Source: an endosymbiont of Lamellibrachia barhami (GTDB lineage Bacteria; Pseudomonadota; Gammaproteobacteria; Chromatiales; Chromatiaceae). Taken from it: 64,000 nucleotides of DNA. A program made the position numbers and the translations under genes. The stretch covers positions 2,992,382 through 3,056,381 of the forward strand of contig NZ_JAAVSH020000001.1 of NCBI RefSeq assembly GCF_011947365.2, written 5' to 3'. Shown piece by piece: positions 1 to 64,000 of this stretch (its first letter is position 1; each line of letters starts with the position of its first letter). Under the pieces are notes generated by a model. It worked only from the letters and a program-made list of their open reading frames with translations, searched no databases and was not told the DNA's origin.

Positions 1-105
1 CAGGATGTTCCTTAACATCGACTCGACTTGGTCAGAACGAGGGTCGCAGAAGGGTAACTCCCTTCGCCATTTATACGCGGTTTTAGGCAGCCGTTAACAG
101 AATTT

Positions 106-152
106 TATGGCGCGCCCGGAAGGATTCGAACCTCCAACCACCTGGTTCGTAG
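106..152 (-). repeat. tRNA-Arg 3'-half fragment, distal att copy of an island
   Basis: The minus strand reads the 3' half of a tRNA-Arg(ACG), from the anticodon loop to an encoded CCA. It matches positions 7087-7133 in the same orientation: 30 identical bases at the 3' end, a 9-base stretch with four differences, then 8 identical bases around the anticodon loop. No 5' half is present, so it is not a functional tRNA. Known for tRNA-targeted islands: the far end carries a duplicate of the tRNA 3' part. Inferred: this is the outer boundary of the island ending at the intact tRNA-Arg. I see no gene in 1-105 or between here and the start of the next gene's 3' end at 336. Confidence 0.8.
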
Positions 153-227
153 TGTTCCAACCTAAGCGCCCTATCCTACTGTAATTCAATGCTTTTATAT
201 GACCTACACTGGCCAATAAAATTGATC

Positions 228-264
228 TATTTGGTCCTATTTGACGATATTTAGGGTTATTTGG
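228..264. repeat. Four TATTTRG-like direct repeats phased every 10 bp
   Basis: The heptamers TATTTGG, TATTTGA, TATTTAG and TATTTGG start at 228, 238, 248 and 258, an exact 10-bp period. They lie about 75 bp inside the island from the tRNA fragment. Helically phased short repeats next to an att site are typical of integrase arm sites or excisionase binding sites. That role is inferred from position only. Confidence 0.55.
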
Positions 265-335
265 CGCCATCTATTGGACAATTATTTGCCGACATCCGGG
301 CAGTTAACAGCCGTCTATTGAACAGCCTGCGTACC

Positions 336-1658
336 TTAGTATCCCAGTTCCACACCAATGACAATCCGGTCATTATCGCTGAACTGGCCAAACAGGCCGT
401 CACGGTCACCGTAGAAAATATCCGCACCCACCCAGGTCTTCACATTGTCCTGCCATTCATAGACAAGCTTTGGACGTAACAGTCCATCGCCATGGTTCAT
501 ACTGACGATCCACAGCACCTCGGCCTGCAGGGTGTCATTGTGATAGTCACGCCGTGCAAGGAAGGTCAGGTTAGTGTCCAGTTCATCACGCACCAACCCG
601 GTCGGTGAATCGGTGACCCGGCTCTGGAACAGCTGTGCACTCAGGAAGGTATCCTCAATTCCTGTCCAGTCAAACCCAAGGACATAGGACAATTCGGGGC
701 TTTCCACAATACCATCAGCATCAGATGCGTTGTCTGTGAGAAAGAATTGATCGGAAAAATAGCCCAACTCACCTCGCACCACCCATTCGCCAAAGGCATT
801 GCTGAAGGTGCCGCCAATCACATGTGTGCGCTCATAACGTGGCTCGATCACTGCAACCGGACCGGTCGGACTCATAACCAGACGCTGAAACAGGACCGGG
901 AAATTGCTGTATTGATACAGATAATTCAGCGTGATGTCCCAGCCTTTATAAAAGGTGGACAACCGGATCCCGGCGTCGGAATCGGCAAAGAATCGCTGCG
1001 GGCGTTCTATGTCACGAACATCGACCGTAACGCCTGGCGGCGCCGATGGCACCCGCTGTGGCGAGCTGAAGGCATAGGTCGCATCGCGTTTTGGGAGCGC
1101 GTGGTAGGTCTGGTCCGGTATCCAGATAAACTGGGCATCCCAGTTGCCAAGCGGGTGTTCGACATTGACCATCCACAACGGGATTCGCGAGTTATCAAAA
1201 TCTTCCAGGATAAATTCCCGGAAGGACTGCGGATTAACCACATCCAGTACCTTGAGGCCATCGGCCTTGCCCCAGACCACCTGCTGTTTGCCGAGCGTAA
1301 GATAGTGCTCACCAAGATCGCCTTCCAGGTAGAACTCCCGCAATTCTGCTTCCAGTTCCTGTCCGACAAGCCCCGGCTGGCTTGCCTGACTGTAGCTGTC
1401 CCGATTCACGTCCCCGGGTCTGAGCCCGTCAACCGTCTCAGCACGCAACCGGCCGATGGCGGTCAGTTTCCAGCCATTATCGAATCGACTGACAAGCTCC
1501 GGCTCCAGCGCCAGCTCAAAAGCCTGGCTACTGCCATCTTCAGTATTGACGGCCCATTGCCCACGTGCAATGCCTGAGAAATCGAACTCCGCTGACTGGA
1601 CTGGGCCGGACAACACCCCTCCCAGTAACAGCAACGCAGCCTTCTTCCTGGTCAGCAT
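336..1658 (-). CDS. DUF1302-like outer-membrane beta-barrel protein
   Basis: A 440-residue protein with an N-terminal signal peptide (Lys/Arg, a Leu-rich core, and a cleavage region near SAE at about residue 23). The rest is aromatic-rich, alternating beta-strand sequence ending in an aromatic residue (VELGY), as in outer-membrane barrels. The conserved block GKQQVVWGKADG...VNPQSFREF resembles DUF1302-type proteins, which are commonly encoded with MMPL exporters and LolA-like proteins. It starts 17 bp after the preceding gene's stop and is the last gene of the island operon. Likely role (inference): outer-membrane partner in export of a hydrophobic compound. The substrate cannot be read from sequence. 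Confidence 0.8.
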   Translation of the reverse strand: MLTRKKAALLLLGGVLSGPVQSAEFDFSGIARGQWAVNTEDGSSQAFELALEPELVSRFDNGWKLTAIGRLRAETVDGLRPGDVNRDSYSQASQPGLVGQELEAELREFYLEGDLGEHYLTLGKQQVVWGKADGLKVLDVVNPQSFREFILEDFDNSRIPLWMVNVEHPLGNWDAQFIWIPDQTYHALPKRDATYAFSSPQRVPSAPPGVTVDVRDIERPQRFFADSDAGIRLSTFYKGWDITLNYLYQYSNFPVLFQRLVMSPTGPVAVIEPRYERTHVIGGTFSNAFGEWVVRGELGYFSDQFFLTDNASDADGIVESPELSYVLGFDWTGIEDTFLSAQLFQSRVTDSPTGLVRDELDTNLTFLARRDYHNDTLQAEVLWIVSMNHGDGLLRPKLVYEWQDNVKTWVGADIFYGDRDGLFGQFSDNDRIVIGVELGY

Positions 1659-1675
1659 TGGTTCAAGTAATCTCG

Positions 1676-2500
1676 CTATAACCCACGCCTAATCGCCTTC
1701 TGGGTAAATACACCATCATGGACGCCTTTCACATAATCAACCTCGCTGAAAGTAAAGACGGTACGGTGACTGGTCTTGTGGTTTTCTACTTCAAGATGAT
1801 GTTGGGTCCAGATACCCTGCACCTGGCGGATACCCCTGGTGTGGATCGTTTTTAACAACTTCCCCCGGGTATCCCAAAACCGGCTGCGGCGCACCATCCA
1901 GATTGCGTCATCCACACATTGCTCGACACGGCTGTAGCCAAGCTCCTTTGCGGTTTCATCATCGACGGGAAGCGCCTCGACGACATAGCAATGGTGGCCG
2001 TCCACCTCGTCCTCACCCGTAGTCTTACGAGTATAGTCTGCAATGGAGACCTTGGACTCAAGTTTGATATCCTCGTAAGTGAAATCGGTACCGAGAAAGT
2101 AGTCCCCGCGATCCGAGGCCGAAATGCGTCTGACCTTGCGCATCGCCGGCAGATACAGCCACTGGTCATCGTCCACGTCAGCTTGCGGATAATCGTAGGT
2201 CATAAACGCTGTATCTTTTACATTTTTTGGTTGCTGGTAAAAGATCACACTGCGTTTTTCATCGCCATAATATTTTCGAAAACCGCGGGTTTCACGCACA
2301 CGTTTCTTGCCGCGACGGTCGATCATCTCCATGGTGAGATTGCGCGAGACCGCCTCACCTTCGTCCCGGGCATTAATACGTTGTGCAATCTCATCACCCG
2401 TTGGCCAGTCTGCTGCTTGCAGTGTGTTGGTTGCAGGTGAAATTGCCAGGATCAGCACTGTAATTAATCCCTTTCGTGTATGTCTGGTTAAGGTTTTCAT
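1676..2500 (-). CDS. Outer-membrane lipoprotein-sorting (LolA-like) protein
   Basis: A 274-residue secreted protein. Residues 1-29 look like a signal peptide ending near LQAAD. The body contains the usual landmarks of the LolA-like family that accompanies MMPL exporters: EMIDRRGKKRVRETR, a QWLYLPAMRKVRRI block, DFTYEDI, and the C-terminal Phe-x-Phe-x-x-Val strand. A strong ribosome site (GAGGAGG) lies just before the ATG at 2500. It sits between the short-chain dehydrogenase and the DUF1302-like barrel. The family probably carries lipid or lipid-like cargo across the periplasm; here that is inference from fold and neighbours. Confidence 0.85.
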   Translation of the reverse strand: MKTLTRHTRKGLITVLILAISPATNTLQAADWPTGDEIAQRINARDEGEAVSRNLTMEMIDRRGKKRVRETRGFRKYYGDEKRSVIFYQQPKNVKDTAFMTYDYPQADVDDDQWLYLPAMRKVRRISASDRGDYFLGTDFTYEDIKLESKVSIADYTRKTTGEDEVDGHHCYVVEALPVDDETAKELGYSRVEQCVDDAIWMVRRSRFWDTRGKLLKTIHTRGIRQVQGIWTQHHLEVENHKTSHRTVFTFSEVDYVKGVHDGVFTQKAIRRGL

Positions 2501-2602
2501 ACTATCCTCCTCGACAGCCAGTCGCGGTCTGTTTGGGTAAGTGTCGGTCAGTCAACAGCAAGACTTCCGACAGAGACTGGTACCCGGAGCCCTTGAAGTG
2601 TT

Positions 2603-3433
2603 TCATCGGGGAACTCCAGCATTGGTACGTTGTAAATCGGGATTGCTTGTCCTGCGAGACAGGAATGCGAACACGGCCATGGCAATACCGCGCGGCTGCA
2701 ATTCACCCAGGAAGGCAAGCACCTTGTTGATGCCGCCCGGTATCATGGTTGTGTGCCCTGCCATCGTGGCGCGGTAGGCCACACTGGCGACACGCCGGAT
2801 GGAAACCCTGGGTAGCCAGCGATAGGTACGGGTATCGGCGACACGGGCATCTGTGACGAAGTTTGTGGTCGATGCACCCGGAGATAGTGCCGTTGCCGTC
2901 ACATTGGTACCGCGCAACTCCGCTGCCAGGCCACGAGTGAATGAAAGTACATAGGCCTTTGAAGCTACATAGGCGATCCAATTGGGGCCACCGGCAAAAT
3001 AGCCCACCAACGAGGCCACATTAAGGACGCGCCCACTGCCACGCTCCACCATTGGCTGCAGAAAATGATGCGTCAACCGGGTCAGGCTCAGCATGTTGAG
3101 CTGCAACATGGCCATCAGACGCTCCGGGTCACTTTCTGCAAAAGGACCGTAATCACCGATGCCGGCGTTATTGACCAGTACATCGACCCGAGTCATTGCC
3201 AGTTGTTTGAACAACTCATCCACCGCAGCATCCTGAGTCAGATCCAGGGCATGGGTGGTGACCCTAGCACCAGTTTCATCCTCAATGCCGGTAGCCGCCT
3301 GTTTCAGGTCATGTTCATCGCGCGCCACCAGCACCAGGTCGTGGTCGTGGCGGGCAAATTCCCGGGCCAGTTCCAGGCCAATGCATCTTGAGCCGCCGGT
3401 TATTAATGCTACAGGTCTGTCTTTGGTAGTCAT
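2603..3433 (-). CDS. Short-chain dehydrogenase/reductase
   Basis: About 276 residues from the ATG at 3433, chosen because GAGGAGATAGAG precedes it and homology starts there; an in-frame start 25 codons upstream would run back into the exporter's 3' end. It shows the SDR hallmarks: a dinucleotide-binding motif near residues 10-17, LVNNAG, the catalytic Ser in NVASLVG, and the catalytic pair Y-V-A-S-K. The binding motif is unusual: TGGSRCIG has Cys where the second glycine of TGxxxGxG is expected. The start is 17 bp from the exporter stop, so the genes are probably co-transcribed. Substrate unknown; it may modify or supply the exported lipid-like compound. Confidence 0.85.
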   Translation of the reverse strand: MTTKDRPVALITGGSRCIGLELAREFARHDHDLVLVARDEHDLKQAATGIEDETGARVTTHALDLTQDAAVDELFKQLAMTRVDVLVNNAGIGDYGPFAESDPERLMAMLQLNMLSLTRLTHHFLQPMVERGSGRVLNVASLVGYFAGGPNWIAYVASKAYVLSFTRGLAAELRGTNVTATALSPGASTTNFVTDARVADTRTYRWLPRVSIRRVASVAYRATMAGHTTMIPGGINKVLAFLGELQPRGIAMAVFAFLSRRTSNPDLQRTNAGVPR

Positions 3434-3450
3434 CTCTATCTCCTCGATTA

Positions 3451-5850
3451 TCAGTTCGTCGTTTGCGTCTGTGGAATGGCAGTGCTCGTAGCCGCATTTT
3501 CCTGCCACAGGAACCCGGGTTTGAACACCTTCACCAGGGCCGGTAACACCGTCATGCTGGAAAGAAAGCTGGTCGCTATCGCCACGGCGACCAGCACACC
3601 GAACTCGTGCAGCACCACTACTTTGCTGGTTGTCAGCACCCCGAAACCCAGCGCCAGTGCAGCGAAGTTAAACAACAGGGCGCGACCGGTGGACGGATAA
3701 AGTTTCAGGATCGCTTCATCCACGGAAAGCCGTGTATCGCGCAGCAGGCTTTGCAGGCGTTCGATGGTGTGGATGGAGAAATCCACACCCAGGCCAATCG
3801 AGATGGCTGCGAACATTGAAGTACCAATAGATAACCAGATGCCACTGAAGCCCATCACTGCATAGATCGTCAGGATCGTCGTCACGACCGGTAACAATGC
3901 AATCGTGCCGGCAACGGCTGAACGGAAACTGACTGTCGCCATCAGCCAGACCAGTAACAGGGATATGGCGACACTCACCACATGGCTCTCGCCGAGGCGC
4001 TTGATCCAGTGGTAGTCGACATTTACGCGTCCACTGAGATACGCCTTGATGCCCGGCGCATTAAACTCGTCGTCGATATACTGCTGCGCGGCTTCGATAA
4101 CGACCTTCTCGACCGAGTAGCGACCGTCATCCAGACGGGCGCGCACGTTGGCCAACTGGTAGTCGTAATCAACCTCCTCCTGGAAGTCAGTCGGGTCGCC
4201 ACTGGCGGAATACAGCAGAAAATACTGCGCAACCAGGTCGGGATCTTCAGGCAGTCGATATGCCTCCTTGCTATCCTCATGCAGCGCCTTGTTCATCTGC
4301 TTCAGGTAATCCACGATCGATGTAGTCCCGTTCACGTGTGGTTGTATTTCCAGCCAGCGCTGCAGGGCCTCGATACGTTGCAGGTGTTCAGGCTTGAACA
4401 GATCCTCGGGTTCCGGCGTCTCGATCATAATGTCCAGGTAATGGGTCCCGTCGAACACCCGGTTTAGTGTACTGTCCGCGATATGCAGTGGCTCTTCATG
4501 GTGAAACACCCGGATCAGGGTTTCATCCAGCTGAATTTTCGAGGCGCCGATGCCACCGATTACGATGAGGGTGACTGCCACCAATAAAATTCTACGCGGC
4601 GCGCGCACCACGGCACGACCCAGTACGTCGAGCACGCGTCCGAACCCGTCGACGCGAGATGAATTTTCACCTGCCTGAATCGAGTAGGCGCGGCTCGGCT
4701 TGAGTCGCAACAGACTCAGTACCGCGGGCACGACCGTCAGGGAGTACACCCAGGCCACGCCCACACCGATCATGGCGAACAGACCGAAGTACTGCATCGG
4801 CGGCATCATGGAGGCGAAATACAGGCCCAGGAATCCGGCCATGGTGGTTAATGATGTCAGCGTCACCGGACGCCACATGTGCAGCATGGTCCGTACCGTG
4901 ACATCCCGTGGCGTATCATCAGGATGCAGGGCGACCTCTTCATAGTACTGGCTGAGAATGTGAATCGAATCGGCCACCGCGATGCCAATCAACACGACGG
5001 GCAGTGCGTTGGTAATCACAAAGAAGCTGACACCCGCTGCTGCCATCAGACCCAGTGCACTGACGGCCGTTGCAGCGACCACCAGGTTAGGTATCAAAGT
5101 TCCTCTCAAAGTGCGAAAGGCGACAAAACATACCAGGGTAATGACCAATCCGGCGATGGGATTGAGCCGAAAAGCATCGGCATCAATATAGGCGCCCATA
5201 TAACCGGCGACGGCGCCCTCTCCCGCCACGTACAACTGTTCACCTTCCTGTACCGGCGCCTGCTCTACAATCTGCAATAGTTCCTCGTAGACCTGCTGTG
5301 CATTTGTTTGATCGTCCAACTCGGCCACAATCAGGGTACCCGTGCCGTCTCTTGATACCAGACTGCCGACGTACAAGGGAAAGTCCATCACCGCCGTGCG
5401 TACCGCATTGGCGGCCGCTTGCGTTCGCGGCGGGGTCTCGAAAAAGGGCTCGACCAGCATCCCGTCTTCAGTGCCGATAATATCGTTTTCTGTCGCCAGG
5501 CTGGTGATGCGCTCGGGATCGATATTATCCACCGTCTCAAGACGCCGGGTCAGCCATTCCACTACCTCCAACGAGTGCGGATTGAAGATACCGGCCTCCC
5601 CTTCGTTGACGAGAGCAATCACCATCGGGTCCTGCAGACCGAAGATGTCTTCAACCTTGTCACGAAATAACAGCGCAGGATGATCCGGCGGAATGAAGGC
5701 ATCGGCCCGGGTATCCTTCTCAAGTGTTGGTATAAAACTGGCGAATCCGATGATGAGTATCAGGCCGATAGCAATTATGGTCTTTGGCCAGGCCGTCACA
5801 CCCAGGAAAAAATACCTGGCCTGTGTTTGATTCAATTCACTGCTATTCAT
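3451..5850 (-). CDS. MMPL/RND-family exporter
   Basis: A 799-residue inner-membrane protein built of two similar halves. Each has one N-terminal helix, a large periplasmic domain and a block of five or six membrane helices. Motifs typical of the MMPL/sterol-sensing-like permeases are visible in both halves: GIAVADSIHILSQ in the first and LGVDFSIHTIERL in the second. The Asp residues there lie on the proton pathway in this family. AGGAGG precedes the ATG at 5850, and a palindrome identical to that at marR lies 17 bp upstream of the gene. Predicted proton-driven export of a lipid-like or hydrophobic substrate together with the LolA-like and barrel proteins. Confidence 0.9.
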   Translation of the reverse strand: MNSSELNQTQARYFFLGVTAWPKTIIAIGLILIIGFASFIPTLEKDTRADAFIPPDHPALLFRDKVEDIFGLQDPMVIALVNEGEAGIFNPHSLEVVEWLTRRLETVDNIDPERITSLATENDIIGTEDGMLVEPFFETPPRTQAAANAVRTAVMDFPLYVGSLVSRDGTGTLIVAELDDQTNAQQVYEELLQIVEQAPVQEGEQLYVAGEGAVAGYMGAYIDADAFRLNPIAGLVITLVCFVAFRTLRGTLIPNLVVAATAVSALGLMAAAGVSFFVITNALPVVLIGIAVADSIHILSQYYEEVALHPDDTPRDVTVRTMLHMWRPVTLTSLTTMAGFLGLYFASMMPPMQYFGLFAMIGVGVAWVYSLTVVPAVLSLLRLKPSRAYSIQAGENSSRVDGFGRVLDVLGRAVVRAPRRILLVAVTLIVIGGIGASKIQLDETLIRVFHHEEPLHIADSTLNRVFDGTHYLDIMIETPEPEDLFKPEHLQRIEALQRWLEIQPHVNGTTSIVDYLKQMNKALHEDSKEAYRLPEDPDLVAQYFLLYSASGDPTDFQEEVDYDYQLANVRARLDDGRYSVEKVVIEAAQQYIDDEFNAPGIKAYLSGRVNVDYHWIKRLGESHVVSVAISLLLVWLMATVSFRSAVAGTIALLPVVTTILTIYAVMGFSGIWLSIGTSMFAAISIGLGVDFSIHTIERLQSLLRDTRLSVDEAILKLYPSTGRALLFNFAALALGFGVLTTSKVVVLHEFGVLVAVAIATSFLSSMTVLPALVKVFKPGFLWQENAATSTAIPQTQTTN

Positions 5851-5866
5851 GAGAACCTCCTATTGT

Positions 5867-5878
5867 GTGTATATACAC
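5867..5878. promoter_or_regulatory. Putative MarR operator upstream of the exporter
   Basis: A perfect 12-bp palindrome, GTGTATATACAC, lies 17 bp upstream of the exporter ATG. The same palindrome with the same flanks (T before, CT after) recurs at 6371-6382 before marR. Two identical copies at the two promoters of a marR-led operon strongly suggest the MarR binding site. An AT-rich -10-like TATACA lies inside it. Confidence 0.65.
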
Positions 5879-5897
5879 CTATTACCCTGTAAAAATA

Positions 5898-6365
5898 TCA
5901 ACTTGTTCCCGTTGCATCCACCACTGCCGTCAGATCACCCAGCATGCGATCAAGCCGGCTGGCACCCAGCGCACGTTTGACCCGGCGCTGCGCCTACTGC
6001 CACAACGGGAGTGCCTGTTCCAGTCGCTTAAGGCCCTTACCTGTCAGGCTCACTTCACGCGAACGCTGGTCTTCCTTGCCAGGCACCGCCGACAGTAAAC
6101 CCTCTCTCTCCAGGGGTTTCAGATTGCGGGTCAGCGTGGTCCGGTCCATAACCAGCACCTCGGCCATTTTGGAAATCGCAATCGGCCCCAGAGCCCGGGT
6201 TGCCACCAGCAAGGTGAGCTGGGTTGGCAGCACTCCGCTGGGTTTCATGATCTCCTCATACAGCTGCGTCACAACCCGGGAAGCCTTGCGCAGATTGAAC
6301 ACTGCACAGGTCTGCTCGATTTCCCGGCATTGTTTGAGATCACAGCTTGTGTTTTGTTTAGCCAT
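5898..6365 (-). pseudogene. MarR-family regulator interrupted by an amber codon
   Basis: From the ATG at 6365 the frame encodes a winged-helix MarR protein: N-terminal dimer helices, PTQLTLLVATRALGPI, the recognition segment MDRTTLTRNLKPLEREGL and the wing KEDQRSREVSLT. A TAG at 5994-5996 stops it after ...LPLWQ. The frame then continues open for 31 codons (AQRRVKRALGASRLDRM...) to a TGA at 5898-5900. That is the usual C-terminal dimerisation helix, so TAG probably replaced CAG. The short product of about 123 residues keeps the DNA-binding domain but lacks the last helix. It heads the exporter operon and likely repressed it. Nonsense mutation or sequencing error cannot be told apart here. Confidence 0.8.
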
Positions 6366-6370
6366 AGTAT

Positions 6371-6400
6371 GTGTATATACACCTTTCGATAATTTGTCAA
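6371..6400 (-). promoter_or_regulatory. marR promoter with embedded operator palindrome
   Basis: On the minus strand a consensus -35 TTGACA (6395-6400) is followed by exactly 17 bp and a -10 TATACA (6372-6377). The -10 lies within the palindrome GTGTATATACAC (6371-6382). A repressor bound there would cover the -10, which fits MarR autoregulation. The predicted start point is 7 bp downstream, at or next to the marR ATG (6365), so the transcript may be leaderless. Confidence 0.7.
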
Positions 6401-6420
6401 TATCTTCTTTCAGTGAATAG

Positions 6421-6637
6421 GGTATCGTTGAACTGAAGCAACGCAACCCGCGTTTTGGCTGCCGCCGAATTGCTCAGCAAATCGCCAAGTCATTCGGAAT
6501 CGACATTGATAAAGATGTGGTGCGACGCATCCTCGCCACACATTACAGGCCAGGTCCTGGTGACGGTGGACCATCATGGCTTACATTTGTCGAACATGCC
6601 AAAGACAGCCTCTGGAGCATTGACGTGGTTCAATAGA
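6421..6637 (+). pseudogene. Integrase-core (rve) transposase fragment
   Basis: One frame reads ELKQRNPRFGCRRIAQQIAK, then a DIDKDVVRRIL helix, HYRPGPGDGGPSWLTF and DSLWSIDVVQ before a stop. This is the segment leading into the DDE core of rve-type (IS3/IS481-like) transposases. It has no start and ends at the first catalytic Asp region, so it is a relic. It abuts the upstream region of marR, inside the tRNA-Arg island. Confidence 0.7.
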
Positions 6638-6684
6638 TTGGCACAACCCAGTTAAGATAGATTTACTTAACTGAGGTAGAAGAA

Positions 6685-7058
6685 ATGACACACCCGGACT
6701 ATGTGTTCACATACCAGGGAAGCCCCGTAAGGAAGCCACATACAAACGCATGGAGGCGAGCATGGAAAGCCACTGGGCTGCCGATGGAAAATGGAATCCT
6801 GAAGGGTGCGCATAAACCTTCGGGCGACGTCTCAGGGGCGTAGGAGTACCGCTAGAGACACGTAAAGCCCTCCTGGGGCACGCCAATGAGGATATCACAA
6901 CCCATTACTCAGCAGCGGAGCTGAGCGAGCTGCTGGATGCTGTCGAAAAGATCGTTGATCGCGGCATCGCTCAAACCCCGACCCTGACAGTGGTTAGACG
7001 GAAAAAGGAGCTTGTCGGAAAACTGTCGGAAAAAGAAAAAGGGTCAGCAGTTGTTTAA
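6685..7058 (+). pseudogene. Tyrosine integrase C-terminal remnant
   Basis: The first frame (ATG at 6685) reads a catalytic-domain segment with AWRRAWKATGLP and stops. After a change of frame near 6800 it continues as TFGRRLRGVGVPLETRK, ALLGHANEDITTHYSAAEL, then a long tail to TAA at 7056. The second part has the LLGH box and the catalytic tyrosine (THY). The HxLR box normally just before TFGRRL is missing at the junction, so the enzyme is dead. It ends about 30 bp from the 3' end of tRNA-Arg, the usual place for an island integrase. Confidence 0.8.
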
Positions 7059-7071
7059 CTGCTAACCCTTT
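7041..7071 (+). terminator. Hairpin at the end of the integrase remnant
   Basis: AGCAGTT and AACTGCT form a 7-bp stem around GTTT, extended by GGGT/ACCC with one mismatch, followed by a short T run. It overlaps the last codons of the integrase remnant. A weak intrinsic terminator is likely. Confidence 0.45.
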
Positions 7072-7088
7072 GATTTCCCCAAGGAATA

Positions 7089-7165
7089 TGGCGCGCCCGG
7101 AAGGATTCGAACCTCCGACACCCTAGTTCGTAGCCAGGTACTCTATCCAGCTGAGCTACGGGCGC
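7089..7165 (-). tRNA. tRNA-Arg (anticodon ACG)
   Basis: The minus strand folds as a complete tRNA. The acceptor GCGCCCG pairs with CGGGCGC, the discriminator is G and CCA is encoded at 7089-7091. The D arm is GCTCAGCTGGATAGAGT, the anticodon loop CTACGAA gives ACG, and the T loop is TTCGAAT. The anticodon stem CCTGG/CTAGG contains one G-T pair. The left-end fragment at 106-152 carries CCAGG there, which would pair perfectly. This suggests the 3' half of the present gene came with the island. Confidence 0.95.
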
Positions 7166-7247
7166 GTAGCTTTTTGGAGCGCGAATTCTGCTGAATTCGC
7201 GCTCTTTTGTCAACACAAAACCGACTTTTCAGTCAGCATTGGCTATA

Positions 7248-7340
7248 TGGCGGAGAGAGAGGGATTTGAACCCTCGATGGAGCTATAAACCCCATACTCC
7301 CTTAGCAGGGGAGCGCCTTCAGCCGCTCGGCCATCTCTCC
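7248..7340 (-). tRNA. tRNA-Ser (anticodon GCT)
   Basis: A 93-base gene on the minus strand with acceptor GGAGAGA/TCTCTCC, an encoded CCA and anticodon loop CTGCTAA (GCT). It has the long variable arm expected of a serine tRNA and a TTCAAAT T loop. It lies between tRNA-Arg and csrA on the same strand. Confidence 0.95.
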
Positions 7341-7465
7341 AAATTCCGTGCACTTAACCTATTGGCCCTACGGACCATATTGGGTAGCACGTTGTTTTGG
7401 GGTCAGTGCCATTTAGACATCCCGCAAAACCGAAACGAATTGTACCGATTTCTCTTCCTACAAAC

Positions 7466-7499
7466 AAAAAAAACTTCGGCAACTGCCGAAGTTTTTTTT
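7466..7499 (-). terminator. Intrinsic terminator after csrA
   Basis: ACTTCGGCA-A-CTGCCGAAGT-type hairpin (7473-7492) with a stable stem, flanked by eight A on one side and eight T on the other. It can end transcription in either direction. It lies 35 bp beyond the csrA stop. Confidence 0.9.
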
Positions 7500-7534
7500 G
7501 TGCGATATTAAAACCGCACCGCGAACCAACTTTG

Positions 7535-7726
7535 CTATTCTTCTGTACCCTGCTGTTCAGCCTGCTCGCGTTTGATCCGTTCGTAAATCTCTTCACGATG
7601 CACAGTCACATCACGCGGAGCATTTACACCAATACGAACCTGGTTACCTTTTACACCCAACACGGTAACCGTTACTTCATCGCCAATCATAAGAGTTTCG
7701 CCGACACGGCGAGTCAAGATCAACAT
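7535..7726 (-). CDS. csrA: Carbon storage regulator CsrA
   Basis: A 63-residue protein that matches canonical CsrA along its whole length: [16 protein letters not shown] at the N-terminus, [14 protein letters not shown] in the middle and [10 protein letters not shown] at the end. The RNA-contacting Leu4/Arg6 and Arg44 are present. CsrA dimers bind GGA motifs in mRNA leaders and control central metabolism, motility and biofilm genes. It sits between lysC and tRNA-Ser, the order common in gammaproteobacteria, and has its own terminator downstream. A second, divergent paralogue lies at 24222-24392. Confidence 0.97.
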
Positions 7727-7922
7727 AATCCAATCTCCCTGTTTCCTTCTTACCTGCTGTCAGAGCATAAGCCGAGAGTGTCCGAAACTACCGACAGCGT
7801 TCACCAACCAAGCCAGAGACTATGATGTAACTGGCACGCCTATACTAACAATAGGTTGGACCAGAAAAAAGTCCAATAAATCCTTATAGTTGGAGATCAG
7901 TAAGATTTTAGGAATGTAGTGA

Positions 7923-9152
7923 TTATGCCACGTCCTCAGATTCCAATCCGAATGCCTCATGCAACGTTCTTACCCCAAGTTCGAGGTATTTCTCATCTAT
8001 TACAACTGAAATCTTGATTTCGGATGTAGAGATCATTCGTATGTTGATACCCTCTTTAGCCAGTGCCTCAAACATCTCACTGGCAATACCCGCGTGAGAC
8101 CGCATGCCCACACCAACCAATGAAATCTTGACCACAGAGTCATCGTTCAACACGTCCTGCGCCTTCAAAGACTTCGCAACTTCCTGCAGGATCTCTTTGG
8201 CCTGGATGAAATCATTTCGGTGGACAGTGAATGTAAAATCAGTCGTCGCTTCATCCGCAGCAATATTCTGCACGATCATATCGACTTCGATGTTGGCATC
8301 TGCAATCGGACCCAGTATTTTGTGGGCCACACCGGGCTGATCGGGCACACCCAGAACCGTCAGTTTTGCCTCGTCGCGATTAAACGCAATACCGGAGATC
8401 TTTGCCGCTTCCACGTTATCTTCCTCAAAGGTTATCAGGGTACCTTCACCCTCTTCAAAGCTGGAAAGGACCCGCAAGGGTACATTGTATTTTCCAGCAA
8501 ACTCAACCGCGCGGATCTGCAGTACCTTCGAGCCCAGACTGGCCATCTCCAGCATCTCTTCGAAAGTAATACGTCCCAATCGACGGGCCTTGGGTTCAAT
8601 TCTTGGGTCAGTCGTATAGACGCCGTCAACATCGGTGTAGATCTGGCACTCATCGGCCTTAAGTGCAGCAGCCATCGCAACTGCAGTGGTGTCGGATCCG
8701 CCACGACCCAGCGTCGTGATGTTGCCTTTATCGTCCACTCCCTGAAATCCGGCAATCACAACCACATGACCGGCATCAAGATCCGCTTTCACACGAGCGC
8801 TATCGATATCCTTGATCCGTGCCTTGTTGTGTGCGTTGTCCGTAAGAATTTGAACCTGGCCGCCGGTATAGGATCGGGCCTGGCAACCCACCTTATGCAG
8901 TGCCATGCAGAGCAGTGCAATGGTCACCTGCTCACCCGTCGAGACAAGCACATCCATCTCACGGGGTGAGGGAGATTCCTCGATCTCGTCGGCCAAACCA
9001 ATCAGGCGATTGGTTTCTCCAGACATTGCAGAAACCACAACTACAATCTGATCACCACTTTCAGCTTTGGCCTTGATCTTTCCGGCTACTACCTGGATTC
9101 TTTCGATTGTACCGACAGAGGTACCGCCATATTTCTGGACAATCAGCGCCAT
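7923..9152 (-). CDS. lysC: Aspartate kinase
   Basis: A 409-residue monofunctional aspartokinase. Residues 7-12 are KYGGTS, the phosphate-binding motif, and FTTLGRGGSDTTA-like sequence (NITTLGRGGSDTTAVA) marks the aspartate/ATP site. The last 140 or so residues form two ACT domains, which bind lysine or threonine for feedback control. It catalyses ATP-dependent phosphorylation of L-aspartate, the first step to lysine, threonine and methionine. The length is normal for the class. It lies downstream of alaS and upstream of csrA on the same strand, a standard gene order. Confidence 0.97.
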   Translation of the reverse strand: MALIVQKYGGTSVGTIERIQVVAGKIKAKAESGDQIVVVVSAMSGETNRLIGLADEIEESPSPREMDVLVSTGEQVTIALLCMALHKVGCQARSYTGGQVQILTDNAHNKARIKDIDSARVKADLDAGHVVVIAGFQGVDDKGNITTLGRGGSDTTAVAMAAALKADECQIYTDVDGVYTTDPRIEPKARRLGRITFEEMLEMASLGSKVLQIRAVEFAGKYNVPLRVLSSFEEGEGTLITFEEDNVEAAKISGIAFNRDEAKLTVLGVPDQPGVAHKILGPIADANIEVDMIVQNIAADEATTDFTFTVHRNDFIQAKEILQEVAKSLKAQDVLNDDSVVKISLVGVGMRSHAGIASEMFEALAKEGINIRMISTSEIKISVVIDEKYLELGVRTLHEAFGLESEDVA

Positions 9153-9233
9153 ATCTAAACAGTATACTTGGTGGAGTTGGCGTTACGGGTGGTACCCGCA
9201 ACGGGAAAGTGCGTAATTAAACACGAAAATCAC

Positions 9234-9249
9234 GTGGGTGAAAACCCAC
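9234..9249 (-). terminator. Weak hairpin between alaS and lysC
   Basis: GTGGGT and ACCCAC form a 6-bp stem around a 4-base loop just past the alaS stop. The T run that follows on the minus strand is short. It may attenuate rather than stop read-through into lysC. Confidence 0.35.
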
Positions 9250-9254
9250 AGAAA

Positions 9255-11891
9255 TCAAACGCCAGTCTTCTCACGCACCCATTTTTCGACTTGGGCCAAT
9301 GCATCCGGCAGCGCTTCAGGATTATTACCACCGGCCTGCGCCATATCGGGACGCCCTCCGCCCTTGCCACCAACCTGCTCTGCCACCATCTTGATCAGAT
9401 CACCAGCCTTCATCTTTCCGGTCAGATCCTTTGTGACGCCAGCGACCAGGGAGACCTTCTCCCCGCTCACAGTCGCCAGCACGATGACGGCCGAACTCAA
9501 TTTGTTCTTCAGCTGATCCATGGTGTCGCGCAGAGACTTGGGATCGGCACCCTCAAGCTTGGCAGCAAGCACTTTCACCCCCCCGACTTCGATGGCGTCT
9601 GAGGCCAGATCACTACCGGCCGCACTCGCCAGCTTGGCCTTGAGCTGCTCCAGCTCTTTCTCCAGCTTGCGGTTGCGATCCAGAATATTTATGACCTTCT
9701 CTTCGATATCGTCGCGTCCTGATTTGACCAAGTCGGCCAGACGCTGAACCCGTTCCTCATCCGCCTCAACCCATTCGAGAGCACGCTGACCGGTGACGCC
9801 CTCGATGCGTCGCACGCCGGCGGCAATGCCGCTTTCGGAGGTGATCTTGCACAAACCGATATCACCCACCGCGTTGGCATGGGTGCCGCCACACAGTTCC
9901 GTGGAGAAATCCCCCATGCTCAGCACCCGAACCTCGTCGGTGTATTTCTCGCCAAACAGCGCCTTGGCACCGCTCTCTCGCGCATCATCAAGGGACATGA
10001 TCTGCGTCTCGACGGGGTGATTGCGGCGGATCTGTTCATTGACCATCTGCTCGATCTCCTGCAGCTGCTCGCGGGAGATCGGCTCAAAATGGGAGAAGTC
10101 GAAACGCAGCCTCTCCGCATCAACCAGAGAACCCTTCTGCGCAACATGTTCACCCAGTACGGTATGCAGCGCCGAATGCAGCAAGTGTGTGGCAGAGTGG
10201 TTAAGCGCTGTCGCCTGGCGGGTAAAATCGTTGACCTGAGCCTTGACGGTATCACCAATGTGCAGCTCACCCTCCTCCAGCTTACCAATGTGGACAAACA
10301 CACTACCCGCCTGCTTGCGGGTGTCATCCACCTCGAACAGGACGCCGTTGGCCTCGAGCACTCCCTGATCGCCCACCTGTCCACCAGACTCAGCATAGAA
10401 CGGGGTCTGATCGAGAATGACCATTCCGGATTCACCCTGCGCGAGGGACTCGACGGACGCTCCGTCCCGCACCAGTGCAACAACATTGCCCTCGTCTTCG
10501 AGTTGTCCATAGCCAGTGAAAAGGGTCTCCGCATCCAGGCTAAGACTGAACTCCTGGTTGACTCCGAACTGGCTGGCGGCCCGGGCGCGCTCCCGTTGGG
10601 CCTCCATCTCACGACTGAAACCATCCATGTCGAGGGTCAGATCCCGCTCACGGGCAATATCGGCGGTAAGATCGGCAGGGAAGCCATAAGTGTCGTAAAG
10701 CTTGAAGACGGTCTCGCCGGGGATCACTGTGCTGTCGAGTCCGGCAATCACCTCCTCAAGGATCTTCATGCCCTGCTCAAGGGTTTCGGCGAAACGCTCC
10801 TCCTCTTGTTTCAGGACGCGTTTTACCTGACCTGCGGCCTGAACCAGTTCTGGATAGCTCTCTCCCATCTCGTTTACCAGCGGGTCGACCAGCTGGAAGA
10901 AAAAGGGATCGTTCTTACCCAGCATATAGCCATGGCGAATAGCGCGCCGGATGATGCGGCGCACCACAAAGCCACGTCCCTCGTTGGAGGGCATTACCCC
11001 ATCCGCCACCAAAAAAGCGCAGGCGCGAATGTGGTCGGCAATCACCCGCAAAGATTTCTCTTCAAGATCGTTGCAGCCGGTGACCTTCCCCGCTGCCTTG
11101 ATCAGGCTGGTGAATAGGTCTATTTCATAGTTGCTGTGAACATGCTGCAGCACAGCAGCCAAACGCTCCAGTCCCATACCGGTATCCACGGAGGGCTTGG
11201 GGAGCGGGGTCATGTTGCCATCGGCATCCCGGTTGTACTGCATGAATACCAGGTTCCAGATCTCAATATATCGGTCGCCGTCCTCTTCCTGGGTGCCGGG
11301 CGGGCCGCCCGAGATTCCCTCACCGTGGTCATAGAAGATTTCCGAACAGGGGCCGCAGGGACCGGTATCCCCCATCGACCAGAAGTTGTCGCTTTCGTAA
11401 CGCTTGCCGGGCTTGTCACCGATACGGGTGAAACTGGCGGGATTGATACCGACCTCATTGAGCCAGATGTCCGCCGCCTCTTCATCCTCATCGTAGATGG
11501 TGACCCAGAGCCTTTCTGCAGGCAGACCGAGGGTTACCGTAAGGAACTCCCAGGCATATTTGATGGCATCCCGCTTGAAGTAGTCTCCAAAGCTGAAGTT
11601 GCCCAGCATTTCGAAGAAGGTGTGGTGACGTGCGGTGTAACCGACATTTTCCAGGTCATTGTGTTTGCCACCGGCACGAACACAGCGCTGGGAACTGGTA
11701 GCGCGGACATAATTGCGCTTTTCACGCCCAAGAAAGACATCCTTGAACTGCACCATACCCGCATTGGTAAAAAGCAGGGTCGGGTCGTTAATGGGTACCA
11801 ATGGACTGCTGGCGACCACCTCGTGGCCGTGTTCAGCAAAATAGTCCAGGAAGGCCTTACGGATATCAGCGCTACTTTTCATTTCGGACAA
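9255..11891 (-). CDS. alaS: Alanyl-tRNA synthetase
   Basis: An 878-residue class II synthetase, the normal bacterial size. The N-terminal catalytic domain has [15 protein letters not shown] and [18 protein letters not shown]. The editing domain carries the zinc-type HSATH near residue 565 and CGGTH near 667. The C-terminal C-Ala region ends in the usual glycine-rich [15 protein letters not shown] block. It charges tRNA-Ala and clears mischarged Ser and Gly. It lies between recX and lysC. About 435 bp separate it from recX, so it probably has its own promoter. Confidence 0.98.
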
Positions 11892-12326
11892 GCAAAATCA
11901 CCAGAAAAAAACAGCCGTTCAAGATACCAGAAAACAGACCAAAACACCCGCTTCCATGAATTTTTTCTGCCCCGCAAAAACATCGCAAAGCTGACACTCT
12001 TCCGACGGCAACTCACAAGGAAACAACCACTGAAGATATTAATGCACAACCAGCCAATTTAGCCCCGATCCATGTAGATTAGATCACCTAACCCAGGATA
12101 AACCACGCACACCATGGCGATTGCGCGCGCGGCGCACCCTATGAAAGCGCGATACCCTCAGATGATCCCGATGAAACTCATGCCTCAGAAATAGCACGGA
12201 ATGTATTTATTATATTAATAAATATCATTAAGTTACAATGATAAGTTAATATATTGATTTAGTATAGGAATTGTTCAAACCCAGGAATTCCAGCTAACTG
12301 AGGCACCCAAAAAGTCCAAGCCAAGG
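11892..12326. other. Intergenic region upstream of alaS
   Basis: There is no convincing gene on either strand. Positions 12195-12275 are markedly AT-rich (runs such as TATTTATTATATTAATAAAT), unlike the rest of the core block. This is a plausible promoter region for alaS. The open frames here are shadows running out of alaS. Confidence 0.5.
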
Positions 12327-12782
12327 TCAATCAAAATCAAACAGGAACTGTCGGATCAGCTCACCTGGAAAACCCCGGTATTCCAGAAAGCGCGCACGCC
12401 GAGACAGCTCCTTGCGGTCCTGAGCCGGCTCAGAACCATATTTGCGGTCGTGTACTCCTTTTAGCAGTTCCTGCCACTCACCGGAATAAACCTCCAAAAA
12501 GCCGGCAATCATGGCACCATCAATGCCCCGTTCCCTCAGTTCACGGCGAATGCGCACTGGCCCACTGCCACGGCCGACGCGCCACTCGATGTAGGACTCA
12601 GTAAATCGTGCATCACTCAGCAGTCCGGTCCGCTCTATGCCGTCGAGCACGACTTCGATAACGTCACCATCAAAGCCACGCCCACGCAGTTTATTGCACA
12701 ATTGTCGGCGGGAGTGCTCTCGCGCAGCCAGCAGGCGGAGCGCTACCGCCTCAACTTCACCACTGTCCGAAAGGTCGTTCAG
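12327..12782 (-). CDS. recX: Regulatory protein RecX, probable CTG start
   Basis: The frame encodes a RecX protein of tandem three-helix repeats: [17 protein letters not shown], then [16 protein letters not shown] and [12 protein letters not shown]. RecX binds RecA filaments and limits their activity. The first ordinary start, a TTG at 12699-12701, would remove about 27 conserved residues ([17 protein letters not shown]). No ATG, GTG or other TTG exists upstream before an in-frame stop. Starting at CTG (12780-12782), which overlaps the recA stop as CTGA, gives 151 residues, the normal size. I annotate that start. Coupling to recA translation would explain its use. An ATG lost by one base change, or a sequence error, are alternatives. 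Confidence 0.8.
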
Positions 12783-13810
12783 GCTTTGGCCTCAACCACT
12801 TTAATTTCCGTTTCCCGCTCTTGCGGCAGCAGCTCGTTGCGGATGCGTTCCTCAACATGATCGGCAATGTCCGGGTTGTCCTTCAGAAACTGCCGTACAT
12901 TCTCCTTGCCCTGACCAATGCGGTCACCGTTATAGCTATACCAGGCTCCTGCCTTGTCAATAAGGTTCTGCTTAACCCCCAGATCGATGATCTCCCCTTC
13001 ACGGGAGATACCCTCGCCATAGAGGATCTCGAAGTGTGCCAGCTTGAAGGGGGGGGCCACCTTATTCTTCACCACCTTGACCTTGGTTTCGTTGCCGACT
13101 ATCTCGTCACCCTTCTTGATAGCGCCGATGCGGCGGATATCGAGACGTACCGAGGCGTAGAATTTGAGGGCATTGCCACCAGTGGTGGTCTCCGGGTTCC
13201 CAAACATGACACCGATCTTTATGCGAATCTGGTTGATGAAAATCACCAGGCAGTTGGTGCGCTTGATATTGGCAGTCAATTTTCGCAGGGCCTGGGACAT
13301 CAAGCGTGCCTGCAGACCAACATGGGTATCACCCATCTCACCCTCAATCTCCGCCTTCGGGGTCAGGGCAGCCACCGAGTCTATCACCACCACGTCGACG
13401 GCGCCGGAGCGTACCAGCATGTCTGTGATCTCCAACGCCTGCTCGCCGGTATCGGGCTGGGAGACCAACAGCTCGTCAACATCTACACCCATTTTTCCCG
13501 CATAGTCCGGATCGAGGGCGTGCTCTGCATCAATAAAAGCGCAGGTTCCGCCCTGTTTCTGGGCCTCCGCCACTACTTGCAGGGCCAGCGTGGTCTTGCC
13601 GGAGGATTCCGGGCCGTAGATCTCGACTACACGTCCCTTTGGCAACCCGCCCACACCCAGTGCGATATCCAGATTGAGCGAACCTGTGGAGATCACACCA
13701 ATATCACGGATAGCGCTGGCATCCCCCATACGCATGACAGAACCTTTGCCAAACTGTTTCTCGATCTGCCCCAGGGCCGCGCTGAGTGCTTTTGTGCGAT
13801 TGTCGTCCAT
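12779..13810 (-). CDS. recA: RecA recombinase
   Basis: A 343-residue RecA starting at the ATG at 13810 (MDDNRTKAL), preferred over an upstream in-frame codon because homology begins here and the LexA box lies just upstream. The Walker A motif GPESSGKT is at residues 66-73. The L1/L2 DNA-binding loop regions ([21 protein letters not shown] and [16 protein letters not shown], both complete) and an acidic/basic C-tail are present. It drives strand exchange, LexA cleavage and DNA repair. Gene order recA-recX-alaS is typical of gammaproteobacteria. Confidence 0.98.
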
Positions 13811-13842
13811 CCGGATTAACCTCTGTGGTGTTGTTCTGTAAG

Positions 13843-13862
13843 TACTGTACATTCATACAGTA
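13843..13862. promoter_or_regulatory. LexA (SOS) box of recA
   Basis: The site reads TACTGT, eight bases, ACAGTA, so it contains the full CTGT-N8-ACAG consensus (13845-13860) and is symmetric over 20 bp apart from its centre. It lies about 33 bp upstream of the recA ATG, where LexA normally represses the gene. Confidence 0.92.
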
Positions 13863-13968
13863 GTTTTTGGAAGTAACAATTATCACACAGGTGCAGACTC
13901 AAATCATGAGTCCGCGGATCCAGCAACTTGAATCCCTCTCTGCGATCGAGGTGAGACGAACGCATTCA

Positions 13969-14511
13969 TCAAGCGCTTGTCGAGTTTATCGCTCCCATCG
14001 GCCAGCGTCCGATGACCCGGTAACGGGATGGTGTATCGGGGCCATTACCGGATGCCGCCAGCACAAACTCCCGCGCCTCCCACTCGATGGTTGGCTCAAG
14101 CAGACCGGACTCGCCATGGCGCATCTTACGCAGCAAGGTGACATGAGGTTTGTAGGTTCGCTGTTCAGCTGCAAAACCACAGGCCTGTAATCCCTGTTTG
14201 AGATCAGCGACCAGATCATTCAAAACATCCGGAATCGTCTCCGGCCCACACCAGAGAATCCGTGGCCGGGACCAATAACCCACTCGATTCAGCGCCAGGG
14301 AGAAGCGCTCGACATCGACTGCATCCGCCACCGATTTCACACAAGGCAGCTGCTGCTCCGTCACTTTCCCCAAAAAGACCAGGGTCATGTGCAGGTCGTC
14401 AGGATGGTGCTGTCGTCCCCCCGCTTCACCAAACTGACGACCAGCCCGTACCAGCCGGTCCCGCACCTTTCGATCCGGCCAAAGCCCAAAAAAGAGTCGT
14501 TGATCAGCCAT
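13969..14511 (-). CDS. thpR: RNA 2',3'-cyclic phosphodiesterase
   Basis: A 180-residue 2H phosphoesterase counted from the ATG at 14511 (MADQRLFFGLWP), which overlaps pncC by 8 bp. The two HxT motifs are at about residues 41-44 (HMTL) and 123-126 (HVTL), as in the LigT/ThpR family. The enzyme opens 2',3'-cyclic phosphates at RNA ends to 2'-phosphates. Its place beside pncC (cinA) and recA is a recurring arrangement in gammaproteobacteria. An upstream in-frame ATG would place 29 extra residues inside pncC and is less likely. Confidence 0.9.
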   Translation of the reverse strand: MADQRLFFGLWPDRKVRDRLVRAGRQFGEAGGRQHHPDDLHMTLVFLGKVTEQQLPCVKSVADAVDVERFSLALNRVGYWSRPRILWCGPETIPDVLNDLVADLKQGLQACGFAAEQRTYKPHVTLLRKMRHGESGLLEPTIEWEAREFVLAASGNGPDTPSRYRVIGRWPMGAINSTSA

Positions 14512-15010
14512 TCGCCGCAAGTACTTCGAGCAACTGTTCAAGTGCATAAAACACCGATTGGAGACGCACTGCTTCCCGATCCCCGAAAAAGTGTTCACGA
14601 CTTACGACCGGCTCCTGCGGGCGCAGTTGCCAGGAGAAACAGACGGTGCCCACAGGCTTCTCCTCAGACCCGCCGCCCGGCCCCGCGATGCCACTAACGG
14701 CAAGCGCGACATCCGCACGGCTATGGGCGAGCGCCCCGTTCGTCATGGCGGCGACAACCTGTTCGCTCACCGCCCCCCACTGATCGATTGTAGAGGCATC
14801 AACACCCAGCATCTCCTGCTTGGCCATATTGCTGTAGGTAACAAAACCCCGGTCGAACCAGGCACTGCTGCCCGGAATATCGGTCAGCGCCTTGGCCACC
14901 CAGCCACCCGTGCAGGATTCTGCCAGAACCAGGGTTAAACCGTGCTGCTGCAGGCGCATGCCAACACCGCCGGCAAGTGAAACCAGTTTCAGATCGCTCT
15001 CAGAAGTCAT
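14504..15010 (-). CDS. pncC: Nicotinamide-nucleotide amidase (CinA C-terminal type)
   Basis: A 168-residue stand-alone CinA C-terminal domain. The conserved LAESCTGG motif is at residues 29-36 with the catalytic serine in ESCTGG, followed by SGIAGPGGGSEEKPVGTV. The family deamidates NMN to nicotinic acid mononucleotide and so recycles pyridine nucleotides. It overlaps thpR by 8 bp and lies upstream of recA, the classic cinA-recA neighbourhood. Confidence 0.93.
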   Translation of the reverse strand: MTSESDLKLVSLAGGVGMRLQQHGLTLVLAESCTGGWVAKALTDIPGSSAWFDRGFVTYSNMAKQEMLGVDASTIDQWGAVSEQVVAAMTNGALAHSRADVALAVSGIAGPGGGSEEKPVGTVCFSWQLRPQEPVVSREHFFGDREAVRLQSVFYALEQLLEVLAANG

Positions 15011-15101
15011 TTTTTTCCTGCCAGTTCGACCGTCGCATCACAACAGCACAGATATCCTAACCTGCTTGGAGCAGATGCGTCGCACAGCGGGTTTCAACCC
15101 C

Positions 15102-15272
15102 CTACTGTTTTCTGACCGCCCAGATCAGCAGCGCACTGCCTGCGGCGAGAATCAGTACGATGATACCGGCTGCTTGCAGGGAGTGACCCTGGTTGACGAG
15201 TCCAGCGATGATCGCGTAGGCGAACATGAAGGTGGCGATAAAGAGGCCGAAGACGATGAATGCTTTCTGCAT
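15102..15272 (-). CDS. Small two-helix membrane protein
   Basis: A 56-residue open frame from the ATG at 15272. It encodes two hydrophobic helices (AFIVFGLFIATFMFAYAI and AAGIIVLILAAGSALLIWAV) joined by a short polar turn, with a basic C-terminus (VRKQ). No family is recognised and the ribosome site is weak. It ends about 90 bp before pncC. It is probably a real small inner-membrane protein because of the clean amphipathic pattern, but the function is unknown. Confidence 0.5.
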   Translation of the reverse strand: MQKAFIVFGLFIATFMFAYAIIAGLVNQGHSLQAAGIIVLILAAGSALLIWAVRKQ

Positions 15273-15534
15273 GGGTCGGGGCTGTGCTCTGGATGCGTGG
15301 GGTGGGAAGTATCCCGGTTGGCCGGACCACACTATAAAGTATCGGATCGGTTTAGCAACAGATCATCCGTCAAGCATCATTACCCTGATTGTAGACAGGC
15401 TACGGGATTGTTGCTCTGACCCCCGAACTTAATATTTGCCCGGACCGGGATAACTGGAGCCACCTGACGGCAACCCTCGATTCAGGTTAGACTTCCTTCC
15501 ATCATAAATCACAAACAGACACCAACTAACGAAT

Positions 15535-15816
15535 ATGACACATCACACAATCCATTTTGAACACCGTCCCTCTGCGATGAAGTTGGAAATTACCGGTGTT
15601 TTTGACTGGCCAACTTGGGAAAAAGAGGTGTCCACATTCGAGTGGACCTATGACAAGAGCGAAACCTGCTATTTCCTGCGCGGCAAGGTCATAGTTACGC
15701 CGGAAGGCGGTGAACCCCAGGAGTTTGGACGCGGTGATCTGGTAACCTTTCCCGCCGGGATGAAGTGCACCTGGCAGATTCTCAAGGATGTGGAGAAACA
15801 TTACAGTTTTGGGTGA
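15535..15816 (+). CDS. Small cupin-fold protein
   Basis: A 93-residue protein with one cupin barrel. KVIVTPEGGEPQEFGRGDLVTFPAG is the second half of the cupin core (GDLVTFPAG box), preceded by YDKSETCYFLRG. It resembles the DUF861/ureidoglycine-aminohydrolase-like cupins that are often encoded as single small domains. The metal ligands are only partly present (Glu in KSETCYF, no clear double His), so catalysis is uncertain. It stands alone, convergent with nothing obvious and upstream of a gene-poor stretch. Confidence 0.8.
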   Translation: MTHHTIHFEHRPSAMKLEITGVFDWPTWEKEVSTFEWTYDKSETCYFLRGKVIVTPEGGEPQEFGRGDLVTFPAGMKCTWQILKDVEKHYSFG

Positions 15817-16012
15817 GAAATAAAAGGTAATAGGTTAAGGGCGGCCGTGCTACCGGAAAGGCCGGGCTTCGTCGCCATGGCAGGGATCTAAAGAAATAGA
15901 TTGACATCGTAATATGTCGGCACAGACTTTTTAGCCTTTAGCCTAACAAACAAGATCCCGCTCCCGTCTAAATTGAATTCCGGCGCCCAGATGACAACAC
16001 CCACACCCTCCC

Positions 16013-16170
16013 CCAATCACACCCCGATGATGCAGCAGCAATTGCCCCTTGCTACGCAATGGCTAGAGAGCGGTATACCACACACCTACACTGCCACCTA
16101 CACTAATAACCACCCTATACTTAGCCCTGTAATCACGATAATGGTAGTTCGAACCTGTCCCAGGGAGCCA
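16013..16170 (+). repeat. 158-bp repeat copy A ending in a tRNA 3'-half-like sequence
   Basis: It aligns over its whole length with 23860-24018 at roughly 80% by eye, in the same orientation. The last 45 or so bases look like a tRNA 3' half: a T arm GGTAG-TTCGAAC-CTGTC, seven acceptor bases, a discriminator and CCA (16168-16170). The partner 5' acceptor strand is absent. Known for islands: tRNA 3' ends mark att sites. Inferred: copies A and B bound the 16.2-23.9 kb segment. Confidence 0.65.
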
Positions 16171-16180
16171 TACAGAATTT

Positions 16181-16212
16181 GGGCTTAGCGAGAAACCCCT
16201 AGGCCCTTTGTT
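16181..16212 (+). terminator. Terminator after repeat copy A
   Basis: GGGCTTAG pairs with CTAGGCCC (one mismatch) and is followed by TTTGTTT. It sits 10 bp after the tRNA-like CCA, as a tRNA terminator would. Copy B has an equivalent but unrelated hairpin. Confidence 0.55.
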
Positions 16213-16469
16213 TGAGAATAACATTCAGCAAAGAGAAACAGCGCCGACCTTCATTTTTTCACATATCTGGACTTCGTAAGCACTGGCAAAGCCCAGAAGC
16301 CCGCACCACCCAGGATTACCTATCACTCCGTAATAGGAATGTTAATCATTTAAGATGACAGAAGGTCCTCGATAAAGAGGCTAGGACAGAGTGTTTCTGC
16401 GCGCTCATAGCAAATTTCCCTGAAATGCAGAGAATTTTTATTAAATGCAATTATTTTCTTGTAAACGCT

Positions 16470-17333
16470 CTAGTAACTTTTTGGATCGATACACCACATG
16501 AAAGATTGAACATCGATCATATCCCTAGGCTCCAATTCCTTAATGGAATCAGAGAGTAGCTGTGAGAATTTCAGGAGGCAGCTGTAAGTTAACCAGTTGA
16601 GTTTGGGCTGATAATTTAGTTCAAAACGGATAATAGCCGCAGCATGCTGACTTATCATTGGTTTTAAGAACATGTGCTTATCTGGATGGCAGATGAATGG
16701 AAAATAACTGATGATAGTCCATTTTGCTGCTTCCATTTCTTGCAGGGTATTGGAGAAGTTGGTAAATCTCTCCTCCATCTCTTCATTTCCATAAAGAAGC
16801 TGGTAAAGGTCGTTTGCAAATCGCTCTTGTTGTTCTGCGGGTTTGAGGCCATCTTTCAGAGCCATTTTTTCATTAGGGAAAACAAGATTTGTCTTGTTGA
16901 CTACGCGAAGAGATCGTTTACAGACCTGCTCATAATTTCCTGAGCTAAGCAAACCCTGGAAATCTTCCTTGTTGAGTAGTTCCTGCATCAGTTCATGGGC
17001 TTTGAGTTTATAGTCCCGCTCCTCTTTCAGATAATTTTCATCTTTGAACCCAAGGGGGAAAAGGCCTAGGAATCGCTCAACAGCAGCGGGTAATGAGAGG
17101 TGCTTGATACCTCCTGCTTTTGGAGTGATTGCCCGATTGTCCAGAAGCACATTCTTTGCCTCCTCACCCACAACTTTGATGGGTTGCACATATTCCAGGA
17201 TGAGTGTCTTATCGCCTTCGTTTACGAAAAAGATACGGACTGCCTGACCATTACTATTCTCCAAAACTTCTCCCAGGCCCCAATCCGACTTGCTGGGGTG
17301 TTTTACCCGATCGCCTTTCTTATACTCCACCAT
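16470..17333 (-). CDS. Protein with N-terminal DUF3553-like domain, function unknown
   Basis: A 287-residue protein from the ATG at 17333, chosen because GGAGGA precedes it. Residues 1-45 (YKKGDRVKHPSKSDWGLGEVL) match the small DUF3553-type SH3-like module seen at the C-terminus of some UvrD-like helicases and similar to RapA/CarD-like folds. The remaining 240 residues are helical, without recognised motifs. No signal peptide or membrane segment is seen. It is transcribed away from the ATPase block and lies just inside repeat A. A DNA- or polymerase-associated role is possible only by analogy. Confidence 0.7.
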   Translation of the reverse strand: MVEYKKGDRVKHPSKSDWGLGEVLENSNGQAVRIFFVNEGDKTLILEYVQPIKVVGEEAKNVLLDNRAITPKAGGIKHLSLPAAVERFLGLFPLGFKDENYLKEERDYKLKAHELMQELLNKEDFQGLLSSGNYEQVCKRSLRVVNKTNLVFPNEKMALKDGLKPAEQQERFANDLYQLLYGNEEMEERFTNFSNTLQEMEAAKWTIISYFPFICHPDKHMFLKPMISQHAAAIIRFELNYQPKLNWLTYSCLLKFSQLLSDSIKELEPRDMIDVQSFMWCIDPKSY

Positions 17334-17481
17334 TGATTCCTCCGTGGTTACTCTGCACTCCAATTCTACCCCAACTGGTGACTCATTATGTGAGCCTCTG
17401 TATCATGCACTTGGAAAGTCCATGGCAAATCTACGCTAACGCCTAACTCCCTGAATTCGCAATGAGTATACTGTCCCCTGA

Positions 17482-17986
17482 ATTCGGCAGTCACTGCTGC
17501 CCAAGCTGCATTTTACGCGGTCGGCACAGGAGTCCATGCAGCTCAACCATATCCGTTCCGGCGCAGTCATTATCGTCGGCAGCGGTATGTGCAACGGCGG
17601 ACGTATCAAAACCACCTCAAACACAATGTCTGGCGTAAGAACTGCCACTTCTGATCACCAGCTTCCAGGCACAGGATACGTTGGGGCGGGCTCTCGTCGC
17701 CCGGCATATCCGTCTCTGGGGCGAGACCATACGTGTGGCGGCGGTGCATACTGTCGGGAGTCTGTCTGCCCATGCGGATCAGGCCGGTCTCCTGAAGTGG
17801 TACTCAAGGATCAAGAATCGCCAGCCTGTTGTACTGGTGCATGGGGAGGAGCAGGCTGCCACTGGTCTGTCTAAGTGCCTGCAGGAGAGATTGGGAGCCC
17901 AGGTACGGGTGGCGCGGCCGGGAGAGGTTGTGAGTCTCTTGGGGGCCGGTGATTTTACTGTGAATAAGGGGAAATCAGATGAATGA
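17482..17986 (+). pseudogene. RNA-exonuclease-like metallo-beta-lactamase, C-terminal remnant
   Basis: Three frames in turn encode the C-terminal part of a beta-CASP/RMMBL metallo-hydrolase: LNHIRSGAVIIVGSGMCNGG in one, HLKHNVWRKNCHF in the next, and ITSFQAQDTLGRALVARHIR to SLSAHADQAGLLKWYSRI and the stop in the third. The GMC(N)GGRI and SAHAD motifs are typical. The catalytic N-terminal domain is absent and at least two indels break the frame. The last frame ends in an 8-bp overlap with the ATPase start, so the two genes were probably once an operon. Confidence 0.75.
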
Positions 17987-20828
17987 GGATCTGGCCTGGC
18001 ATTTTGATCTTGCTGTCGTCGAATGGCTGATTGTCCTTGTCATGCTTGCCGTTATGGGTCTTGTTGGCGCTGTCGTCACGCGCCGGACACTCAAGGCAGT
18101 TAAAGGTGTAGCCCGTCAACCCAGCAAATTGCCCGGTGATTCCAATCCCTGGCACGCGATGGATACTGTGCGGGTGTTTAGGGTTCTGGATGCAGACCCG
18201 GACGGTCTTGCTAAAGATGAAGTGAATCGCCGTCTCGGTGAATATGGACCGAACCGGCTGCCTGAGGCCAAGACACGCGGTCCGCTGGTACGTTTCTTTT
18301 ATCAATTTCATAATCTATTGATCTATGTGTTGCTTGCTGCCAGTGGGGTCACCGCCCTGCTCGGGCATTGGGTGGATGCGGGTGTGATACTGGGTGTCGT
18401 CATCGTCAATGCGGTGATTGGTTTTGTACAGGAAGGCAAGGCGGAGAATGCCCTGAAGGCAATTCGCCAGATGTTATCACCGCGGGCAATGGTGCTGCGC
18501 GACGGGCAGCGCACCAGCATACCAGCCGATGAACTGGTGCCGGGAGATGTGGTGCTGATGCAGTCAGGCGACAAGGTTCCTGCGGATCTGCGTCTGTTCC
18601 GGATCAAGAGTCTGCAGATCCAGGAATCCGTGCTGACCGGCGAATCCGTCGCAGTGGAAAAGCACGTCGAGCCGGTGACAGACGATGCGGAGCTGGGAGA
18701 TCGTCACAACATGGCGTACTCGGGCACACTCGTCACCTATGGACAGGGTAGTGGTGTTGTGGTTGCAACCGGCGCCGGTAGCGAGATCGGCCGGATCAGC
18801 ACCATGCTGGCGCAGGTGGAGACGCTGACCACGCCGCTGCTGCGCCAGATGTCACATTTTGCCCGCTGGTTGACCGGAGTGATCATCGTGATTGCTGTGG
18901 TAACTCTCGCGTTTGGCATAGTGGTCCGGGATTACCCGGCTGCTGAGATGTTCCTTGCGGCGGTGGGTCTGGCGGTGGCCGCGATCCCGGAAGGCCTGCC
19001 CGCCATCATGACCATTACGCTGGCCATCGGCGTGCAGCGCATGGCACAGCGTCATGCCATCATCCGGCGCCTGCCGGCGGTCGAGACACTGGGTTCGGTG
19101 ACGGTTATCTGTACCGACAAAACCGGCACCCTGACACGCAATGAGATGACGGTACAATCCGTTGCCACGGCCACCGGCCTGTTTGAGGTAACAGGCGTAG
19201 GCTACGACCCGCATGGAGGCTTCCTCTTCGGCGGCAAGGAGATCCTGCTGCAAGACTACCCCATCCTTGCCGAACTGACGCGCGCCTCCCTGTTGTGCAA
19301 TGACGCTGCTTTACATGAGCGCCAGGGTGAATGGGTTCTGCAGGGCGACCCAACCGAAGGTGCGTTGCTGACTCTGGGTATCAAGGCCGGACTGGATGCG
19401 TCTTTTGAGCAGGATACGTGGCCGCGCACCGACGTAATTCCTTTCGAATCCCAACACCGCTTCATGGCCACGCTGCACCATGATCACAGCGGGCACGGTT
19501 TTGCCTACATCAAGGGTGCGCCGGAACGGCTGTTGGAGATGTGCGCCTTGCAGAGAACCCGTGGCGACGATACCCCGCTCGACCCCGGCTATTGGCAGCA
19601 GCAGATACATACCATGGCACGCAGGGGCCAGCGTGTACTTGCCATTGCCTATCAAGCCGTCGGGCATGATCACCGTGAACTGAAGTTTGCGGACCTGGAA
19701 ACCGGTCTGAGCCTGCTGGGCGTTGTCGGCATGATCGACCCGCCGCGGGAAGACGCCACCCAAGCCGTGCGCCGCTGCCAGTCCGCCGGGATACAGGTGA
19801 AAATGATCACCGGTGATCATGCCGTGACGGCCGTCGCGATCGGCGCGCAAATGGGTATAGGTGACGGTGAAAAAGTACTGACCGGACAAGAAATAGAGTC
19901 CATGGATGAGGCCGCGTTACACGCCGTCGTCGATGAAGTGGACATCTTCGCACGCTCCAGTCCCGAACATAAACTGCGACTGGTCAAGGCAATGCAGGCC
20001 AATGGCCAGGTGGTCGCCATGACCGGCGACGGCGTGAACGATGCGCCTGCATTGAAGCGCGCCGATGTCGGCACGGCCATGGGCCAGAATGGCACCGAGG
20101 TCGCCAAGGAAGCCTCGGAGATGGTGTTGGCGGACGATAATTTCGCCTCGATCGCCCATGCTGTGGAAGAGGGGCGCACCGTCTATGACAACCTCAAAAA
20201 GGCTATCCTCTTCATTTTGCCCACCAACGGTGGCGAGGCGTTGACCATCATTGCCGCCATACTGCTCGGCCGCATGTTGCCGATCACCCCGGTGCAAATT
20301 CTCTGGGTCAACATGATTACCGCGGTTACCCTGGCGTTGACGCTGGCGTTCGAGCCGGCGGAACGGAATATCATGCAGCGCCCACCCCGCGACCCCCGTG
20401 AACCGCTGCTTACGGGCATGTTTATCTGGCGCATCATCTTTGTCTCACTCATCCTGGTAACAGGCACATTCGGTCTGTTTATCTGGGTGCGTGAACAGGG
20501 CGCCAGCATTGAACTGGCACGCACCGTCGCGGTGAATACGCTGGTCATGTTCGAGATCTTCTATCTGTTCAATTCCCGTTATATCAAGGCGAATGTGCTC
20601 AATCTCAATGGTTTGCTGGGAAACCGTTATGCACTGATTGCGGTCGGCATACTCCTTGTCTTCCAGCTCTGCTTTACCTACCTGGGCCCCATGCAGACCC
20701 TGTTCGGTACTGCGGCTATCGATGCCGCTATGTGGCTGCGCATCGTCCTGGTAGCATCTTCGGTGTTGTTTCTCGTTGAGCTGGAGAAGGCAATCATTCG
20801 GCGTTTGGACAGAAATAACAGCAGGTGA
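17979..20828 (+). CDS. P-type cation-transporting ATPase (P2A-like)
   Basis: A 949-residue P-type ATPase. In order it shows a short extra N-terminal helix, a cation-ATPase N-terminal domain (HAMDTVRVFRVL...), TGES at residues 220-223, the TM4 motif AAIPEGLPAIMT, the phosphorylation site DKTGTLT at 380-386 and the hinge TGDGVNDAP at 682-690. At the end are six membrane helices. The PEGLPA motif and overall layout fit Ca2+/Mn2+-type or related P2 pumps. The ion cannot be fixed from sequence alone. It overlaps the preceding remnant by 8 bp and is followed by antiporter genes, suggesting a cation-homeostasis segment. Confidence 0.92.
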   Translation: MNEDLAWHFDLAVVEWLIVLVMLAVMGLVGAVVTRRTLKAVKGVARQPSKLPGDSNPWHAMDTVRVFRVLDADPDGLAKDEVNRRLGEYGPNRLPEAKTRGPLVRFFYQFHNLLIYVLLAASGVTALLGHWVDAGVILGVVIVNAVIGFVQEGKAENALKAIRQMLSPRAMVLRDGQRTSIPADELVPGDVVLMQSGDKVPADLRLFRIKSLQIQESVLTGESVAVEKHVEPVTDDAELGDRHNMAYSGTLVTYGQGSGVVVATGAGSEIGRISTMLAQVETLTTPLLRQMSHFARWLTGVIIVIAVVTLAFGIVVRDYPAAEMFLAAVGLAVAAIPEGLPAIMTITLAIGVQRMAQRHAIIRRLPAVETLGSVTVICTDKTGTLTRNEMTVQSVATATGLFEVTGVGYDPHGGFLFGGKEILLQDYPILAELTRASLLCNDAALHERQGEWVLQGDPTEGALLTLGIKAGLDASFEQDTWPRTDVIPFESQHRFMATLHHDHSGHGFAYIKGAPERLLEMCALQRTRGDDTPLDPGYWQQQIHTMARRGQRVLAIAYQAVGHDHRELKFADLETGLSLLGVVGMIDPPREDATQAVRRCQSAGIQVKMITGDHAVTAVAIGAQMGIGDGEKVLTGQEIESMDEAALHAVVDEVDIFARSSPEHKLRLVKAMQANGQVVAMTGDGVNDAPALKRADVGTAMGQNGTEVAKEASEMVLADDNFASIAHAVEEGRTVYDNLKKAILFILPTNGGEALTIIAAILLGRMLPITPVQILWVNMITAVTLALTLAFEPAERNIMQRPPRDPREPLLTGMFIWRIIFVSLILVTGTFGLFIWVREQGASIELARTVAVNTLVMFEIFYLFNSRYIKANVLNLNGLLGNRYALIAVGILLVFQLCFTYLGPMQTLFGTAAIDAAMWLRIVLVASSVLFLVELEKAIIRRLDRNNSR

Positions 20829-20840
20829 CATAGGATAGGT

Positions 20841-21075
20841 TTTACAACATTTGCTTTTCGGACGGCACTGTTTGCCCTGCTTTGGTGGATTCTCACGGAA
20901 GGCGAATATGGTCAACCTGCTGCCGGGTACATTGAGTGCCGAGTTGAATGAAAAACACCTGCGCGTCCATGTTCTCTATCAGCCTGATGCTTTTGCCTCG
21001 GAGTTGACGCAGATCGAGGCGCGTGTGGCGATGCTGTTTGGGCTGAATCTGGTTCCTGATGGGAGTGAGGAGTGA
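20841..21075 (+). pseudogene. Na+/H+ antiporter subunit E (MnhE-like) remnant
   Basis: One frame reads TFAFRTALFALLWWILTEG, the N-terminus of MnhE/MrpE proteins. Another, from the ATG at 20908, reads VNLLPGTLSAELNEKHLRVH and EARVAMLFGL, the MnhE C-terminus. About 90 middle residues are missing and the frame changes at the junction, so this is an internally deleted gene. Alternatively the 55-residue C-terminal frame may still be translated, but it lacks the membrane helices. It lies between the P-type ATPase and the Kef-type antiporter. Confidence 0.7.
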
Positions 21076-21243
21076 TATAGACGTTTCAATAACATACTTT
21101 TTGTCGCTGTGTGAGATCTTCACACCACGTTTCACTCCAAGCAGACATGAATCAGTTCTGGATCTACCCTGACGATGCGTCTTCTCCACTGTATTAGAGG
21201 GCCGGTATGATCTGAATAGGTTTTCCATTCAACCGAGGACAGC

Positions 21244-22959
21244 ATGCACTTAGACAGTTTCATCGTATCCGCCTTGCTCCTGCTGGCCGTCACATCGGTG
21301 GCGGTCGCGCTTTTCCGCCACTTCGGCCTCGGCTCGGTGCTGGGGTTGCTCATCGCGGGCGTGGTGGTCGGCCCCCACTCCCCGGGCCCCTATGTGACGA
21401 CCCATGTGGAGGACGTACGGCACTTCACTGAATTGGGGGTGGTGTTGCTGCTATTCGTGATCGGCCTTGAGATGAAACCAAGCCGTTTGTGGTCGTTGCG
21501 CAGGGACCTATTCGGTCTCGGTTCATTGCAGATCCTGCTGACCGGTCTCGCCATTACACTCTATGTGTCACTGGGCGTGGAATCCTGGAAAACGGCTCTG
21601 CTCATCGGCCTCACCCTGTCGCTCTCCTCCACCGCCTTCGTCATGCAACTGCTGCAAGAACGGGGGGAGTTCGCCAGCAGCCACGGCACCAGCACATTCG
21701 CGATCCTGTTGATGCAGGACCTCTCGGTGGTGCCGCTGCTTGCCCTGGTGCCGCTGCTATCCGACACCGCCGCCATCGCCGCCGGTATCCCGCTATGGGA
21801 ACAGTTGCTCATCCTGGGCGGCATGTTCGTCGTCCTCGGGGTCTTCGGTCTTCGAGTGGTCCCTTTTGCCCTGGAGTGGCTGGCGCGCCACGACAACCGT
21901 GAGGCGTCTCTGCTGGTGGTATTGCTGGCGGTTTTCCTGGCAGCCTGGGCCATGCACCAGGCGGGACTCTCCATGGCGCTGGGCGCCTTCATCATGGGGA
22001 TGCTGCTCTCCGGATCGCGCTACAACATGCAGATCCGTGCCCACATAGAGCCCTACAAAGGGCTGTTGATGAGCCTGTTTTTCGTCGCCGTGGGTATGTC
22101 CATCGACCTCGGGGTATTGTCCCAACGACCGCTCGAATTCCTTGGGCACACCGCTGTCCTGATCGGCATCAAGCTCATGGTGCTCCTTCCACTGGCGCTC
22201 GCCTTCGGATACTCCCGAGGCAATTCCGTGCGCATCACCTTCCTGCTTGCTCAGGCAGGCGAGTTCGGCTTCGTGCTGTTTGGTTCCGCCCTGGCGCTGA
22301 AGGTCATCGACGAGGGCACCTTCATCATGGCTGTGGGCGTGATTTCCCTGAGCATGCTGCTGACACCGCTGCTGGTGCGTATCGGCGACAGGCTGGCCTG
22401 CCGGCTTGAGGGCAAGTGCGATGGGGTCCAAGAGCTACCCACCGATATACGGGAAGTACCGGAGCGCCAAGTGTTGATCGGCGGTTACGGACGCATGGGG
22501 CACACCGTTGCCACGCTGCTACAGGCAAGCGGAATTCCCTTTGTCGCCTTTGACACCGACCCGGAACGGGTGGAGCAGGGTCGGGCCTATGGCCAAGCCG
22601 TGCTGTACGGAGACATCTCCGACCCCGAACTGCTCGCCGCCGCCCATGCGGAACGGGCCACCCTGGTCGTGCTCACCATCGACCACAGCGCCACCGCATT
22701 GCGCACGGTCTCCTACCTGCGAGACGCCTACCCCCAAGTGCCGGTCATCGTGCGCGCCCGCGACCTCGAAGCAAGCGCCCACCTTCTCCAGGCCGGAGCA
22801 ACCCAGGCATTTCCGGAAACCATCGAAGCCAGCCTGCGCCTCGGTGCGGAAGCGCTCCAAATGGTCGGCGCACCGGTGGAAAACATCGAATTGCTGATGC
22901 AGGGCGTTAGAAGCAGGGGTTATGAACTGGTACGCGAACGGGCGGAGGACGGACGCTGA
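21244..22959 (+). CDS. CPA2-family cation:proton antiporter (Kef-type)
   Basis: A 571-residue protein. Residues 1-385 form about twelve membrane helices of the Na+/H+ exchanger fold, including GLGSVLGLLIAGVVVGP, LTLSLSSTAFVMQLL and FFVAVGMSIDLG. Residues about 405-560 are a TrkA-N/RCK domain with the Rossmann motif GGYGRMG near 412-418. This is the architecture of KefB/KefC glutathione-gated K+ efflux systems and of related Na+/H+ or K+/H+ exchangers. No KefF/KefG-like partner is encoded next to it. It has its own upstream gap of about 170 bp. Confidence 0.92.
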   Translation: MHLDSFIVSALLLLAVTSVAVALFRHFGLGSVLGLLIAGVVVGPHSPGPYVTTHVEDVRHFTELGVVLLLFVIGLEMKPSRLWSLRRDLFGLGSLQILLTGLAITLYVSLGVESWKTALLIGLTLSLSSTAFVMQLLQERGEFASSHGTSTFAILLMQDLSVVPLLALVPLLSDTAAIAAGIPLWEQLLILGGMFVVLGVFGLRVVPFALEWLARHDNREASLLVVLLAVFLAAWAMHQAGLSMALGAFIMGMLLSGSRYNMQIRAHIEPYKGLLMSLFFVAVGMSIDLGVLSQRPLEFLGHTAVLIGIKLMVLLPLALAFGYSRGNSVRITFLLAQAGEFGFVLFGSALALKVIDEGTFIMAVGVISLSMLLTPLLVRIGDRLACRLEGKCDGVQELPTDIREVPERQVLIGGYGRMGHTVATLLQASGIPFVAFDTDPERVEQGRAYGQAVLYGDISDPELLAAAHAERATLVVLTIDHSATALRTVSYLRDAYPQVPVIVRARDLEASAHLLQAGATQAFPETIEASLRLGAEALQMVGAPVENIELLMQGVRSRGYELVRERAEDGR

Positions 22960-22975
22960 GTCGCCATAATCTTAA

Positions 22976-23296
22976 CGATACATCCCTGAAGGTTTCAAGG
23001 AGATCAAGCAGGAGATCGGCAGCGCTCGTAGTCAGACACGTAACGCCCATGCCGTGAGCAATCACTTGAACTTCTGTATGATGACCGCTGCAGTGACCTG
23101 GATTTACGCTGATCGCATCAAAGCGGATCCGCAACGACGCCATGTGGTAAAGGGCCGAACCAGTTTTGCCTTCTCCGATGTGCGAAGACTGATTGCCAAT
23201 GCCGCACTGTCAGAGGGTTTTCTTGGGCTTTGGCCCAGATTACGCAATCCCCGGCAAAATGCCTTCGTCTCGCTTCTGTTGCGTATGGTAGCTTGA
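22976..23296 (+). pseudogene. DDE transposase C-terminal remnant
   Basis: An open frame without a proper start reads RYIPEGFKEIKQEIGSARSQ, TRNAHAVSNHLNFCMM, KGRTSFAFSDVRRL and ends LLLRMVA. This resembles the C-terminal end of IS4/IS701-like DDE transposases. The DDE catalytic part is missing. It begins 17 bp after the antiporter stop, near the right end of the repeat-bounded segment, and marks past insertion activity. Confidence 0.6.
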
Positions 23297-23347
23297 GCGC
23301 CTGCTGATCAGGGGGGTAAGAATTTCAGTGAAACTTCAGTAAAAATA

Positions 23348-23713
23348 TTGGTGGCTATCTTCCTGTCGGTTGGTTTTGTGCGAAACATCATTTTTGAGCT
23401 GCGCCAGCAATATCAAGCTAAGACAATCGAGGAAACATGTCTAGTTCCTGTTGCCAGGGACGGCAGTTTTTTCCATCCTGAGTTGCACCTGTCAAAAGGC
23501 TTCCAAATAGGAAAGCGTGGGCATGACCAGCGGTATGTATACACATTTGAAGAGGCCTTGGAGAAACTTCAGAATATGGATAAACCTCGCTGGCGCAGGC
23601 CAAGTGCGACCTCTGGTGTGTTTGGGACAGTCACCAGTGTCAGTTGGCGTGAGGTCAATCTGGCAGAGCTGGATTCAGTAGAGGGAAAGTCTGGTCAAGG
23701 AGCATCATCATGA
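23348..23713 (+). CDS. Hypothetical protein
   Basis: An open frame of about 120 residues beginning at TTG (23348) or GTG (23351). The frame is open back to the transposase remnant's stop at 23296 but has no ATG. The N-terminus is hydrophobic (AIFLSVGFV). The middle has an EETCLVPVARDG...FHPELHLSKGF block and a charged RYVYTFEEALEKLQNM helix followed by RWRRPS. No family is recognised. It overlaps the next small frame as ATGA, which suggests translational coupling. It may be the rest of a longer gene cut by the transposon. Confidence 0.4.
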   Translation: MVAIFLSVGFVRNIIFELRQQYQAKTIEETCLVPVARDGSFFHPELHLSKGFQIGKRGHDQRYVYTFEEALEKLQNMDKPRWRRPSATSGVFGTVTSVSWREVNLAELDSVEGKSGQGASS

Positions 23714-23796
23714 ATCAGCAAAAAATGATACGGCATGCGAAAATTCGGATTGCGACAACCCTTCAACCAGAATTCGACAACAATTTAACTTACTGA
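23710..23796 (+). CDS. Possible 28-residue peptide
   Basis: ATG overlaps the upstream stop (ATGA) and the frame runs 28 codons (MNQQKMIRHAKIR...) to TGA at 23794. A GGAGCATCATC stretch just upstream could serve as ribosome site. It has no recognised motif. It could be a genuine short coupled peptide or the stub of a truncated gene. Confidence 0.25.
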   Translation: MNQQKMIRHAKIRIATTLQPEFDNNLTY

Positions 23797-23859
23797 TTTT
23801 TATGGATAGTTCAGCTCGCAAAGTCAGCAATAATAAGGACTTAGAGAAAACATCAAAAT

Positions 23860-24018
23860 CCAATCACACCCCTATGATGCAGCAGTAATTACCCCTTAAT
23901 GCACAAGGGGTATAGAGCGGCATGCCACACAACCTACACTGCTACCTACACTAATAATCACCCTATACTTAGTTCTGCAATCACGAAGATGGCAGTTCGA
24001 GCCTGTCCCGGGGAACCA
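23860..24018 (+). repeat. 159-bp repeat copy B ending in a tRNA 3'-half-like sequence
   Basis: The partner of 16013-16170 in direct orientation. The end reads as a T arm GGCAG-TTCGAGC-CTGTC, seven acceptor bases CCGGGGA, discriminator A and CCA (24016-24018). The 5' acceptor partner TCCCCGG is not found nearby, so it is only the 3' half of a tRNA. Together with copy A it brackets the cation-transport segment. The rest of 23797-24221 holds no gene. Confidence 0.65.
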
Positions 24019-24027
24019 AACGAAGAC

Positions 24028-24059
24028 AAAGGGTTACAAGAAATCATAACCCCTTTTTT
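24028..24059 (+). terminator. Terminator after repeat copy B
   Basis: GGGTTA and TAACCC form a stem around a 10-base loop, followed by CTTTTTT. It lies 10-12 bp after the tRNA-like CCA. Confidence 0.7.
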
Positions 24060-24221
24060 CTGCATGAAATTCGCCGCGTGGTCGATTTTTGCAGATTCGG
24101 CCCTCAAGCACCCACATGGAATTTCGCATAACTCCCCATGTATTAGGTATGATTCCAGCATGAATACATGGATGTTGAAAAACCACTCACCGATGACAAA
24201 TCACAAACAAGGAGCAGGAGC

Positions 24222-24392
24222 ATGTTGGTACTGACAAGAAGGATCGAAGAGGAGGTTATTTTGCAGGTCGGCGATATCGAGATCGTCGCCAGTCTGGAGG
24301 ATCTTCACGGCAACCAAGCCAAGTTGGGATTTGATGCCCCACCTGAAGTGAAGATTTTACGGGCAGCGCTTTTGGAGAATGCTGATGAATAA
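24222..24392 (+). CDS. Second, divergent CsrA-family protein
   Basis: A 56-residue protein from the ATG at 24222, chosen because GGAGCAGGAG precedes it and the CsrA homology starts there. It keeps MLVLTRR (Leu4 and Arg6 of the RNA-binding strand), GNQAKLGFDAP in place of [11 protein letters not shown], and an Arg at position 47 equivalent to CsrA Arg44. It has two or three extra residues in the first loop (EEEVILQVGD) and a shortened, acidic C-terminus. It lies in the accessory region between repeat B and the STAND gene, not with core genes. It probably binds RNA; whether it competes with or replaces the core CsrA is unknown. Confidence 0.85.
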   Translation: MLVLTRRIEEEVILQVGDIEIVASLEDLHGNQAKLGFDAPPEVKILRAALLENADE

Positions 24393-24582
24393 AGGACTCG
24401 GCCCAAGCGATCGGAAAGGTTCAGTTCTTGTGTATTAGATTTAGTAGTTCGGATTTGACTTGGCAAACAGTGTCTGATCACAAATATCCGAGATCACCAA
24501 TAGCGGATGCCCCCCAGACAGTCGACTGCTGGAAATAAAATGAATGCCGGACTCAGCATCGTCAAGGTACAATTATCAAATC

Positions 24583-24634
24583 GGGGGAAAGCCAATTCCC
24601 CCGCCATGTTGCGACGAAAGGCACACACTATACT
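24583..24634 (+). promoter_or_regulatory. Hairpin and -10 element before the STAND gene
   Basis: GGGGGAA (24583-24589) and TTCCCCC (24596-24602) form a perfect 7-bp stem with a 6-base loop. A TATACT box (24629-24634) follows, ending 8 bp before the ATG at 24643. No ribosome site is seen. If TATACT is the -10, transcription would start one or two bases before the ATG, giving a leaderless message, and the hairpin DNA would lie around the -35 to -60 region as a possible operator. Confidence 0.4.
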
Positions 24635-24642
24635 CCTGATCC

Positions 24643-27600
24643 ATGAATTTACCAGACAACCTGCCAACCAGAATCCATCGCAGTTTTCATGAGCTTTCGG
24701 ACGAAGCGATCACAGCTAATGAGCAGACTTCCATTCTGACCCAGATGGGTTGGTCTGGGGCATTTGGGTGGGACGTGCTACTCACGTCCCAGCGTGTTTT
24801 GATCGTTTCAGAGGCTGGGGCGGGTAAGACCTACGAATGCCAGTCCAAGCAGACCGCGCTATGGAAGGCTGGCGAGGCCGCCTTTTATTTGGATCTTGCG
24901 GAGCTTTCCCGCAACAACCTGCATGATCTCCTGCTGGCCGAAGAGGAGGAACGCTTCGACGCCTGGCTCGCATCGCAATCCGACGTCGCTACCATCTTCC
25001 TCGATTCAATCGACGAATTGAAGCTAACGCTTGGGTCGTTTGAAGCAGCGCTAAAGCGCCTCAACAAGGCGATGATGGGGCAGCTCGGTCGTGTCAGGAT
25101 CGTGATCACGACGCGACCGATTCCAGTCGATTATCGCCTGATCCAGCAGCTCCTGCCGATTCCCCAAAAGAACGAGCCGACTGCGAGCGATGAAGCCTTC
25201 GCCGACATCGTGATGAACAAACAGCACGACAACGAGAAGGACGATAAAACCACCAATGCTGTTCCGGAATGGCGGAATGTTGCGCTGATGCCGCTCTCGG
25301 ATGATCAGATCCGGGAGATGGCAGCCCTTCAAGGAGTGACCGAAGCGGATGCACTGATTGAAGATATCCGCAAGCGCAACGCGGAGGATTTTGCCCGGCG
25401 GCTGCAAGACTTGATCGAGCTATGCACCGATTGGCGCGACCATCGTCGTATCCGCACCCACCACGAGCAGGTCGCACATAATATTACAAACAAGCTGAAG
25501 CCACGCACGGATCGAGCAGAAAAGGTGCAGCTCACAGAGGAGAAAGCGCTTGAAGGTGCCAGCCGCCTAGCACTCGCCGCACTGCTTACTCGCAAGCTCA
25601 CCCTCCGTCACAGCGCGGAAGCCGACAAGGGCGGCGAGCCAGGAACTGCCTTGGACCCGGCGGCAATCTTACCCAACTGGTCAGCTAACGAGCGTGAGAC
25701 TCTGTTGGAGAGGGCGCTATTCGGTTTTGCGAGCTATGGCCGAGTGCGGTTCCACCATCGATCGGTAATCGAGTATCTTGCGGCCCAGCGGCTGGTGAGC
25801 AAGCTGGACTGCGGCATGACGATGAAGGCGGTCAAACGCCTGCTGTTTGCCAAGACTCCGCAGGGTATCAAGGTCGTGAAGCCGTCGATGCGGCCAGTCG
25901 CTGCCTGGCTTGCTTTCTCCCAGCCGACCATCTTCTGTGAAGTACGTAATCGCGAGCCCAATGTCTTGCTTGATTATGCCGACCCGGAATCACTGACGCC
26001 ACCGCAGCGCATTGATGCCTTGCGTACCTACGTCGAGCACTACGGTCAAGGTACCTGGCGCGGTATGCATGTTCCGCGCGTACAAGTTCACCGTTTCGCC
26101 TCGAATGAACTCGCCCCTGAAGTCCTGCGTCTGTGGAAATCAGGGATCGAGAATCCAGAAGTTCGGGAGCTACTTTTGGAACTCGTCGCAGCAGTCCCGA
26201 TGCGGGACGGCGCCGACATCGCCTATTCAGTCGTCATGCAGGGCGATGCGGATAGTGGCGAGCGTATAGACGCGCTTGAAGCACTGATAAAGCTTAACGA
26301 CTCTCGCCTTGAGGCGGTGACCCTCTCTATGGAGACCGATCCAGATATCTGGTCCAATCGGCTCCTTAAAGCCTCGATACAGAAGCTCTTCCCAACACAT
26401 ATCCCAGTTGAGCGCTTGTGCCACATTCTCTCGCAAGTCACCGAATCACCGCACAACGCACACGACCTAAACTGGTTCTGGACGCACTCGATTGCCGAAG
26501 GCGATATGACGCACAGCTACCTTGAAGAATTTTGCGCTGGGCTAACCAATCTTGTGACTGAGAGCGCTGAATGGAATAAGGAGCGGCATCACATAGTAAC
26601 TCCAAGGCAACATCTCGTTGCCCCGCTTGCCGCTGTCTGTCTTCGCCAGCTGAAGGAAGGGGGCCCATCGGGCGTTGTAGTCAACTCAAGTGTTATGGCC
26701 TTACGGTTTGCCCGAGACGAATACAGTCACAACGAGCCGGCCTCCGACTTGCGGAAGACGCTTTCGCAGTTGCCGGCACCGGCGAGGGAAGCGGCATTTT
26801 GGGCCGATGATGCCTTCAATCAGAGTCTTCACTCGCAAGAAGATCCGTGGAACCGCCTCTACGAGGTCGGCTATCGCGGCGCAATCAGATTGAATGCCAG
26901 TCAGGACGCGAGCTGGATCCTGGCGAACCTCTCAGATCAGAAGCGGCCAATAGCTGAGCGCGCCATGATGCTCGAAACAGCGGTACGCCAAGTGTGGGAC
27001 GGTCAAGGCGAATGGCGCGACTATGTTCTGACACTGAAGGACCGTGTTGCCGATTGCCCCACGCTCGCGGCGCGTATCGACGACCACCTCAATCCTGCCC
27101 CTGTAAACCGCGAACTTGCCCGCATGGAAGCACAGCATCAGAAGCGTTCGAAGCAGGCTAAACGCCGCCAAGCCAAGGATCATGCGAGCTGGATCTTGTT
27201 CTGGCGAGATGTGGCCAACAATCCGGAAACAGCTTTCAGTCCCGACCGAGCCGGAAATACCGCCTGGAACTTATGGCAAGCGATGGAACGCTCCGGCTTG
27301 GAAAGCCGCGCCTCCGGGTGGAACCGCCGTTTCATAGAGCAGCATTTCAGCAAAGAGATCGCCGATCGGCTACGCTCGGCGATGACGAGCATCTGGCGCG
27401 ACGACCGGCCCACACTTCGCAGTGAGCGCCCTGAGGGCGAGAAGGGAACCTTCCTGATTCGCTGGCAGCTCGGTCTTGCGGCTATTGCAGCGGAAGCCGA
27501 AGACCCAAGCTGGGCGCGGAAGCTGCCTGTCGATGAAGCGAAATTAGCGGCTCGTTACGCGCCGATCGAATTGAATGGCTTCCCGTCTTGGCTTGAGAGC

Positions 27601-29013
27601 CTTGCTGAAGCGCATCCTACCGCCGTCGAAGATGTGCTCGGCCCGGAGCTCTTAATCGAACTAGACGAGATCGCCACCACCCATTCTCATTCTACTTCCT
27701 TGCAGAATATTAGTTATGCTGCCCCGCCCCTTGCTACCTTATTTTTTCCGAGACTCCGAGCCTGGTTCGATGAGAACGTACAACGCATTCGGGAGGGCGA
27801 GGATAACAATGGAGTGGCGGAGCGCCTCCGAAAGGTAGTCGACGTACTGTTGAAGTACGGGGACAATGAGACGCGTGAGCATATTCGCACGATGGCGGTG
27901 CAGCAGCTCGCTAGCGAACTTGATCCAGTCTTTGGGTATGTATGGCTTCCTATCCTGATGCGTTTGGATCCCGGCGCAGGGGCAGAACAACTCGAGCAGG
28001 GCTTGAGTGGTGTAGAACCCGAGCCACAAGGGCCGGGCGTGGTTTGGATTGCTCTACTGTTCGGAGATCGCCATAGCGGAGGGCTGATCGATCTCCGCAA
28101 ACCCGAATTTACTCCGGCCTTGCTGCTTCGGCTTGTGTGTCTTGCTTATCGCTATGTGCGGCCTTCGGAAGACATCATTCATGAGAGCACCTACTCTCCT
28201 GGCAACCGAGATCATGCCCAGCAAGGGCGCGATGCCCTACTAAGTGCCCTCTTGGACGCAAAGGGCCCCGAAGGTTGGGAGGCGAAAATCGAAATGGCCG
28301 ACAATCCGTTATTTGCGCATTTTCGCGATCGGGCCTTATTGCTTGCGCGCGAGAAGGCAGCCGAGGAATCCGATGGAGTGGCGCTCTCCGAGTCCGAGGT
28401 AATCGCTCTCGACCGCAACCGGGAAGCGCCCCCTGCCACCCGTGACGAGATGTTCGCGCTCCTGGTAGACCGCCTTGACGACCTAGACGATCTGTTGCTT
28501 CACGACGATTCACCGCGCGCTGCATGGGCTGGAATTTCCGACGAGAAAGTAATGCGCCGTGAAATCGCGCGCGAACTGCGCAATGCCGCTAACCACGCTT
28601 ACACCGTCGATCAGGAGAGCGTGACGGCCGACGAGAAGGAAACCGACATCAGGTTGCGTTCCGCTATTTCTGATCAACAGGCAGTGATAGAGCTGAAGCT
28701 AGGTGATGGACGCACGGGTCGTGACTTGCGTGATACCGTCAAGGAGCAACTCGTGACTAAATACATGGCACCGGACACATGCCGTTCCGGGTGTCTGTTG
28801 GTCGCCGTATCCAAAGATCGCACTTGGGAGCACCCAGATTCCAACAAGCGCCTTAATGTTGCCGGGCTCAAAGCAATGCTTCAGGCGGAGGCGTCGAATA
28901 TCGTTACCGAGATGGGATTGGCTCTGCTGCTCACCACTCGAGTACTTGATCTGCGGCCACGTCTTCCGACCGAGAAAGCGTCGGCGACGGTACAGAAGCG
29001 GGAGCTAGTTTAA
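24643..29013 (+). CDS. STAND/NACHT-like NTPase with C-terminal nuclease-like domain
   Basis: A 1456-residue cytoplasmic protein. The P-loop SEAGAGKT is at residues 56-63, the Walker B FLDSIDEL at 119-126 and a sensor-like IVITTRP at 153-159, as in NACHT/STAND ATPases. FHHRSVIEYLAAQRL near 369-383 is the usual STAND winged-helix end. About 900 residues of helical, HEAT/TPR-like sequence follow, the likely sensor or scaffold. Near 1335-1390 the order Asp (ETDIRLR), then IELKLGDG, then QLVTKYM matches a PD-(D/E)XK nuclease core. Defence STAND proteins usually carry the effector at the N-terminus, so a C-terminal nuclease is unusual. It stands alone between a second csrA and a broken ftsE, in an accessory region. 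A role in anti-phage defence is inference. Confidence 0.8.
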   Translation: MNLPDNLPTRIHRSFHELSDEAITANEQTSILTQMGWSGAFGWDVLLTSQRVLIVSEAGAGKTYECQSKQTALWKAGEAAFYLDLAELSRNNLHDLLLAEEEERFDAWLASQSDVATIFLDSIDELKLTLGSFEAALKRLNKAMMGQLGRVRIVITTRPIPVDYRLIQQLLPIPQKNEPTASDEAFADIVMNKQHDNEKDDKTTNAVPEWRNVALMPLSDDQIREMAALQGVTEADALIEDIRKRNAEDFARRLQDLIELCTDWRDHRRIRTHHEQVAHNITNKLKPRTDRAEKVQLTEEKALEGASRLALAALLTRKLTLRHSAEADKGGEPGTALDPAAILPNWSANERETLLERALFGFASYGRVRFHHRSVIEYLAAQRLVSKLDCGMTMKAVKRLLFAKTPQGIKVVKPSMRPVAAWLAFSQPTIFCEVRNREPNVLLDYADPESLTPPQRIDALRTYVEHYGQGTWRGMHVPRVQVHRFASNELAPEVLRLWKSGIENPEVRELLLELVAAVPMRDGADIAYSVVMQGDADSGERIDALEALIKLNDSRLEAVTLSMETDPDIWSNRLLKASIQKLFPTHIPVERLCHILSQVTESPHNAHDLNWFWTHSIAEGDMTHSYLEEFCAGLTNLVTESAEWNKERHHIVTPRQHLVAPLAAVCLRQLKEGGPSGVVVNSSVMALRFARDEYSHNEPASDLRKTLSQLPAPAREAAFWADDAFNQSLHSQEDPWNRLYEVGYRGAIRLNASQDASWILANLSDQKRPIAERAMMLETAVRQVWDGQGEWRDYVLTLKDRVADCPTLAARIDDHLNPAPVNRELARMEAQHQKRSKQAKRRQAKDHASWILFWRDVANNPETAFSPDRAGNTAWNLWQAMERSGLESRASGWNRRFIEQHFSKEIADRLRSAMTSIWRDDRPTLRSERPEGEKGTFLIRWQLGLAAIAAEAEDPSWARKLPVDEAKLAARYAPIELNGFPSWLESLAEAHPTAVEDVLGPELLIELDEIATTHSHSTSLQNISYAAPPLATLFFPRLRAWFDENVQRIREGEDNNGVAERLRKVVDVLLKYGDNETREHIRTMAVQQLASELDPVFGYVWLPILMRLDPGAGAEQLEQGLSGVEPEPQGPGVVWIALLFGDRHSGGLIDLRKPEFTPALLLRLVCLAYRYVRPSEDIIHESTYSPGNRDHAQQGRDALLSALLDAKGPEGWEAKIEMADNPLFAHFRDRALLLAREKAAEESDGVALSESEVIALDRNREAPPATRDEMFALLVDRLDDLDDLLLHDDSPRAAWAGISDEKVMRREIARELRNAANHAYTVDQESVTADEKETDIRLRSAISDQQAVIELKLGDGRTGRDLRDTVKEQLVTKYMAPDTCRSGCLLVAVSKDRTWEHPDSNKRLNVAGLKAMLQAEASNIVTEMGLALLLTTRVLDLRPRLPTEKASATVQKRELV

Positions 29014-29489
29014 AGCTGACCCAGGCGGACCAGCAATGCTGCTATGTTGCGGAGCGACTCCATCTCAAATCGACCATGTCAGTACACAGTAATTGCCATC
29101 CAGGATCACGGAATCACTATTCCAGACGGTTTGGCTTGCGCTTGAAAAGGTCAATACACTGACCCACTATAGGGTTTCGGGCAGATCACCGGGCAAGTGA
29201 GCACGCTGTTATTTTGGAACCGCGTACTCTTGCGCGAGTCCAGCTCCACTTTTCCCAGCGTAAGATGAATCATTGAATCCATGAGTCGGCAATACATGCT
29301 TGGACCCGACTCAGTCATAGAGCGCATCGTTAATCCACTTAATCATCGTCCATCACCTGAATGTTATTTTTTGCGCCACCAGCCAAAACCACGCTGCTTG
29401 AAAATGTGGAGAAATTTTCATTGCTCGACACTGAAAGAGCTACGCAAAGCTCGCATAATCATAAAAGGACTTTCAGCTCCCACACCACC
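29014..29489. other. Gene-free stretch at the island/core junction
   Basis: No supported gene on either strand. The plus-strand frames that start at 29281 and 29361 run across the ftsE remnant antisense and have no recognisable domain. This is the likely joint where accessory DNA replaced the rest of ftsE and, presumably, ftsX. Confidence 0.5.
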
Positions 29490-29980
29490 CAGCCTGCTGC
29501 TGGAGATCAACGACGAACTGGCTTCACCGCGCGGGCGATGCCGACTCCGCTGCTGTTCTCCGCCGGAGAGGGTGATTGGCGCTGCCTTCTCTTTGTTCAG
29601 CAGCCCGACCTTATCCAGTGCGGTGCACGCGGCGGGAAAGATCTCCTTGTATCCCATGCCCGGAGACCACCAACGGCAGCACCACGTTATCGAAGATTCT
29701 GGTGCGGTCACAGCAGCCGGTGGTCCTGAAGATCTATCCCACCTCGCGCCGGTGGTAGGGAATCTGGCTGTTCTTCAGGCGGGTGAGGCTGCGGTCGTTG
29801 ACGTGCACCTGGCTCGCTGGAGCGTTCCAGCAGGCCAATCAGTTTAAGCAGGGTACTCTTGCCTGCGCCTGAGTGGCCCGTGAGGAAGACCATCTCTCCC
29901 GCTTCGATACGAAAACTGACGCCGGCCAGGCCGGTATGTCCGCCGGGGTAGCGCTTGCTGACGTTATCGAAGTGAATCAT
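29490..29980 (-). pseudogene. ftsE: Cell-division ATPase FtsE, shattered remnant
   Basis: From the ATG at 29980, 5 bp after the ftsY stop in transcription order, the first frame reads FtsE up to GHSGAGKSTLLKLIGLLERS (Walker A intact). The homology then jumps frames: VNDRSLTRLKNSQIPYHRRE in another, DNVVLPLVVSG after another shift, and GMGYKEIFPAACTALDKVGL to ITLSGGEQQR (the signature) in a third. Soon after it is lost near 29490, so Walker B is absent. At least three indels and a 3' truncation make it non-functional. FtsE normally pairs with FtsX to activate septal hydrolases; ftsX is not found downstream. Confidence 0.85.
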
Positions 29981-29985
29981 CAGAT

Positions 29986-30975
29986 CTATTGCTCGAACAG
30001 GGCGTCCACAAACTCTTCGGCATCGAACTCCTGCAGGTCTTCGATGGCCTCGCCGACGCCGATAAACCGGATCGGTACTTTCACCTTGTCGGCGATGGCG
30101 AAGATCACGCCGCCTTTTGCAGTGCCGTCCAGTTTGGTGATGACGATGCCGCTCAGTCCAACCGTCTTGTTGAACTGCACCGCCTGGTTGACCGCATTCT
30201 GTCCGGTACCCGCATCGACCACCAGCAGCACCTCGTGGGGCGAGGAGGGGTCTATCTTCTTCATTACCCGGGCGATCTTTGCCAGTTCGTCCATCAGATT
30301 GGCCTTGGTGTGGAGACGGCCGGCGGTGTCGGCAATCAGTACATCGACCTTTCTGGCTGTGGCGGCTTTAAGGGCGTCGAAGATGACAGACGCGGAGTCG
30401 GCGCCGGTGTGCTGGGCGATCACCGGTACCTCGTTGCGTTCGCCCCATGCCTGCAATTGCTCCACGGCTGCGGCGCGAAAGGTATCGCCTGCGGCAAGCA
30501 TCACGCTCTCGCCATCCATCTGGAGCTTGCGCGCCAGCTTGCCGATGGTGGTGGTCTTGCCGGCGCCGTTGATGCCGACCATCAGCACCACCAGGGGTTT
30601 GTCCTGTTCAGCTTTTGCCTGCGGGGCCTCGTTGGCTTGCAGAATGTCGAGCAGCTGCGCCTTGAGAAGACGGCTCAGCGCCTCTGGGTCGGCAAGTTCT
30701 TTGCGTTTTACCCGCCCGGTCAGATCGTCGATGATGCGGCTGGTGGCATCGACGCCCACATCGGCGGTGAGCAGCAGGGTCTCCAGGTCCTCCAGCAGTT
30801 CATCATCGATGGTCTTGCGGCCCAGTACCAGGTCGGCCAGGCCGTCACTGAGGTTGTGGCGGGTGCGCGCAAGACGCTCTTTGAGACGGGAGAAGAGACC
30901 CTGTTTCTCTTGTGGTGACGGTTCGGGTATTGCCGCCTGCTCCGTTTTTTTCTTCTTTCCAAATCCGAACATGTA
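29986..30975 (-). CDS. ftsY: Signal recognition particle receptor FtsY
   Basis: A 329-residue SRP GTPase from the ATG at 30975 (MFGFGKKKK). It has a short, charged A-region of about 40 residues, an N domain (LSDGLADLVLGRKTIDDELL) and a G domain with GINGAGKTTTIGKLA, DTFRAAAVEQL, DTAGRLHTK and TKLDGTAKGG. The end is IGVGEAIEDLQEFDAEEFVDALF. It receives ribosome-SRP complexes at the inner membrane. The acidic A domain is shorter than in E. coli, as in many other bacteria. It is upstream of the broken ftsE and divergent from the M16 genes. Confidence 0.96.
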   Translation of the reverse strand, partial: YMFGFGKKKKTEQAAIPEPSPQEKQGLFSRLKERLARTRHNLSDGLADLVLGRKTIDDELLEDLETLLLTADVGVDATSRIIDDLTGRVKRKELADPEALSRLLKAQLLDILQANEAPQAKAEQDKPLVVLMVGINGAGKTTTIGKLARKLQMDGESVMLAAGDTFRAAAVEQLQAWGERNEVPVIAQHTGADSASVIFDALKAATARKVDVLIADTAGRLHTKANLMDELAKIARVMKKIDPSSPHEVLLVVDAGTGQNAVNQAVQFNKTVGLSGIVITKLDGTAKGGVIFAIADKVKVPIRFIGVGEAIEDLQEFDAEEFVDALFEQ

Positions 30976-31226
30976 GAGGTTTTCCTGCTTGGTGTGAGGA
31001 ACTCTATCGGTTCTCTGCACTCATAATTTTCTGTTTGGACAATCCCGGCAAGCTTTGGAACAATGCTGTCAGGATATTAGTCAACAAATACAAATGAAGT
31101 GCTGAACGGCTCCATGAGAGTTATTCGTCACTTTTTAAACGGACATTCTTACAAGCCGACAACTGCATGTAAAACGGATTTACCCTGTTTTGATCTGCTT
31201 TGGTGGCTGACACAGAGGTTTTTTTG

Positions 31227-32591
31227 ATGAATCGACTGCTATTTGCGGTGGCCCTGACACTCTTCGTGAGTGCGTTCGCGGTACAGGCCCAGGTCCATGA
31301 GCACCAGCTGAAAAATGGTCTCAAGGTGATCGTAAAAGAGGACCATCGGGCGCCGATTGTGGTCTCCCAGGTTTGGTACAAGGTAGGTTCCAGCTACGAA
31401 CATGGTGGCATAACGGGTGTCTCCCATGTGCTGGAACATATGATGTTCAAAGGGACTGAGAAGCACCCGCCGGGAGAGTTTTCCCGAATCATTGCCGCCA
31501 ACGGCGGCAGCGAGAATGCCTTCACTGGCCGTGACTACACCGCCTATTTTCAGACCCTGTCGAAGGACCGGCTGCATGTCTCCTTTGAGTTGGAGGCGGA
31601 CCGCATGCGCAATCTGACCCTACCGGCAGAAGAGTTTGCCAAAGAGGTTGAGGTGGTGAAGGAGGAGCGCCGCATGCGCACCGAGGACAAACCGCAGTCC
31701 CTCACCTATGAGCAGTTCAATGCGGGCGCCTATGAAGCCTCCCCCTACCGCATCCCTGTTATCGGCTGGATGTCGGATCTGGATGCGATGCAGGTGGAGG
31801 ATCTGCGGGTCTGGTATCGCAAATGGTATGCCCCGAACAACGCCACTCTGGTGGTAGTGGGTGATGTTGAACCCAAGGCGGTATTCGCCTTGGCGGAAAA
31901 GCATTTTGGTCCATTGAAGGCGGAAAAGGTCGATCAGCCCAAACCCCGTGCCGAGCCGAAACAGCGCGGCATCAAACGTTTCGTGGTCAAGGCGCCGGCG
32001 CGGCAGCCCTACGTTCTGCTGGGCTTCAAAACGCCAGTGATCGGCAAGGCGGATGAGGCGTGGGAACCCTATGCGCTGGAGATGCTCTCCTATGTGCTGG
32101 ACGGTGGCAGCAGCGCCCGGCTGACACGCAACATGATCCGGGGCAGCAAGAATGCTGCTGCGGTGGATGCGGACTACAGTGCCTTCTCCCGTCTGCCCGG
32201 TATGTTGATGCTGGATGCCACGCCGGTGCCGGGCAAGGATATCGCTAAAATCGAGGCGGAACTTCTGGCTGAGGTGGAGCGGTTCAAGACGGAACTGGTC
32301 AGTCAGGATGAGCTGGCCCGGGTGCGCAATCAGATTGTTGCGGCCAAGGTATTCGAGAAGGATTCGGTCTTCTATCAGGCGATGCTGATCGGCCGTCTGG
32401 AGACGGTGGGGCTCGACTGGCGGCTGGCGGATGAGTATGTGGATCATCTCAAGGCGGTCACTGCCGAGCAGGTCCAGCAGGTGGCCCGGAAGTATCTGAT
32501 TGAAGACAATTTGAGTGTGGCGAAACTCGATCCCCAGCCGATGGATGGGGCGAAACAGCGTCGCGCTGCTGGAGGTCGACATGGAAAGTAA
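31227..32591 (+). CDS. M16 family zinc peptidase
   Basis: A 454-residue secreted or periplasmic pitrilysin-family protein from the ATG at 31227. Residues 1-20 form a signal peptide ending AVQAQ. The inverted zinc motif HVLEH is at residues 67-71, and the distal glutamate lies in the EVEVVKEERRMR helix about 75 residues later. The conserved NAFTGRDYTAYF and R/Y substrate region are present. It is followed, with an 11-bp overlap, by a second M16 protein lacking the motif. Such active/inactive pairs are common and act as heterodimers on small peptides or protein fragments. Confidence 0.93.
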   Translation: MNRLLFAVALTLFVSAFAVQAQVHEHQLKNGLKVIVKEDHRAPIVVSQVWYKVGSSYEHGGITGVSHVLEHMMFKGTEKHPPGEFSRIIAANGGSENAFTGRDYTAYFQTLSKDRLHVSFELEADRMRNLTLPAEEFAKEVEVVKEERRMRTEDKPQSLTYEQFNAGAYEASPYRIPVIGWMSDLDAMQVEDLRVWYRKWYAPNNATLVVVGDVEPKAVFALAEKHFGPLKAEKVDQPKPRAEPKQRGIKRFVVKAPARQPYVLLGFKTPVIGKADEAWEPYALEMLSYVLDGGSSARLTRNMIRGSKNAAAVDADYSAFSRLPGMLMLDATPVPGKDIAKIEAELLAEVERFKTELVSQDELARVRNQIVAAKVFEKDSVFYQAMLIGRLETVGLDWRLADEYVDHLKAVTAEQVQQVARKYLIEDNLSVAKLDPQPMDGAKQRRAAGGRHGK

Positions 32592-33903
32592 GTTTTTTTC
32601 GAAACTCATGCTGCTGGCACTGGGTTGGCTGCTCTCCGGCAGTCTGCTGGCAGGGCCGGTCATACAGACCTGGCAGACCGCAAACGGCGCCAAGGTGCTC
32701 TACGTTCCTGCCCCCGAGATACCGATGGTCGATGTGCGGGTTGTGTTCGATGCGGGTAGCGCCCGTGACGGGGGCAGTCTGGGTGTGACCTCTCTGACCA
32801 ATACTCTGCTCACCGAAGGGGCGGGTGATTGGAGTGCAAATGAGATCTCCGAACGCTTGGAGAATGTAGGTTCCAGTCTGAGTACGGGTTCCCTGCGCGA
32901 TATGGCCTGGGCATCGGTGCGCAGCCTCACCGAACAGAATGCATTGAATACCACACTGGATACCCTGGCGGCGGTGCTGGCTCAACCACGGTTCAACACG
33001 GAAGATCTGGAGCGGGAACGACAGGCAACCCTCGCCAGTCTGCTGCAGGATGAACAGTCGCCGGGCACTACCGGCAAGAAGCGGCTCTATCACCTGGTTT
33101 ATGGCGACCACCCCTATGCGCCCGATTCGGAAGGCACCACCGCATCGGTGAAGGCGCTGACCCGCAAGGAGATTGTGGCCACCTACAAACGGCTCTATGT
33201 GGCGCGTAATGCACTGGTCGCCATTGTGGGGGCGGTGGATCGCGGGCAGGCGGAAGCGATGGCGGAACGGGTGGTCGGTGGATTGAAGCCGGGTGAACAT
33301 TCGCCGAAGCTGCCGCCGGTCCCGGCACTGAAGGAAGCGGTGATGGAAACTATCGAGTTTCCCTCCACCCAATCCCATATCTACGTGGGCCAGCCGGGTA
33401 TCCGGCGGGGTGACCCGGACTACTTTCCCCTCTATGTCGGCAACCACATCCTGGGTGGCAGCGGTCTGGTCTCACTGTTGAGTGAAGAGGTGCGGGAGAA
33501 GCGGGGACTCGCCTACAGTGTCTACAGCTATTTTCTGCTGATGCGCCAGCCTGGCCTGTTTCAACTGGGGTTGCAGACCAAGAACTCGCAAGCGCAGCAG
33601 GCATTGCAGATATTGACCGATACCCTGCTGCAGTTTGTCGAGGATGGGCCGACGAAATCGCAGTTGACCGCAGCCAAGCAGAACATCACCGGAGGATTTC
33701 CTCTGCGCATTTCATCCAACAGCAAGATCGTGGAATACCTGGCGGTGATCGGTTTCTACAACCTGCCTCTGGACTATCTCGACGCCTTTACCGGGAAAAT
33801 CGAGGCGGTGACTGCGGACCAGATTCGCAGTGCGTTCCGTCGGCGGGTGCATCCGGATCGGATGGTGACGGTGAGGGTAGGGAAGGTGACAGATGACAGA
33901 TGA
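32581..33903 (+). CDS. M16 family protein, inactive partner subunit
   Basis: A 440-residue protein from the ATG at 32581, which overlaps the first M16 gene by 11 bp. It has a signal peptide (LMLLALGWLLSGSLLAG). The fold matches M16 peptidases (WQTANGAKVLYVPAPEIPMV near the start, EEVREKRGLAYSVYSY at the C-terminal half), but HxxEH is replaced by SLTNTL, so zinc cannot be bound. The late Arg/Tyr pair (RGLAYSVY) that contacts substrate in the active partner complex is kept. It is probably the non-catalytic half of a heterodimer with the upstream protein. Its last codons fall in a 7-bp tandem repeat. Confidence 0.92.
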   Translation: MESKFFSKLMLLALGWLLSGSLLAGPVIQTWQTANGAKVLYVPAPEIPMVDVRVVFDAGSARDGGSLGVTSLTNTLLTEGAGDWSANEISERLENVGSSLSTGSLRDMAWASVRSLTEQNALNTTLDTLAAVLAQPRFNTEDLERERQATLASLLQDEQSPGTTGKKRLYHLVYGDHPYAPDSEGTTASVKALTRKEIVATYKRLYVARNALVAIVGAVDRGQAEAMAERVVGGLKPGEHSPKLPPVPALKEAVMETIEFPSTQSHIYVGQPGIRRGDPDYFPLYVGNHILGGSGLVSLLSEEVREKRGLAYSVYSYFLLMRQPGLFQLGLQTKNSQAQQALQILTDTLLQFVEDGPTKSQLTAAKQNITGGFPLRISSNSKIVEYLAVIGFYNLPLDYLDAFTGKIEAVTADQIRSAFRRRVHPDRMVTVRVGKVTDDR

Positions 33904-33913
33904 CAGATGACAG
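33887..33913 (+). repeat. 7-bp tandem repeat at the end of the second M16 gene
   Basis: TGACAGA is repeated 3.9 times. The M16 stop codon (TGA, 33901-33903) lies inside it, so a change of copy number would alter the last few residues of the protein. Confidence 0.85.
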
Positions 33914-33920
33914 TGCGTAG

Positions 33921-34000
33921 GCCTGATCAAGCGTAGCGGATCGGGCATCGTTGAATTTCTGAACGAACGGGGTTGCCGGTTCCGCTACGCTTGAACCGGC
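33921..34000. repeat. REP-like hairpin pair
   Basis: Two 26-bp elements in opposite orientation at 33921-33946 and 33975-34000. Each is an 8-bp inverted repeat (GCCGGTTC/GAACCGGC or the variant GCCTGATC/GATCGGGC) around AAGCGTAGCG or its complement. The same family recurs at 45994-46074 (pair) and 58002-58027 (single). All lie between genes in the 3' part, like REP/BIME elements. Confidence 0.8.
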
Positions 34001-34013
34001 CTACACTAAATCG

Positions 34014-34589
34014 ATGCCAAAAAGATCCTTCAACCAGGTGCGTATTATCGGCGGTGTACATCGCGGCCGAAAACTCGATTTCCCTGACCTGCCTGGCCTG
34101 CGGCCTACCGGCGACCGGGTTCGTGAAACCCTCTTCAACTGGCTGCAGCCGCTGATTCCCGGGGCACGCTGCCTGGATCTTTTTGCAGGCAGTGGCGCAC
34201 TGGGGCTGGAGGCGGCTTCACGGGGTGCCCGGGAGGTGGTGATGCTGGACTCTGCTGTCGCCGTTACGCGGCAACTTGAGGTCAATCGTTCTCTGCTGCA
34301 GTTGGACCGGCTTGAGATCTTCCGCGCCAATGCCCTTACATGGTTGGTGGAGCAGCGACCATCCCAGCCCTTCGACCTGGTCTTTCTCGATCCCCCCTTT
34401 GCCGATAACCTGCTGGCGGAGAGTTGCCGCCTGTTGCAGTCGCATGGCTGGCTGGCAGACAGTGCCCGGATCTATCTGGAGGACGATGCCGGGCGAGGAC
34501 TTCCAGTGCTGCCGGAGGGGTGGGAGTTGCTCAAAGAGAAGAGAGCGGGGCAGGTCCGATATGGACTGGCACGCTTTTCACTTCCCTGA
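34014..34589 (+). CDS. rsmD: 16S rRNA (guanine966-N2)-methyltransferase
   Basis: A 191-residue SAM-dependent methyltransferase. RIIGGVHRGRKLDFP opens the protein, the SAM motif LDLFAGSGALGLEA follows, and the catalytic DPPF (VFLDPPF) is present. These are diagnostic of RsmD. It modifies G966 of 16S rRNA in the 30S subunit. It lies 14 bp after a REP element and upstream of coaD, the common rsmD-coaD order. Confidence 0.95.
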   Translation: MPKRSFNQVRIIGGVHRGRKLDFPDLPGLRPTGDRVRETLFNWLQPLIPGARCLDLFAGSGALGLEAASRGAREVVMLDSAVAVTRQLEVNRSLLQLDRLEIFRANALTWLVEQRPSQPFDLVFLDPPFADNLLAESCRLLQSHGWLADSARIYLEDDAGRGLPVLPEGWELLKEKRAGQVRYGLARFSLP

Positions 34590-34656
34590 GTCGCGCCAGG
34601 TGACAAATATCATTCCTTTCATGGGTTTCTGCTACTATCATCTTATTTCGAAATAA

Positions 34657-35145
<489 letters not shown>

Positions 35146-35213
35146 CACCGATTGATCGGGAAGATCGATAGTGTTTTTCAGAGGCGAACTCGCTAGAATC
35201 CATTTCATTTTAA

Positions 35214-35489
<276 letters not shown>

Positions 35490-35508
35490 ACCGCTGAACA
35501 GGCACTCG

Positions 35509-35534
35509 AAGGCTCCCTTGAGGAGCCTTTTTTT
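35509..35534 (+). terminator. Intrinsic terminator inside the start of the ggt gene
   Basis: AAGGCTCC and GGAGCCTT pair around CTTGA-like loop bases, followed by seven T. It fits as the ferredoxin terminator. Its right arm and T run also encode the first residues of the gamma-glutamyltransferase signal peptide (Arg-Ser-Leu-Phe-Phe). Confidence 0.75.
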
Positions 35535-37173
35535 CTGCTTCTTCGTCGCTTTATCCAGCGTTGCTGCGGCGCTGGAGAAACCCTCTGCTGCGGCCATCGC
35601 CAGCGCCCATCCTTTGGCTACAGAGGCGGGACATCGCATACTCGATGCCGGTGGCAACGCCTTCGATGCAGCCGTGGCGGTGAGCGCTGTGCTGGCAGTG
35701 GTGGAACCTTACAGCTCCGGTATTGGTGGTGGTGGCTTTTGGCTGCTGCATCGGGCCAGGGACGGCTTCGAGGTCATGGTGGATGGACGTGAGCGGGCGC
35801 CGTTTGCCGCCCATCGTGATCTCTATCTCAATGAGTCCGGCAAGGTGAAACCGGGCCTCTCCATCAACGGCCCTCTGGCAGGCGGCATCCCCGGTGAACC
35901 GGCAGCGCTGGTGCATATCGCTGAAAAGTATGGCCGTTTGCTCCTCAAGACCTCTCTGGCTCCGGCGGTTCGGTTGGCGCGTGATGGCTTTCCGGTGGAT
36001 GACTATTATCTGCGTATGGCGGGGTGGCGGCTCAAGGCATTACGCCAAGGCGGTGATGCCAAGAACATCTTTCTCAACGCCGGTGAATTGCCTGCTGCAG
36101 ACGCCTTGTTGCGCCAGCCCGATCTGTCACGAACCTTGACTGCGCTGGCTGAGAAAGGACGGGAGGGTTTTTATCAGGGCGAAGTGGCATCCCGGCTGGT
36201 GGAGGGTGTCAGACAGGCCGGCGGGATCTGGACCCTGAAGGATCTGCAGGAGTACCGGATTGTTGAGCGGGAGCCGGTTCGGGGTGAATATCGGGGGTTG
36301 AAGATCACCAGTGCCGCTCTCCCCTCTTCCGGCGGTATCGTGCTGGTAAGCATGTTGAACATGCTGCAGGGATTGGGGCTGGAGTCAGCGGATGAGGCAA
36401 CCCGAATCCATCTCATTATTGAGACGATGCGCCGCGCCTACCGTGACCGTGCCGACTACATGGGCGACCCGGATTTTGTGGATATCCCGGTCGGGGCCTT
36501 GATCCACCCCTGGTATGCGGCCGGGCTGGCGCGGGACATCCAACGCGACCGGGCAACTCCCAGCGTCGGTAATATCGGTGGTTCCGGTGAAGGCCGGGAT
36601 ACCACGCATTTCTCTATCCTCGACCGGGAGGGTAATCGGGTTTCGGCGACCTTGAGTATCAACTATCCTTTTGGCTCCGGCTTCATCCCACCGGGAACCG
36701 GTGTGTTGCTCAATGATGAGATGGATGATTTTTCAGCCCGGCCAGGGATGCCCAATGTCTACGGGCTGGTGGGGGGTGAAGCGAACGCCATCGCTCCGGG
36801 CAAGCGGATGCTCTCCAGTATGTCACCCACTTTTGTTGCAAGTGAGGAGGGGGTGGCGATACTCGGCACGCCGGGCGGGAGCCGCATCATCACCATGCTG
36901 TTGCTCGGAATTTTGGAGATTGCCGATGGAAAGGGACCGCAGGCGTGGGTGGATCGGCCGCGTTTTCACCACCAGTATCTGCCGGATCAGGTGCAGTTCG
37001 AACCCGGGGCGCTGGAAAATGGGGTGCGCACCAAGCTGTCTGCGATGGGTCATTCGCTGAAACCCCTGGATTCGTCCTATGGGAATATGCAAGCGGTCTA
37101 CTGGAACCGCCGCAGTGGCGAGGTGACGGCGGCGAGCGATAGTCGAGGCATCGGTGAGGCGCAGGTGCGTTGA
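35518..37173 (+). CDS. ggt: Gamma-glutamyltransferase
   Basis: A 551-residue periplasmic enzyme if started at the TTG at 35518, giving MRSLFFCFFVALSSVAAA as a clean signal peptide. A GTG at 35476 would overlap the ferredoxin gene and add 14 charged residues. The large-subunit part has GGNAFDAAVAVSAVLAVVEP and SGIGGGGFWLLH. The autoprocessing and catalytic threonine is in GRDTTHFSILD. Near the end SSMSPTF and GTPGGSRIITM are present. It cleaves glutathione and other gamma-glutamyl compounds. Its start region contains the ferredoxin terminator, so it needs its own promoter or read-through. Confidence 0.92.
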   Translation: MRSLFFCFFVALSSVAAALEKPSAAAIASAHPLATEAGHRILDAGGNAFDAAVAVSAVLAVVEPYSSGIGGGGFWLLHRARDGFEVMVDGRERAPFAAHRDLYLNESGKVKPGLSINGPLAGGIPGEPAALVHIAEKYGRLLLKTSLAPAVRLARDGFPVDDYYLRMAGWRLKALRQGGDAKNIFLNAGELPAADALLRQPDLSRTLTALAEKGREGFYQGEVASRLVEGVRQAGGIWTLKDLQEYRIVEREPVRGEYRGLKITSAALPSSGGIVLVSMLNMLQGLGLESADEATRIHLIIETMRRAYRDRADYMGDPDFVDIPVGALIHPWYAAGLARDIQRDRATPSVGNIGGSGEGRDTTHFSILDREGNRVSATLSINYPFGSGFIPPGTGVLLNDEMDDFSARPGMPNVYGLVGGEANAIAPGKRMLSSMSPTFVASEEGVAILGTPGGSRIITMLLLGILEIADGKGPQAWVDRPRFHHQYLPDQVQFEPGALENGVRTKLSAMGHSLKPLDSSYGNMQAVYWNRRSGEVTAASDSRGIGEAQVR

Positions 37174-37411
37174 TACCAAGCCATTCAGACTCACCAGTAT
37201 CCCTCCACGATCAGGTCGTGAGTTTCGCGGCGGGGTGCTGCTCCTGCGCTCTGGTCGGGTATTGTTGGTGATAAGTAATCCATTTGTTGACTATCAACGG
37301 GTAAATTGCCCAAATATAGGGATTTCCCATTGAATTTAGAGAGAAAATAGCCCAAGCTCAGGCTGTAAACCTATTCAAAAGATTATTCCACGGAAACGAG
37401 AGATCAAGAGA

Positions 37412-37711
37412 ATGAAGAAAACCACCACGATGATGAAAGCTGCTGCTCTGATTCTGACTCTGGGACTGGTTGCCGGTTGCGCAACCACTGCTGATGTTCA
37501 GTCGGCGCGTGATGCTGCTGCCAGGGCACAGGAGACCGCCGATGCCGCTATGAAGGCAGCTCGTGCTGCGGAGCTCGATGCCGCTTCTGCCCAAGGTTCT
37601 GCTGATGCTGCCATGAACAAGGCCGACGACGCCACCGCTGCTGCGAAAGAGTGCAACGAGCGTTGCAGTCGCATGTCAGAGAAGGGCATGGCCGACGCAA
37701 TGGCCAAGTAA
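37412..37711 (+). CDS. Alanine-rich Lpp-like outer-membrane lipoprotein
   Basis: A 99-residue lipoprotein. The signal peptide ends in the lipobox LVAGC (Cys at about residue 24). The mature part is an Ala-rich coiled coil in heptads (RDAAARAQETADAAMKAA), as in alanine-zipper proteins of the Lpp/OprI type. The C-terminal segment has a Cys pair (CNERC). It lacks the terminal Lys-Tyr/Arg-Lys typical of Lpp but ends in Lys (AMAK). It is probably a small structural outer-membrane lipoprotein and lies convergent to an L,D-transpeptidase, the enzyme class that links Lpp to peptidoglycan. Confidence 0.85.
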   Translation: MKKTTTMMKAAALILTLGLVAGCATTADVQSARDAAARAQETADAAMKAARAAELDAASAQGSADAAMNKADDATAAAKECNERCSRMSEKGMADAMAK

Positions 37712-37761
37712 GCAGTTCGTTTTCGGACAGCTTCTCTGGAGCCGCAGGGTTGCAGAGTAAA

Positions 37762-37796
37762 AAACCCGGCTGGAGTGATCCAGGCCGGGTTTTTTG
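37762..37796. terminator. Shared terminator between lipoprotein and L,D-transpeptidase
   Basis: AACCCGGC-TGGA and TCCA-GGCCGGGTT form a long stem with a 4-base loop, flanked by A and T runs on either side. It serves the two convergent genes. Confidence 0.88.
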
Positions 37797-38705
37797 TTAT
37801 TCCTCCCAGAGAGTGAGTTCTTTGGGAATGCCGTTTTGCTGCCCCCCGATCTCCTGCAACTCCTTCCAATCGGGCTTTCTTGAATCCTGACCGAGTTTAT
37901 TGAGCATGGCGGCGACCAGGCCGGTGAAGTTTTGCCCCTTTTCCCCAAGCTCTTCACTTAGGGGCGGATAGACCTGTAAGAACAGTTTGCCATTCAACCA
38001 GCCCGCCTTGTAAGGCTGGTTGATAATGCGTACCGGCGTGCCTTTGGGAACTTCGGAGAAAAAGCTGGATATATCTTCAGGGTAGAGCCTTATGCAGCCG
38101 TGGCTGATCCGCAGACCCACGCCGTAGGGTTTATTGGTGCCGTGTAAGAGATAACCGGGCATGCCCAGGTAGAGGGCGTAACCGCCGAGGGGGTTGTCCG
38201 GACCGGGAGGGACGACCGGTGGCAGCGGATCGCCCTTCTCTTCATGTTCCTGGAGTATCGATTCCGGCACCACCCATGCCGGATCCTTCTTTTTCCTGAT
38301 GATGCGGGTGTCGCCGGTTGGTGTGTTCCAACCCTCGCGGCCTATGCCCAGAGGAAAAGTCATCACCTCATTTCGTGCTTTGGGATAGTAGTAGAGCCGC
38401 ATCTCAGCCAGGTTGATGACTACGCCGATACGGGATCCGGGGGGCAGGATATATTGCTGTGGAACCAGGATTTGGCTCCCCTCTTTCGGTAGCCAAGGGT
38501 CGATCTTCGGGTTGGCAATCCTGATCTGGCGGAAGCCAAGGTCATAATTTCGGGCGATATCAGACAAGGTGTCTTCATACCTGGCCTCCAGTTCGATCAC
38601 CTCGCCCACGATGTCATCGCCGTTTTCCGGTAACGGCAGCGTCAGGGAAAAGACCAAGCCAGGATAGTGCAGAAGGGCTGTGAGCAACAGTAGGAATCGG
38701 GTCAT
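37797..38705 (-). CDS. L,D-transpeptidase (YkuD family) with LysM-like repeat
   Basis: A 302-residue periplasmic protein with an N-terminal signal peptide. Residues 35-85 resemble a LysM motif (EARYEDTLSDIARNYDLGFR...IANPKID). The YkuD domain follows, with HGTNKPYGVG and the catalytic SHGCIRL (Cys near residue 206). The order matches ErfK/YbiS enzymes, which make L,D-cross-links or attach lipoproteins to peptidoglycan. It is convergent with the alanine-zipper lipoprotein gene, which could be its substrate (inference). Confidence 0.92.
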   Translation of the reverse strand: MTRFLLLLTALLHYPGLVFSLTLPLPENGDDIVGEVIELEARYEDTLSDIARNYDLGFRQIRIANPKIDPWLPKEGSQILVPQQYILPPGSRIGVVINLAEMRLYYYPKARNEVMTFPLGIGREGWNTPTGDTRIIRKKKDPAWVVPESILQEHEEKGDPLPPVVPPGPDNPLGGYALYLGMPGYLLHGTNKPYGVGLRISHGCIRLYPEDISSFFSEVPKGTPVRIINQPYKAGWLNGKLFLQVYPPLSEELGEKGQNFTGLVAAMLNKLGQDSRKPDWKELQEIGGQQNGIPKELTLWEE

Positions 38706-38846
38706 TTTCAGTTGTCGAATGACGATGATGAATTCGGTTTGGTGCTATTCTACCCGAGATATATCGGTATTGGATCAGACGGGGTAGTTTCTGTATAAAA
38801 TATCCATGTATCGATAAGAACCAAAATTGACGGGAGGATCGCCAGG

Positions 38847-40976
38847 ATGCGTCCATGGATTGGTTTGGTATTCGGATTACTGCTGTTGAACCCCCTCTCG
38901 CTATTGGCCGAGAAGGATCATTCCCAAGCGTTGAGAATCGGCTACCGGCTGGATAGTGCGCCGGTGCAGTTCCGTAATGAGCGGGGCGAGGCTGATGGCG
39001 CGCTCATCGATCTCTGGCGTCTCTGGTCCGCTGAATCGGGTGTGCCCGTGCGGTTTGTCGGTGGTTACAATAAAGCGACGCAGGAGATGCTGGTCTCTGG
39101 CCAGATTGATGTGCTCGCCGGTCTGTTCGAGAGCAGCAAGCGGGCCGAACTGATGGATTTTTCCACGCCGATCCTCAGCAGTCCTTACTACCTGTTTTAC
39201 TCTCCGGTTCTGGGTCACCTGCAGAGCATTGATGACCTGAAGGGGCTCCCGGTCGGGGTGACCCGGGGCAGCTTTCATGAACAATATCTGCGGGAGCACT
39301 ATCCCGCGCTGACACTGAACCTCTACGATGGCTATCAGGATCTTTTCACGGCGGTGCTTGAGCAGAATGTTCGGGCTTTCGTTACTCAGCCGAGTTACCT
39401 GCAGCGCTATCTGAAGAAAATTGATTCGCCGGTAATGTTCGGCAGACTGCGTCAACCGCTCTATATCCGTGCCTACAAGGCGGCGGTGGCGAAGGGTGAT
39501 GTGACTCTGCTGGAGTCGGCCAACCGCTACCTCGATGAACTGCAGATTGAGGACCGCGCCGCCATTAGTCAGCGCTGGTTTGGTGTCACCGATCCTGCAG
39601 CGGATCAACCGGCAGGACTTGATTTCACTGCGCAGGAGCAGACCTGGTTGTCGGCTCACCCGAACATTCCGATCCTTGTGGATGGTGACTGGCCGCCGGT
39701 CGATTTTCTCGATGACGCGGGACGTCATCAGGGCATCGCTGCTGATTATATTCGGCGCATTGGTGAATTGCTGGGAGTGACCTTCGAGATCCAGGTGGAA
39801 GCCGATTTCAAGGTCATGCTGGAGAGCGTCAAAAACGGCCGCGCCAAGATTGCCGCCAGCATCGTCAATACTCCGGAACGGGCGCGCGATCTCGATTTCA
39901 GCGCCCCCTTTTTCGAAATCCTCAAAGTTATAGTGACCCGCAGTGAAAGTGCAGGTATCCACAATCTTGCAGATCTTGCCGGCAAGACAGTGGTGGTCGA
40001 GGATGGCGTCTTCACCATGCGGCAGTTGCAGCAGAATCATCCACAAATCCAGCTCAAGCCGGTGCCGACCACGGCAGATGCCCTGAGAGCGGTCTCCTGG
40101 GGGAATGCTGACGCCTACATTGGGAATCGCGCGGCGGCCCAGTGGCTGATACAGCAGGAGCAGCTGCTGAATCTGGTCTATCGGGGGGACGGCGAAACCG
40201 GTCCTGCAGGTCTGAGTTTCGCCGTCCACCGCGAACCGGAATGGGCGCCACTCTCCGGCCTCATCGACAAGGCGCTGGCCGCCATTAGCGTTGATGAAAA
40301 GCAGCAGATCATGCAGAAGTGGCTGGGGGTGAAGGCAGAAATTAAAGTGCCTGCACGGCAGCTAAATCTGACTCAGCAGGAAAAACAGTGGCTGGACGAG
40401 CATCCCAAGATTCGCCTCGGCATCGATTCCGCCTGGCCGCCGATTGAAATGATGGATGACAAGGGTCAACATCAAGGCATCACTGCGGACTATATGAAAA
40501 TATTTGCTGAGAGCCTCGGTCTGGATGTTTCGGTCTCCCCTGAATTGAACTGGTTTCAAGTACTGGAAAGAGCAAAACGCCTTGAAATCGATCTGCTGCC
40601 CGCTCTTGTGGAGACAGAGGCTCGTCGGGAGTATCTGAATTTCACCGAACCCTATCTTGATTTTTCCTTTGTCATATTCGACCGTGAACGGGCGCCGTTC
40701 GTTGGGGGGTTGGAAGACAGCTCTTTAACTTTGACATCACCAGCGGCGTACCGAGACATACTCAGATTGCGGTTTGGTAATTGTCCACGGAGATACCGCC
40801 TGACCGCTTTCTCGTATCACGATGCAGCGCCAATACATATAGAGGTCGCTGTAGTTATCCACATCCGCAGGCTCTCAGCCTTCTTGAAGAACTCAGTCAG
40901 ATCACTGGCCACCTGGCGGCGGACTTCGGGACGATCTCGATTTCGCTTCCCCTTTTCCGGAAATCCTCAAAGTTAA
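38847..40976 (+). pseudogene. Hybrid sensor kinase, N-terminal part cut by a duplication
   Basis: The frame encodes a signal peptide, a first periplasmic solute-binding domain (about residues 29-245), a second (about 255-485) and the first two thirds of a third. It leaves homology at 40719 and ends in a 85-residue nonsense tail. The sensor layout is that of BvgS/EvgS-type kinases. From 40311 the same sequence restarts at 41355. The intact gene was therefore probably 38847-40310 joined to 41355-44869. As it stands the product would be a secreted or periplasmic binding-domain fragment without kinase. Mis-assembly of a repeat is an alternative. Confidence 0.8.
40311..40718 (+). repeat. 408-bp direct repeat, first copy
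   Basis: It matches 41355-41762 without gaps and with only a handful of mismatches, some of them silent (for example CATCCC against CATCCT). It encodes the start of the third solute-binding domain of the sensor kinase. Confidence 0.9.
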
Positions 40977-41354
40977 AGTGACCCACCGGTAAAGTGCAGG
41001 TATCACAAATCTTGCAGATCTTGCCGGCCAGTGGTGAGTCGGGATGGCGTCTTCACCATGCGGCAGTTGCAGCAGAATCATCCACAAATCCAGCTCGAAG
41101 CCGGTGTGCCGACCACGGCAGATGCTGAAAGCGGTCTCCTGGGGAATGCGGCGCCTACATTGGGAATCAGCGCGGCGGCCAGTGGCTGATACAGCAGGAA
41201 CGCTTCTGCTGAATCTGGTCTATCGGGGGACGGCTTGAAACCGGTCCTGCAGGGTGCAAGTTTCGCCGTCACCGCGAACCGAATGGGCGCCACTCTCGGC
41301 CTCATCGACGAGCGCTGGCCACCATTAGCGTTGATGAAAAGCAGCAAGATCTGC
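40719..41354 (+). other. Foreign insert plus indel-ridden copy of kinase sequence
   Basis: Positions 40719-40925 have no counterpart in the kinase and no recognisable gene. From 40926 the sequence follows 39889-40310, but with many single-base insertions and deletions. Together with the clean copy that follows, it forms a duplicated unit of about 830 bp. The high indel density is unlike its neighbours. Confidence 0.75.
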
Positions 41355-41762
41355 ATGCAGAAGTGGCTGGGGGTGAAGGCAGAAATTAAAGTGCCTGCAC
41401 GGCAGCTGAATCTGACTCAGCAGGAAAAACAGTGGCTGGACGAACATCCTAAGATTCGCCTCGGCATCGATTCCGCCTGGCCGCCGATTGAAATGATGGA
41501 TGACAAGGGCCAACATCAAGGCATCACTGCGGACTATATGAAAATATTTGGCGAGAGCCTTGGTCTGGATGTTTCGGTCTTCCCTGAATTGAACTGGTTT
41601 CAAGTACTGGAAAGAGCAAAACGCCTTGAAATCGATCTGCTGCCCGCTCTTGTGGAGACAGAGGCTCGTCGGGAGTATCTGAATTTCACCGAACCCTATC
41701 TTGATTTTTCCTTTGTCATATTCGACCGTGAACGGGCGCCGTTCGTTGGGGGGTTGGAAGAC
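41355..41762 (+). repeat. 408-bp direct repeat, second copy
   Basis: The partner of 40311-40718. Here the sequence continues properly into the kinase (LVGKRVAVERGYVTQEYL), so this copy lies in the true downstream context. Confidence 0.9.
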
Positions 41763-44700
41763 TTGGTGGGAAAACGAGTTGCCGTGGAACGGGGTTATGT
41801 GACCCAGGAGTATCTCGAACGGGATTATCCGCAGCTACAACTGGTATTGGTGGAAAATACCCAGGCGGGCTTGGAAAGTCTCTCTCTCGGGCAGGTCGAT
41901 GCCTATGTCGGCAACCTGGCGGTGGGCAGTTTTATCATCAATCGTGAAGGACTGGGCAACATCAAGGTAGCGGCGCCGACGCCCTACGATTACGCGCTCA
42001 GTATCGGTGTGCGCAAGGATTGGCCGGAACTGGTGCCGATTCTGCAGAAGGTGCTGGATAGTCTGACGCCTGAGGAACGTACGGCAATACGGCAGAAATG
42101 GCTCTCTATTCGTTATGAGCTGCAGGTTGACTACACGCTGTTGTGGCAAGTGATAGCTGTTGCTGTCGTGATGCTTGCGTTTGTCCTGCTCTGGCTATTT
42201 CAGGCGCGAAGACGGCAACGAATACTGCAGCGTAGCGAAGAGCAGTTAAAAACGATCCTCAATACCATTCCCCTGGCGATCGTGGTCAGTGATTTGAAGG
42301 GCAGGATCCTGGTCGCCAATCCCCACTCTTCCTCTGAGATTGAAACGGATGGTCGCAGCCTGGTGGGCCGTAACATGGCCGAGTTCTATCTGCATGCTGA
42401 AGATCGGGATTCAGTGATCGCAGAGATCAGGGAACATGGCCGTATCCTGGGGCGGAATCTGCGTTTCCGTACGGATAAGGGTCACATCATAGACGGGCTG
42501 CTCTCGGCCATACCGATCCGTTTTGGCGACAGGATTGCCAACCTCGGCATCCTGGTCAATCTCACTGAGCGGGTGAAGATGGAGCGAGAGTTGGCTGAGG
42601 CAAAAAAACAGGCCGAAGTGGCGAGTCGATTCAAGAGTGATTTTCTCGCCAACATGAGCCACGAGATCCGCACCCCCATGAATGCCATCATCGGTATGAG
42701 CCACTTGACCCTGCAGACCGACCTCACCGCAAAACAGTTCGATTATGTGGAGAAGATACGTTTTTCTGCCCACAATCTGCTCGGCATCATCAACGACATC
42801 CTTGATTTCTCCAAGATCGAGGCGGGCAAACTGGATATCGAAGAGACCAACTTCAATCTGGATGATGTGCTGGAGAATCTTGCCGGCATGGTCAATATGA
42901 AAGCCGAAGAGAAGGGGCTGGAGATACTCTTCAAAAGGGATGTCACAGCGCCCAGCGCCCTTATTGGAGACCCACTGCGATTGGGGCAGATTCTGCTGAA
43001 TCTGGTGTAAAACGCAATCAAGTTCACCCGTCAGGGAGAGGTGATTGTCGGCGTGGAACTGGTGAAGCAACACCGCAAACATCTGCGGCTGAGATTCTCC
43101 GTTACCGATACAGGCATAGGTATAGATGAGGAACGCATTCCTCATCTGTTTGATGCCTTTGTGCAGGCGGACAGTTCAACCACTCGGGAGCATGGAGGCA
43201 CTGGCCTGGGGTTGAGCATCTGCCGGCAGCTGGTTGGTCTGATGGGGGGCGATATCTCTGTCGAGAGCAAGGTGGATGCAGGTAGCCGATTCCAGTTCAT
43301 ACTCGATTTTGGTCGCCAGGAGGGAGTTTCAAGCCGGTTATTTGAACCCGACCCGGATCTGCGCAACATGCGGGTTTTGCTGGTGGATGACAACCCGGCG
43401 GCACAGAATATCCTGCGGGAGATGCTGGCCTCGTTCTCATTCGACGTGGATGTCGTGGGATCGGCAGCGGCGGCCTATGAGAGACTGCTGGAAGCCGGTG
43501 CACGGGAGTTGCCGGAGCCGCTCCCATACGATCTCGTGGTGATGGATTGGCGAATGCCGGAAATCAATGGCATCGATGCGACGCGTCATATAAAAAATCA
43601 TCTGGAGTTGATAGAGCAGCCGCGTTTTATCCTGATTACCGCCTTTGGGCGGGAAGAGGTGTTGCAGCAAGCGGAAATGATCGGCTTCGATGGCGTGCTG
43701 ATCAAACCCATCAACCCCTCCACGTTTTTCGACACCATTGTGTCGGTATTTCGCAATGAGCGGGGGGGCTGCGCGTCAGATCTTCGATTGCATCTGAGGT
43801 CAAACGACTCAAAGGCAAGGTGCTGCTGGTAGAGGACAACAGCATCAATCAGCAGGTGGCGAGGGAATTGCTGGAGAGTTTTGGACTGCTGGTGGTGATT
43901 GCTGAAGATGGTGCGGTTGCTGTTCAGCAGGTGCAGGAGACGGATTTTGATTTGGTTTTTATGGATGTGCAGATGCCTGTGATGGATGGATATGCGGCGA
44001 CCAGCGCCATCCGTGCCAAGCCGGAGTTCGAGAAATTACCGATCATTGCCATGACAGCCCATGCAATGGTTGGGGATCGCGAACGTTGTCTGGCGGCAGG
44101 CATGGATGACTATCTGTCGAAGCCGATCAATCCGGAAGCGCTGTTTGCGATGCTAAAGCGATGGCTCGATGGTGAGGTTCAGCAGCAACAGGAAATGTTC
44201 TCTGACGGTGCTGACGAGGGTATCACCCTACCCGAGCAGCTGCCGGGTATCGAGCTGGCGTGGGGGCTGCAACGGGTAGGCGGAAATCGTGTTTTATACA
44301 TCAAACTCCTGGGAGATTTTCAGCGCAAGTACCAGCGATGTTGCAAAGTATTGACTGACTATCTGGAGGCTGGGGACACAGTCTCCTCCAGACGCTATGT
44401 CCATACCCTTCAGGGGGTTGCAGGCAATATCGGCGCCAAAGAGTTGCAGGGGGCGGCAAGGAAGCTGGAAGAGTCGATTCGACAGGATGACATTCAGCAT
44501 CAACCACCACTCATTGAACAGTTGTGTGAGTCCGCCAATACGGTTTTTGAAGGGTTGGCTTCTTGCGTGAGTCAGTGGGAGAAGGCGGGGCAGGAGATTG
44601 AGGCCGGGCAGGAAAAAGGATTTATCTCCATCTCAGAGATAGGGGGTATACTGCGGAAAATGTTCCGTCTGCTGCAAGAGGGGGATTCGGAAGCGGGTCT

Positions 44701-44869
44701 GTTGTTGCAGCCAATGGCAGCCTTTGCCCGCACAGAGCCGGAGATAGCGAGACAGATCGATTCACTGCGCGGGCAGATCGATGACTATGAATTCGATGAG
44801 GCACTGGTTACCTTGAACCAGATCGCTGGATGGTTGGAGATCCCTTTACACAGAGAGCGAGTAGAGTGA
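41355..44869 (+). pseudogene. Hybrid histidine kinase, C-terminal part with two frame breaks
   Basis: In order: the third solute-binding domain, a membrane helix (about 42142-42205), a PAS domain, HisKA with the phospho-accepting His in MSHEIRTPMNAIIG (42660), HATPase, two receiver domains (VVMDWRMPEINGID and VFMDVQMPVMDGYA) and an Hpt domain (YVHTLQGVAG). A repeat copy covers 41355-41762. A TAA at 43008 replaces one codon in LLNLV*NAIKFT. At 43762-43768 a run of seven G is one base out of frame before the second receiver; eight G would restore it. The end overlaps the HD-GYP gene as GTGA. Without these three lesions this would be a standard BvgS-like multistep phosphorelay kinase. Confidence 0.85.
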
Positions 44870-45981
44870 GTGAGTCAAAACCCAGAATTCTGATCGTTGA
44901 CGACGAGAGTTTCTACCTCGATGTGCTGGTAAACCTGTTGAATGGAGAGTATCGGCTCTCGATTGCCAAAGATGGTGAGCAGGCGCTGAAACGGGCTGGC
45001 AGCGCCACTCCCCCCGATCTTATTTTGCTCGATGTACTCATGCCGCAGATGGACGGTTACGAGGTCTGCCACCGCCTCAAGGCTGACGAACGAACGGCCA
45101 ACATCCCAGTGGTCTTTCTTACCGTAAAAGGTGAGGTGGATGACGAGATCCGGGGGTTCGAGCTGGGCGCTGTGGATTACATCACCAAGCCTATGAGTCC
45201 GCCGATCGTGCGCTCAAGGGTCAAGACCCATCTGGCACTCGCCCAAGCGCGTCATGTGCTGGAGAATCAAAACCAGGTGTTGGAACAGCGTATCCGCGAA
45301 CGCACCATGGAGATCTCCCGAACCCAGGATGTGGCTATCTTCTGCATGGCCTCCCTGGCGGAGACACGGGACAACGAAACAGGCAACCACATTCGTCGTA
45401 CCCAGCACTATATACGACTGCTTTCAGAGTATCTCAAGGATCATCCCAGATTTCGGGCGCATCTCAATGACGCGACCATTGACCTGCTGTTCAAGTCGGC
45501 GCCATTGCACGATATCGGTAAGGTCGGTGTGCCGGACCGGATTCTGCTCAAGCCCACCTCGCTCGATCCCGATGAGTGGGAGGAGATGAAGCGCCACTCC
45601 CAATATGGCTATGACGCCCTGTTACGGGCCGAAGAGGAGTTGGGCAGTTCCAGCTTTCTGCGGGTGGCCAGAGAGATTGCGCTGACACATCATGAACATT
45701 GGGACGGCAGTGGTTATCCGGCAGGGTTGCGAGGGGATGATATTCCGGTGGCTGGACGCCTTATGGCGCTGGCGGATGTCTACGATGCGCTGATCAGTCG
45801 CCGGATATATAAAGCGCCATATTCCCATGAGTCTGCGGTGGAAATCATTCTGCAGGAGCGTGGCGCCCATTTCGATCCAGCGGCGGTGGATGCGTTTGAA
45901 CATCTGCAGGATGAGTTTCAACGGATAGCGCAGGAGTTTTCCGATCGGGAGTCGAGAGTGTTTCCCCCGGCATCGCAATAG
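44866..45981 (+). CDS. Response regulator with HD-GYP domain
   Basis: A 371-residue protein from the GTG at 44866, which overlaps the kinase stop (GTGA). The upstream ATG at 44830 lies deeper in the kinase gene. Residues 1-120 form a receiver with the acidic pair in LIVDDES and the phospho-Asp in LILLDVLMPQMDGYE. A helical linker follows. The HD-GYP domain has APLHDIGKVGVPD, HHEHWDGSGYP and ADVYDAL. This class hydrolyses cyclic di-GMP. Coupling to the sensor kinase suggests one signalling pair lowering c-di-GMP, next to the chemotaxis genes. Confidence 0.93.
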   Translation: MSESKPRILIVDDESFYLDVLVNLLNGEYRLSIAKDGEQALKRAGSATPPDLILLDVLMPQMDGYEVCHRLKADERTANIPVVFLTVKGEVDDEIRGFELGAVDYITKPMSPPIVRSRVKTHLALAQARHVLENQNQVLEQRIRERTMEISRTQDVAIFCMASLAETRDNETGNHIRRTQHYIRLLSEYLKDHPRFRAHLNDATIDLLFKSAPLHDIGKVGVPDRILLKPTSLDPDEWEEMKRHSQYGYDALLRAEEELGSSSFLRVAREIALTHHEHWDGSGYPAGLRGDDIPVAGRLMALADVYDALISRRIYKAPYSHESAVEIILQERGAHFDPAAVDAFEHLQDEFQRIAQEFSDRESRVFPPASQ

Positions 45982-45993
45982 AAACTGTAGAAG

Positions 45994-46074
45994 GCTGGTT
46001 CAAGCGCAGCGGAACCGGCAATCCTAAATACTCTGCCAAATCCTGAATGCCCGATCCGCTCCGCTTGATCCGGC
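45994..46074. repeat. REP-like hairpin pair
   Basis: Two 26-bp elements at 45994-46019 and 46049-46074 in opposite orientation, of the same family as 33921-34000. They lie just after the HD-GYP stop. The rest of the 347-bp gap up to cheY has no gene. A C9 run lies at about 46104-46112, and a weak sigma-28-like pair (TAAA at 46274, CCCGGAAA at 46293) precedes cheY. Confidence 0.75.
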
Positions 46075-46328
46075 CTGCGTCTGACATGTGCTAAAAAGCC
46101 AGCCCCCCCCCGGATTCTTTCCCCTTCCTTCGAAGGACGCAGCGAGCCGTTTTCGTCCACCGGCAGCTGAAAAAACTTTTCAATATCCTCCTAAAGAAAG
46201 ATCTTCCCAGGCCGATAGCCTGCATGAACCCAAGGTGTTGCCGGGACGGATTTCTGTCCTAAATTGCCGGAAATAAAGGTAATTCAAGGTAACCCGGAAA
46301 ATTTTTATGCCTATCCAGGAGAAACAGC

Positions 46329-46691
46329 ATGGCAAGCATTCTTGCAGTTGATGATTCGGCCTCCATGCGCCAGATGGTGTCCTTTACCTTGAAAGGTGCA
46401 GGATTTGATGTTGTTGAAGCGGTCGATGGTGTCGATGCCTTGAGCAAAGCCAAAGGCCAGAGCTTCAATCTCGTTATTACGGACGTCAACATGCCAAACA
46501 TGGATGGAATCAGCCTGATCAAGGAGCTTAGGGGCCTGCCGGCTTTCAAATTCACGCCTCTTTTGATGCTGACCACCGAGTCAGGAAACGATAAAAAACA
46601 GCAGGGAAAGATGGCGGGGGCGACGGGTTGGATCGTCAAGCCTTTCAATCCGGATCAGTTGCTTGCGACGGTTAAGAAGGTATTGGGCTAA
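46329..46691 (+). CDS. cheY: CheY-like chemotaxis response regulator
   Basis: A 120-residue single receiver domain. VDDSASMRQMVSF carries the acidic pair. VITDVNMPNMDGI holds the phospho-Asp, LMLTTESG the conserved Thr, and GWIVKPF the Lys. AGGAGAAACAGC precedes the ATG. It is the first gene of the chemotaxis cluster, 44 bp before cheA. Phosphorylated CheY binds the flagellar switch in the usual scheme. In this cluster two CheZ-like proteins are candidate phosphatases. Confidence 0.93.
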   Translation: MASILAVDDSASMRQMVSFTLKGAGFDVVEAVDGVDALSKAKGQSFNLVITDVNMPNMDGISLIKELRGLPAFKFTPLLMLTTESGNDKKQQGKMAGATGWIVKPFNPDQLLATVKKVLG

Positions 46692-46735
46692 GCGCCCGTG
46701 TCAGTAATCACCGTCAACAAGCGGGAGGGGTTTTC

Positions 46736-48847
46736 ATGTCAATAGACATGGCGCAATTCCATCAGGTCTTCTTCGAAGAGAGTTTTGAAGGCCTCGATAT
46801 CATGGAGTCCGGGTTGCTTAATATGGATCCGGGAACCGTAGATGATGAGGAGATCAACTCGATCTTCCGTGCCGCTCATTCCATCAAGGGAGGCAGCGGC
46901 ACCTTCGGATTCAACGATATCTCCAGTTTCACCCATATCATGGAGACGCTGCTGGACGAGATGCGGGATGGCCGCCGTCCGGTTACCCCCGAGGCTGTCG
47001 ATGTCTTGCTTCGGTCGGTGGATGTGCTGCGTGACATGTTGGCCGCCACCAGTGATGACGGTGAGGTGGATGAGGAGAGGGTTCAGGAGCAGAAGGCTGA
47101 ACTGGAACAGATCCTCAACGGCAAGTCCGGTGAGGTTGCGACAGATGTCGCTGCAGCCGATGCGACGGCGCAGCCGGTTGAGGGTGCCGAGATCAAGCCA
47201 ATCGGCTGGCATATCGTATTCCGTCCCCTTCCCCATATGCTGCGTACCGGAAACGATCCGCTGCGCATCATTCGTGAACTGGCGGAGCTGGGTGATCTCA
47301 AGTCCGAAGGTGACATCAGCGCCCTGCCGGCGCTCTCAAGTTATGAGCCGGAAGACAGTTATCTCTCCTGGGATCTGCATCTTCACGGTGATGTGGAGAA
47401 ACAGGCAATCGACGATATCTTCGACTGGGTCGAGGATGATTGCGAATTGATTATTATGCCGATACTGCCTGAGGGTGAACCTGAGGTGGCAACGGTTTCT
47501 GCGACAGCGGCGCCCGCAGCCAGTGAACCGGAGGCGCCAGTCGTGCAGGCAGCGCCACCACCGGTGGAGCGACGTAGTAAGAAAGATCGGCGTTCCAGTA
47601 AGGATCGCCGCACCAATAATCGTCGTCAGTCTGGTGGCAGCAGTGGCGGCGGTTCCATTCGTGTCGAAATTTCCAAGATCGATGCCCTCATCAATATGGT
47701 CGGTGAACTGGTCATCACCCAGTCGATGTTGAGCATGCTGGGTGAGGATTTCGAAATGGACAGGCTGGAACGTCTCAATGACGGCCTGGCACAGCTTGAG
47801 CGTCACACCCGTGAATTGCAGGAGAGTGTGATGCAGGTGCGCATGTTGCCCATCAGTTTCACCTTCAGCCGCTTTCCCCGGTTGGTGCATGATCTGAGCA
47901 GCAAACTTGGCAAGAAGATCGAACTGAAGATGACCGGCGAGAACACCGAGGTGGACAAGACGGTGATCGAAAAGATCGGTGATCCGCTGGTGCATCTGGT
48001 GCGTAACAGCCTCGATCACGGCATCGAGATGCCCGAAGAGCGGCTTGCCGCAGGTAAGCCGGAGACCGGAACTATCAATCTCAGCGCCTCCCATAAAGGG
48101 GGCAATATCGTCATCGAGATCCGCGACGATGGCCAAGGCCTGAATCGTGACAAGATCGAAGAGAAGGCGATCGAAAAAGAGATCATCGATGAAGATCACA
48201 ACCTCACCGATCAGCAGATATATGAGTTGATCTTTGCCGCAGGCTTCTCCACCGCAGACGTGGTGAGCGATGTCTCCGGCCGTGGTGTCGGCATGGATGT
48301 GGTGCGCAGAAACATCAATGAACTGGGGGGCAACATCGAGATCGAGTCCGATCCCGGCAAGGGCTCCGCAATCATTATTCGTCTGCCGCTGACGCTGGCC
48401 ATTCTCGATGGCCAGACCGTTACCGTGGCGGATGAGACCTACATCGTGCCCCTGGTCTCCATTATCGAATCGATCCAGGTGAAGGCGGATCAGATCAACC
48501 GGGTGGCGGGCAAGGGCGAGACCTTCAAACTGCGGGACGAGTTTCTGCCTATCCTGCGCCTGCATAAACTTTTCGGTATCGAAAACCCCAATGCCTCAAG
48601 TTTGGAAGAGGGACTGTTGGTGGTTGTGGAAGGTGATGGCCGTCACTGCGGCCTCTTCGTGGATGACCTGCTTGGACAGCAGCAGGTGGTGATCAAATCT
48701 CTGGAGGCCAACTACCAGCGTGTGGATGGTATCTCCGGTGCGACCATCCTTGGTGACGGTTCGGTGGCCCTGATCCTGGATATCCCCGGCCTGCTGCGTT
48801 TGGCGTCCGAGACCGGCGCGGACAGCGCAGCGAAACAGACTGCCTGA
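46736..48847 (+). CDS. cheA: Chemotaxis histidine kinase CheA
   Basis: A 703-residue kinase. P1 has the phospho-accepting His48 in AHSIKGGSGTFGF. A less conserved P2-like region (about 150-260) and a basic linker (ERRSKKDRRSSKDRRTNNRR) follow. The P3 dimer helices start at ISKIDALINMVGEL. P4 has HLVRNSLDHGIE, DDGQGL and GRGVGMDVV. A P5 CheW-like domain closes the protein. It autophosphorylates under receptor control and passes phosphate to CheY and CheB. It is flanked by cheY and cheW. Confidence 0.97.
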   Translation: MSIDMAQFHQVFFEESFEGLDIMESGLLNMDPGTVDDEEINSIFRAAHSIKGGSGTFGFNDISSFTHIMETLLDEMRDGRRPVTPEAVDVLLRSVDVLRDMLAATSDDGEVDEERVQEQKAELEQILNGKSGEVATDVAAADATAQPVEGAEIKPIGWHIVFRPLPHMLRTGNDPLRIIRELAELGDLKSEGDISALPALSSYEPEDSYLSWDLHLHGDVEKQAIDDIFDWVEDDCELIIMPILPEGEPEVATVSATAAPAASEPEAPVVQAAPPPVERRSKKDRRSSKDRRTNNRRQSGGSSGGGSIRVEISKIDALINMVGELVITQSMLSMLGEDFEMDRLERLNDGLAQLERHTRELQESVMQVRMLPISFTFSRFPRLVHDLSSKLGKKIELKMTGENTEVDKTVIEKIGDPLVHLVRNSLDHGIEMPEERLAAGKPETGTINLSASHKGGNIVIEIRDDGQGLNRDKIEEKAIEKEIIDEDHNLTDQQIYELIFAAGFSTADVVSDVSGRGVGMDVVRRNINELGGNIEIESDPGKGSAIIIRLPLTLAILDGQTVTVADETYIVPLVSIIESIQVKADQINRVAGKGETFKLRDEFLPILRLHKLFGIENPNASSLEEGLLVVVEGDGRHCGLFVDDLLGQQQVVIKSLEANYQRVDGISGATILGDGSVALILDIPGLLRLASETGADSAAKQTA

Positions 48848-48862
48848 TAGAGAGACATTGAG

Positions 48863-49372
48863 ATGAATGAACCTCAAGCAAAGATTGAAGCGGCACTGGA
48901 GAGCCAGGGCGATGAGTACCTGACCTTCCGACTCGGTGAAGAGGACTACGGTGTCGATATCCTGCGGGTGCAGGAGATTCGCGGATGGGAAGCGGCTACC
49001 CGCATTCCCAACTCGCCAGAATATGTAAAGGGCGTGGTCAATATGCGTGGCTCCATTGTCCCGATCTTCGACATGCGGCAGCGATTGGGGATGGAGGTGC
49101 GTCCCTACAATAAAAATACCGTGGTCATCGTGCTACGGGTAAAGAACGATAGAGGTGAGCGCAATATGGGCGTGGTGGTGGATGAGGTCTCCGATGTCCT
49201 CAGTACCCAGAGAGACCGCATCCGCAATACACCGGAATTCGGCGGCGGCATTGCAACCGATTATATCTCCGGTCTGGCGGATGCCGACGACAAGATGATC
49301 ATGCTCCTGGATGTGGACAAGTTACTCAACCAGGGTCAACAGACAGAATCAGAGAATGAGGACGCCGCTTGA
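48863..49372 (+). CDS. cheW: Chemotaxis coupling protein CheW (first copy)
   Basis: A 169-residue CheW with the usual start YLTFRLGEEDYGVDILRVQE, the core VKGVVNMRGSIVPIFDMR and the VSDVL segment. It links receptors to CheA. It lies 15 bp after cheA and 31 bp before a receptor gene. A second, similar copy at 55637-56146 follows the second receptor, so each receptor may have its own coupling protein. Confidence 0.95.
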   Translation: MNEPQAKIEAALESQGDEYLTFRLGEEDYGVDILRVQEIRGWEAATRIPNSPEYVKGVVNMRGSIVPIFDMRQRLGMEVRPYNKNTVVIVLRVKNDRGERNMGVVVDEVSDVLSTQRDRIRNTPEFGGGIATDYISGLADADDKMIMLLDVDKLLNQGQQTESENEDAA

Positions 49373-49403
49373 AGCGGGTCACGGATATAGCGGGAGATAG
49401 ACA

Positions 49404-52400
49404 GTGAAGATTAACCAGCCAGTGACAAATAACGAGAATGTGATGAAGGATGGTTCCATCCTGGCATCCCGTACTAATCTAAAAGGTATCTTGACTTACG
49501 CCAACAGGGCGTTCATAGAGATCAGCGGATTTGAAGAACATGAACTGATTGGTAAAAACCACAATGTGGTGCGCCATCCCGATATGCCGCCAGAGGCCTT
49601 CGAAGATCTCTGGTTCACGGTAAAGCAGGACAAGCCCTGGGTGGGAATCGTTAAGAATCGCTGCAAAAACGGCGATTTCTACTGGGTCAAGGCGACCGTA
49701 TCGCCGGTGGTCAAAAATGGTCAGGTCGTCGAGTACATGTCAGTGCGTACCAAACCAACCCGTGAGCAGGTTGCCGGGGCCGAGACACTCTATCGCGATA
49801 TCAATGCAGGCAAGGCCTCTTTGAAAAAGAGGCGTTTGAGTCGTTGGTACTCCAAACTGCGGGACGCTTCCATTGTCATGCGTTTGAGTGTGGCGATTGC
49901 ACTGCTGACTTCCGTCATTGTCGGTGTGTTGGTCGCTGGCGGTCTTTGGGGTGTCTCAAATATCGTTGATCAGGCAGAAAACCGGGAACTCGCCAAGGTC
50001 TATCAGAGTGTTACCGATGGGCTGGCGGCTGAGAGTCGATTGGCTACTGCGATGGCGACGCTGGTGGCGAACATGCCGGAGGCTCAGAAAGCCTTCGCTG
50101 AACAAAACCGTGATCGTCTGCTGGAGCTGTTCCGCAGCGCCTATCTCAAACTGCGTACCGACTACGGTGTACGCCAATTCCAGTTCCACAATCCGCCAGC
50201 TCTCTCCTTTGTGCGTATCCATAAACCCGAGAAGTTTGGCGATGATCTCTCCTCGTTCCGCCATACGGTGGTTAAGACCAATAACGACCGAAGTGTCATT
50301 ACCGGTCTGGAAGTCGGCGTGGCCGGTCTTGGCATCCGGGGCGTTGTTCCTATGTTTGATGGTGACAAACATACCGGTTCTGTCGAGTTTGGCATGTCGT
50401 TCGGTCAACCTTTCTTTGATGCCTTCAAGGTGAAGAATGGTGTGGATGTGGCGCTCTATCTCGATCGAAACGGCAAGATGGACAAGTTCGCCTCAACCCT
50501 GGGTGAACCCCTGCAAGTCACTGATGCTGAGGTGAAGCAAGTATTGGGGGGTGAATCGATCTCCAGGCAACTCGACTATCAGGGCAAGCCATTGGCAGTG
50601 CTGTTTGGCCCCGTGGCGGACTACTCCAATAACACGATCGGTATCCTCGAGATCGCCATGGACCGGTCGCAATTTCTCGATCAGATGACAACGATCCGCA
50701 ACCAGGCGTTGGTCCTGGGTGTCATTGCGCTATTGTCCGGTCTGCTGATTGCATGGCTGATTGCCCGTTCGATAGCCAGGCCGATCCGCCATGCAGCGGA
50801 GATTGCACGTAGCATCGCCTATGGTGAATACGACAACGACGTTGTCATCGAACGTAATGACGAGACAGGCTATCTGCTCAACTCCATGTTGACGATGCAG
50901 TCTCGCCTGGGTTACGACCTGCATGAGGTGGTGGAGGCTGCTACCGAGAATCTGCGCATCAAGACGGCGCTCGATAACAGCTCAACCAGTATCACTGTTT
51001 CGGACAAAAATAACACACTGATCTTTATGAACAGGACGGCCCATGCTCAGTTTGACCAGCTGGGTGAGAATCTCAGCAGTCAGGGCAAATCGTTTAATAC
51101 AGATGATTTAATCGGTACCAGCCTGGCCGATTTCTTTCCCGATGAAACTCTGGCGGAGATGTATCGGAGCCAGTTGACCGATACCCGCACCAGCCGTTTC
51201 GATGCCTGGGGTCATAACTTCAAACTGATCACCAGTCCGATTAATGATAGCGATGGAGATTATCAGGGGCGTGTAACCCAGTGGATAGAGATTACCGAAG
51301 AGCTGAAGGTTGAAAAAGAGATCGACAGTATCGTGATGGCCGCCAAAGAGGGCGACCTTACACAACGTATCTCCATGGAGGGCAAGAGCGGTTTCTTTGC
51401 GGATCTGGGGCGGGGTATCAATGAACTGATCGAGGCTACCAGTGATGTTTTTGGTGATATTGCCAGCGCCATGCAGAGCATGGCTGCGGGTGATCTGACC
51501 AACCCCATCCGCCGTGATTACGCCGGTACTTATGGTGAGGTGAAAAACAACGTCAATGAGACCATCGCCAATCTGGAGGAGACGGTTGTCAAACTGCGGG
51601 AGTCCGCCGATGTCATCACCACGGCTGCAGGAGAGATCTCTTCCGGCAACAACAATCTGTCGGCGCGTACCGAACAGCAGGCGAGCAGTCTGGAAGAGAC
51701 GGCCTCCAGCATGGAAGAGCTGACGAGTACTGTACGTAACAACGCCGATAACGCCCAGCAGGCGAACCAGCTGGCAAGCAGTGCCAGGCAGACGGCCGAA
51801 CATGGCGGCGATGTGGTAAGTCGTGCAGTGCAGGCAATGGATGCCATCAATACCTCAAGCAACAAGATTGCCGAGATCATCGGTGTCATCGACGAGATCG
51901 CCTTCCAGACCAATCTGCTGGCCCTGAATGCCTCAGTCGAGGCGGCCCGTGCGGGTGAGCAGGGCAGGGGGTTTGCCGTGGTCGCCACCGAAGTGCGCAA
52001 TCTTGCAGGCCGCAGTGCCACGGCGGCGAAAGAGATCAAAGAGTTGATTCAGGACAGTGCGGGCAAGGTGAAGAACGGCGCGGAACTGGTGAATGAGTCG
52101 GGTGAGACCCTGCAGGAGATCGTTACCAGCGTGAAGAAAGTGGGCGACATCATCTCCGAGATCGCCGCCGCCAGCCAGGAACAGTCTGCGGGCATCGATC
52201 AGGTTAATCAGGCGGTCACCAGTATGGATGAAGTGACCCAGCAAAACGCTGCCCTGGCAGAACAGACTTCGGCGGCTGCCGCCTCCATGAGCGAAAAGGC
52301 TCAGGATATGGATGGCATGATGAACTTCTTCAAGGTGAGTGGCGGCCGCCGTATGACTGCCGCAAGAGAGCCGACAGCACGCACGAAACCTGTGGCTGTG

Positions 52401-52529
52401 GTTAGGAGAGCGACGCCAGCACCCAAGCCTGTACCGAGTGTTAAACCTGCAGCGCAGGCAGCGGCCAGCAGCGTTACCCCAATCACTCCGGTAGCGCAGG
52501 GTGAAGGGGATGAGTGGGAAGAGTTCTGA
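49404..52529 (+). CDS. Methyl-accepting chemotaxis protein with two PAS domains
   Basis: A 1041-residue receptor. Residues 1-125 form an Aer-like PAS domain ([31 protein letters not shown]). A membrane helix near 155-185, a periplasmic cache-like domain to about 430, a second helix ([20 protein letters not shown]) and HAMP follow. After them come another PAS-like domain and a HAMP-like region. The signalling hairpin tip is [20 protein letters not shown]. The C-terminus EWEEF resembles the pentapeptide (NWETF type) that tethers CheR and CheB. It probably senses an energy or redox signal through PAS plus an outside ligand. It shares most of its layout with the next gene. Confidence 0.95.
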
Positions 52530-52570
52530 TTGTGTGGGTATGGGAATTACCTGTTGAGAGAATCAGCTGA

Positions 52571-55500
52571 ATGAAGATAAACGAACCGAATACCGGAAAA
52601 GAGATCCCCATGCCAGACGATATGATTATCGTCTCCAGGACCGATCTCAAGGGCATGATCACCTATGCCGACAGTGCATTTGTGGAGATGGCGGGGTTCA
52701 GTGAAGCCGAATTGATCGGCAAGAACCACAATATCATCCGCCATCCCGATGTGCCTGCCGCAGCGTTCCAGGATCTATGGGTAACCATACAGGCTGGAAG
52801 ACCCTGGACCGGTATCGTAAAAAACCGTGCTAAGAACGGCGACCACTATTGGGTAAAGGCCAATGTGATTCCAATCTTTGAGCATGGGCAAGTCAAAGAG
52901 TATATGTCGGTGCGCACCAAACCCACTCAGGACGAGGTGCGGGGTGCCGAGTCACTCTATGCCGCGATCAACGGTGGCTCCTTCAAGGGTGACGGATTTT
53001 TGGTTCGCAAGTTCAAGTCGCTGTTTAACCTGCCGTTGCTGAAGAAGTTCTATCTGGTGATGGTGTTTATGGCGCTCAGTTTTCTGCTGTCCGGCCTGGT
53101 TGCCTGGTTACCGATGCATGAGGCTGAAGCGCAGTGGCACGGATATCAGACAGAGGTCGCCGAAAGACAGTCTCTGTTATCGGAGATGAAGTCCCAGTTT
53201 GGTTATGGCGGGGCGATCCACAACTTCAAGAACTATGTGCTTCGGGGTGCGCAGAAGTATGCGGATCGTTTCAAAACCAACCATCAGTCTCTGCTAGTCG
53301 CGCTGGATCAGTATGGCCGCTTGAAAGGGCTGACGGAGGATGAGCGTACGGCGTTGGCAGCTATTCGCAGTGTTGCGGATAACTATCGGGTTATGCTCGA
53401 CAAGATTCAACCGATGGTGGTGGGGCAGGCGTCTGCCGGCGCCATCGACAAGGTGGTGAAGGTCAGCGATAAACCTGCGCTGGAGGGTTTCGGTCTACTC
53501 AATGCCGCATATGAAAAGATGACGACTGCCCGCACCCGGACGTTGGGAGAGACCATCGGTTTCGGCAAGTTCATTTCATCGGCCATGCCGCCGGCAGGCT
53601 TCGTAATCCTGGCGCTGTTTTTCTATCTGGCCCTGCAGCGTGGCGTGCTGAAACCGTTACAGGCCTCACAGGGCTATTTGCGACGCATCGCTGAGGGACA
53701 CTATGCCGATGATATCGAACTTCGTCGCGGGGATGAGATTGGGGATCTCTATCGTGGCATCAAGTCGATGCAGACGAAGCTGGGCTATGACGTGAACGAA
53801 GCGCGTGAACGGGCCGACAGCGCCGCCCGTATCGAAACTGCGCTGGATAATGTCTCCAGCTGCGTGATGATGGCCGATAACGATCGCAACATCTTCTATA
53901 TGAACAAAGCAGTCAAGACGCTGTTTAAAGAGGCGGAAGAGGATATCCGCAAAGATCTTACGGAGTTCGATGCCGATCGTTTGATGGGCGCCAGTATCGA
54001 TGCATTCCACAAACACCCCGGGCACCAGGCGAAGATGCTTGCAACCCTCTCCCAGACTCATCAGTCAGAGTTGGTGGTGGGTGGCCGCACCATGCGTATC
54101 GTGGCCAATCCGGTTATCGCGGAAGATGGTAAGCGTCTGGGTACGGCGGTGGAGTGGAGTGATCGTACCGAAGAGGTGGCAGTCGAGGATGAGCTGGAGA
54201 ATATCGTGGCCGCCACCCTGCATGGTGACTTGTCGCAACGGGTCAAACTGGAAAACAAGACGGGTTTTTTCAAGCATCTGGGGCAGGGCATCAATGCTTT
54301 GATCGACCAGATCAGCAGTGTCTTCAATGATGTTGCCGTGACGATGCAGCGGGTCTCCAACGGAGATCTGAGTGAGCGGATCAATAGCCAATACAGTGGC
54401 ACTTTTGGAGAGGTGAAGGATAACGTCAATGAGACCATGGAAAATCTGCGCAGCATAATTACAGAGCTGCGGGATTCGATGGATGTGGTGCGAACGGCTT
54501 CAGGTGAAATTTCATCAGGTAATAACAGCCTCTCCAGCCGTACCGAGCAACAGGCCAGCAGTCTCGAAGAGACCGCCTCCAGTATGGAAGAGTTGACTGG
54601 CACTGTACGTAACAATGCTGACAATGCCCAGCAGGCAAACCAGCTTGCAGAAAGCGCCGGAAAAACCGCAGAGAAAGGTGGTGAGGTGGTACAGCGGGCA
54701 GTGTCGGCAATGGATGAAATCAATGAGGCCAGCAACAGGATTGCTGAGATTATCGGCGTGATCGACGAGATCGCTTTCCAAACCAATCTGCTGGCGCTGA
54801 ATGCCTCTGTCGAGGCAGCCAGGGCAGGTGAACAGGGACGGGGTTTTGCCGTGGTCGCCACCGAGGTGCGTAACCTTGCCGGCCGCAGTGCGACTGCCGC
54901 TAAAGAGATCAAGGCGTTGATTCAGGACAGCGCGCACAAAGTACAAGTCGGTTCTGAGTTGGTCAATGAATCCGGTAAGACCCTTGGTGAGATCGTTATC
55001 GGCGTCAAGAAGGTGGGAGACATCGTTTCGGAGATTGCCGCCTCGAGTCAGGAGCAGGCGACGGGTATAGATCAGGTCAACCAGACGGTGACCAGCATGG
55101 ATGAGATGACTCAGCAGAATGCCGCGCTGGCGGAACAGACCTCTGCCGCTGCCTCATCCATGAGGGATAAGGCCCAGGAGATGGATGGTCTGATGAATTT
55201 CTTCAACCTCGATATTAAAGCGCAGGAAGAGGTAACTCACAGCGTGAATCATGCCGACTTCGACTTTCATGCAGCCAGAGCGGCTCACCTCTCATGGAAA
55301 ATGCGGCTACGGGAGTTTCTCGATGGCAATAAAAGCATGAGCAATGATGAGGCGGTATCCCATCGTGATTGCGCGCTGGGAAAATGGCTCTACGGTTTTG
55401 CCATGGCAGAGTATGGCCATATTCATCAGATGCAGGAGATGGAACGGTTGCATGAAGAGATGCACGGCATCATCAAGGGTGTGGTATCGCTGAAGAATGC

Positions 55501-55603
55501 CGGATCCGTGGTTGAGGCTGAAGAAGCCTATAGTGGCATCGGGCCGCTATCACAACAGATCGTGCATCTACTCAAACAGGTAGAGGATCAAGTGGATGGT
55601 TGA
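52571..55603 (+). CDS. Methyl-accepting chemotaxis protein with PAS and CZB zinc domain
   Basis: A 1010-residue receptor. The N-terminal PAS closely resembles that of the upstream receptor. It has a membrane helix near 160-182, a helical periplasmic domain, a second helix near 336-360, HAMP, a second PAS, HAMP-like region and the hairpin tip [20 protein letters not shown]. Residues about 890-1005 form a chemoreceptor zinc-binding domain: [20 protein letters not shown] and later HxxMH-type histidines provide the 3-His/1-Cys site. CZB domains bind zinc and, in some bacteria, sense hypochlorous acid. It lacks the WxxF-type tail of the first receptor. Confidence 0.95.
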
Positions 55604-55636
55604 TCGATCGACACAAAAGGTTATCAGGAGAGTGAA

Positions 55637-56146
55637 ATGACCCCGGCTGAAACAATAGTGAGTGAAGCAGAAACATCTGCCGGAGTGGGTGGTCAGTATC
55701 TCAGCTTCACGCTCGGTGGAGAGGATTATGGTGTGGACATCCTGCGGGTGCAGGAGATCAAGGGTTGGGAGACGGTGCGTCCGCTTCCCGATACGCCGGA
55801 CTATGTAAAAGGTGTGCTGGATCTGCGCGGAGAGATTGTGCCGATTATCGATCTGCGAACCCGTCTCAAGCTTGATCATGCCGAATATACACCGACTACG
55901 GTAACCATTGTATTGACTGTGGAGAGTGAGCGCGGGCAGAACTTTGTCGGCATTGTTGTTGACGGTGTTTCAGATGTGCTCGATGTGCCGGGAGATGATG
56001 TACGAGCCGCGCCTGATCTGGGTGCCCACATCAATACAAAATACATCACAGGCATGGTCATCCAGGGTGAGCGCATGGTTGTGCTGCTGGATGTCGACAA
56101 GCTCTTTAATCCTGACGAGTTGGGATTGCCGGTGAATGTCGGTTGA
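55637..56146 (+). CDS. Chemotaxis coupling protein CheW (second copy)
   Basis: A 169-residue CheW, clearly related to the first copy (GGEDYGVDILRVQEIKGWE) but with VKGVLDLRGEIVPIIDLR and a different tail. AGGAGAGTG precedes the ATG. It lies 34 bp after the CZB receptor and 48 bp before parA. The paired receptor-CheW order suggests duplication of a receptor-CheW unit. Confidence 0.95.
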   Translation: MTPAETIVSEAETSAGVGGQYLSFTLGGEDYGVDILRVQEIKGWETVRPLPDTPDYVKGVLDLRGEIVPIIDLRTRLKLDHAEYTPTTVTIVLTVESERGQNFVGIVVDGVSDVLDVPGDDVRAAPDLGAHINTKYITGMVIQGERMVVLLDVDKLFNPDELGLPVNVG

Positions 56147-56193
56147 GTTTTGTGCCGTGAAGGCGAAAAGATGGGATAGGAGTGTTTTGATTC

Positions 56194-56952
56194 ATGCGCA
56201 GGATTGCAGTCATCAACCAGAAAGGTGGGGTGGGAAAGACCACGATTACCGCCAATCTGGGGCATGCACTGGCCCTGCTCGGGCATCGTGTCACTGTGAT
56301 CGATCTGGATCCGCAGGGTCAGCTGGCTGCGAGTTTCGGTATCTTCCGGCCACCTTCAAAAGGTATCGACCAAGTACTTCTGGATGGGTTGGATATCGAA
56401 TCCGTCCGAGTCAGTGCCAGGGATCTGGTGACATTGATACCTGCGGGAAACAGGTTGCACAAAGTGGAAGAGTTGCACGAAGGCGGTGCAGCGCGCGCGC
56501 GCTTGTTACAGACTGCGCTGCAGGGAAAGCTGCAGGATCAGGCCTTCGTGCTTTATGACTGCCCACCCTCTTCCGGGATGTTGGTGGCGAATGCAGTATT
56601 TGCGGCAGATGAGGTGTTGATACCGGTCAGTGGAGACTATATCTCTCTCAACGGGCTGGCAAAAATGATGGCGACACTGAAAAAATTTGAGCCCTTTTTG
56701 GAAAAACCCCTGCAGCAGTGGATTGAGCTGAGTCGTTTGATTCCGCGTCGGCGGCTTGCCAAAGAGGTACAGGCAAAAGTGCTTGAACATTTTCCGGGAC
56801 GCGTGTTGGCGACGCCGATTCGTGAGGCGGCGGTGATGGCAGAGTGCCCAGGCGCGGGGCGGACGATCTTTGAATACAGAGGTTCAAGTCGCTCGGCAAA
56901 AGAATTCAACTTACTCGCACAGGATGTAGTCGAGAGGAGAACCATGCAATGA
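56194..56952 (+). CDS. ParA/MinD-family ATPase of the chemotaxis cluster
   Basis: A 252-residue deviant-Walker ATPase. KGGVGKTTITANLGHALA contains the signature lysine (residue 10), and VTVIDLDPQGQLA and YDCPPSSGMLV follow. No partner parB is nearby. ParA-like proteins in chemotaxis clusters (for example ParC of Vibrio) place chemoreceptor arrays at the pole or partition them at division. That role is inferred here from context. It overlaps the next gene by 4 bp (ATGA). Confidence 0.9.
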   Translation: MRRIAVINQKGGVGKTTITANLGHALALLGHRVTVIDLDPQGQLAASFGIFRPPSKGIDQVLLDGLDIESVRVSARDLVTLIPAGNRLHKVEELHEGGAARARLLQTALQGKLQDQAFVLYDCPPSSGMLVANAVFAADEVLIPVSGDYISLNGLAKMMATLKKFEPFLEKPLQQWIELSRLIPRRRLAKEVQAKVLEHFPGRVLATPIREAAVMAECPGAGRTIFEYRGSSRSAKEFNLLAQDVVERRTMQ

Positions 56953-57377
56953 CGACACGGAAAAAAAGTAGTGACCCGGTGATGAATCATGACCCACTTC
57001 AGGGAATGGAAACGTCAGCGGAGCCGGCGGATGACAGGGCGGGATTGAATACTACTTCCCCTGCCGTTGAAGCAACAGTACTTGATGCCAAAGAGAATGT
57101 TGTGACATTGGGCGAAAGCCTGACCATTCAGGATGTGGCCGGTATGCTGGAAACATTAAGACGATTGCTTGAGCTGGGCGGCACTGTGACCTTGAATGCA
57201 GGGGAACTCGACCAGGTGGATGGTGCAGGCATTCAACTGTTATGTACCTTCGTTAAAGAGGCAGTGAATCAACATATCGAAGTGAAGTGGGTCGCAACAG
57301 CTGAGAAGCTGCAATCCGCAGCTGAATTGTTGGGGTTGGCTGAAGTCTTGAATCTGTCAATAAAACAGGCGGCATGA
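56949..57377 (+). CDS. STAS-domain protein
   Basis: A 142-residue protein with a low-complexity, acidic N-terminal 45 residues and a STAS domain from about 50 to 138 (LTIQDVAGMLETLRRLLELG, NAGELDQVDGAGIQLL). The residue normally phosphorylated in SpoIIAA-like STAS proteins (Ser in DSS/DSA) is replaced by DGAG. It is more likely a structural or binding module than a classical anti-anti-sigma factor. The start overlaps parA by 4 bp, so it is co-translated. Confidence 0.85.
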   Translation: MTTRKKSSDPVMNHDPLQGMETSAEPADDRAGLNTTSPAVEATVLDAKENVVTLGESLTIQDVAGMLETLRRLLELGGTVTLNAGELDQVDGAGIQLLCTFVKEAVNQHIEVKWVATAEKLQSAAELLGLAEVLNLSIKQAA

Positions 57378-57401
57378 ATAGCTGGGGATTGGAGAAACCT
57401 G

Positions 57402-57968
57402 ATGAATAACACATCAATAGCGCCATCGACGGCGAAGCAACCTGATCTTGATTGGAGTCAGGTGCGGGAAACAATGCGTATGATTAATCTTGCAGTTGCA
57501 CAGATCGATATGGCGATGCGGGAGGGCGAGGAATCGATTCAAACACTCAGTGACTCTTTTACCTCGATGATCACCAGTGTGAGTGCCATTGCGCAGACCG
57601 CCGGTCAGTTACAGTGCCGGGATGAAAATGCCGGGGTGATAGCCATAATCGAGCAGGAAGGGGCGGATGTATCAGCCAAGATGCAGGCAAGCATCATGGC
57701 ATTCCAGTTTTACGATAAACTTTCGCAGCGGCTCTCCCATGTGAACCATGCACTTGAGGCGTTGGGGGAGTTGGTGGGTGATCAGGACAGACTCTATAAC
57801 CCCAGTGAGTGGAGCGGTCTGCAAGGGAAAATCAGGGCGCGCTACAGCATGCGTGAAGAACAGGAGATGTTTGACGCCTTGTTGTCAGGGGCCACCATAG
57901 AACAGGCGCTACAGATAGGGATTGAGGCGATGCATAAGGCAGAAGACGTTGATATCGAGCTGTTTTAA
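57402..57968 (+). CDS. CheZ-like phosphatase candidate
   Basis: A 188-residue helical protein. Residues 98-115 (IMAFQFYDKLSQRLSHVN) resemble the CheZ active-site helix MAQDFQDLTGQVI. The Asp105 and Gln109 have the D-x-x-x-Q spacing of CheZ Asp143/Gln147, which dephosphorylate CheY. The C-terminus DVDIELF is an acidic-hydrophobic tail like the CheY-binding tail of CheZ (VDDLLDSLGF). The overall similarity to CheZ is low, so this is a prediction. It lies between the STAS gene and cheR and would supply the phosphatase otherwise missing from the cluster. Confidence 0.7.
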   Translation: MNNTSIAPSTAKQPDLDWSQVRETMRMINLAVAQIDMAMREGEESIQTLSDSFTSMITSVSAIAQTAGQLQCRDENAGVIAIIEQEGADVSAKMQASIMAFQFYDKLSQRLSHVNHALEALGELVGDQDRLYNPSEWSGLQGKIRARYSMREEQEMFDALLSGATIEQALQIGIEAMHKAEDVDIELF

Positions 57969-58001
57969 AGCGCCAATGATCTGTTGACCAAGATATCGTA
58001 G

Positions 58002-58027
58002 GCCGGTTCAAGCGTAGCGGAACCGGC
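58002..58027. repeat. REP-like hairpin, single copy
   Basis: GCCGGTTC and GAACCGGC flank AAGCGTAGCG. It lies 33 bp after the CheZ-like stop and just before cheR, where it may affect message stability between the two genes. Confidence 0.8.
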
Positions 58028-58067
58028 AATCCATATGCTCTCTACATTGATGAAGGACCAAACAATA

Positions 58068-58904
58068 ATGCGCGACAGAGAGTTTGAGTTTACCCGTACG
58101 GACTTTGAGTTTTTGCGCGGCATTACGAACCAGCGTACCGGCATAGTTGTCTCCGATGATAAATTCGATATGTTCTATTCTCGGCTATCGCGGCGGGTAC
58201 GTAAACTGGGGATGGCAACCTTCAGTGAATATTGCGACCTGATTCGTGCTAACCAGGATGGAGATGAAATGGTGGAGTTGATCAACTCCATCACGACCAA
58301 CCTCACTGCATTTTTTCGCGAAAACCACCACTTTGAATATCTTGCCAATACAGTGATTCCGGAATTGCTGGCGAAAAATTCCGCCGAGCGGAATATCCGT
58401 ATCTGGTCTGCCGGTTGTTCTACCGGCGAAGAACCCTATTCACTCTCCATTACCTTGAATGAAGTCCTGGCACAGGTTGCAGGATGGGACGTGAAAGTAC
58501 TCGCTACCGATATTGACTCCAATGTACTTGCCCGTGCTGCGAGTGGTGTCTATCCGATGGAAAGGGTAAATGGATTGGACAAAGCGCGCCTGCGGCGTTG
58601 GTTTCAGAAGGGCAAAGGGGAGCATGGCGGCAAGGCGAGATTGAAGCCTGAGGTTTGCAGACTGATCGAGTTTGGCCAACTGAACCTGATGCAGCAATGG
58701 TCGATTGATTTGCCCCAGGATGTGATCTTCTGCCGCAACGTAATTATCTATTTTGATAAGGAGTCAAAGATTAAGTTGATTGAGCGTTATGCCGATAACC
58801 TGAAAGTGGGCGGCTATCTTTTTATTGGACACTCTGAATCACTGTTCAAACTCACAGATCGTTTTGAATTGATAGGCAAGACAATCTATCGAAAGGTGAA
58901 ATAG
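58068..58904 (+). CDS. cheR: Chemotaxis protein methyltransferase CheR
   Basis: A 278-residue protein from the ATG at 58068 (MRDREFEFTRTDFEFL), preferred over ATGs at 58035 and 58050 because GAAGGA lies upstream at a good distance. The N-terminal helical domain is followed by the SAM-binding domain: FFRENHHFEYL, IWSAGCSTGEEPYSL, LATDIDSNVL and DVIFCRNVIIYFD. It methylates receptor glutamates using SAM. It lies just before cheD and cheB, the usual adaptation set. Confidence 0.96.
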   Translation: MRDREFEFTRTDFEFLRGITNQRTGIVVSDDKFDMFYSRLSRRVRKLGMATFSEYCDLIRANQDGDEMVELINSITTNLTAFFRENHHFEYLANTVIPELLAKNSAERNIRIWSAGCSTGEEPYSLSITLNEVLAQVAGWDVKVLATDIDSNVLARAASGVYPMERVNGLDKARLRRWFQKGKGEHGGKARLKPEVCRLIEFGQLNLMQQWSIDLPQDVIFCRNVIIYFDKESKIKLIERYADNLKVGGYLFIGHSESLFKLTDRFELIGKTIYRKVK

Positions 58905-58914
58905 CAGGGACAAG

Positions 58915-59538
58915 ATGCAAAAGGAACTGACCAATTCTCTGCCGGGGTTTGAGGCGATCAACCGGTATTGGGATCGAAATCATAAGATGCCGGCGGCCAA
59001 GATTCTGCCGGGAGAATATTATGTGACGACCAATGACGAGATCATCACCACAGTACTGGGTTCCTGCGTGTCGGCGTGTATTTGGGATACTGTTTTCGGT
59101 ATCGGTGGTATGAATCATTTCATGCTGCCTCTGAGTGACAGCGGTTCCTGGGGGGGCAGTGATCTTGTGAGCACATCCACCCGGTATGGGAACTACGCCA
59201 TGGAGCATATGATCAATGACATTTTGCGTCACGGTGGGCACCGTCCCAATCTGTCCGTGAAGATCTTTGGAGGTGGCAAGATTATCAGCGGAATGTCCGA
59301 TGTTGGAGAGAAAAACATTCGGTTCATCCGCGAATATATTGCGCAGGAACAGTTAAATATTTTGGGTGAGGATGTCGGTGATATCTACCCCAGAAAGGTC
59401 GTTTTCTATCCCGCCAGTGGCAGGGTGAGAATAAAGAAACTCAAACATATGCACAACGATACAGTAGTCAAGCGCGAGGTTGCCTATCAGCACGATATCG
59501 AAGAAGCACCTGTGATGGGTGAGGTGGAGCTTTTCTGA
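58915..59538 (+). CDS. cheD: Chemoreceptor glutamine deamidase CheD
   Basis: A 207-residue CheD. The catalytic Cys51 is in LGSCVSACIWD and the His68 in GGMNHFMLP. The later GGGKIISGMSDVG block is typical. It deamidates receptor glutamines to glutamates. The protein is longer than typical CheD and has a C-terminal tail ending MGEVELF. The same kind of ending occurs in the CheZ-like protein (DIELF) and the receptor/CheZ fusion (GEVELF). This suggests a shared docking partner, perhaps CheY. Confidence 0.95.
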   Translation: MQKELTNSLPGFEAINRYWDRNHKMPAAKILPGEYYVTTNDEIITTVLGSCVSACIWDTVFGIGGMNHFMLPLSDSGSWGGSDLVSTSTRYGNYAMEHMINDILRHGGHRPNLSVKIFGGGKIISGMSDVGEKNIRFIREYIAQEQLNILGEDVGDIYPRKVVFYPASGRVRIKKLKHMHNDTVVKREVAYQHDIEEAPVMGEVELF

Positions 59539-59601
59539 TGTGTGATGAATGGGATCTGTTTACAAACGAGACGGTTTGGCTGTAGTGATGGAAGAAAAAT
59601 C

Positions 59602-60672
59602 ATGATCAAGGTTCTGGTAGTGGATGATTCAGCACTGGTGCGCCAGTTGTTGACATCAATCCTGAGTGAAGATCCTGGGATCGAAGTGGTCGGAAGTGCC
59701 GCCGATCCTTTTGTGGCACGTGACAAGATCAAAAAGCTGAACCCGGACGTTTTGACGCTTGATGTTGAGATGCCGCGCATGGACGGTGTTACATTTCTCG
59801 GCAATCTGATGCGTCTGCGTCCGATGCCGGTGGTGATGGTCTCCACCCTGACAGAACAAGGTGCCGATGTGACGCTGCGTGCACTCGAGGCGGGTGCAGT
59901 GGACTTCGTTTCCAAGCCGAAACTGGATGTGGCTCACGAGTTGCCCGAGTATGCGGAAGAGATCATCGGCAAAGTCAAGACGGCGGCCAAGGCCAGGGTA
60001 CGGGCGCTGGAACGGCGACCAGCCAAAAAAATCAGTGTCAGCGAAAAATTGAGTGCCGATGCAGTGCTTTCCAAGCCTGTGATGAAAAAACATTTCCGTA
60101 CCACCGATAGAATCATCGGTATCGGTTCATCCACCGGAGGCACGGAGGCGATCAAGGACGTGCTGCGTGATCTGCCGCCGGATATGCCGGGTATCGTGAT
60201 ATCACAGCATATTCCCGAGGCCTTCAGTGGTCCGTTTGCCCAGCGGGTCAACAGCATTACTGCTCTGACCGTGCTCGAAGCCTCTAATGGTCAACAGGTT
60301 CTGCCCGGACATGTCTATATCGCTCCGGGTAACCGCCATCTCATCATACAGCGGGATGGTGCGCGATATATCTGCAAGCTGAACGATGGCCCTCCGGTCA
60401 ATCGTCACAAACCCTCGGTGGATGTCATGTTTCGCTCTCTTTCCCAGAACGCCGGCGCCAACGCCATTGCCGTTATGTTGACCGGTATGGGGGATGACGG
60501 GGCTGCAGGGATGGGAGAGATGAGACAGGCAGGCTCTCCAACCATCGCACAGGATGAGAGGACGAGCGTTGTTTGGGGCATGCCGGGGGAGGCCGTGAAG
60601 CGGGGTTTTGTGGAGGAAGTTCTTTCGTTAAATAAGATCGGCAAACGCCTGCAGGAGTTGAGTTCAGAGTAG
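59602..60672 (+). CDS. cheB: Protein-glutamate methylesterase CheB
   Basis: A 356-residue response regulator/esterase from the ATG at 59602 ([10 protein letters not shown]). The upstream in-frame ATG at 59542 adds 20 non-homologous residues. The receiver has phospho-Asp54 in [12 protein letters not shown]. The esterase domain has the catalytic Ser177 in [11 protein letters not shown], the His in SQHIPEAF and the Asp in [10 protein letters not shown]. It removes receptor methyl groups when phosphorylated by CheA. It closes the cheR-cheD-cheB set. Confidence 0.97.
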
Positions 60673-60713
60673 TGTCCGGGATGATATTCTGCTGAACGAT
60701 AGCAAAAAGAGGC

Positions 60714-60740
60714 TAAGGTTTTTTCCGGTCTCGCCGATAA
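60714..60740 (+). promoter_or_regulatory. Sigma-28 (FliA) promoter
   Basis: TAAG (60714-60717), 15 bp, GCCGATAA (60733-60740). The -10 is a perfect FliA consensus and the -35 differs by one base from TAAA. It lies about 70 bp upstream of the receptor/CheZ-like gene at 60809 and ties it to flagellar late-gene expression. Confidence 0.85.
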
Positions 60741-60808
60741 GTGGTAAAGAGCCCGGCAAGTCAAACCAGCTGCAACGGGTTGCATGTTTTGAAACTGGAC
60801 ATTGTAGA

Positions 60809-62020
60809 GTGAAAGCTGAATATCTGAAAACCCATTGGATACCCTATCTGGCAAGCGTAGTGCTGTTTGTCGCCGTACTGGCGCTGGGTTCAGGCTGGTT
60901 TGAAGCGGGTGCTCTTCTGACGCTGATTGCCTTATGGGGGGTACAGCACCACCGGCTCTATCAAGATGACCGGAACAAGGCGCGAGCCCTGAGCGCAACT
61001 GAAGGTGGATCAGCATTTGCTGCAGAAATGCAGGGGTTGGCGGATGATCTGCAAACCGGCGTCGGTGGTTTGACGGGGTTTCTGGAGCATGAGCTGAGCC
61101 AGATTCAAGCGCTGGTTGGCGATGCCGTCGGTACCCTGCAAAGCAGTTTCAATGGCATAAACGATCAATCCCAGGCCCAGTTGGACATGGTTCATGCGAT
61201 GCTGGCCAATGTCGCGGACAATATCGAAAATGAGAGTGGGCAGGTGTCCTTTGCGGAATTTGCCCAGGAGACGGACAGGGTTCTGCAGTTTTTTGTCACT
61301 CATGTTGTGGAGATCAGCCAAAACACCATGTATATGGTGGAAACCATCGAGGATATGGCAACCCAGATGGATAAGGCCGATGCGCTGCTGGACGATGTCA
61401 AGATGATTGCCGATCAGACCAACCTGCTGGCGCTGAATGCCGCCATAGAAGCGGCTCGTGCCGGAGAGGCTGGGCGCGGGTTTGCGGTGGTGGCCGACGA
61501 GGTGCGCAAGCTCTCACAGCGCTCGAACCGTTTCAACGAAGAGATACGTGAGGTCATTGTCGGCTCACGCGATAGTATTTCCGAGGCCAAAGAATCGGTG
61601 GCAAAGCTTGCCTCCAAGGATATGACTTTTGCGATTCAGTCCAAATCCAAGGTTGATGAGATGATGGAGCAGATCGGCCAGATGAATGAAAGCACGGCTT
61701 TGAATCTCTCTCAGGTCTCCGAGATGTCGGGCCGGATCAACTACCTGGTGGGCGACGCGGTACGCTCGCTGCAGTTTGAAGACATAGTTCGGCAATTGGT
61801 AGGTTATAGCGAACACCATATTGAGCGACTGAATGAGATTTTCAGGCGTGTACAGTCCAGCATTGATGGCATGATGCAGGATCCGGCTGGCAATGCTGAG
61901 ACATTTGCAGTGAAAATGGGGCAGTTGCGGGTCATGGTTCATGAAGAGTTCTCGCAGGAACAGGCACATAAGCCGGTGGATCAGACATCCATGGATGAGG
62001 GTGAGGTGGAGTTGTTTTAA
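60809..62020 (+). CDS. Receptor signalling hairpin fused to a CheZ-like helix
   Basis: A 403-residue protein from the GTG at 60809. Two close N-terminal membrane helices ([19 protein letters not shown] and [13 protein letters not shown]) leave almost no periplasmic domain. A chemoreceptor hairpin follows with the conserved tip [20 protein letters not shown] near 205-225. Near residues 320-340 [19 protein letters not shown] has the Asp325-x-x-x-Gln329 spacing of the CheZ active site. The C-terminus GEVELF matches the tails of CheD and the CheZ-like protein. The hairpin lacks obvious HAMP or ligand domains. I infer a membrane-bound phosphatase or array-associated regulator rather than a ligand receptor. 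A sigma-28 promoter precedes it. Confidence 0.8.
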
Positions 62021-62080
62021 TGTTGGTGGGGCCGAGTAGTAGGTCCGCCGGCTGACAGATGTATTTGTTGGAAAGTTATT

Positions 62081-62398
62081 ATGATTATTGCAAAAAAATC
62101 AGGTGATGGACGGCTTGTCCGGATATCGATCGGGGGGCGGTTTGATTTTTCGCAGTTTGCGGGCTTTCGCGATGCCTACACGAAAGAGGATGCCCCTTTC
62201 TGTCGTTTTGAGATCGATCTGTCGAATACCTCCTACATGGATAGTTCCGCCTTGGGCATGTTGCTGGTGCTGCGCGAGCGTGCGGGTGGACCTAAAGCGG
62301 ATATTACGCTCATTGGCTTCAATGATGATATCGAGCAGATTCTGAACGTCTCGCGTTTTGAAAATCTTTTTAAACTCAAAAGACCCCAAGCAGCTTAG
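62081..62398 (+). CDS. STAS-domain protein (anti-sigma-antagonist type)
   Basis: A 105-residue single STAS domain: VRISIGGRFDFSQFAGFRDA, then IDLSNTSYMDSSALGMLLVL with the classical phosphorylatable serine (MDSSALG). This is the SpoIIAA/BtrV-like form, different from the STAS protein at 56949. It is 60 bp after the receptor/CheZ-like gene and followed by a close, frameshifted relative. No kinase or phosphatase partner for it is visible in the window. Confidence 0.88.
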   Translation: MIIAKKSGDGRLVRISIGGRFDFSQFAGFRDAYTKEDAPFCRFEIDLSNTSYMDSSALGMLLVLRERAGGPKADITLIGFNDDIEQILNVSRFENLFKLKRPQAA

Positions 62399-62418
62399 AC
62401 CGGGTTACAGGAGGACAT

Positions 62419-62723
62419 ATGTCGATCAGCAAGTCTATTTCAAGTGACGGTTCAAAGGTGACGATTGCGTTGCCGGAAGGTTTGATTTTTCAACTCACCA
62501 GGATTTCATCAAGGCCTACAAAGAACAGCCAAAAGGTGAGAAAGAATATATCGTGGATCTCTCCCATGCGGAATATATGGACAGCTCCGCGATGGGGATG
62601 TTGCTGCAGTTGCGGGAGCATAGCAGCAAAAAACCGGGCAGTGTGGTGCTGGTAAATGGTAATGAAGCGATCCAGGATATCCTGAGAATTGCCAACTTTT
62701 CCGCCTTGTTCACTATCCAGTAA
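62419..62723 (+). pseudogene. Second STAS gene with a one-base frameshift
   Basis: The ATG frame reads VTIALPEG up to about 62480 and then leaves homology. The next frame continues correctly as FDFSTHQDFIKAYKEQPKGE, VDLSHAEYMDSSAMGMLLQL and ILRIANFSALFTIQ to TAA at 62721-62723. One missing base after GAAGG explains it. The repaired protein would be about 101 residues and clearly related to the upstream STAS protein, including MDSSAMG. AGGAGGACAT precedes the ATG. A sequencing error is as likely as a real lesion. Confidence 0.8.
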
Positions 62724-62795
62724 TTTCAATCCGACTGGAAACCCGTTGAATCTTTCCGGTATCCTTGGCGCAATTTTTTAGCGGGATATCAGACC

Positions 62796-63882
62796 ATGGG
62801 ATTTAAATGCGGCATCGTGGGCCTGCCGAATGTCGGCAAGTCCACCCTCTTCAATGCACTGACCAAAGCGACTATTGCAGCGGAAAACTATCCGTTCTGC
62901 ACTATCGATCCCAATGTAGGGGTGGTTCCGCTGCCTGACTCACGGCTCGATGTGATTGCCGAAATCGTCAAGCCGCAGAACATTCTTCCCACCACAATGC
63001 AATTCGTCGATATTGCCGGCCTGGTTGCCGGAGCCTCCAAGGGTGAAGGGTTGGGAAATAAATTCCTGGCAAATATCCGCGAGACCGACGCCATCGCCCA
63101 AGTCGTGCGCTGTTTTGAGAATGACGACGTGGTCCATGTCGCCGGTAAGATCAACCCATTGGCGGATATTGAGGTGATCAATACAGAGTTGGCGCTGGCC
63201 GACCTCGAATCCGTTGAGAAGGCGTTGGACAAGACTGCCCGCCAGGCGAAGACCGGAGATAAAAAAATAGTGGCGCGTAAGGCACTCTTGGAGCGCGTTC
63301 GTGATCACCTGGATGAAGGCAGTGCGGTACGCACCATGACACTTTCGGACGATGAGTTGCTGGAACTGCGGGATCTGTTTCTCCTCACCATCAAGCCGGT
63401 GTTCTACATCGCCAACGTCGATGAAGAGGGCTTCGAGAACAATCCGCATCTGGACAGTGTTCGTGAGATTGCAGAAGCTGAGGGCGCCGATGTGGTGCCG
63501 GTCTGTGCTGCCATCGAAGCGGAGATTGTAGAGCTGGACGAGGAAGACCGGGAGGCGTTTCTGACGGATTTGGGCCTGGATGAGCCGGGACTGAATCGGG
63601 TGGTGCGGGCTGGCTATCATCTCCTGGGGCTGGAGACCTACTTCACCGCAGGTGAAAAAGAGGTGCGGGCCTGGACCATCTCTGTCAGTGCGACGGCGCC
63701 CCAGGCGGCCGGCGTGATTCACACCGACTTTGAGCGGGGTTTCATACGCGCCGAGGTCGTTGCCTACGACGATTTTGTCGAGTTCCGGGGCGAACAGGGC
63801 GCCAGAGATGCCGGGCGGCTGCGCTCGGAAGGCAAAAGAGGTAATAATGGTCAAGGATGGGGATGTCATCCCGCTGTTTTAA
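62796..63882 (+). CDS. ychF: Redox-regulated ATPase/GTPase YchF, frameshifted near the end
   Basis: The Obg-family P-loop protein with [32 protein letters not shown] and NVDEE-type specificity region, then a TGS domain ([39 protein letters not shown]). Near the end an extra A in an A4 run (63834-63837) shifts the frame after RLRSEGK. Read as written it runs on to 63974 with unrelated residues. With three A it ends [10 protein letters not shown] at 63882, close to the usual 363-residue end. I annotate the repaired end. YchF binds ribosomes and regulates stress responses. Confidence 0.88.
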
Positions 63883-64000
63883 TAATCCTGATAATGCCAC
63901 GATTTGACATGATTTGGTTGCATCAGTATTCTTCCGTGCCTTCGCAGTGTTCTGCGGCAATAAGTGTAAGGTAGCTCTCTGGTAGCAATGCATTAACCGT
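63883..64000. other. End of window, no feature seen
   Basis: I see no gene start, RNA gene or repeat in these last bases. The minus-strand frame here is antisense to ychF and is not supported. Confidence 0.5.

Follow-up and report, generated by a model that had tools for sequence, protein, structure and literature searches.

A stand-alone gene of the HyoA family

The DNA analysed, a stretch of 64,000 nt referred to as the window, contains a stand-alone gene at positions 24643–29013 of the forward (+) strand, the strand to which all gene coordinates below refer. The gene is a single uninterrupted reading frame with an ATG start that codes for a protein of 1456 aa, in agreement with the original prediction of a system made of one gene. 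The translated protein matched the NCBIfam model NF058534 (antiphage_HyoA) with a score of 1578.3 bits, the cut-off being 1200. Model positions 1–1430 aligned with residues 11–1440, which represents full coverage of the model and nearly the full length of the protein; a profile search of the genome gave 1578.2 bits. NF058534 is a curated equivalog model titled ‘NACHT domain-containing antiphage protein HyoA’. Judged from this match, the window protein is an additional member of an already named family, and the proposal that it is an undescribed defence system does not hold. Without NCBIfam the family would have seemed new, since Pfam and PADLOC scans of the window protein gave no useful match.

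A sequence database search found at least 1011 family proteins at E ≤ 0.001; among the matches listed, the next full-length relative was 77% identical. In a literature search that covered chiefly open-access journal papers, no paper naming HyoA was found, while the name of the sister family EruA retrieved, within the same scope, only an unrelated Escherichia coli regulator. A PDB sequence search with the whole protein returned only C3HR3_4r (E = 0.14), a designed repeat protein by its name, and this was taken as a chance match.

The N-terminal ATPase and the helical solenoid

The first part of the protein contains the motifs expected of a STAND ATPase. The NACHT ATPase plus its winged-helix region span residues ∼43–389 (positions 24769–25809). 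Within them, the Walker A motif SEAGAGKT occupies residues 56–63 (24808–24831), the Walker B motif FLDSIDEL residues 119–126 (24997–25020), and a sensor-like ITTRP residues 155–159 (25105–25119), where the model has a strand at 151–157. The segment FHHRSVIEYLAA (residues 370–381; 25750–25785) forms a strand-helix element of the winged-helix region, modelled as a strand at 367–370 followed by a helix at 373–389. All four motifs noted at the outset, including the STAND helix, are present in the translation.

Their conservation among relatives is high. Walker A residues G59, G61 and K62 were each found in 98% of 120 listed proteins (the window protein included), and Walker A lay within the first 120 aa in 118 of the 120 among the matches listed. 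An alignment of the N-terminal halves of the window protein and 122 relatives (n = 123) showed ten invariant columns, D121, D124, E125 and R158 (the arginine of ITTRP) among them. The structure model of this half was closest to NLRC4, NLRP and NOD2 (Z up to 16.1), and the top Foldseek match was Avs4 bound to a phage portal. Walker A, Walker B and a winged-helix region are thus found in a predicted NACHT-type fold. In the AlphaFold model the NTPase fold begins around residue 43, and the part preceding it is mostly of low confidence and has no folded domain; a STAND/NACHT ATPase at the extreme N-terminus, as originally proposed, is supported by both motifs and model. The Pfam NACHT model PF05729 did not match the window protein at E ≤ 1; it gave weak matches, every one below the cut-off, to the relatives P0122, P0135, P0141 and L009.

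The ATPase is followed by a helical solenoid, predicted to be HEAT-like, that covers residues ∼394–1286 (25822–28500). The models of the N- and C-terminal halves both confirmed the ∼900 helical residues of the original prediction. By analogy with related receptors, the solenoid may serve as the phage sensor and as an arm for oligomerization.

A predicted PD-(D/E)XK nuclease at the C-terminus

Residues ∼1301–1436 (28543–28950) form a predicted PD-(D/E)XK nuclease domain, the putative effector. Structure prediction, suggested earlier as a check, returned an alpha-beta-beta-beta-alpha-beta core at the C-terminus, composed of a helix (1301–1315), three strands (1320–1324, 1336–1340 and 1346–1353), a helix (1359–1374) and a fourth strand (1382–1389); residue numbers here are those of the C-half model fragment plus 739. 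The predicted catalytic aspartate, D1335 (28645–28647), lies directly before the second strand, and the predicted catalytic ExK, E1350-L-K1352 (28690–28698; part of the IELK motif at residues 1349–1352), lies on the third, so that D and ExK occupy adjacent strands of the core as in the PD-(D/E)XK layout. QLVTKY (residues 1369–1374; 28747–28764) belongs to the helix after strand three. Values of pLDDT per ten-residue block were 89–96 throughout the domain except for residues 1320–1339 (72–76), and the model is comparatively uncertain at the strand bearing D1335, whose block scored 76.

Conservation agrees with this layout. An alignment of the C-terminal halves (the window protein plus 121 relatives, n = 122) had just ten invariant columns, six of which were D1335, E1350, K1352, Q1369, Y1374 and G1383. 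The relatives were 117 of the 119 other listed proteins together with L002, L004, L008 and L009, two of these four being 23–25% identical; P0005 and P0032 were excluded from both half alignments, and L003 from this one because it lacks the nuclease domain. Of the 120 listed proteins (window protein included), 118 had a D..ExK..Q..Y pattern within their final 260 aa, and the two misses carry a variant, ELK followed by QF or QI. The pattern was also found in 27 of 33 divergent proteins, and in none of 608 blocks taken elsewhere in the same 153 proteins or of 153 shuffled tails. Among 22 loci inspected, 17 contained it; four of the other five ran off the end of their stretch (for L087, one of these four, the reading frame examined was a different one from that of the relative), and the fifth was the L012 locus again. 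A set of 16 tails retained E1301 in addition to the D, ExK, Q and Y residues even though 14 of the 15 others were only 20–32% identical to the window protein, an agreement that is in part a product of selection, since the tails were picked for a visible pattern. The Asp...IELK...QLVTKY nuclease pattern originally noticed is thus conserved, and it coincides with a nuclease topology in the model.

Comparisons with known nuclease families gave weak signals. HSDR_N (E = 0.1), LmuA (E = 2e-5) and Cas4 (E = 0.019) each matched one of the 16 tails, and the Pfam scan placed unrelated families above HSDR_N (FliK hook protein, 0.004; TetR_C_13, 0.005; DUF6286, 0.02). With hhalign, HsdR N-domains aligned in the correct register but with a probability of 6% (P = 0.006, against 0.03, 0.27 and 0.54 for three controls); this was the best, though weak, match of the four profile partners tried. 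The Cap4 nuclease PF14130, considered as a second comparison, was present in one of 114 genomes, too few for an alignment. With the whole 717-residue C-half model as query, no Foldseek match reached E ≤ 0.001; in the rows listed by Foldseek and VIA-align, helical-repeat proteins appeared and no nuclease, a result of little information given that the solenoid fills the list. A PDB search with the C-terminal profile retrieved superantigen-like protein 7 (E = 0.0021), which was rejected, as it covers only a helix-strand part (profile positions 61–122) without the D and ExK strands.

The C-terminus varies among relatives

The nuclease is absent from six of the 33 divergent proteins. One of these carries a nucleoside phosphorylase instead (P0135), three have short tails, one ends in a helical segment (P0141) and one is probably cut. 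The last, P0136, ends within the first helix of the nuclease domain and so lacks it; the gene could be broken or cut, and it was not scored as an exchange. In L012, a motif of the short C-terminal tail recurs in the first residues encoded by the following gene (11 of 19 residues identical), an arrangement like that of amyloid-signalling relays. The helical part of this L012 partner was not significantly similar to the helical end of P0141 (334 of 2000 shuffles reached the score), so that one shared domain is not claimed, and the tail motifs of P0122, P0123 and P0141 did not match the partner (scores of 20–23 versus 57).

The C-terminus has the look of a slot for interchangeable effectors, and the replacement of the nuclease by other ends in some relatives supports the notion that the C-terminal domain is the weapon. 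A broader reading, to which we give slightly less than an even chance, is that HyoA, EruA and their kin are receptors of reversed polarity with a C-terminal plug-in position, served in each case by the same kind of NACHT switch and solenoid and filled by a DNA nuclease (window protein), a nucleotide-depleting phosphorylase (P0135) or an amyloid-like relay to a small partner encoded by the neighbouring gene (L012). If so, STAND receptors would be able to drive effectors from either end.

Genomic setting

The gene lies in an accessory region, as had been proposed. The right boundary of this region is at position 29526, inside ftsE, where colinearity with five congeners stops: in blastn searches all five (L033–L037) matched the window from 29525/29526 up to ∼32487, where the retrieved sequence stopped, with 91.6–93.6% identity, and none extended leftward. 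Upstream of the gene, at 23979–24059, an att-like scar corresponds to the 3′ part of a tRNA-Asn gene (80% identity over 83 columns to a tRNA-Asn locus of the same genome). PADLOC gave weak matches only (best E = 0.004) for four other proteins of the window.

The family has a patchy and mobile distribution. The nearest relative among the genomes searched (74% identical) adjoins Wadjet JetABC, an EruA gene is situated in a defence island, further relatives are frequently plasmid-borne, and one lies among phage tail genes. At the loci inspected, relatives were not contained within one housekeeping operon; at G013, some genes farther out are housekeeping. The company kept by several relatives is of the defence type and supports a defence role.

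Proposed mechanism and alternatives

STAND immune receptors are usually said to have an N-terminal effector and a C-terminal sensor. In the reading that we favour, and consider fairly probable, this HyoA-family STAND (NACHT) protein, with its predicted N-terminal ATPase and C-terminal PD-(D/E)XK nuclease, would detect a product of the phage, assemble and go on to cut DNA, aborting infection. By analogy with other STAND proteins, the resting protein would hold ADP on its NACHT module with the long solenoid folded back. Binding of a phage protein to the solenoid would open it, exchange for ATP would drive formation of a NACHT ring or tetramer, and the C-terminal nucleases, drawn together, would be switched on and destroy the DNA of both phage and host.

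PD-(D/E)XK domains are typical of restriction enzymes, and the HsdR N-domain was the best, if weak, profile partner. The solenoid and nuclease might recognize some feature of foreign DNA and cut that DNA directly, the NACHT part acting as motor or gate, with neither phage-protein trigger nor suicide. Plasmid and phage carriage would suit this or any other anti-DNA role. We regard it as unlikely: the ATPase part resembles NLR/NACHT switches, and exchanging the nuclease for a nucleoside phosphorylase or a short tail, as some relatives do, would give no restriction enzyme. The switch could also be as proposed while the target of the C-terminal domain is RNA or tRNA, or plasmid DNA that is only nicked, rather than chromosomal or phage DNA. 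The substrate does not follow from the fold alone, and some PD-(D/E)XK enzymes act on RNA. Such a target is nevertheless equally improbable: the D..ExK..Q..Y layout is the one seen in DNA-acting members. According to PMC12169576, the N-terminal PD-(D/E)XK effectors of bNACHT25 and bNACHT32 degrade DNA.

A role in competition among mobile elements (anti-plasmid or addiction) instead of phage defence would fit the frequent plasmid location of relatives, the tRNA-Asn scars upstream in the window, and the toxin-antitoxin genes found within 9 kb of a relative on some plasmids. Wadjet, which neighbours a relative in L008, is itself an anti-plasmid system. NCBI, however, named the family as antiphage, and no annotated antitoxin directly adjoined the gene in the seven plasmid stretches inspected; this role seems unlikely. 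A widespread family that carries its ATPase at the front and an interchangeable effector at the back would demonstrate that effectors can be driven by the switch from the opposite end, and its nuclease version offers a readily assayed means of testing this. The gain for the window itself is modest: one more member of a family that NCBI has already named.

Comparison with known systems

The order of domains is shared with the listed HyoA (NF058534) relatives, in which an early Walker A and the C-terminal nuclease pattern each occur in 118 of 120 proteins, the two remaining tails being the variants mentioned. The sister family EruA (NCBIfam NF058535) matched residues 213–1387 of the window protein (E = 6e-36); with 124.1 bits against a cut-off of 1000, the window protein is not an EruA. 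The EruA of G092 has the same domain order and a C-terminal D..EVK..QL..Y.

In Avs4 and other Avs proteins, as in the window protein, the NTPase is followed by a long helical repeat. Avs effectors, however, sit at the N-terminus, whereas the window protein has its NTPase from residue ∼43 onward and its predicted nuclease at the C-terminal end. L012 resembles amyloid-signalling STAND pairs in sharing a motif with its neighbour, but with the ends swapped: in BASS and fungal NLR amyloid pairs, as PMC8086366 describes them, the NLR motif is N-terminal and that of the Bell effector C-terminal. The window protein differs from these receptors in ending in a predicted nuclease, without such a motif.

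STAND proteins in general are described in PMC12169576 as having an N-terminal effector, a central NTPase and a C-terminal sensor. This tripartite order of Avs and bNACHT proteins is absent from the models of the window protein, which have no folded domain ahead of the NTPase and a nuclease-like domain at residues 1301–1436. The antiphage proteins bNACHT25 and bNACHT32 likewise combine NACHT and a PD-(D/E)XK DNase (predicted in the window protein) in one polypeptide (PMC12169576); there, the nuclease occupies the N-terminus and sensing falls to the C-terminus. Set against the order given there, the models bear out the reversal relative to Avs and bacterial NACHT proteins that had been noted at the outset, with the ATPase first and the nuclease-like domain last.

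HyoA family membership of the window gene

Translation of positions 24643-29013 (+ strand) gave an intact frame of 1456 aa with an ATG start. Every motif named in the original prediction was found, the Walker A, Walker B, sensor and STAND-helix motifs at residues 56-63, 119-126, 155-159 and 370-381, and those of the putative nuclease at residues 1335, 1349-1352 and 1369-1374. The architecture (N-terminal NACHT ATPase, helical solenoid, predicted C-terminal nuclease) had also been read correctly. As proposed, the gene stands alone: directly upstream on the same strand, in the accessory region, lies a gene for a 56 aa CsrA-family protein (24222-24392, + strand; Pfam 1.9e-12), while an ftsE remnant and ftsY (29986-31020) lie downstream on the opposite strand.

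The defence role suggested for the protein is likely, but it is not an undescribed system. The curated equivalog model NF058534 of NCBIfam, 'NACHT domain-containing antiphage protein HyoA', matched residues 11-1440 with 1578 bits (cut-off 1200); the sister model EruA (NF058535) gave 124 bits (cut-off 1000). The preceding number, NF058533, is a further antiphage model, ProA, while NF058536 is unrelated. A PADLOC 2023 scan of the window protein gave no match, and a Pfam scan gave three only, all under their cut-offs. Of 7996 protein-database candidates scored (window included), at least 1011 belong to the family at E ≤ 0.001; the 120 members listed from this search were at least 53% identical. 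Since no paper naming HyoA was found in the collection searched, the curated NCBIfam name is the sole evidence of the family having been tested. The window gene thus adds one member to a known family, and the exchange of C-termini among its relatives is the part worth following.

Genomic setting of the window gene

Colinearity of five congeners with the window (blastn, 91.6-93.6%) spans 29525/29526 to ~32487, where the fetched stretch ends. In all five the match ended at 29525/29526, within ftsE, their own stretches running ~1 kb further. None contained a HyoA match above the cut-off; one had a distant 188-bit match, located elsewhere. Two 3′ parts of tRNA-Asn (16130-16213 and 23979-24059, both 80-83% like intact tRNA-Asn genes) are possible att scars of integrated elements; tRNA 3′ fragments are a scar type that such elements leave. 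The break in colinearity, the absence of a congener HyoA above the cut-off and the tRNA-Asn parts together place the HyoA gene within accessory sequence, at a point of rearrangement. Between the two tRNA-Asn parts lies a P-type ATPase and KefC-like segment. Four other window proteins showed weak PADLOC matches only.

The ftsE remnant beside ftsY (29526-29983, - strand) gave a split family match with a stop, and congener colinearity was lost at 29526. In congener G005, positions 1-302 of the fetched stretch (L034), the far part of the extra kilobase, matched positions 88117-88418 of the window's contig, ~2.9 Mb off; positions 303-978 matched nowhere in the endosymbiont genome. The remainder of that kilobase returned the ftsE remnant and otherwise other ABC-transporter genes only. 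Because none of 46 ftsE-family matches in the endosymbiont genome reached the cut-off, and most of the congener's following stretch was unmatched, an intact FtsE may be missing from the cell; alternatively, the assembly may be wrong at ftsE.

Elsewhere on the contig (2071427-2076679), a ProA-like frame of 1852 aa matched its model in three pieces (720, 413 and 22 bits; cut-off 1500). Seven of 14 control genomes match too, so the resemblance may reflect a domain of general occurrence.

Neighbours and carriers of HyoA relatives

Several relatives are found in defence or mobile company. The closest in the genomes examined (L008, 74%) lies ~0.6 kb from the start of Wadjet genes JetA, JetB and JetC. 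Its genome also encodes EruA (1434 bits), and four of six EruA neighbours scanned with PADLOC were PDC-S02, PD-Lambda-2_B-like, PDC-S05 and AbiEi proteins. In congener G001 a PDC-S01 protein precedes a distant relative, overlapping it by 17 bases according to the listed starts. In genome G013, scanning three proteins to one side of the homologue gave one that was mad3-like across part of the model. None of four from the opposite side, which include an EF-G-type GTPase and a Glu/Gln-type tRNA synthetase, had a PADLOC match. The gene immediately next to this HyoA homologue (L014, positions 5010-6080 for this neighbour) encodes a 356-aa product whose start resembles, on reading its sequence, a eukaryotic-type actin; PADLOC found no match for it.

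Relatives were present on 66 plasmid records (33 conjugative), and in 14 a single place spanned 80% of the query. Across seven plasmid stretches no named gene recurred directly beside the relative (the comparison covered the named genes among many 'hypothetical' ones); TIR, DUF262, HEPN or HepT, toxin-antitoxin, integrase and IS genes occurred nearby. Two 'phage' records were contigs labelled Acinetobacter phage, and the one examined contained bacterial genes. A relative on two viral contigs (L096, 2984-11401; 38%) is a phage-carried copy: it lies between tape-measure and minor-tail genes, on the opposite strand, and three of nine frames scanned around it matched phage tail families.

Conservation of the C-terminal domain and proposed mechanism

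In an alignment with 121 relatives, ten columns of the C half were invariant (R929, W1101, R1305, D1335, E1350, K1352, L1362, Q1369, Y1374 and G1383). Among 120 close members, 118 carried the nuclease pattern D..ExK..Q..Y and two had ELK with QF or QI instead. The pattern was also present in 27 of 33 divergent members, and it occurred in none of 608 control blocks or 153 shuffles. E, L, D, E, K, L, Q, L, Y and G were kept across 16 tails selected because they showed the pattern; of the 15 besides the window's own, 14 were 20-32% identical to it. Named nuclease families matched weakly (HSDR_N 0.1, LmuA 2e-5, Cas4 0.019), each in one of the 16 tails, on which unrelated Pfam families reached 0.004-0.02. 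With hhalign, HsdR N-domains aligned to the C-terminal domain in the correct register (P 0.006, probability 6%), against P values of 0.03 (NACHT), 0.27 (solenoid) and 0.54 (FtsY) for the controls.

With these conserved parts, the most likely mode of action of the window protein is that of a STAND switch, for which we infer sensing, assembly and DNA cutting. The solenoid would bind a phage product, the NACHT modules would then assemble in an ATP-driven manner, and the clustered C-terminal nucleases would become active and destroy DNA. This polarity is notable because the bNACHT25 paper (PMC12169576) assigns the reverse arrangement to all STAND NTPases, and the DefensePredictor paper (PMC13092281) has NACHT defence proteins typically activating an N-terminal effector. 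PMC8195603 describes glycosyltransferases fused C-terminally to STAND modules as predicted effectors, so a C-terminal effector has some precedent.

Exchanged C-termini and the L012 gene pair

The divergent set (33 proteins, query P0121 included) came from a search with the relative of genome G088 (L003/L012). While the nuclease was retained in the 27 mentioned, in P0135 it was replaced by a PNP_UDP_1 nucleoside phosphorylase domain (residues 1225-1479; Pfam 1.4e-18). P0121, P0122 and P0123 had short Asn/Gly-containing tails soon after the solenoid, and P0141 ended in another Asn/Gly-containing stretch plus a helical segment. P0136, which halts within the first nuclease helix, may be a cut protein. 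The best evidence for the C-terminal place being an effector slot is its varied occupancy, by a nuclease, a phosphorylase or a short relay-like tail.

In L012 the receptor tail is NFNDPVMVQAIGNGNTIHN. A partner gene (112 aa; L012 9221-9559, strand of the receptor) starts 15 bases past the receptor's stop codon, and its product begins with MSEF followed by NFNAPVTTQVVGDGATIIN. Tail and partner start were identical at 11 of 19 positions (none of 5000 shuffles was as good), and none of 5301 other receptor windows matched the partner motif equally well. The pair scored 57, compared with at most 27 for 152 other tails; those of P0122 and P0123 resembled each other (score 63), yet scored only 21-23 against the partner. 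At the sensitivity of that search, P0155 was the sole further relative of the partner among 12 candidates (68% identical), with a near-identical motif after ~75 other residues. From its sequence, the pair at this one locus looks like an amyloid-signalling relay: it resembles the matching amyloid signalling motifs that PMC8086366 describes for neighbouring NLR and effector genes, with the ends swapped.
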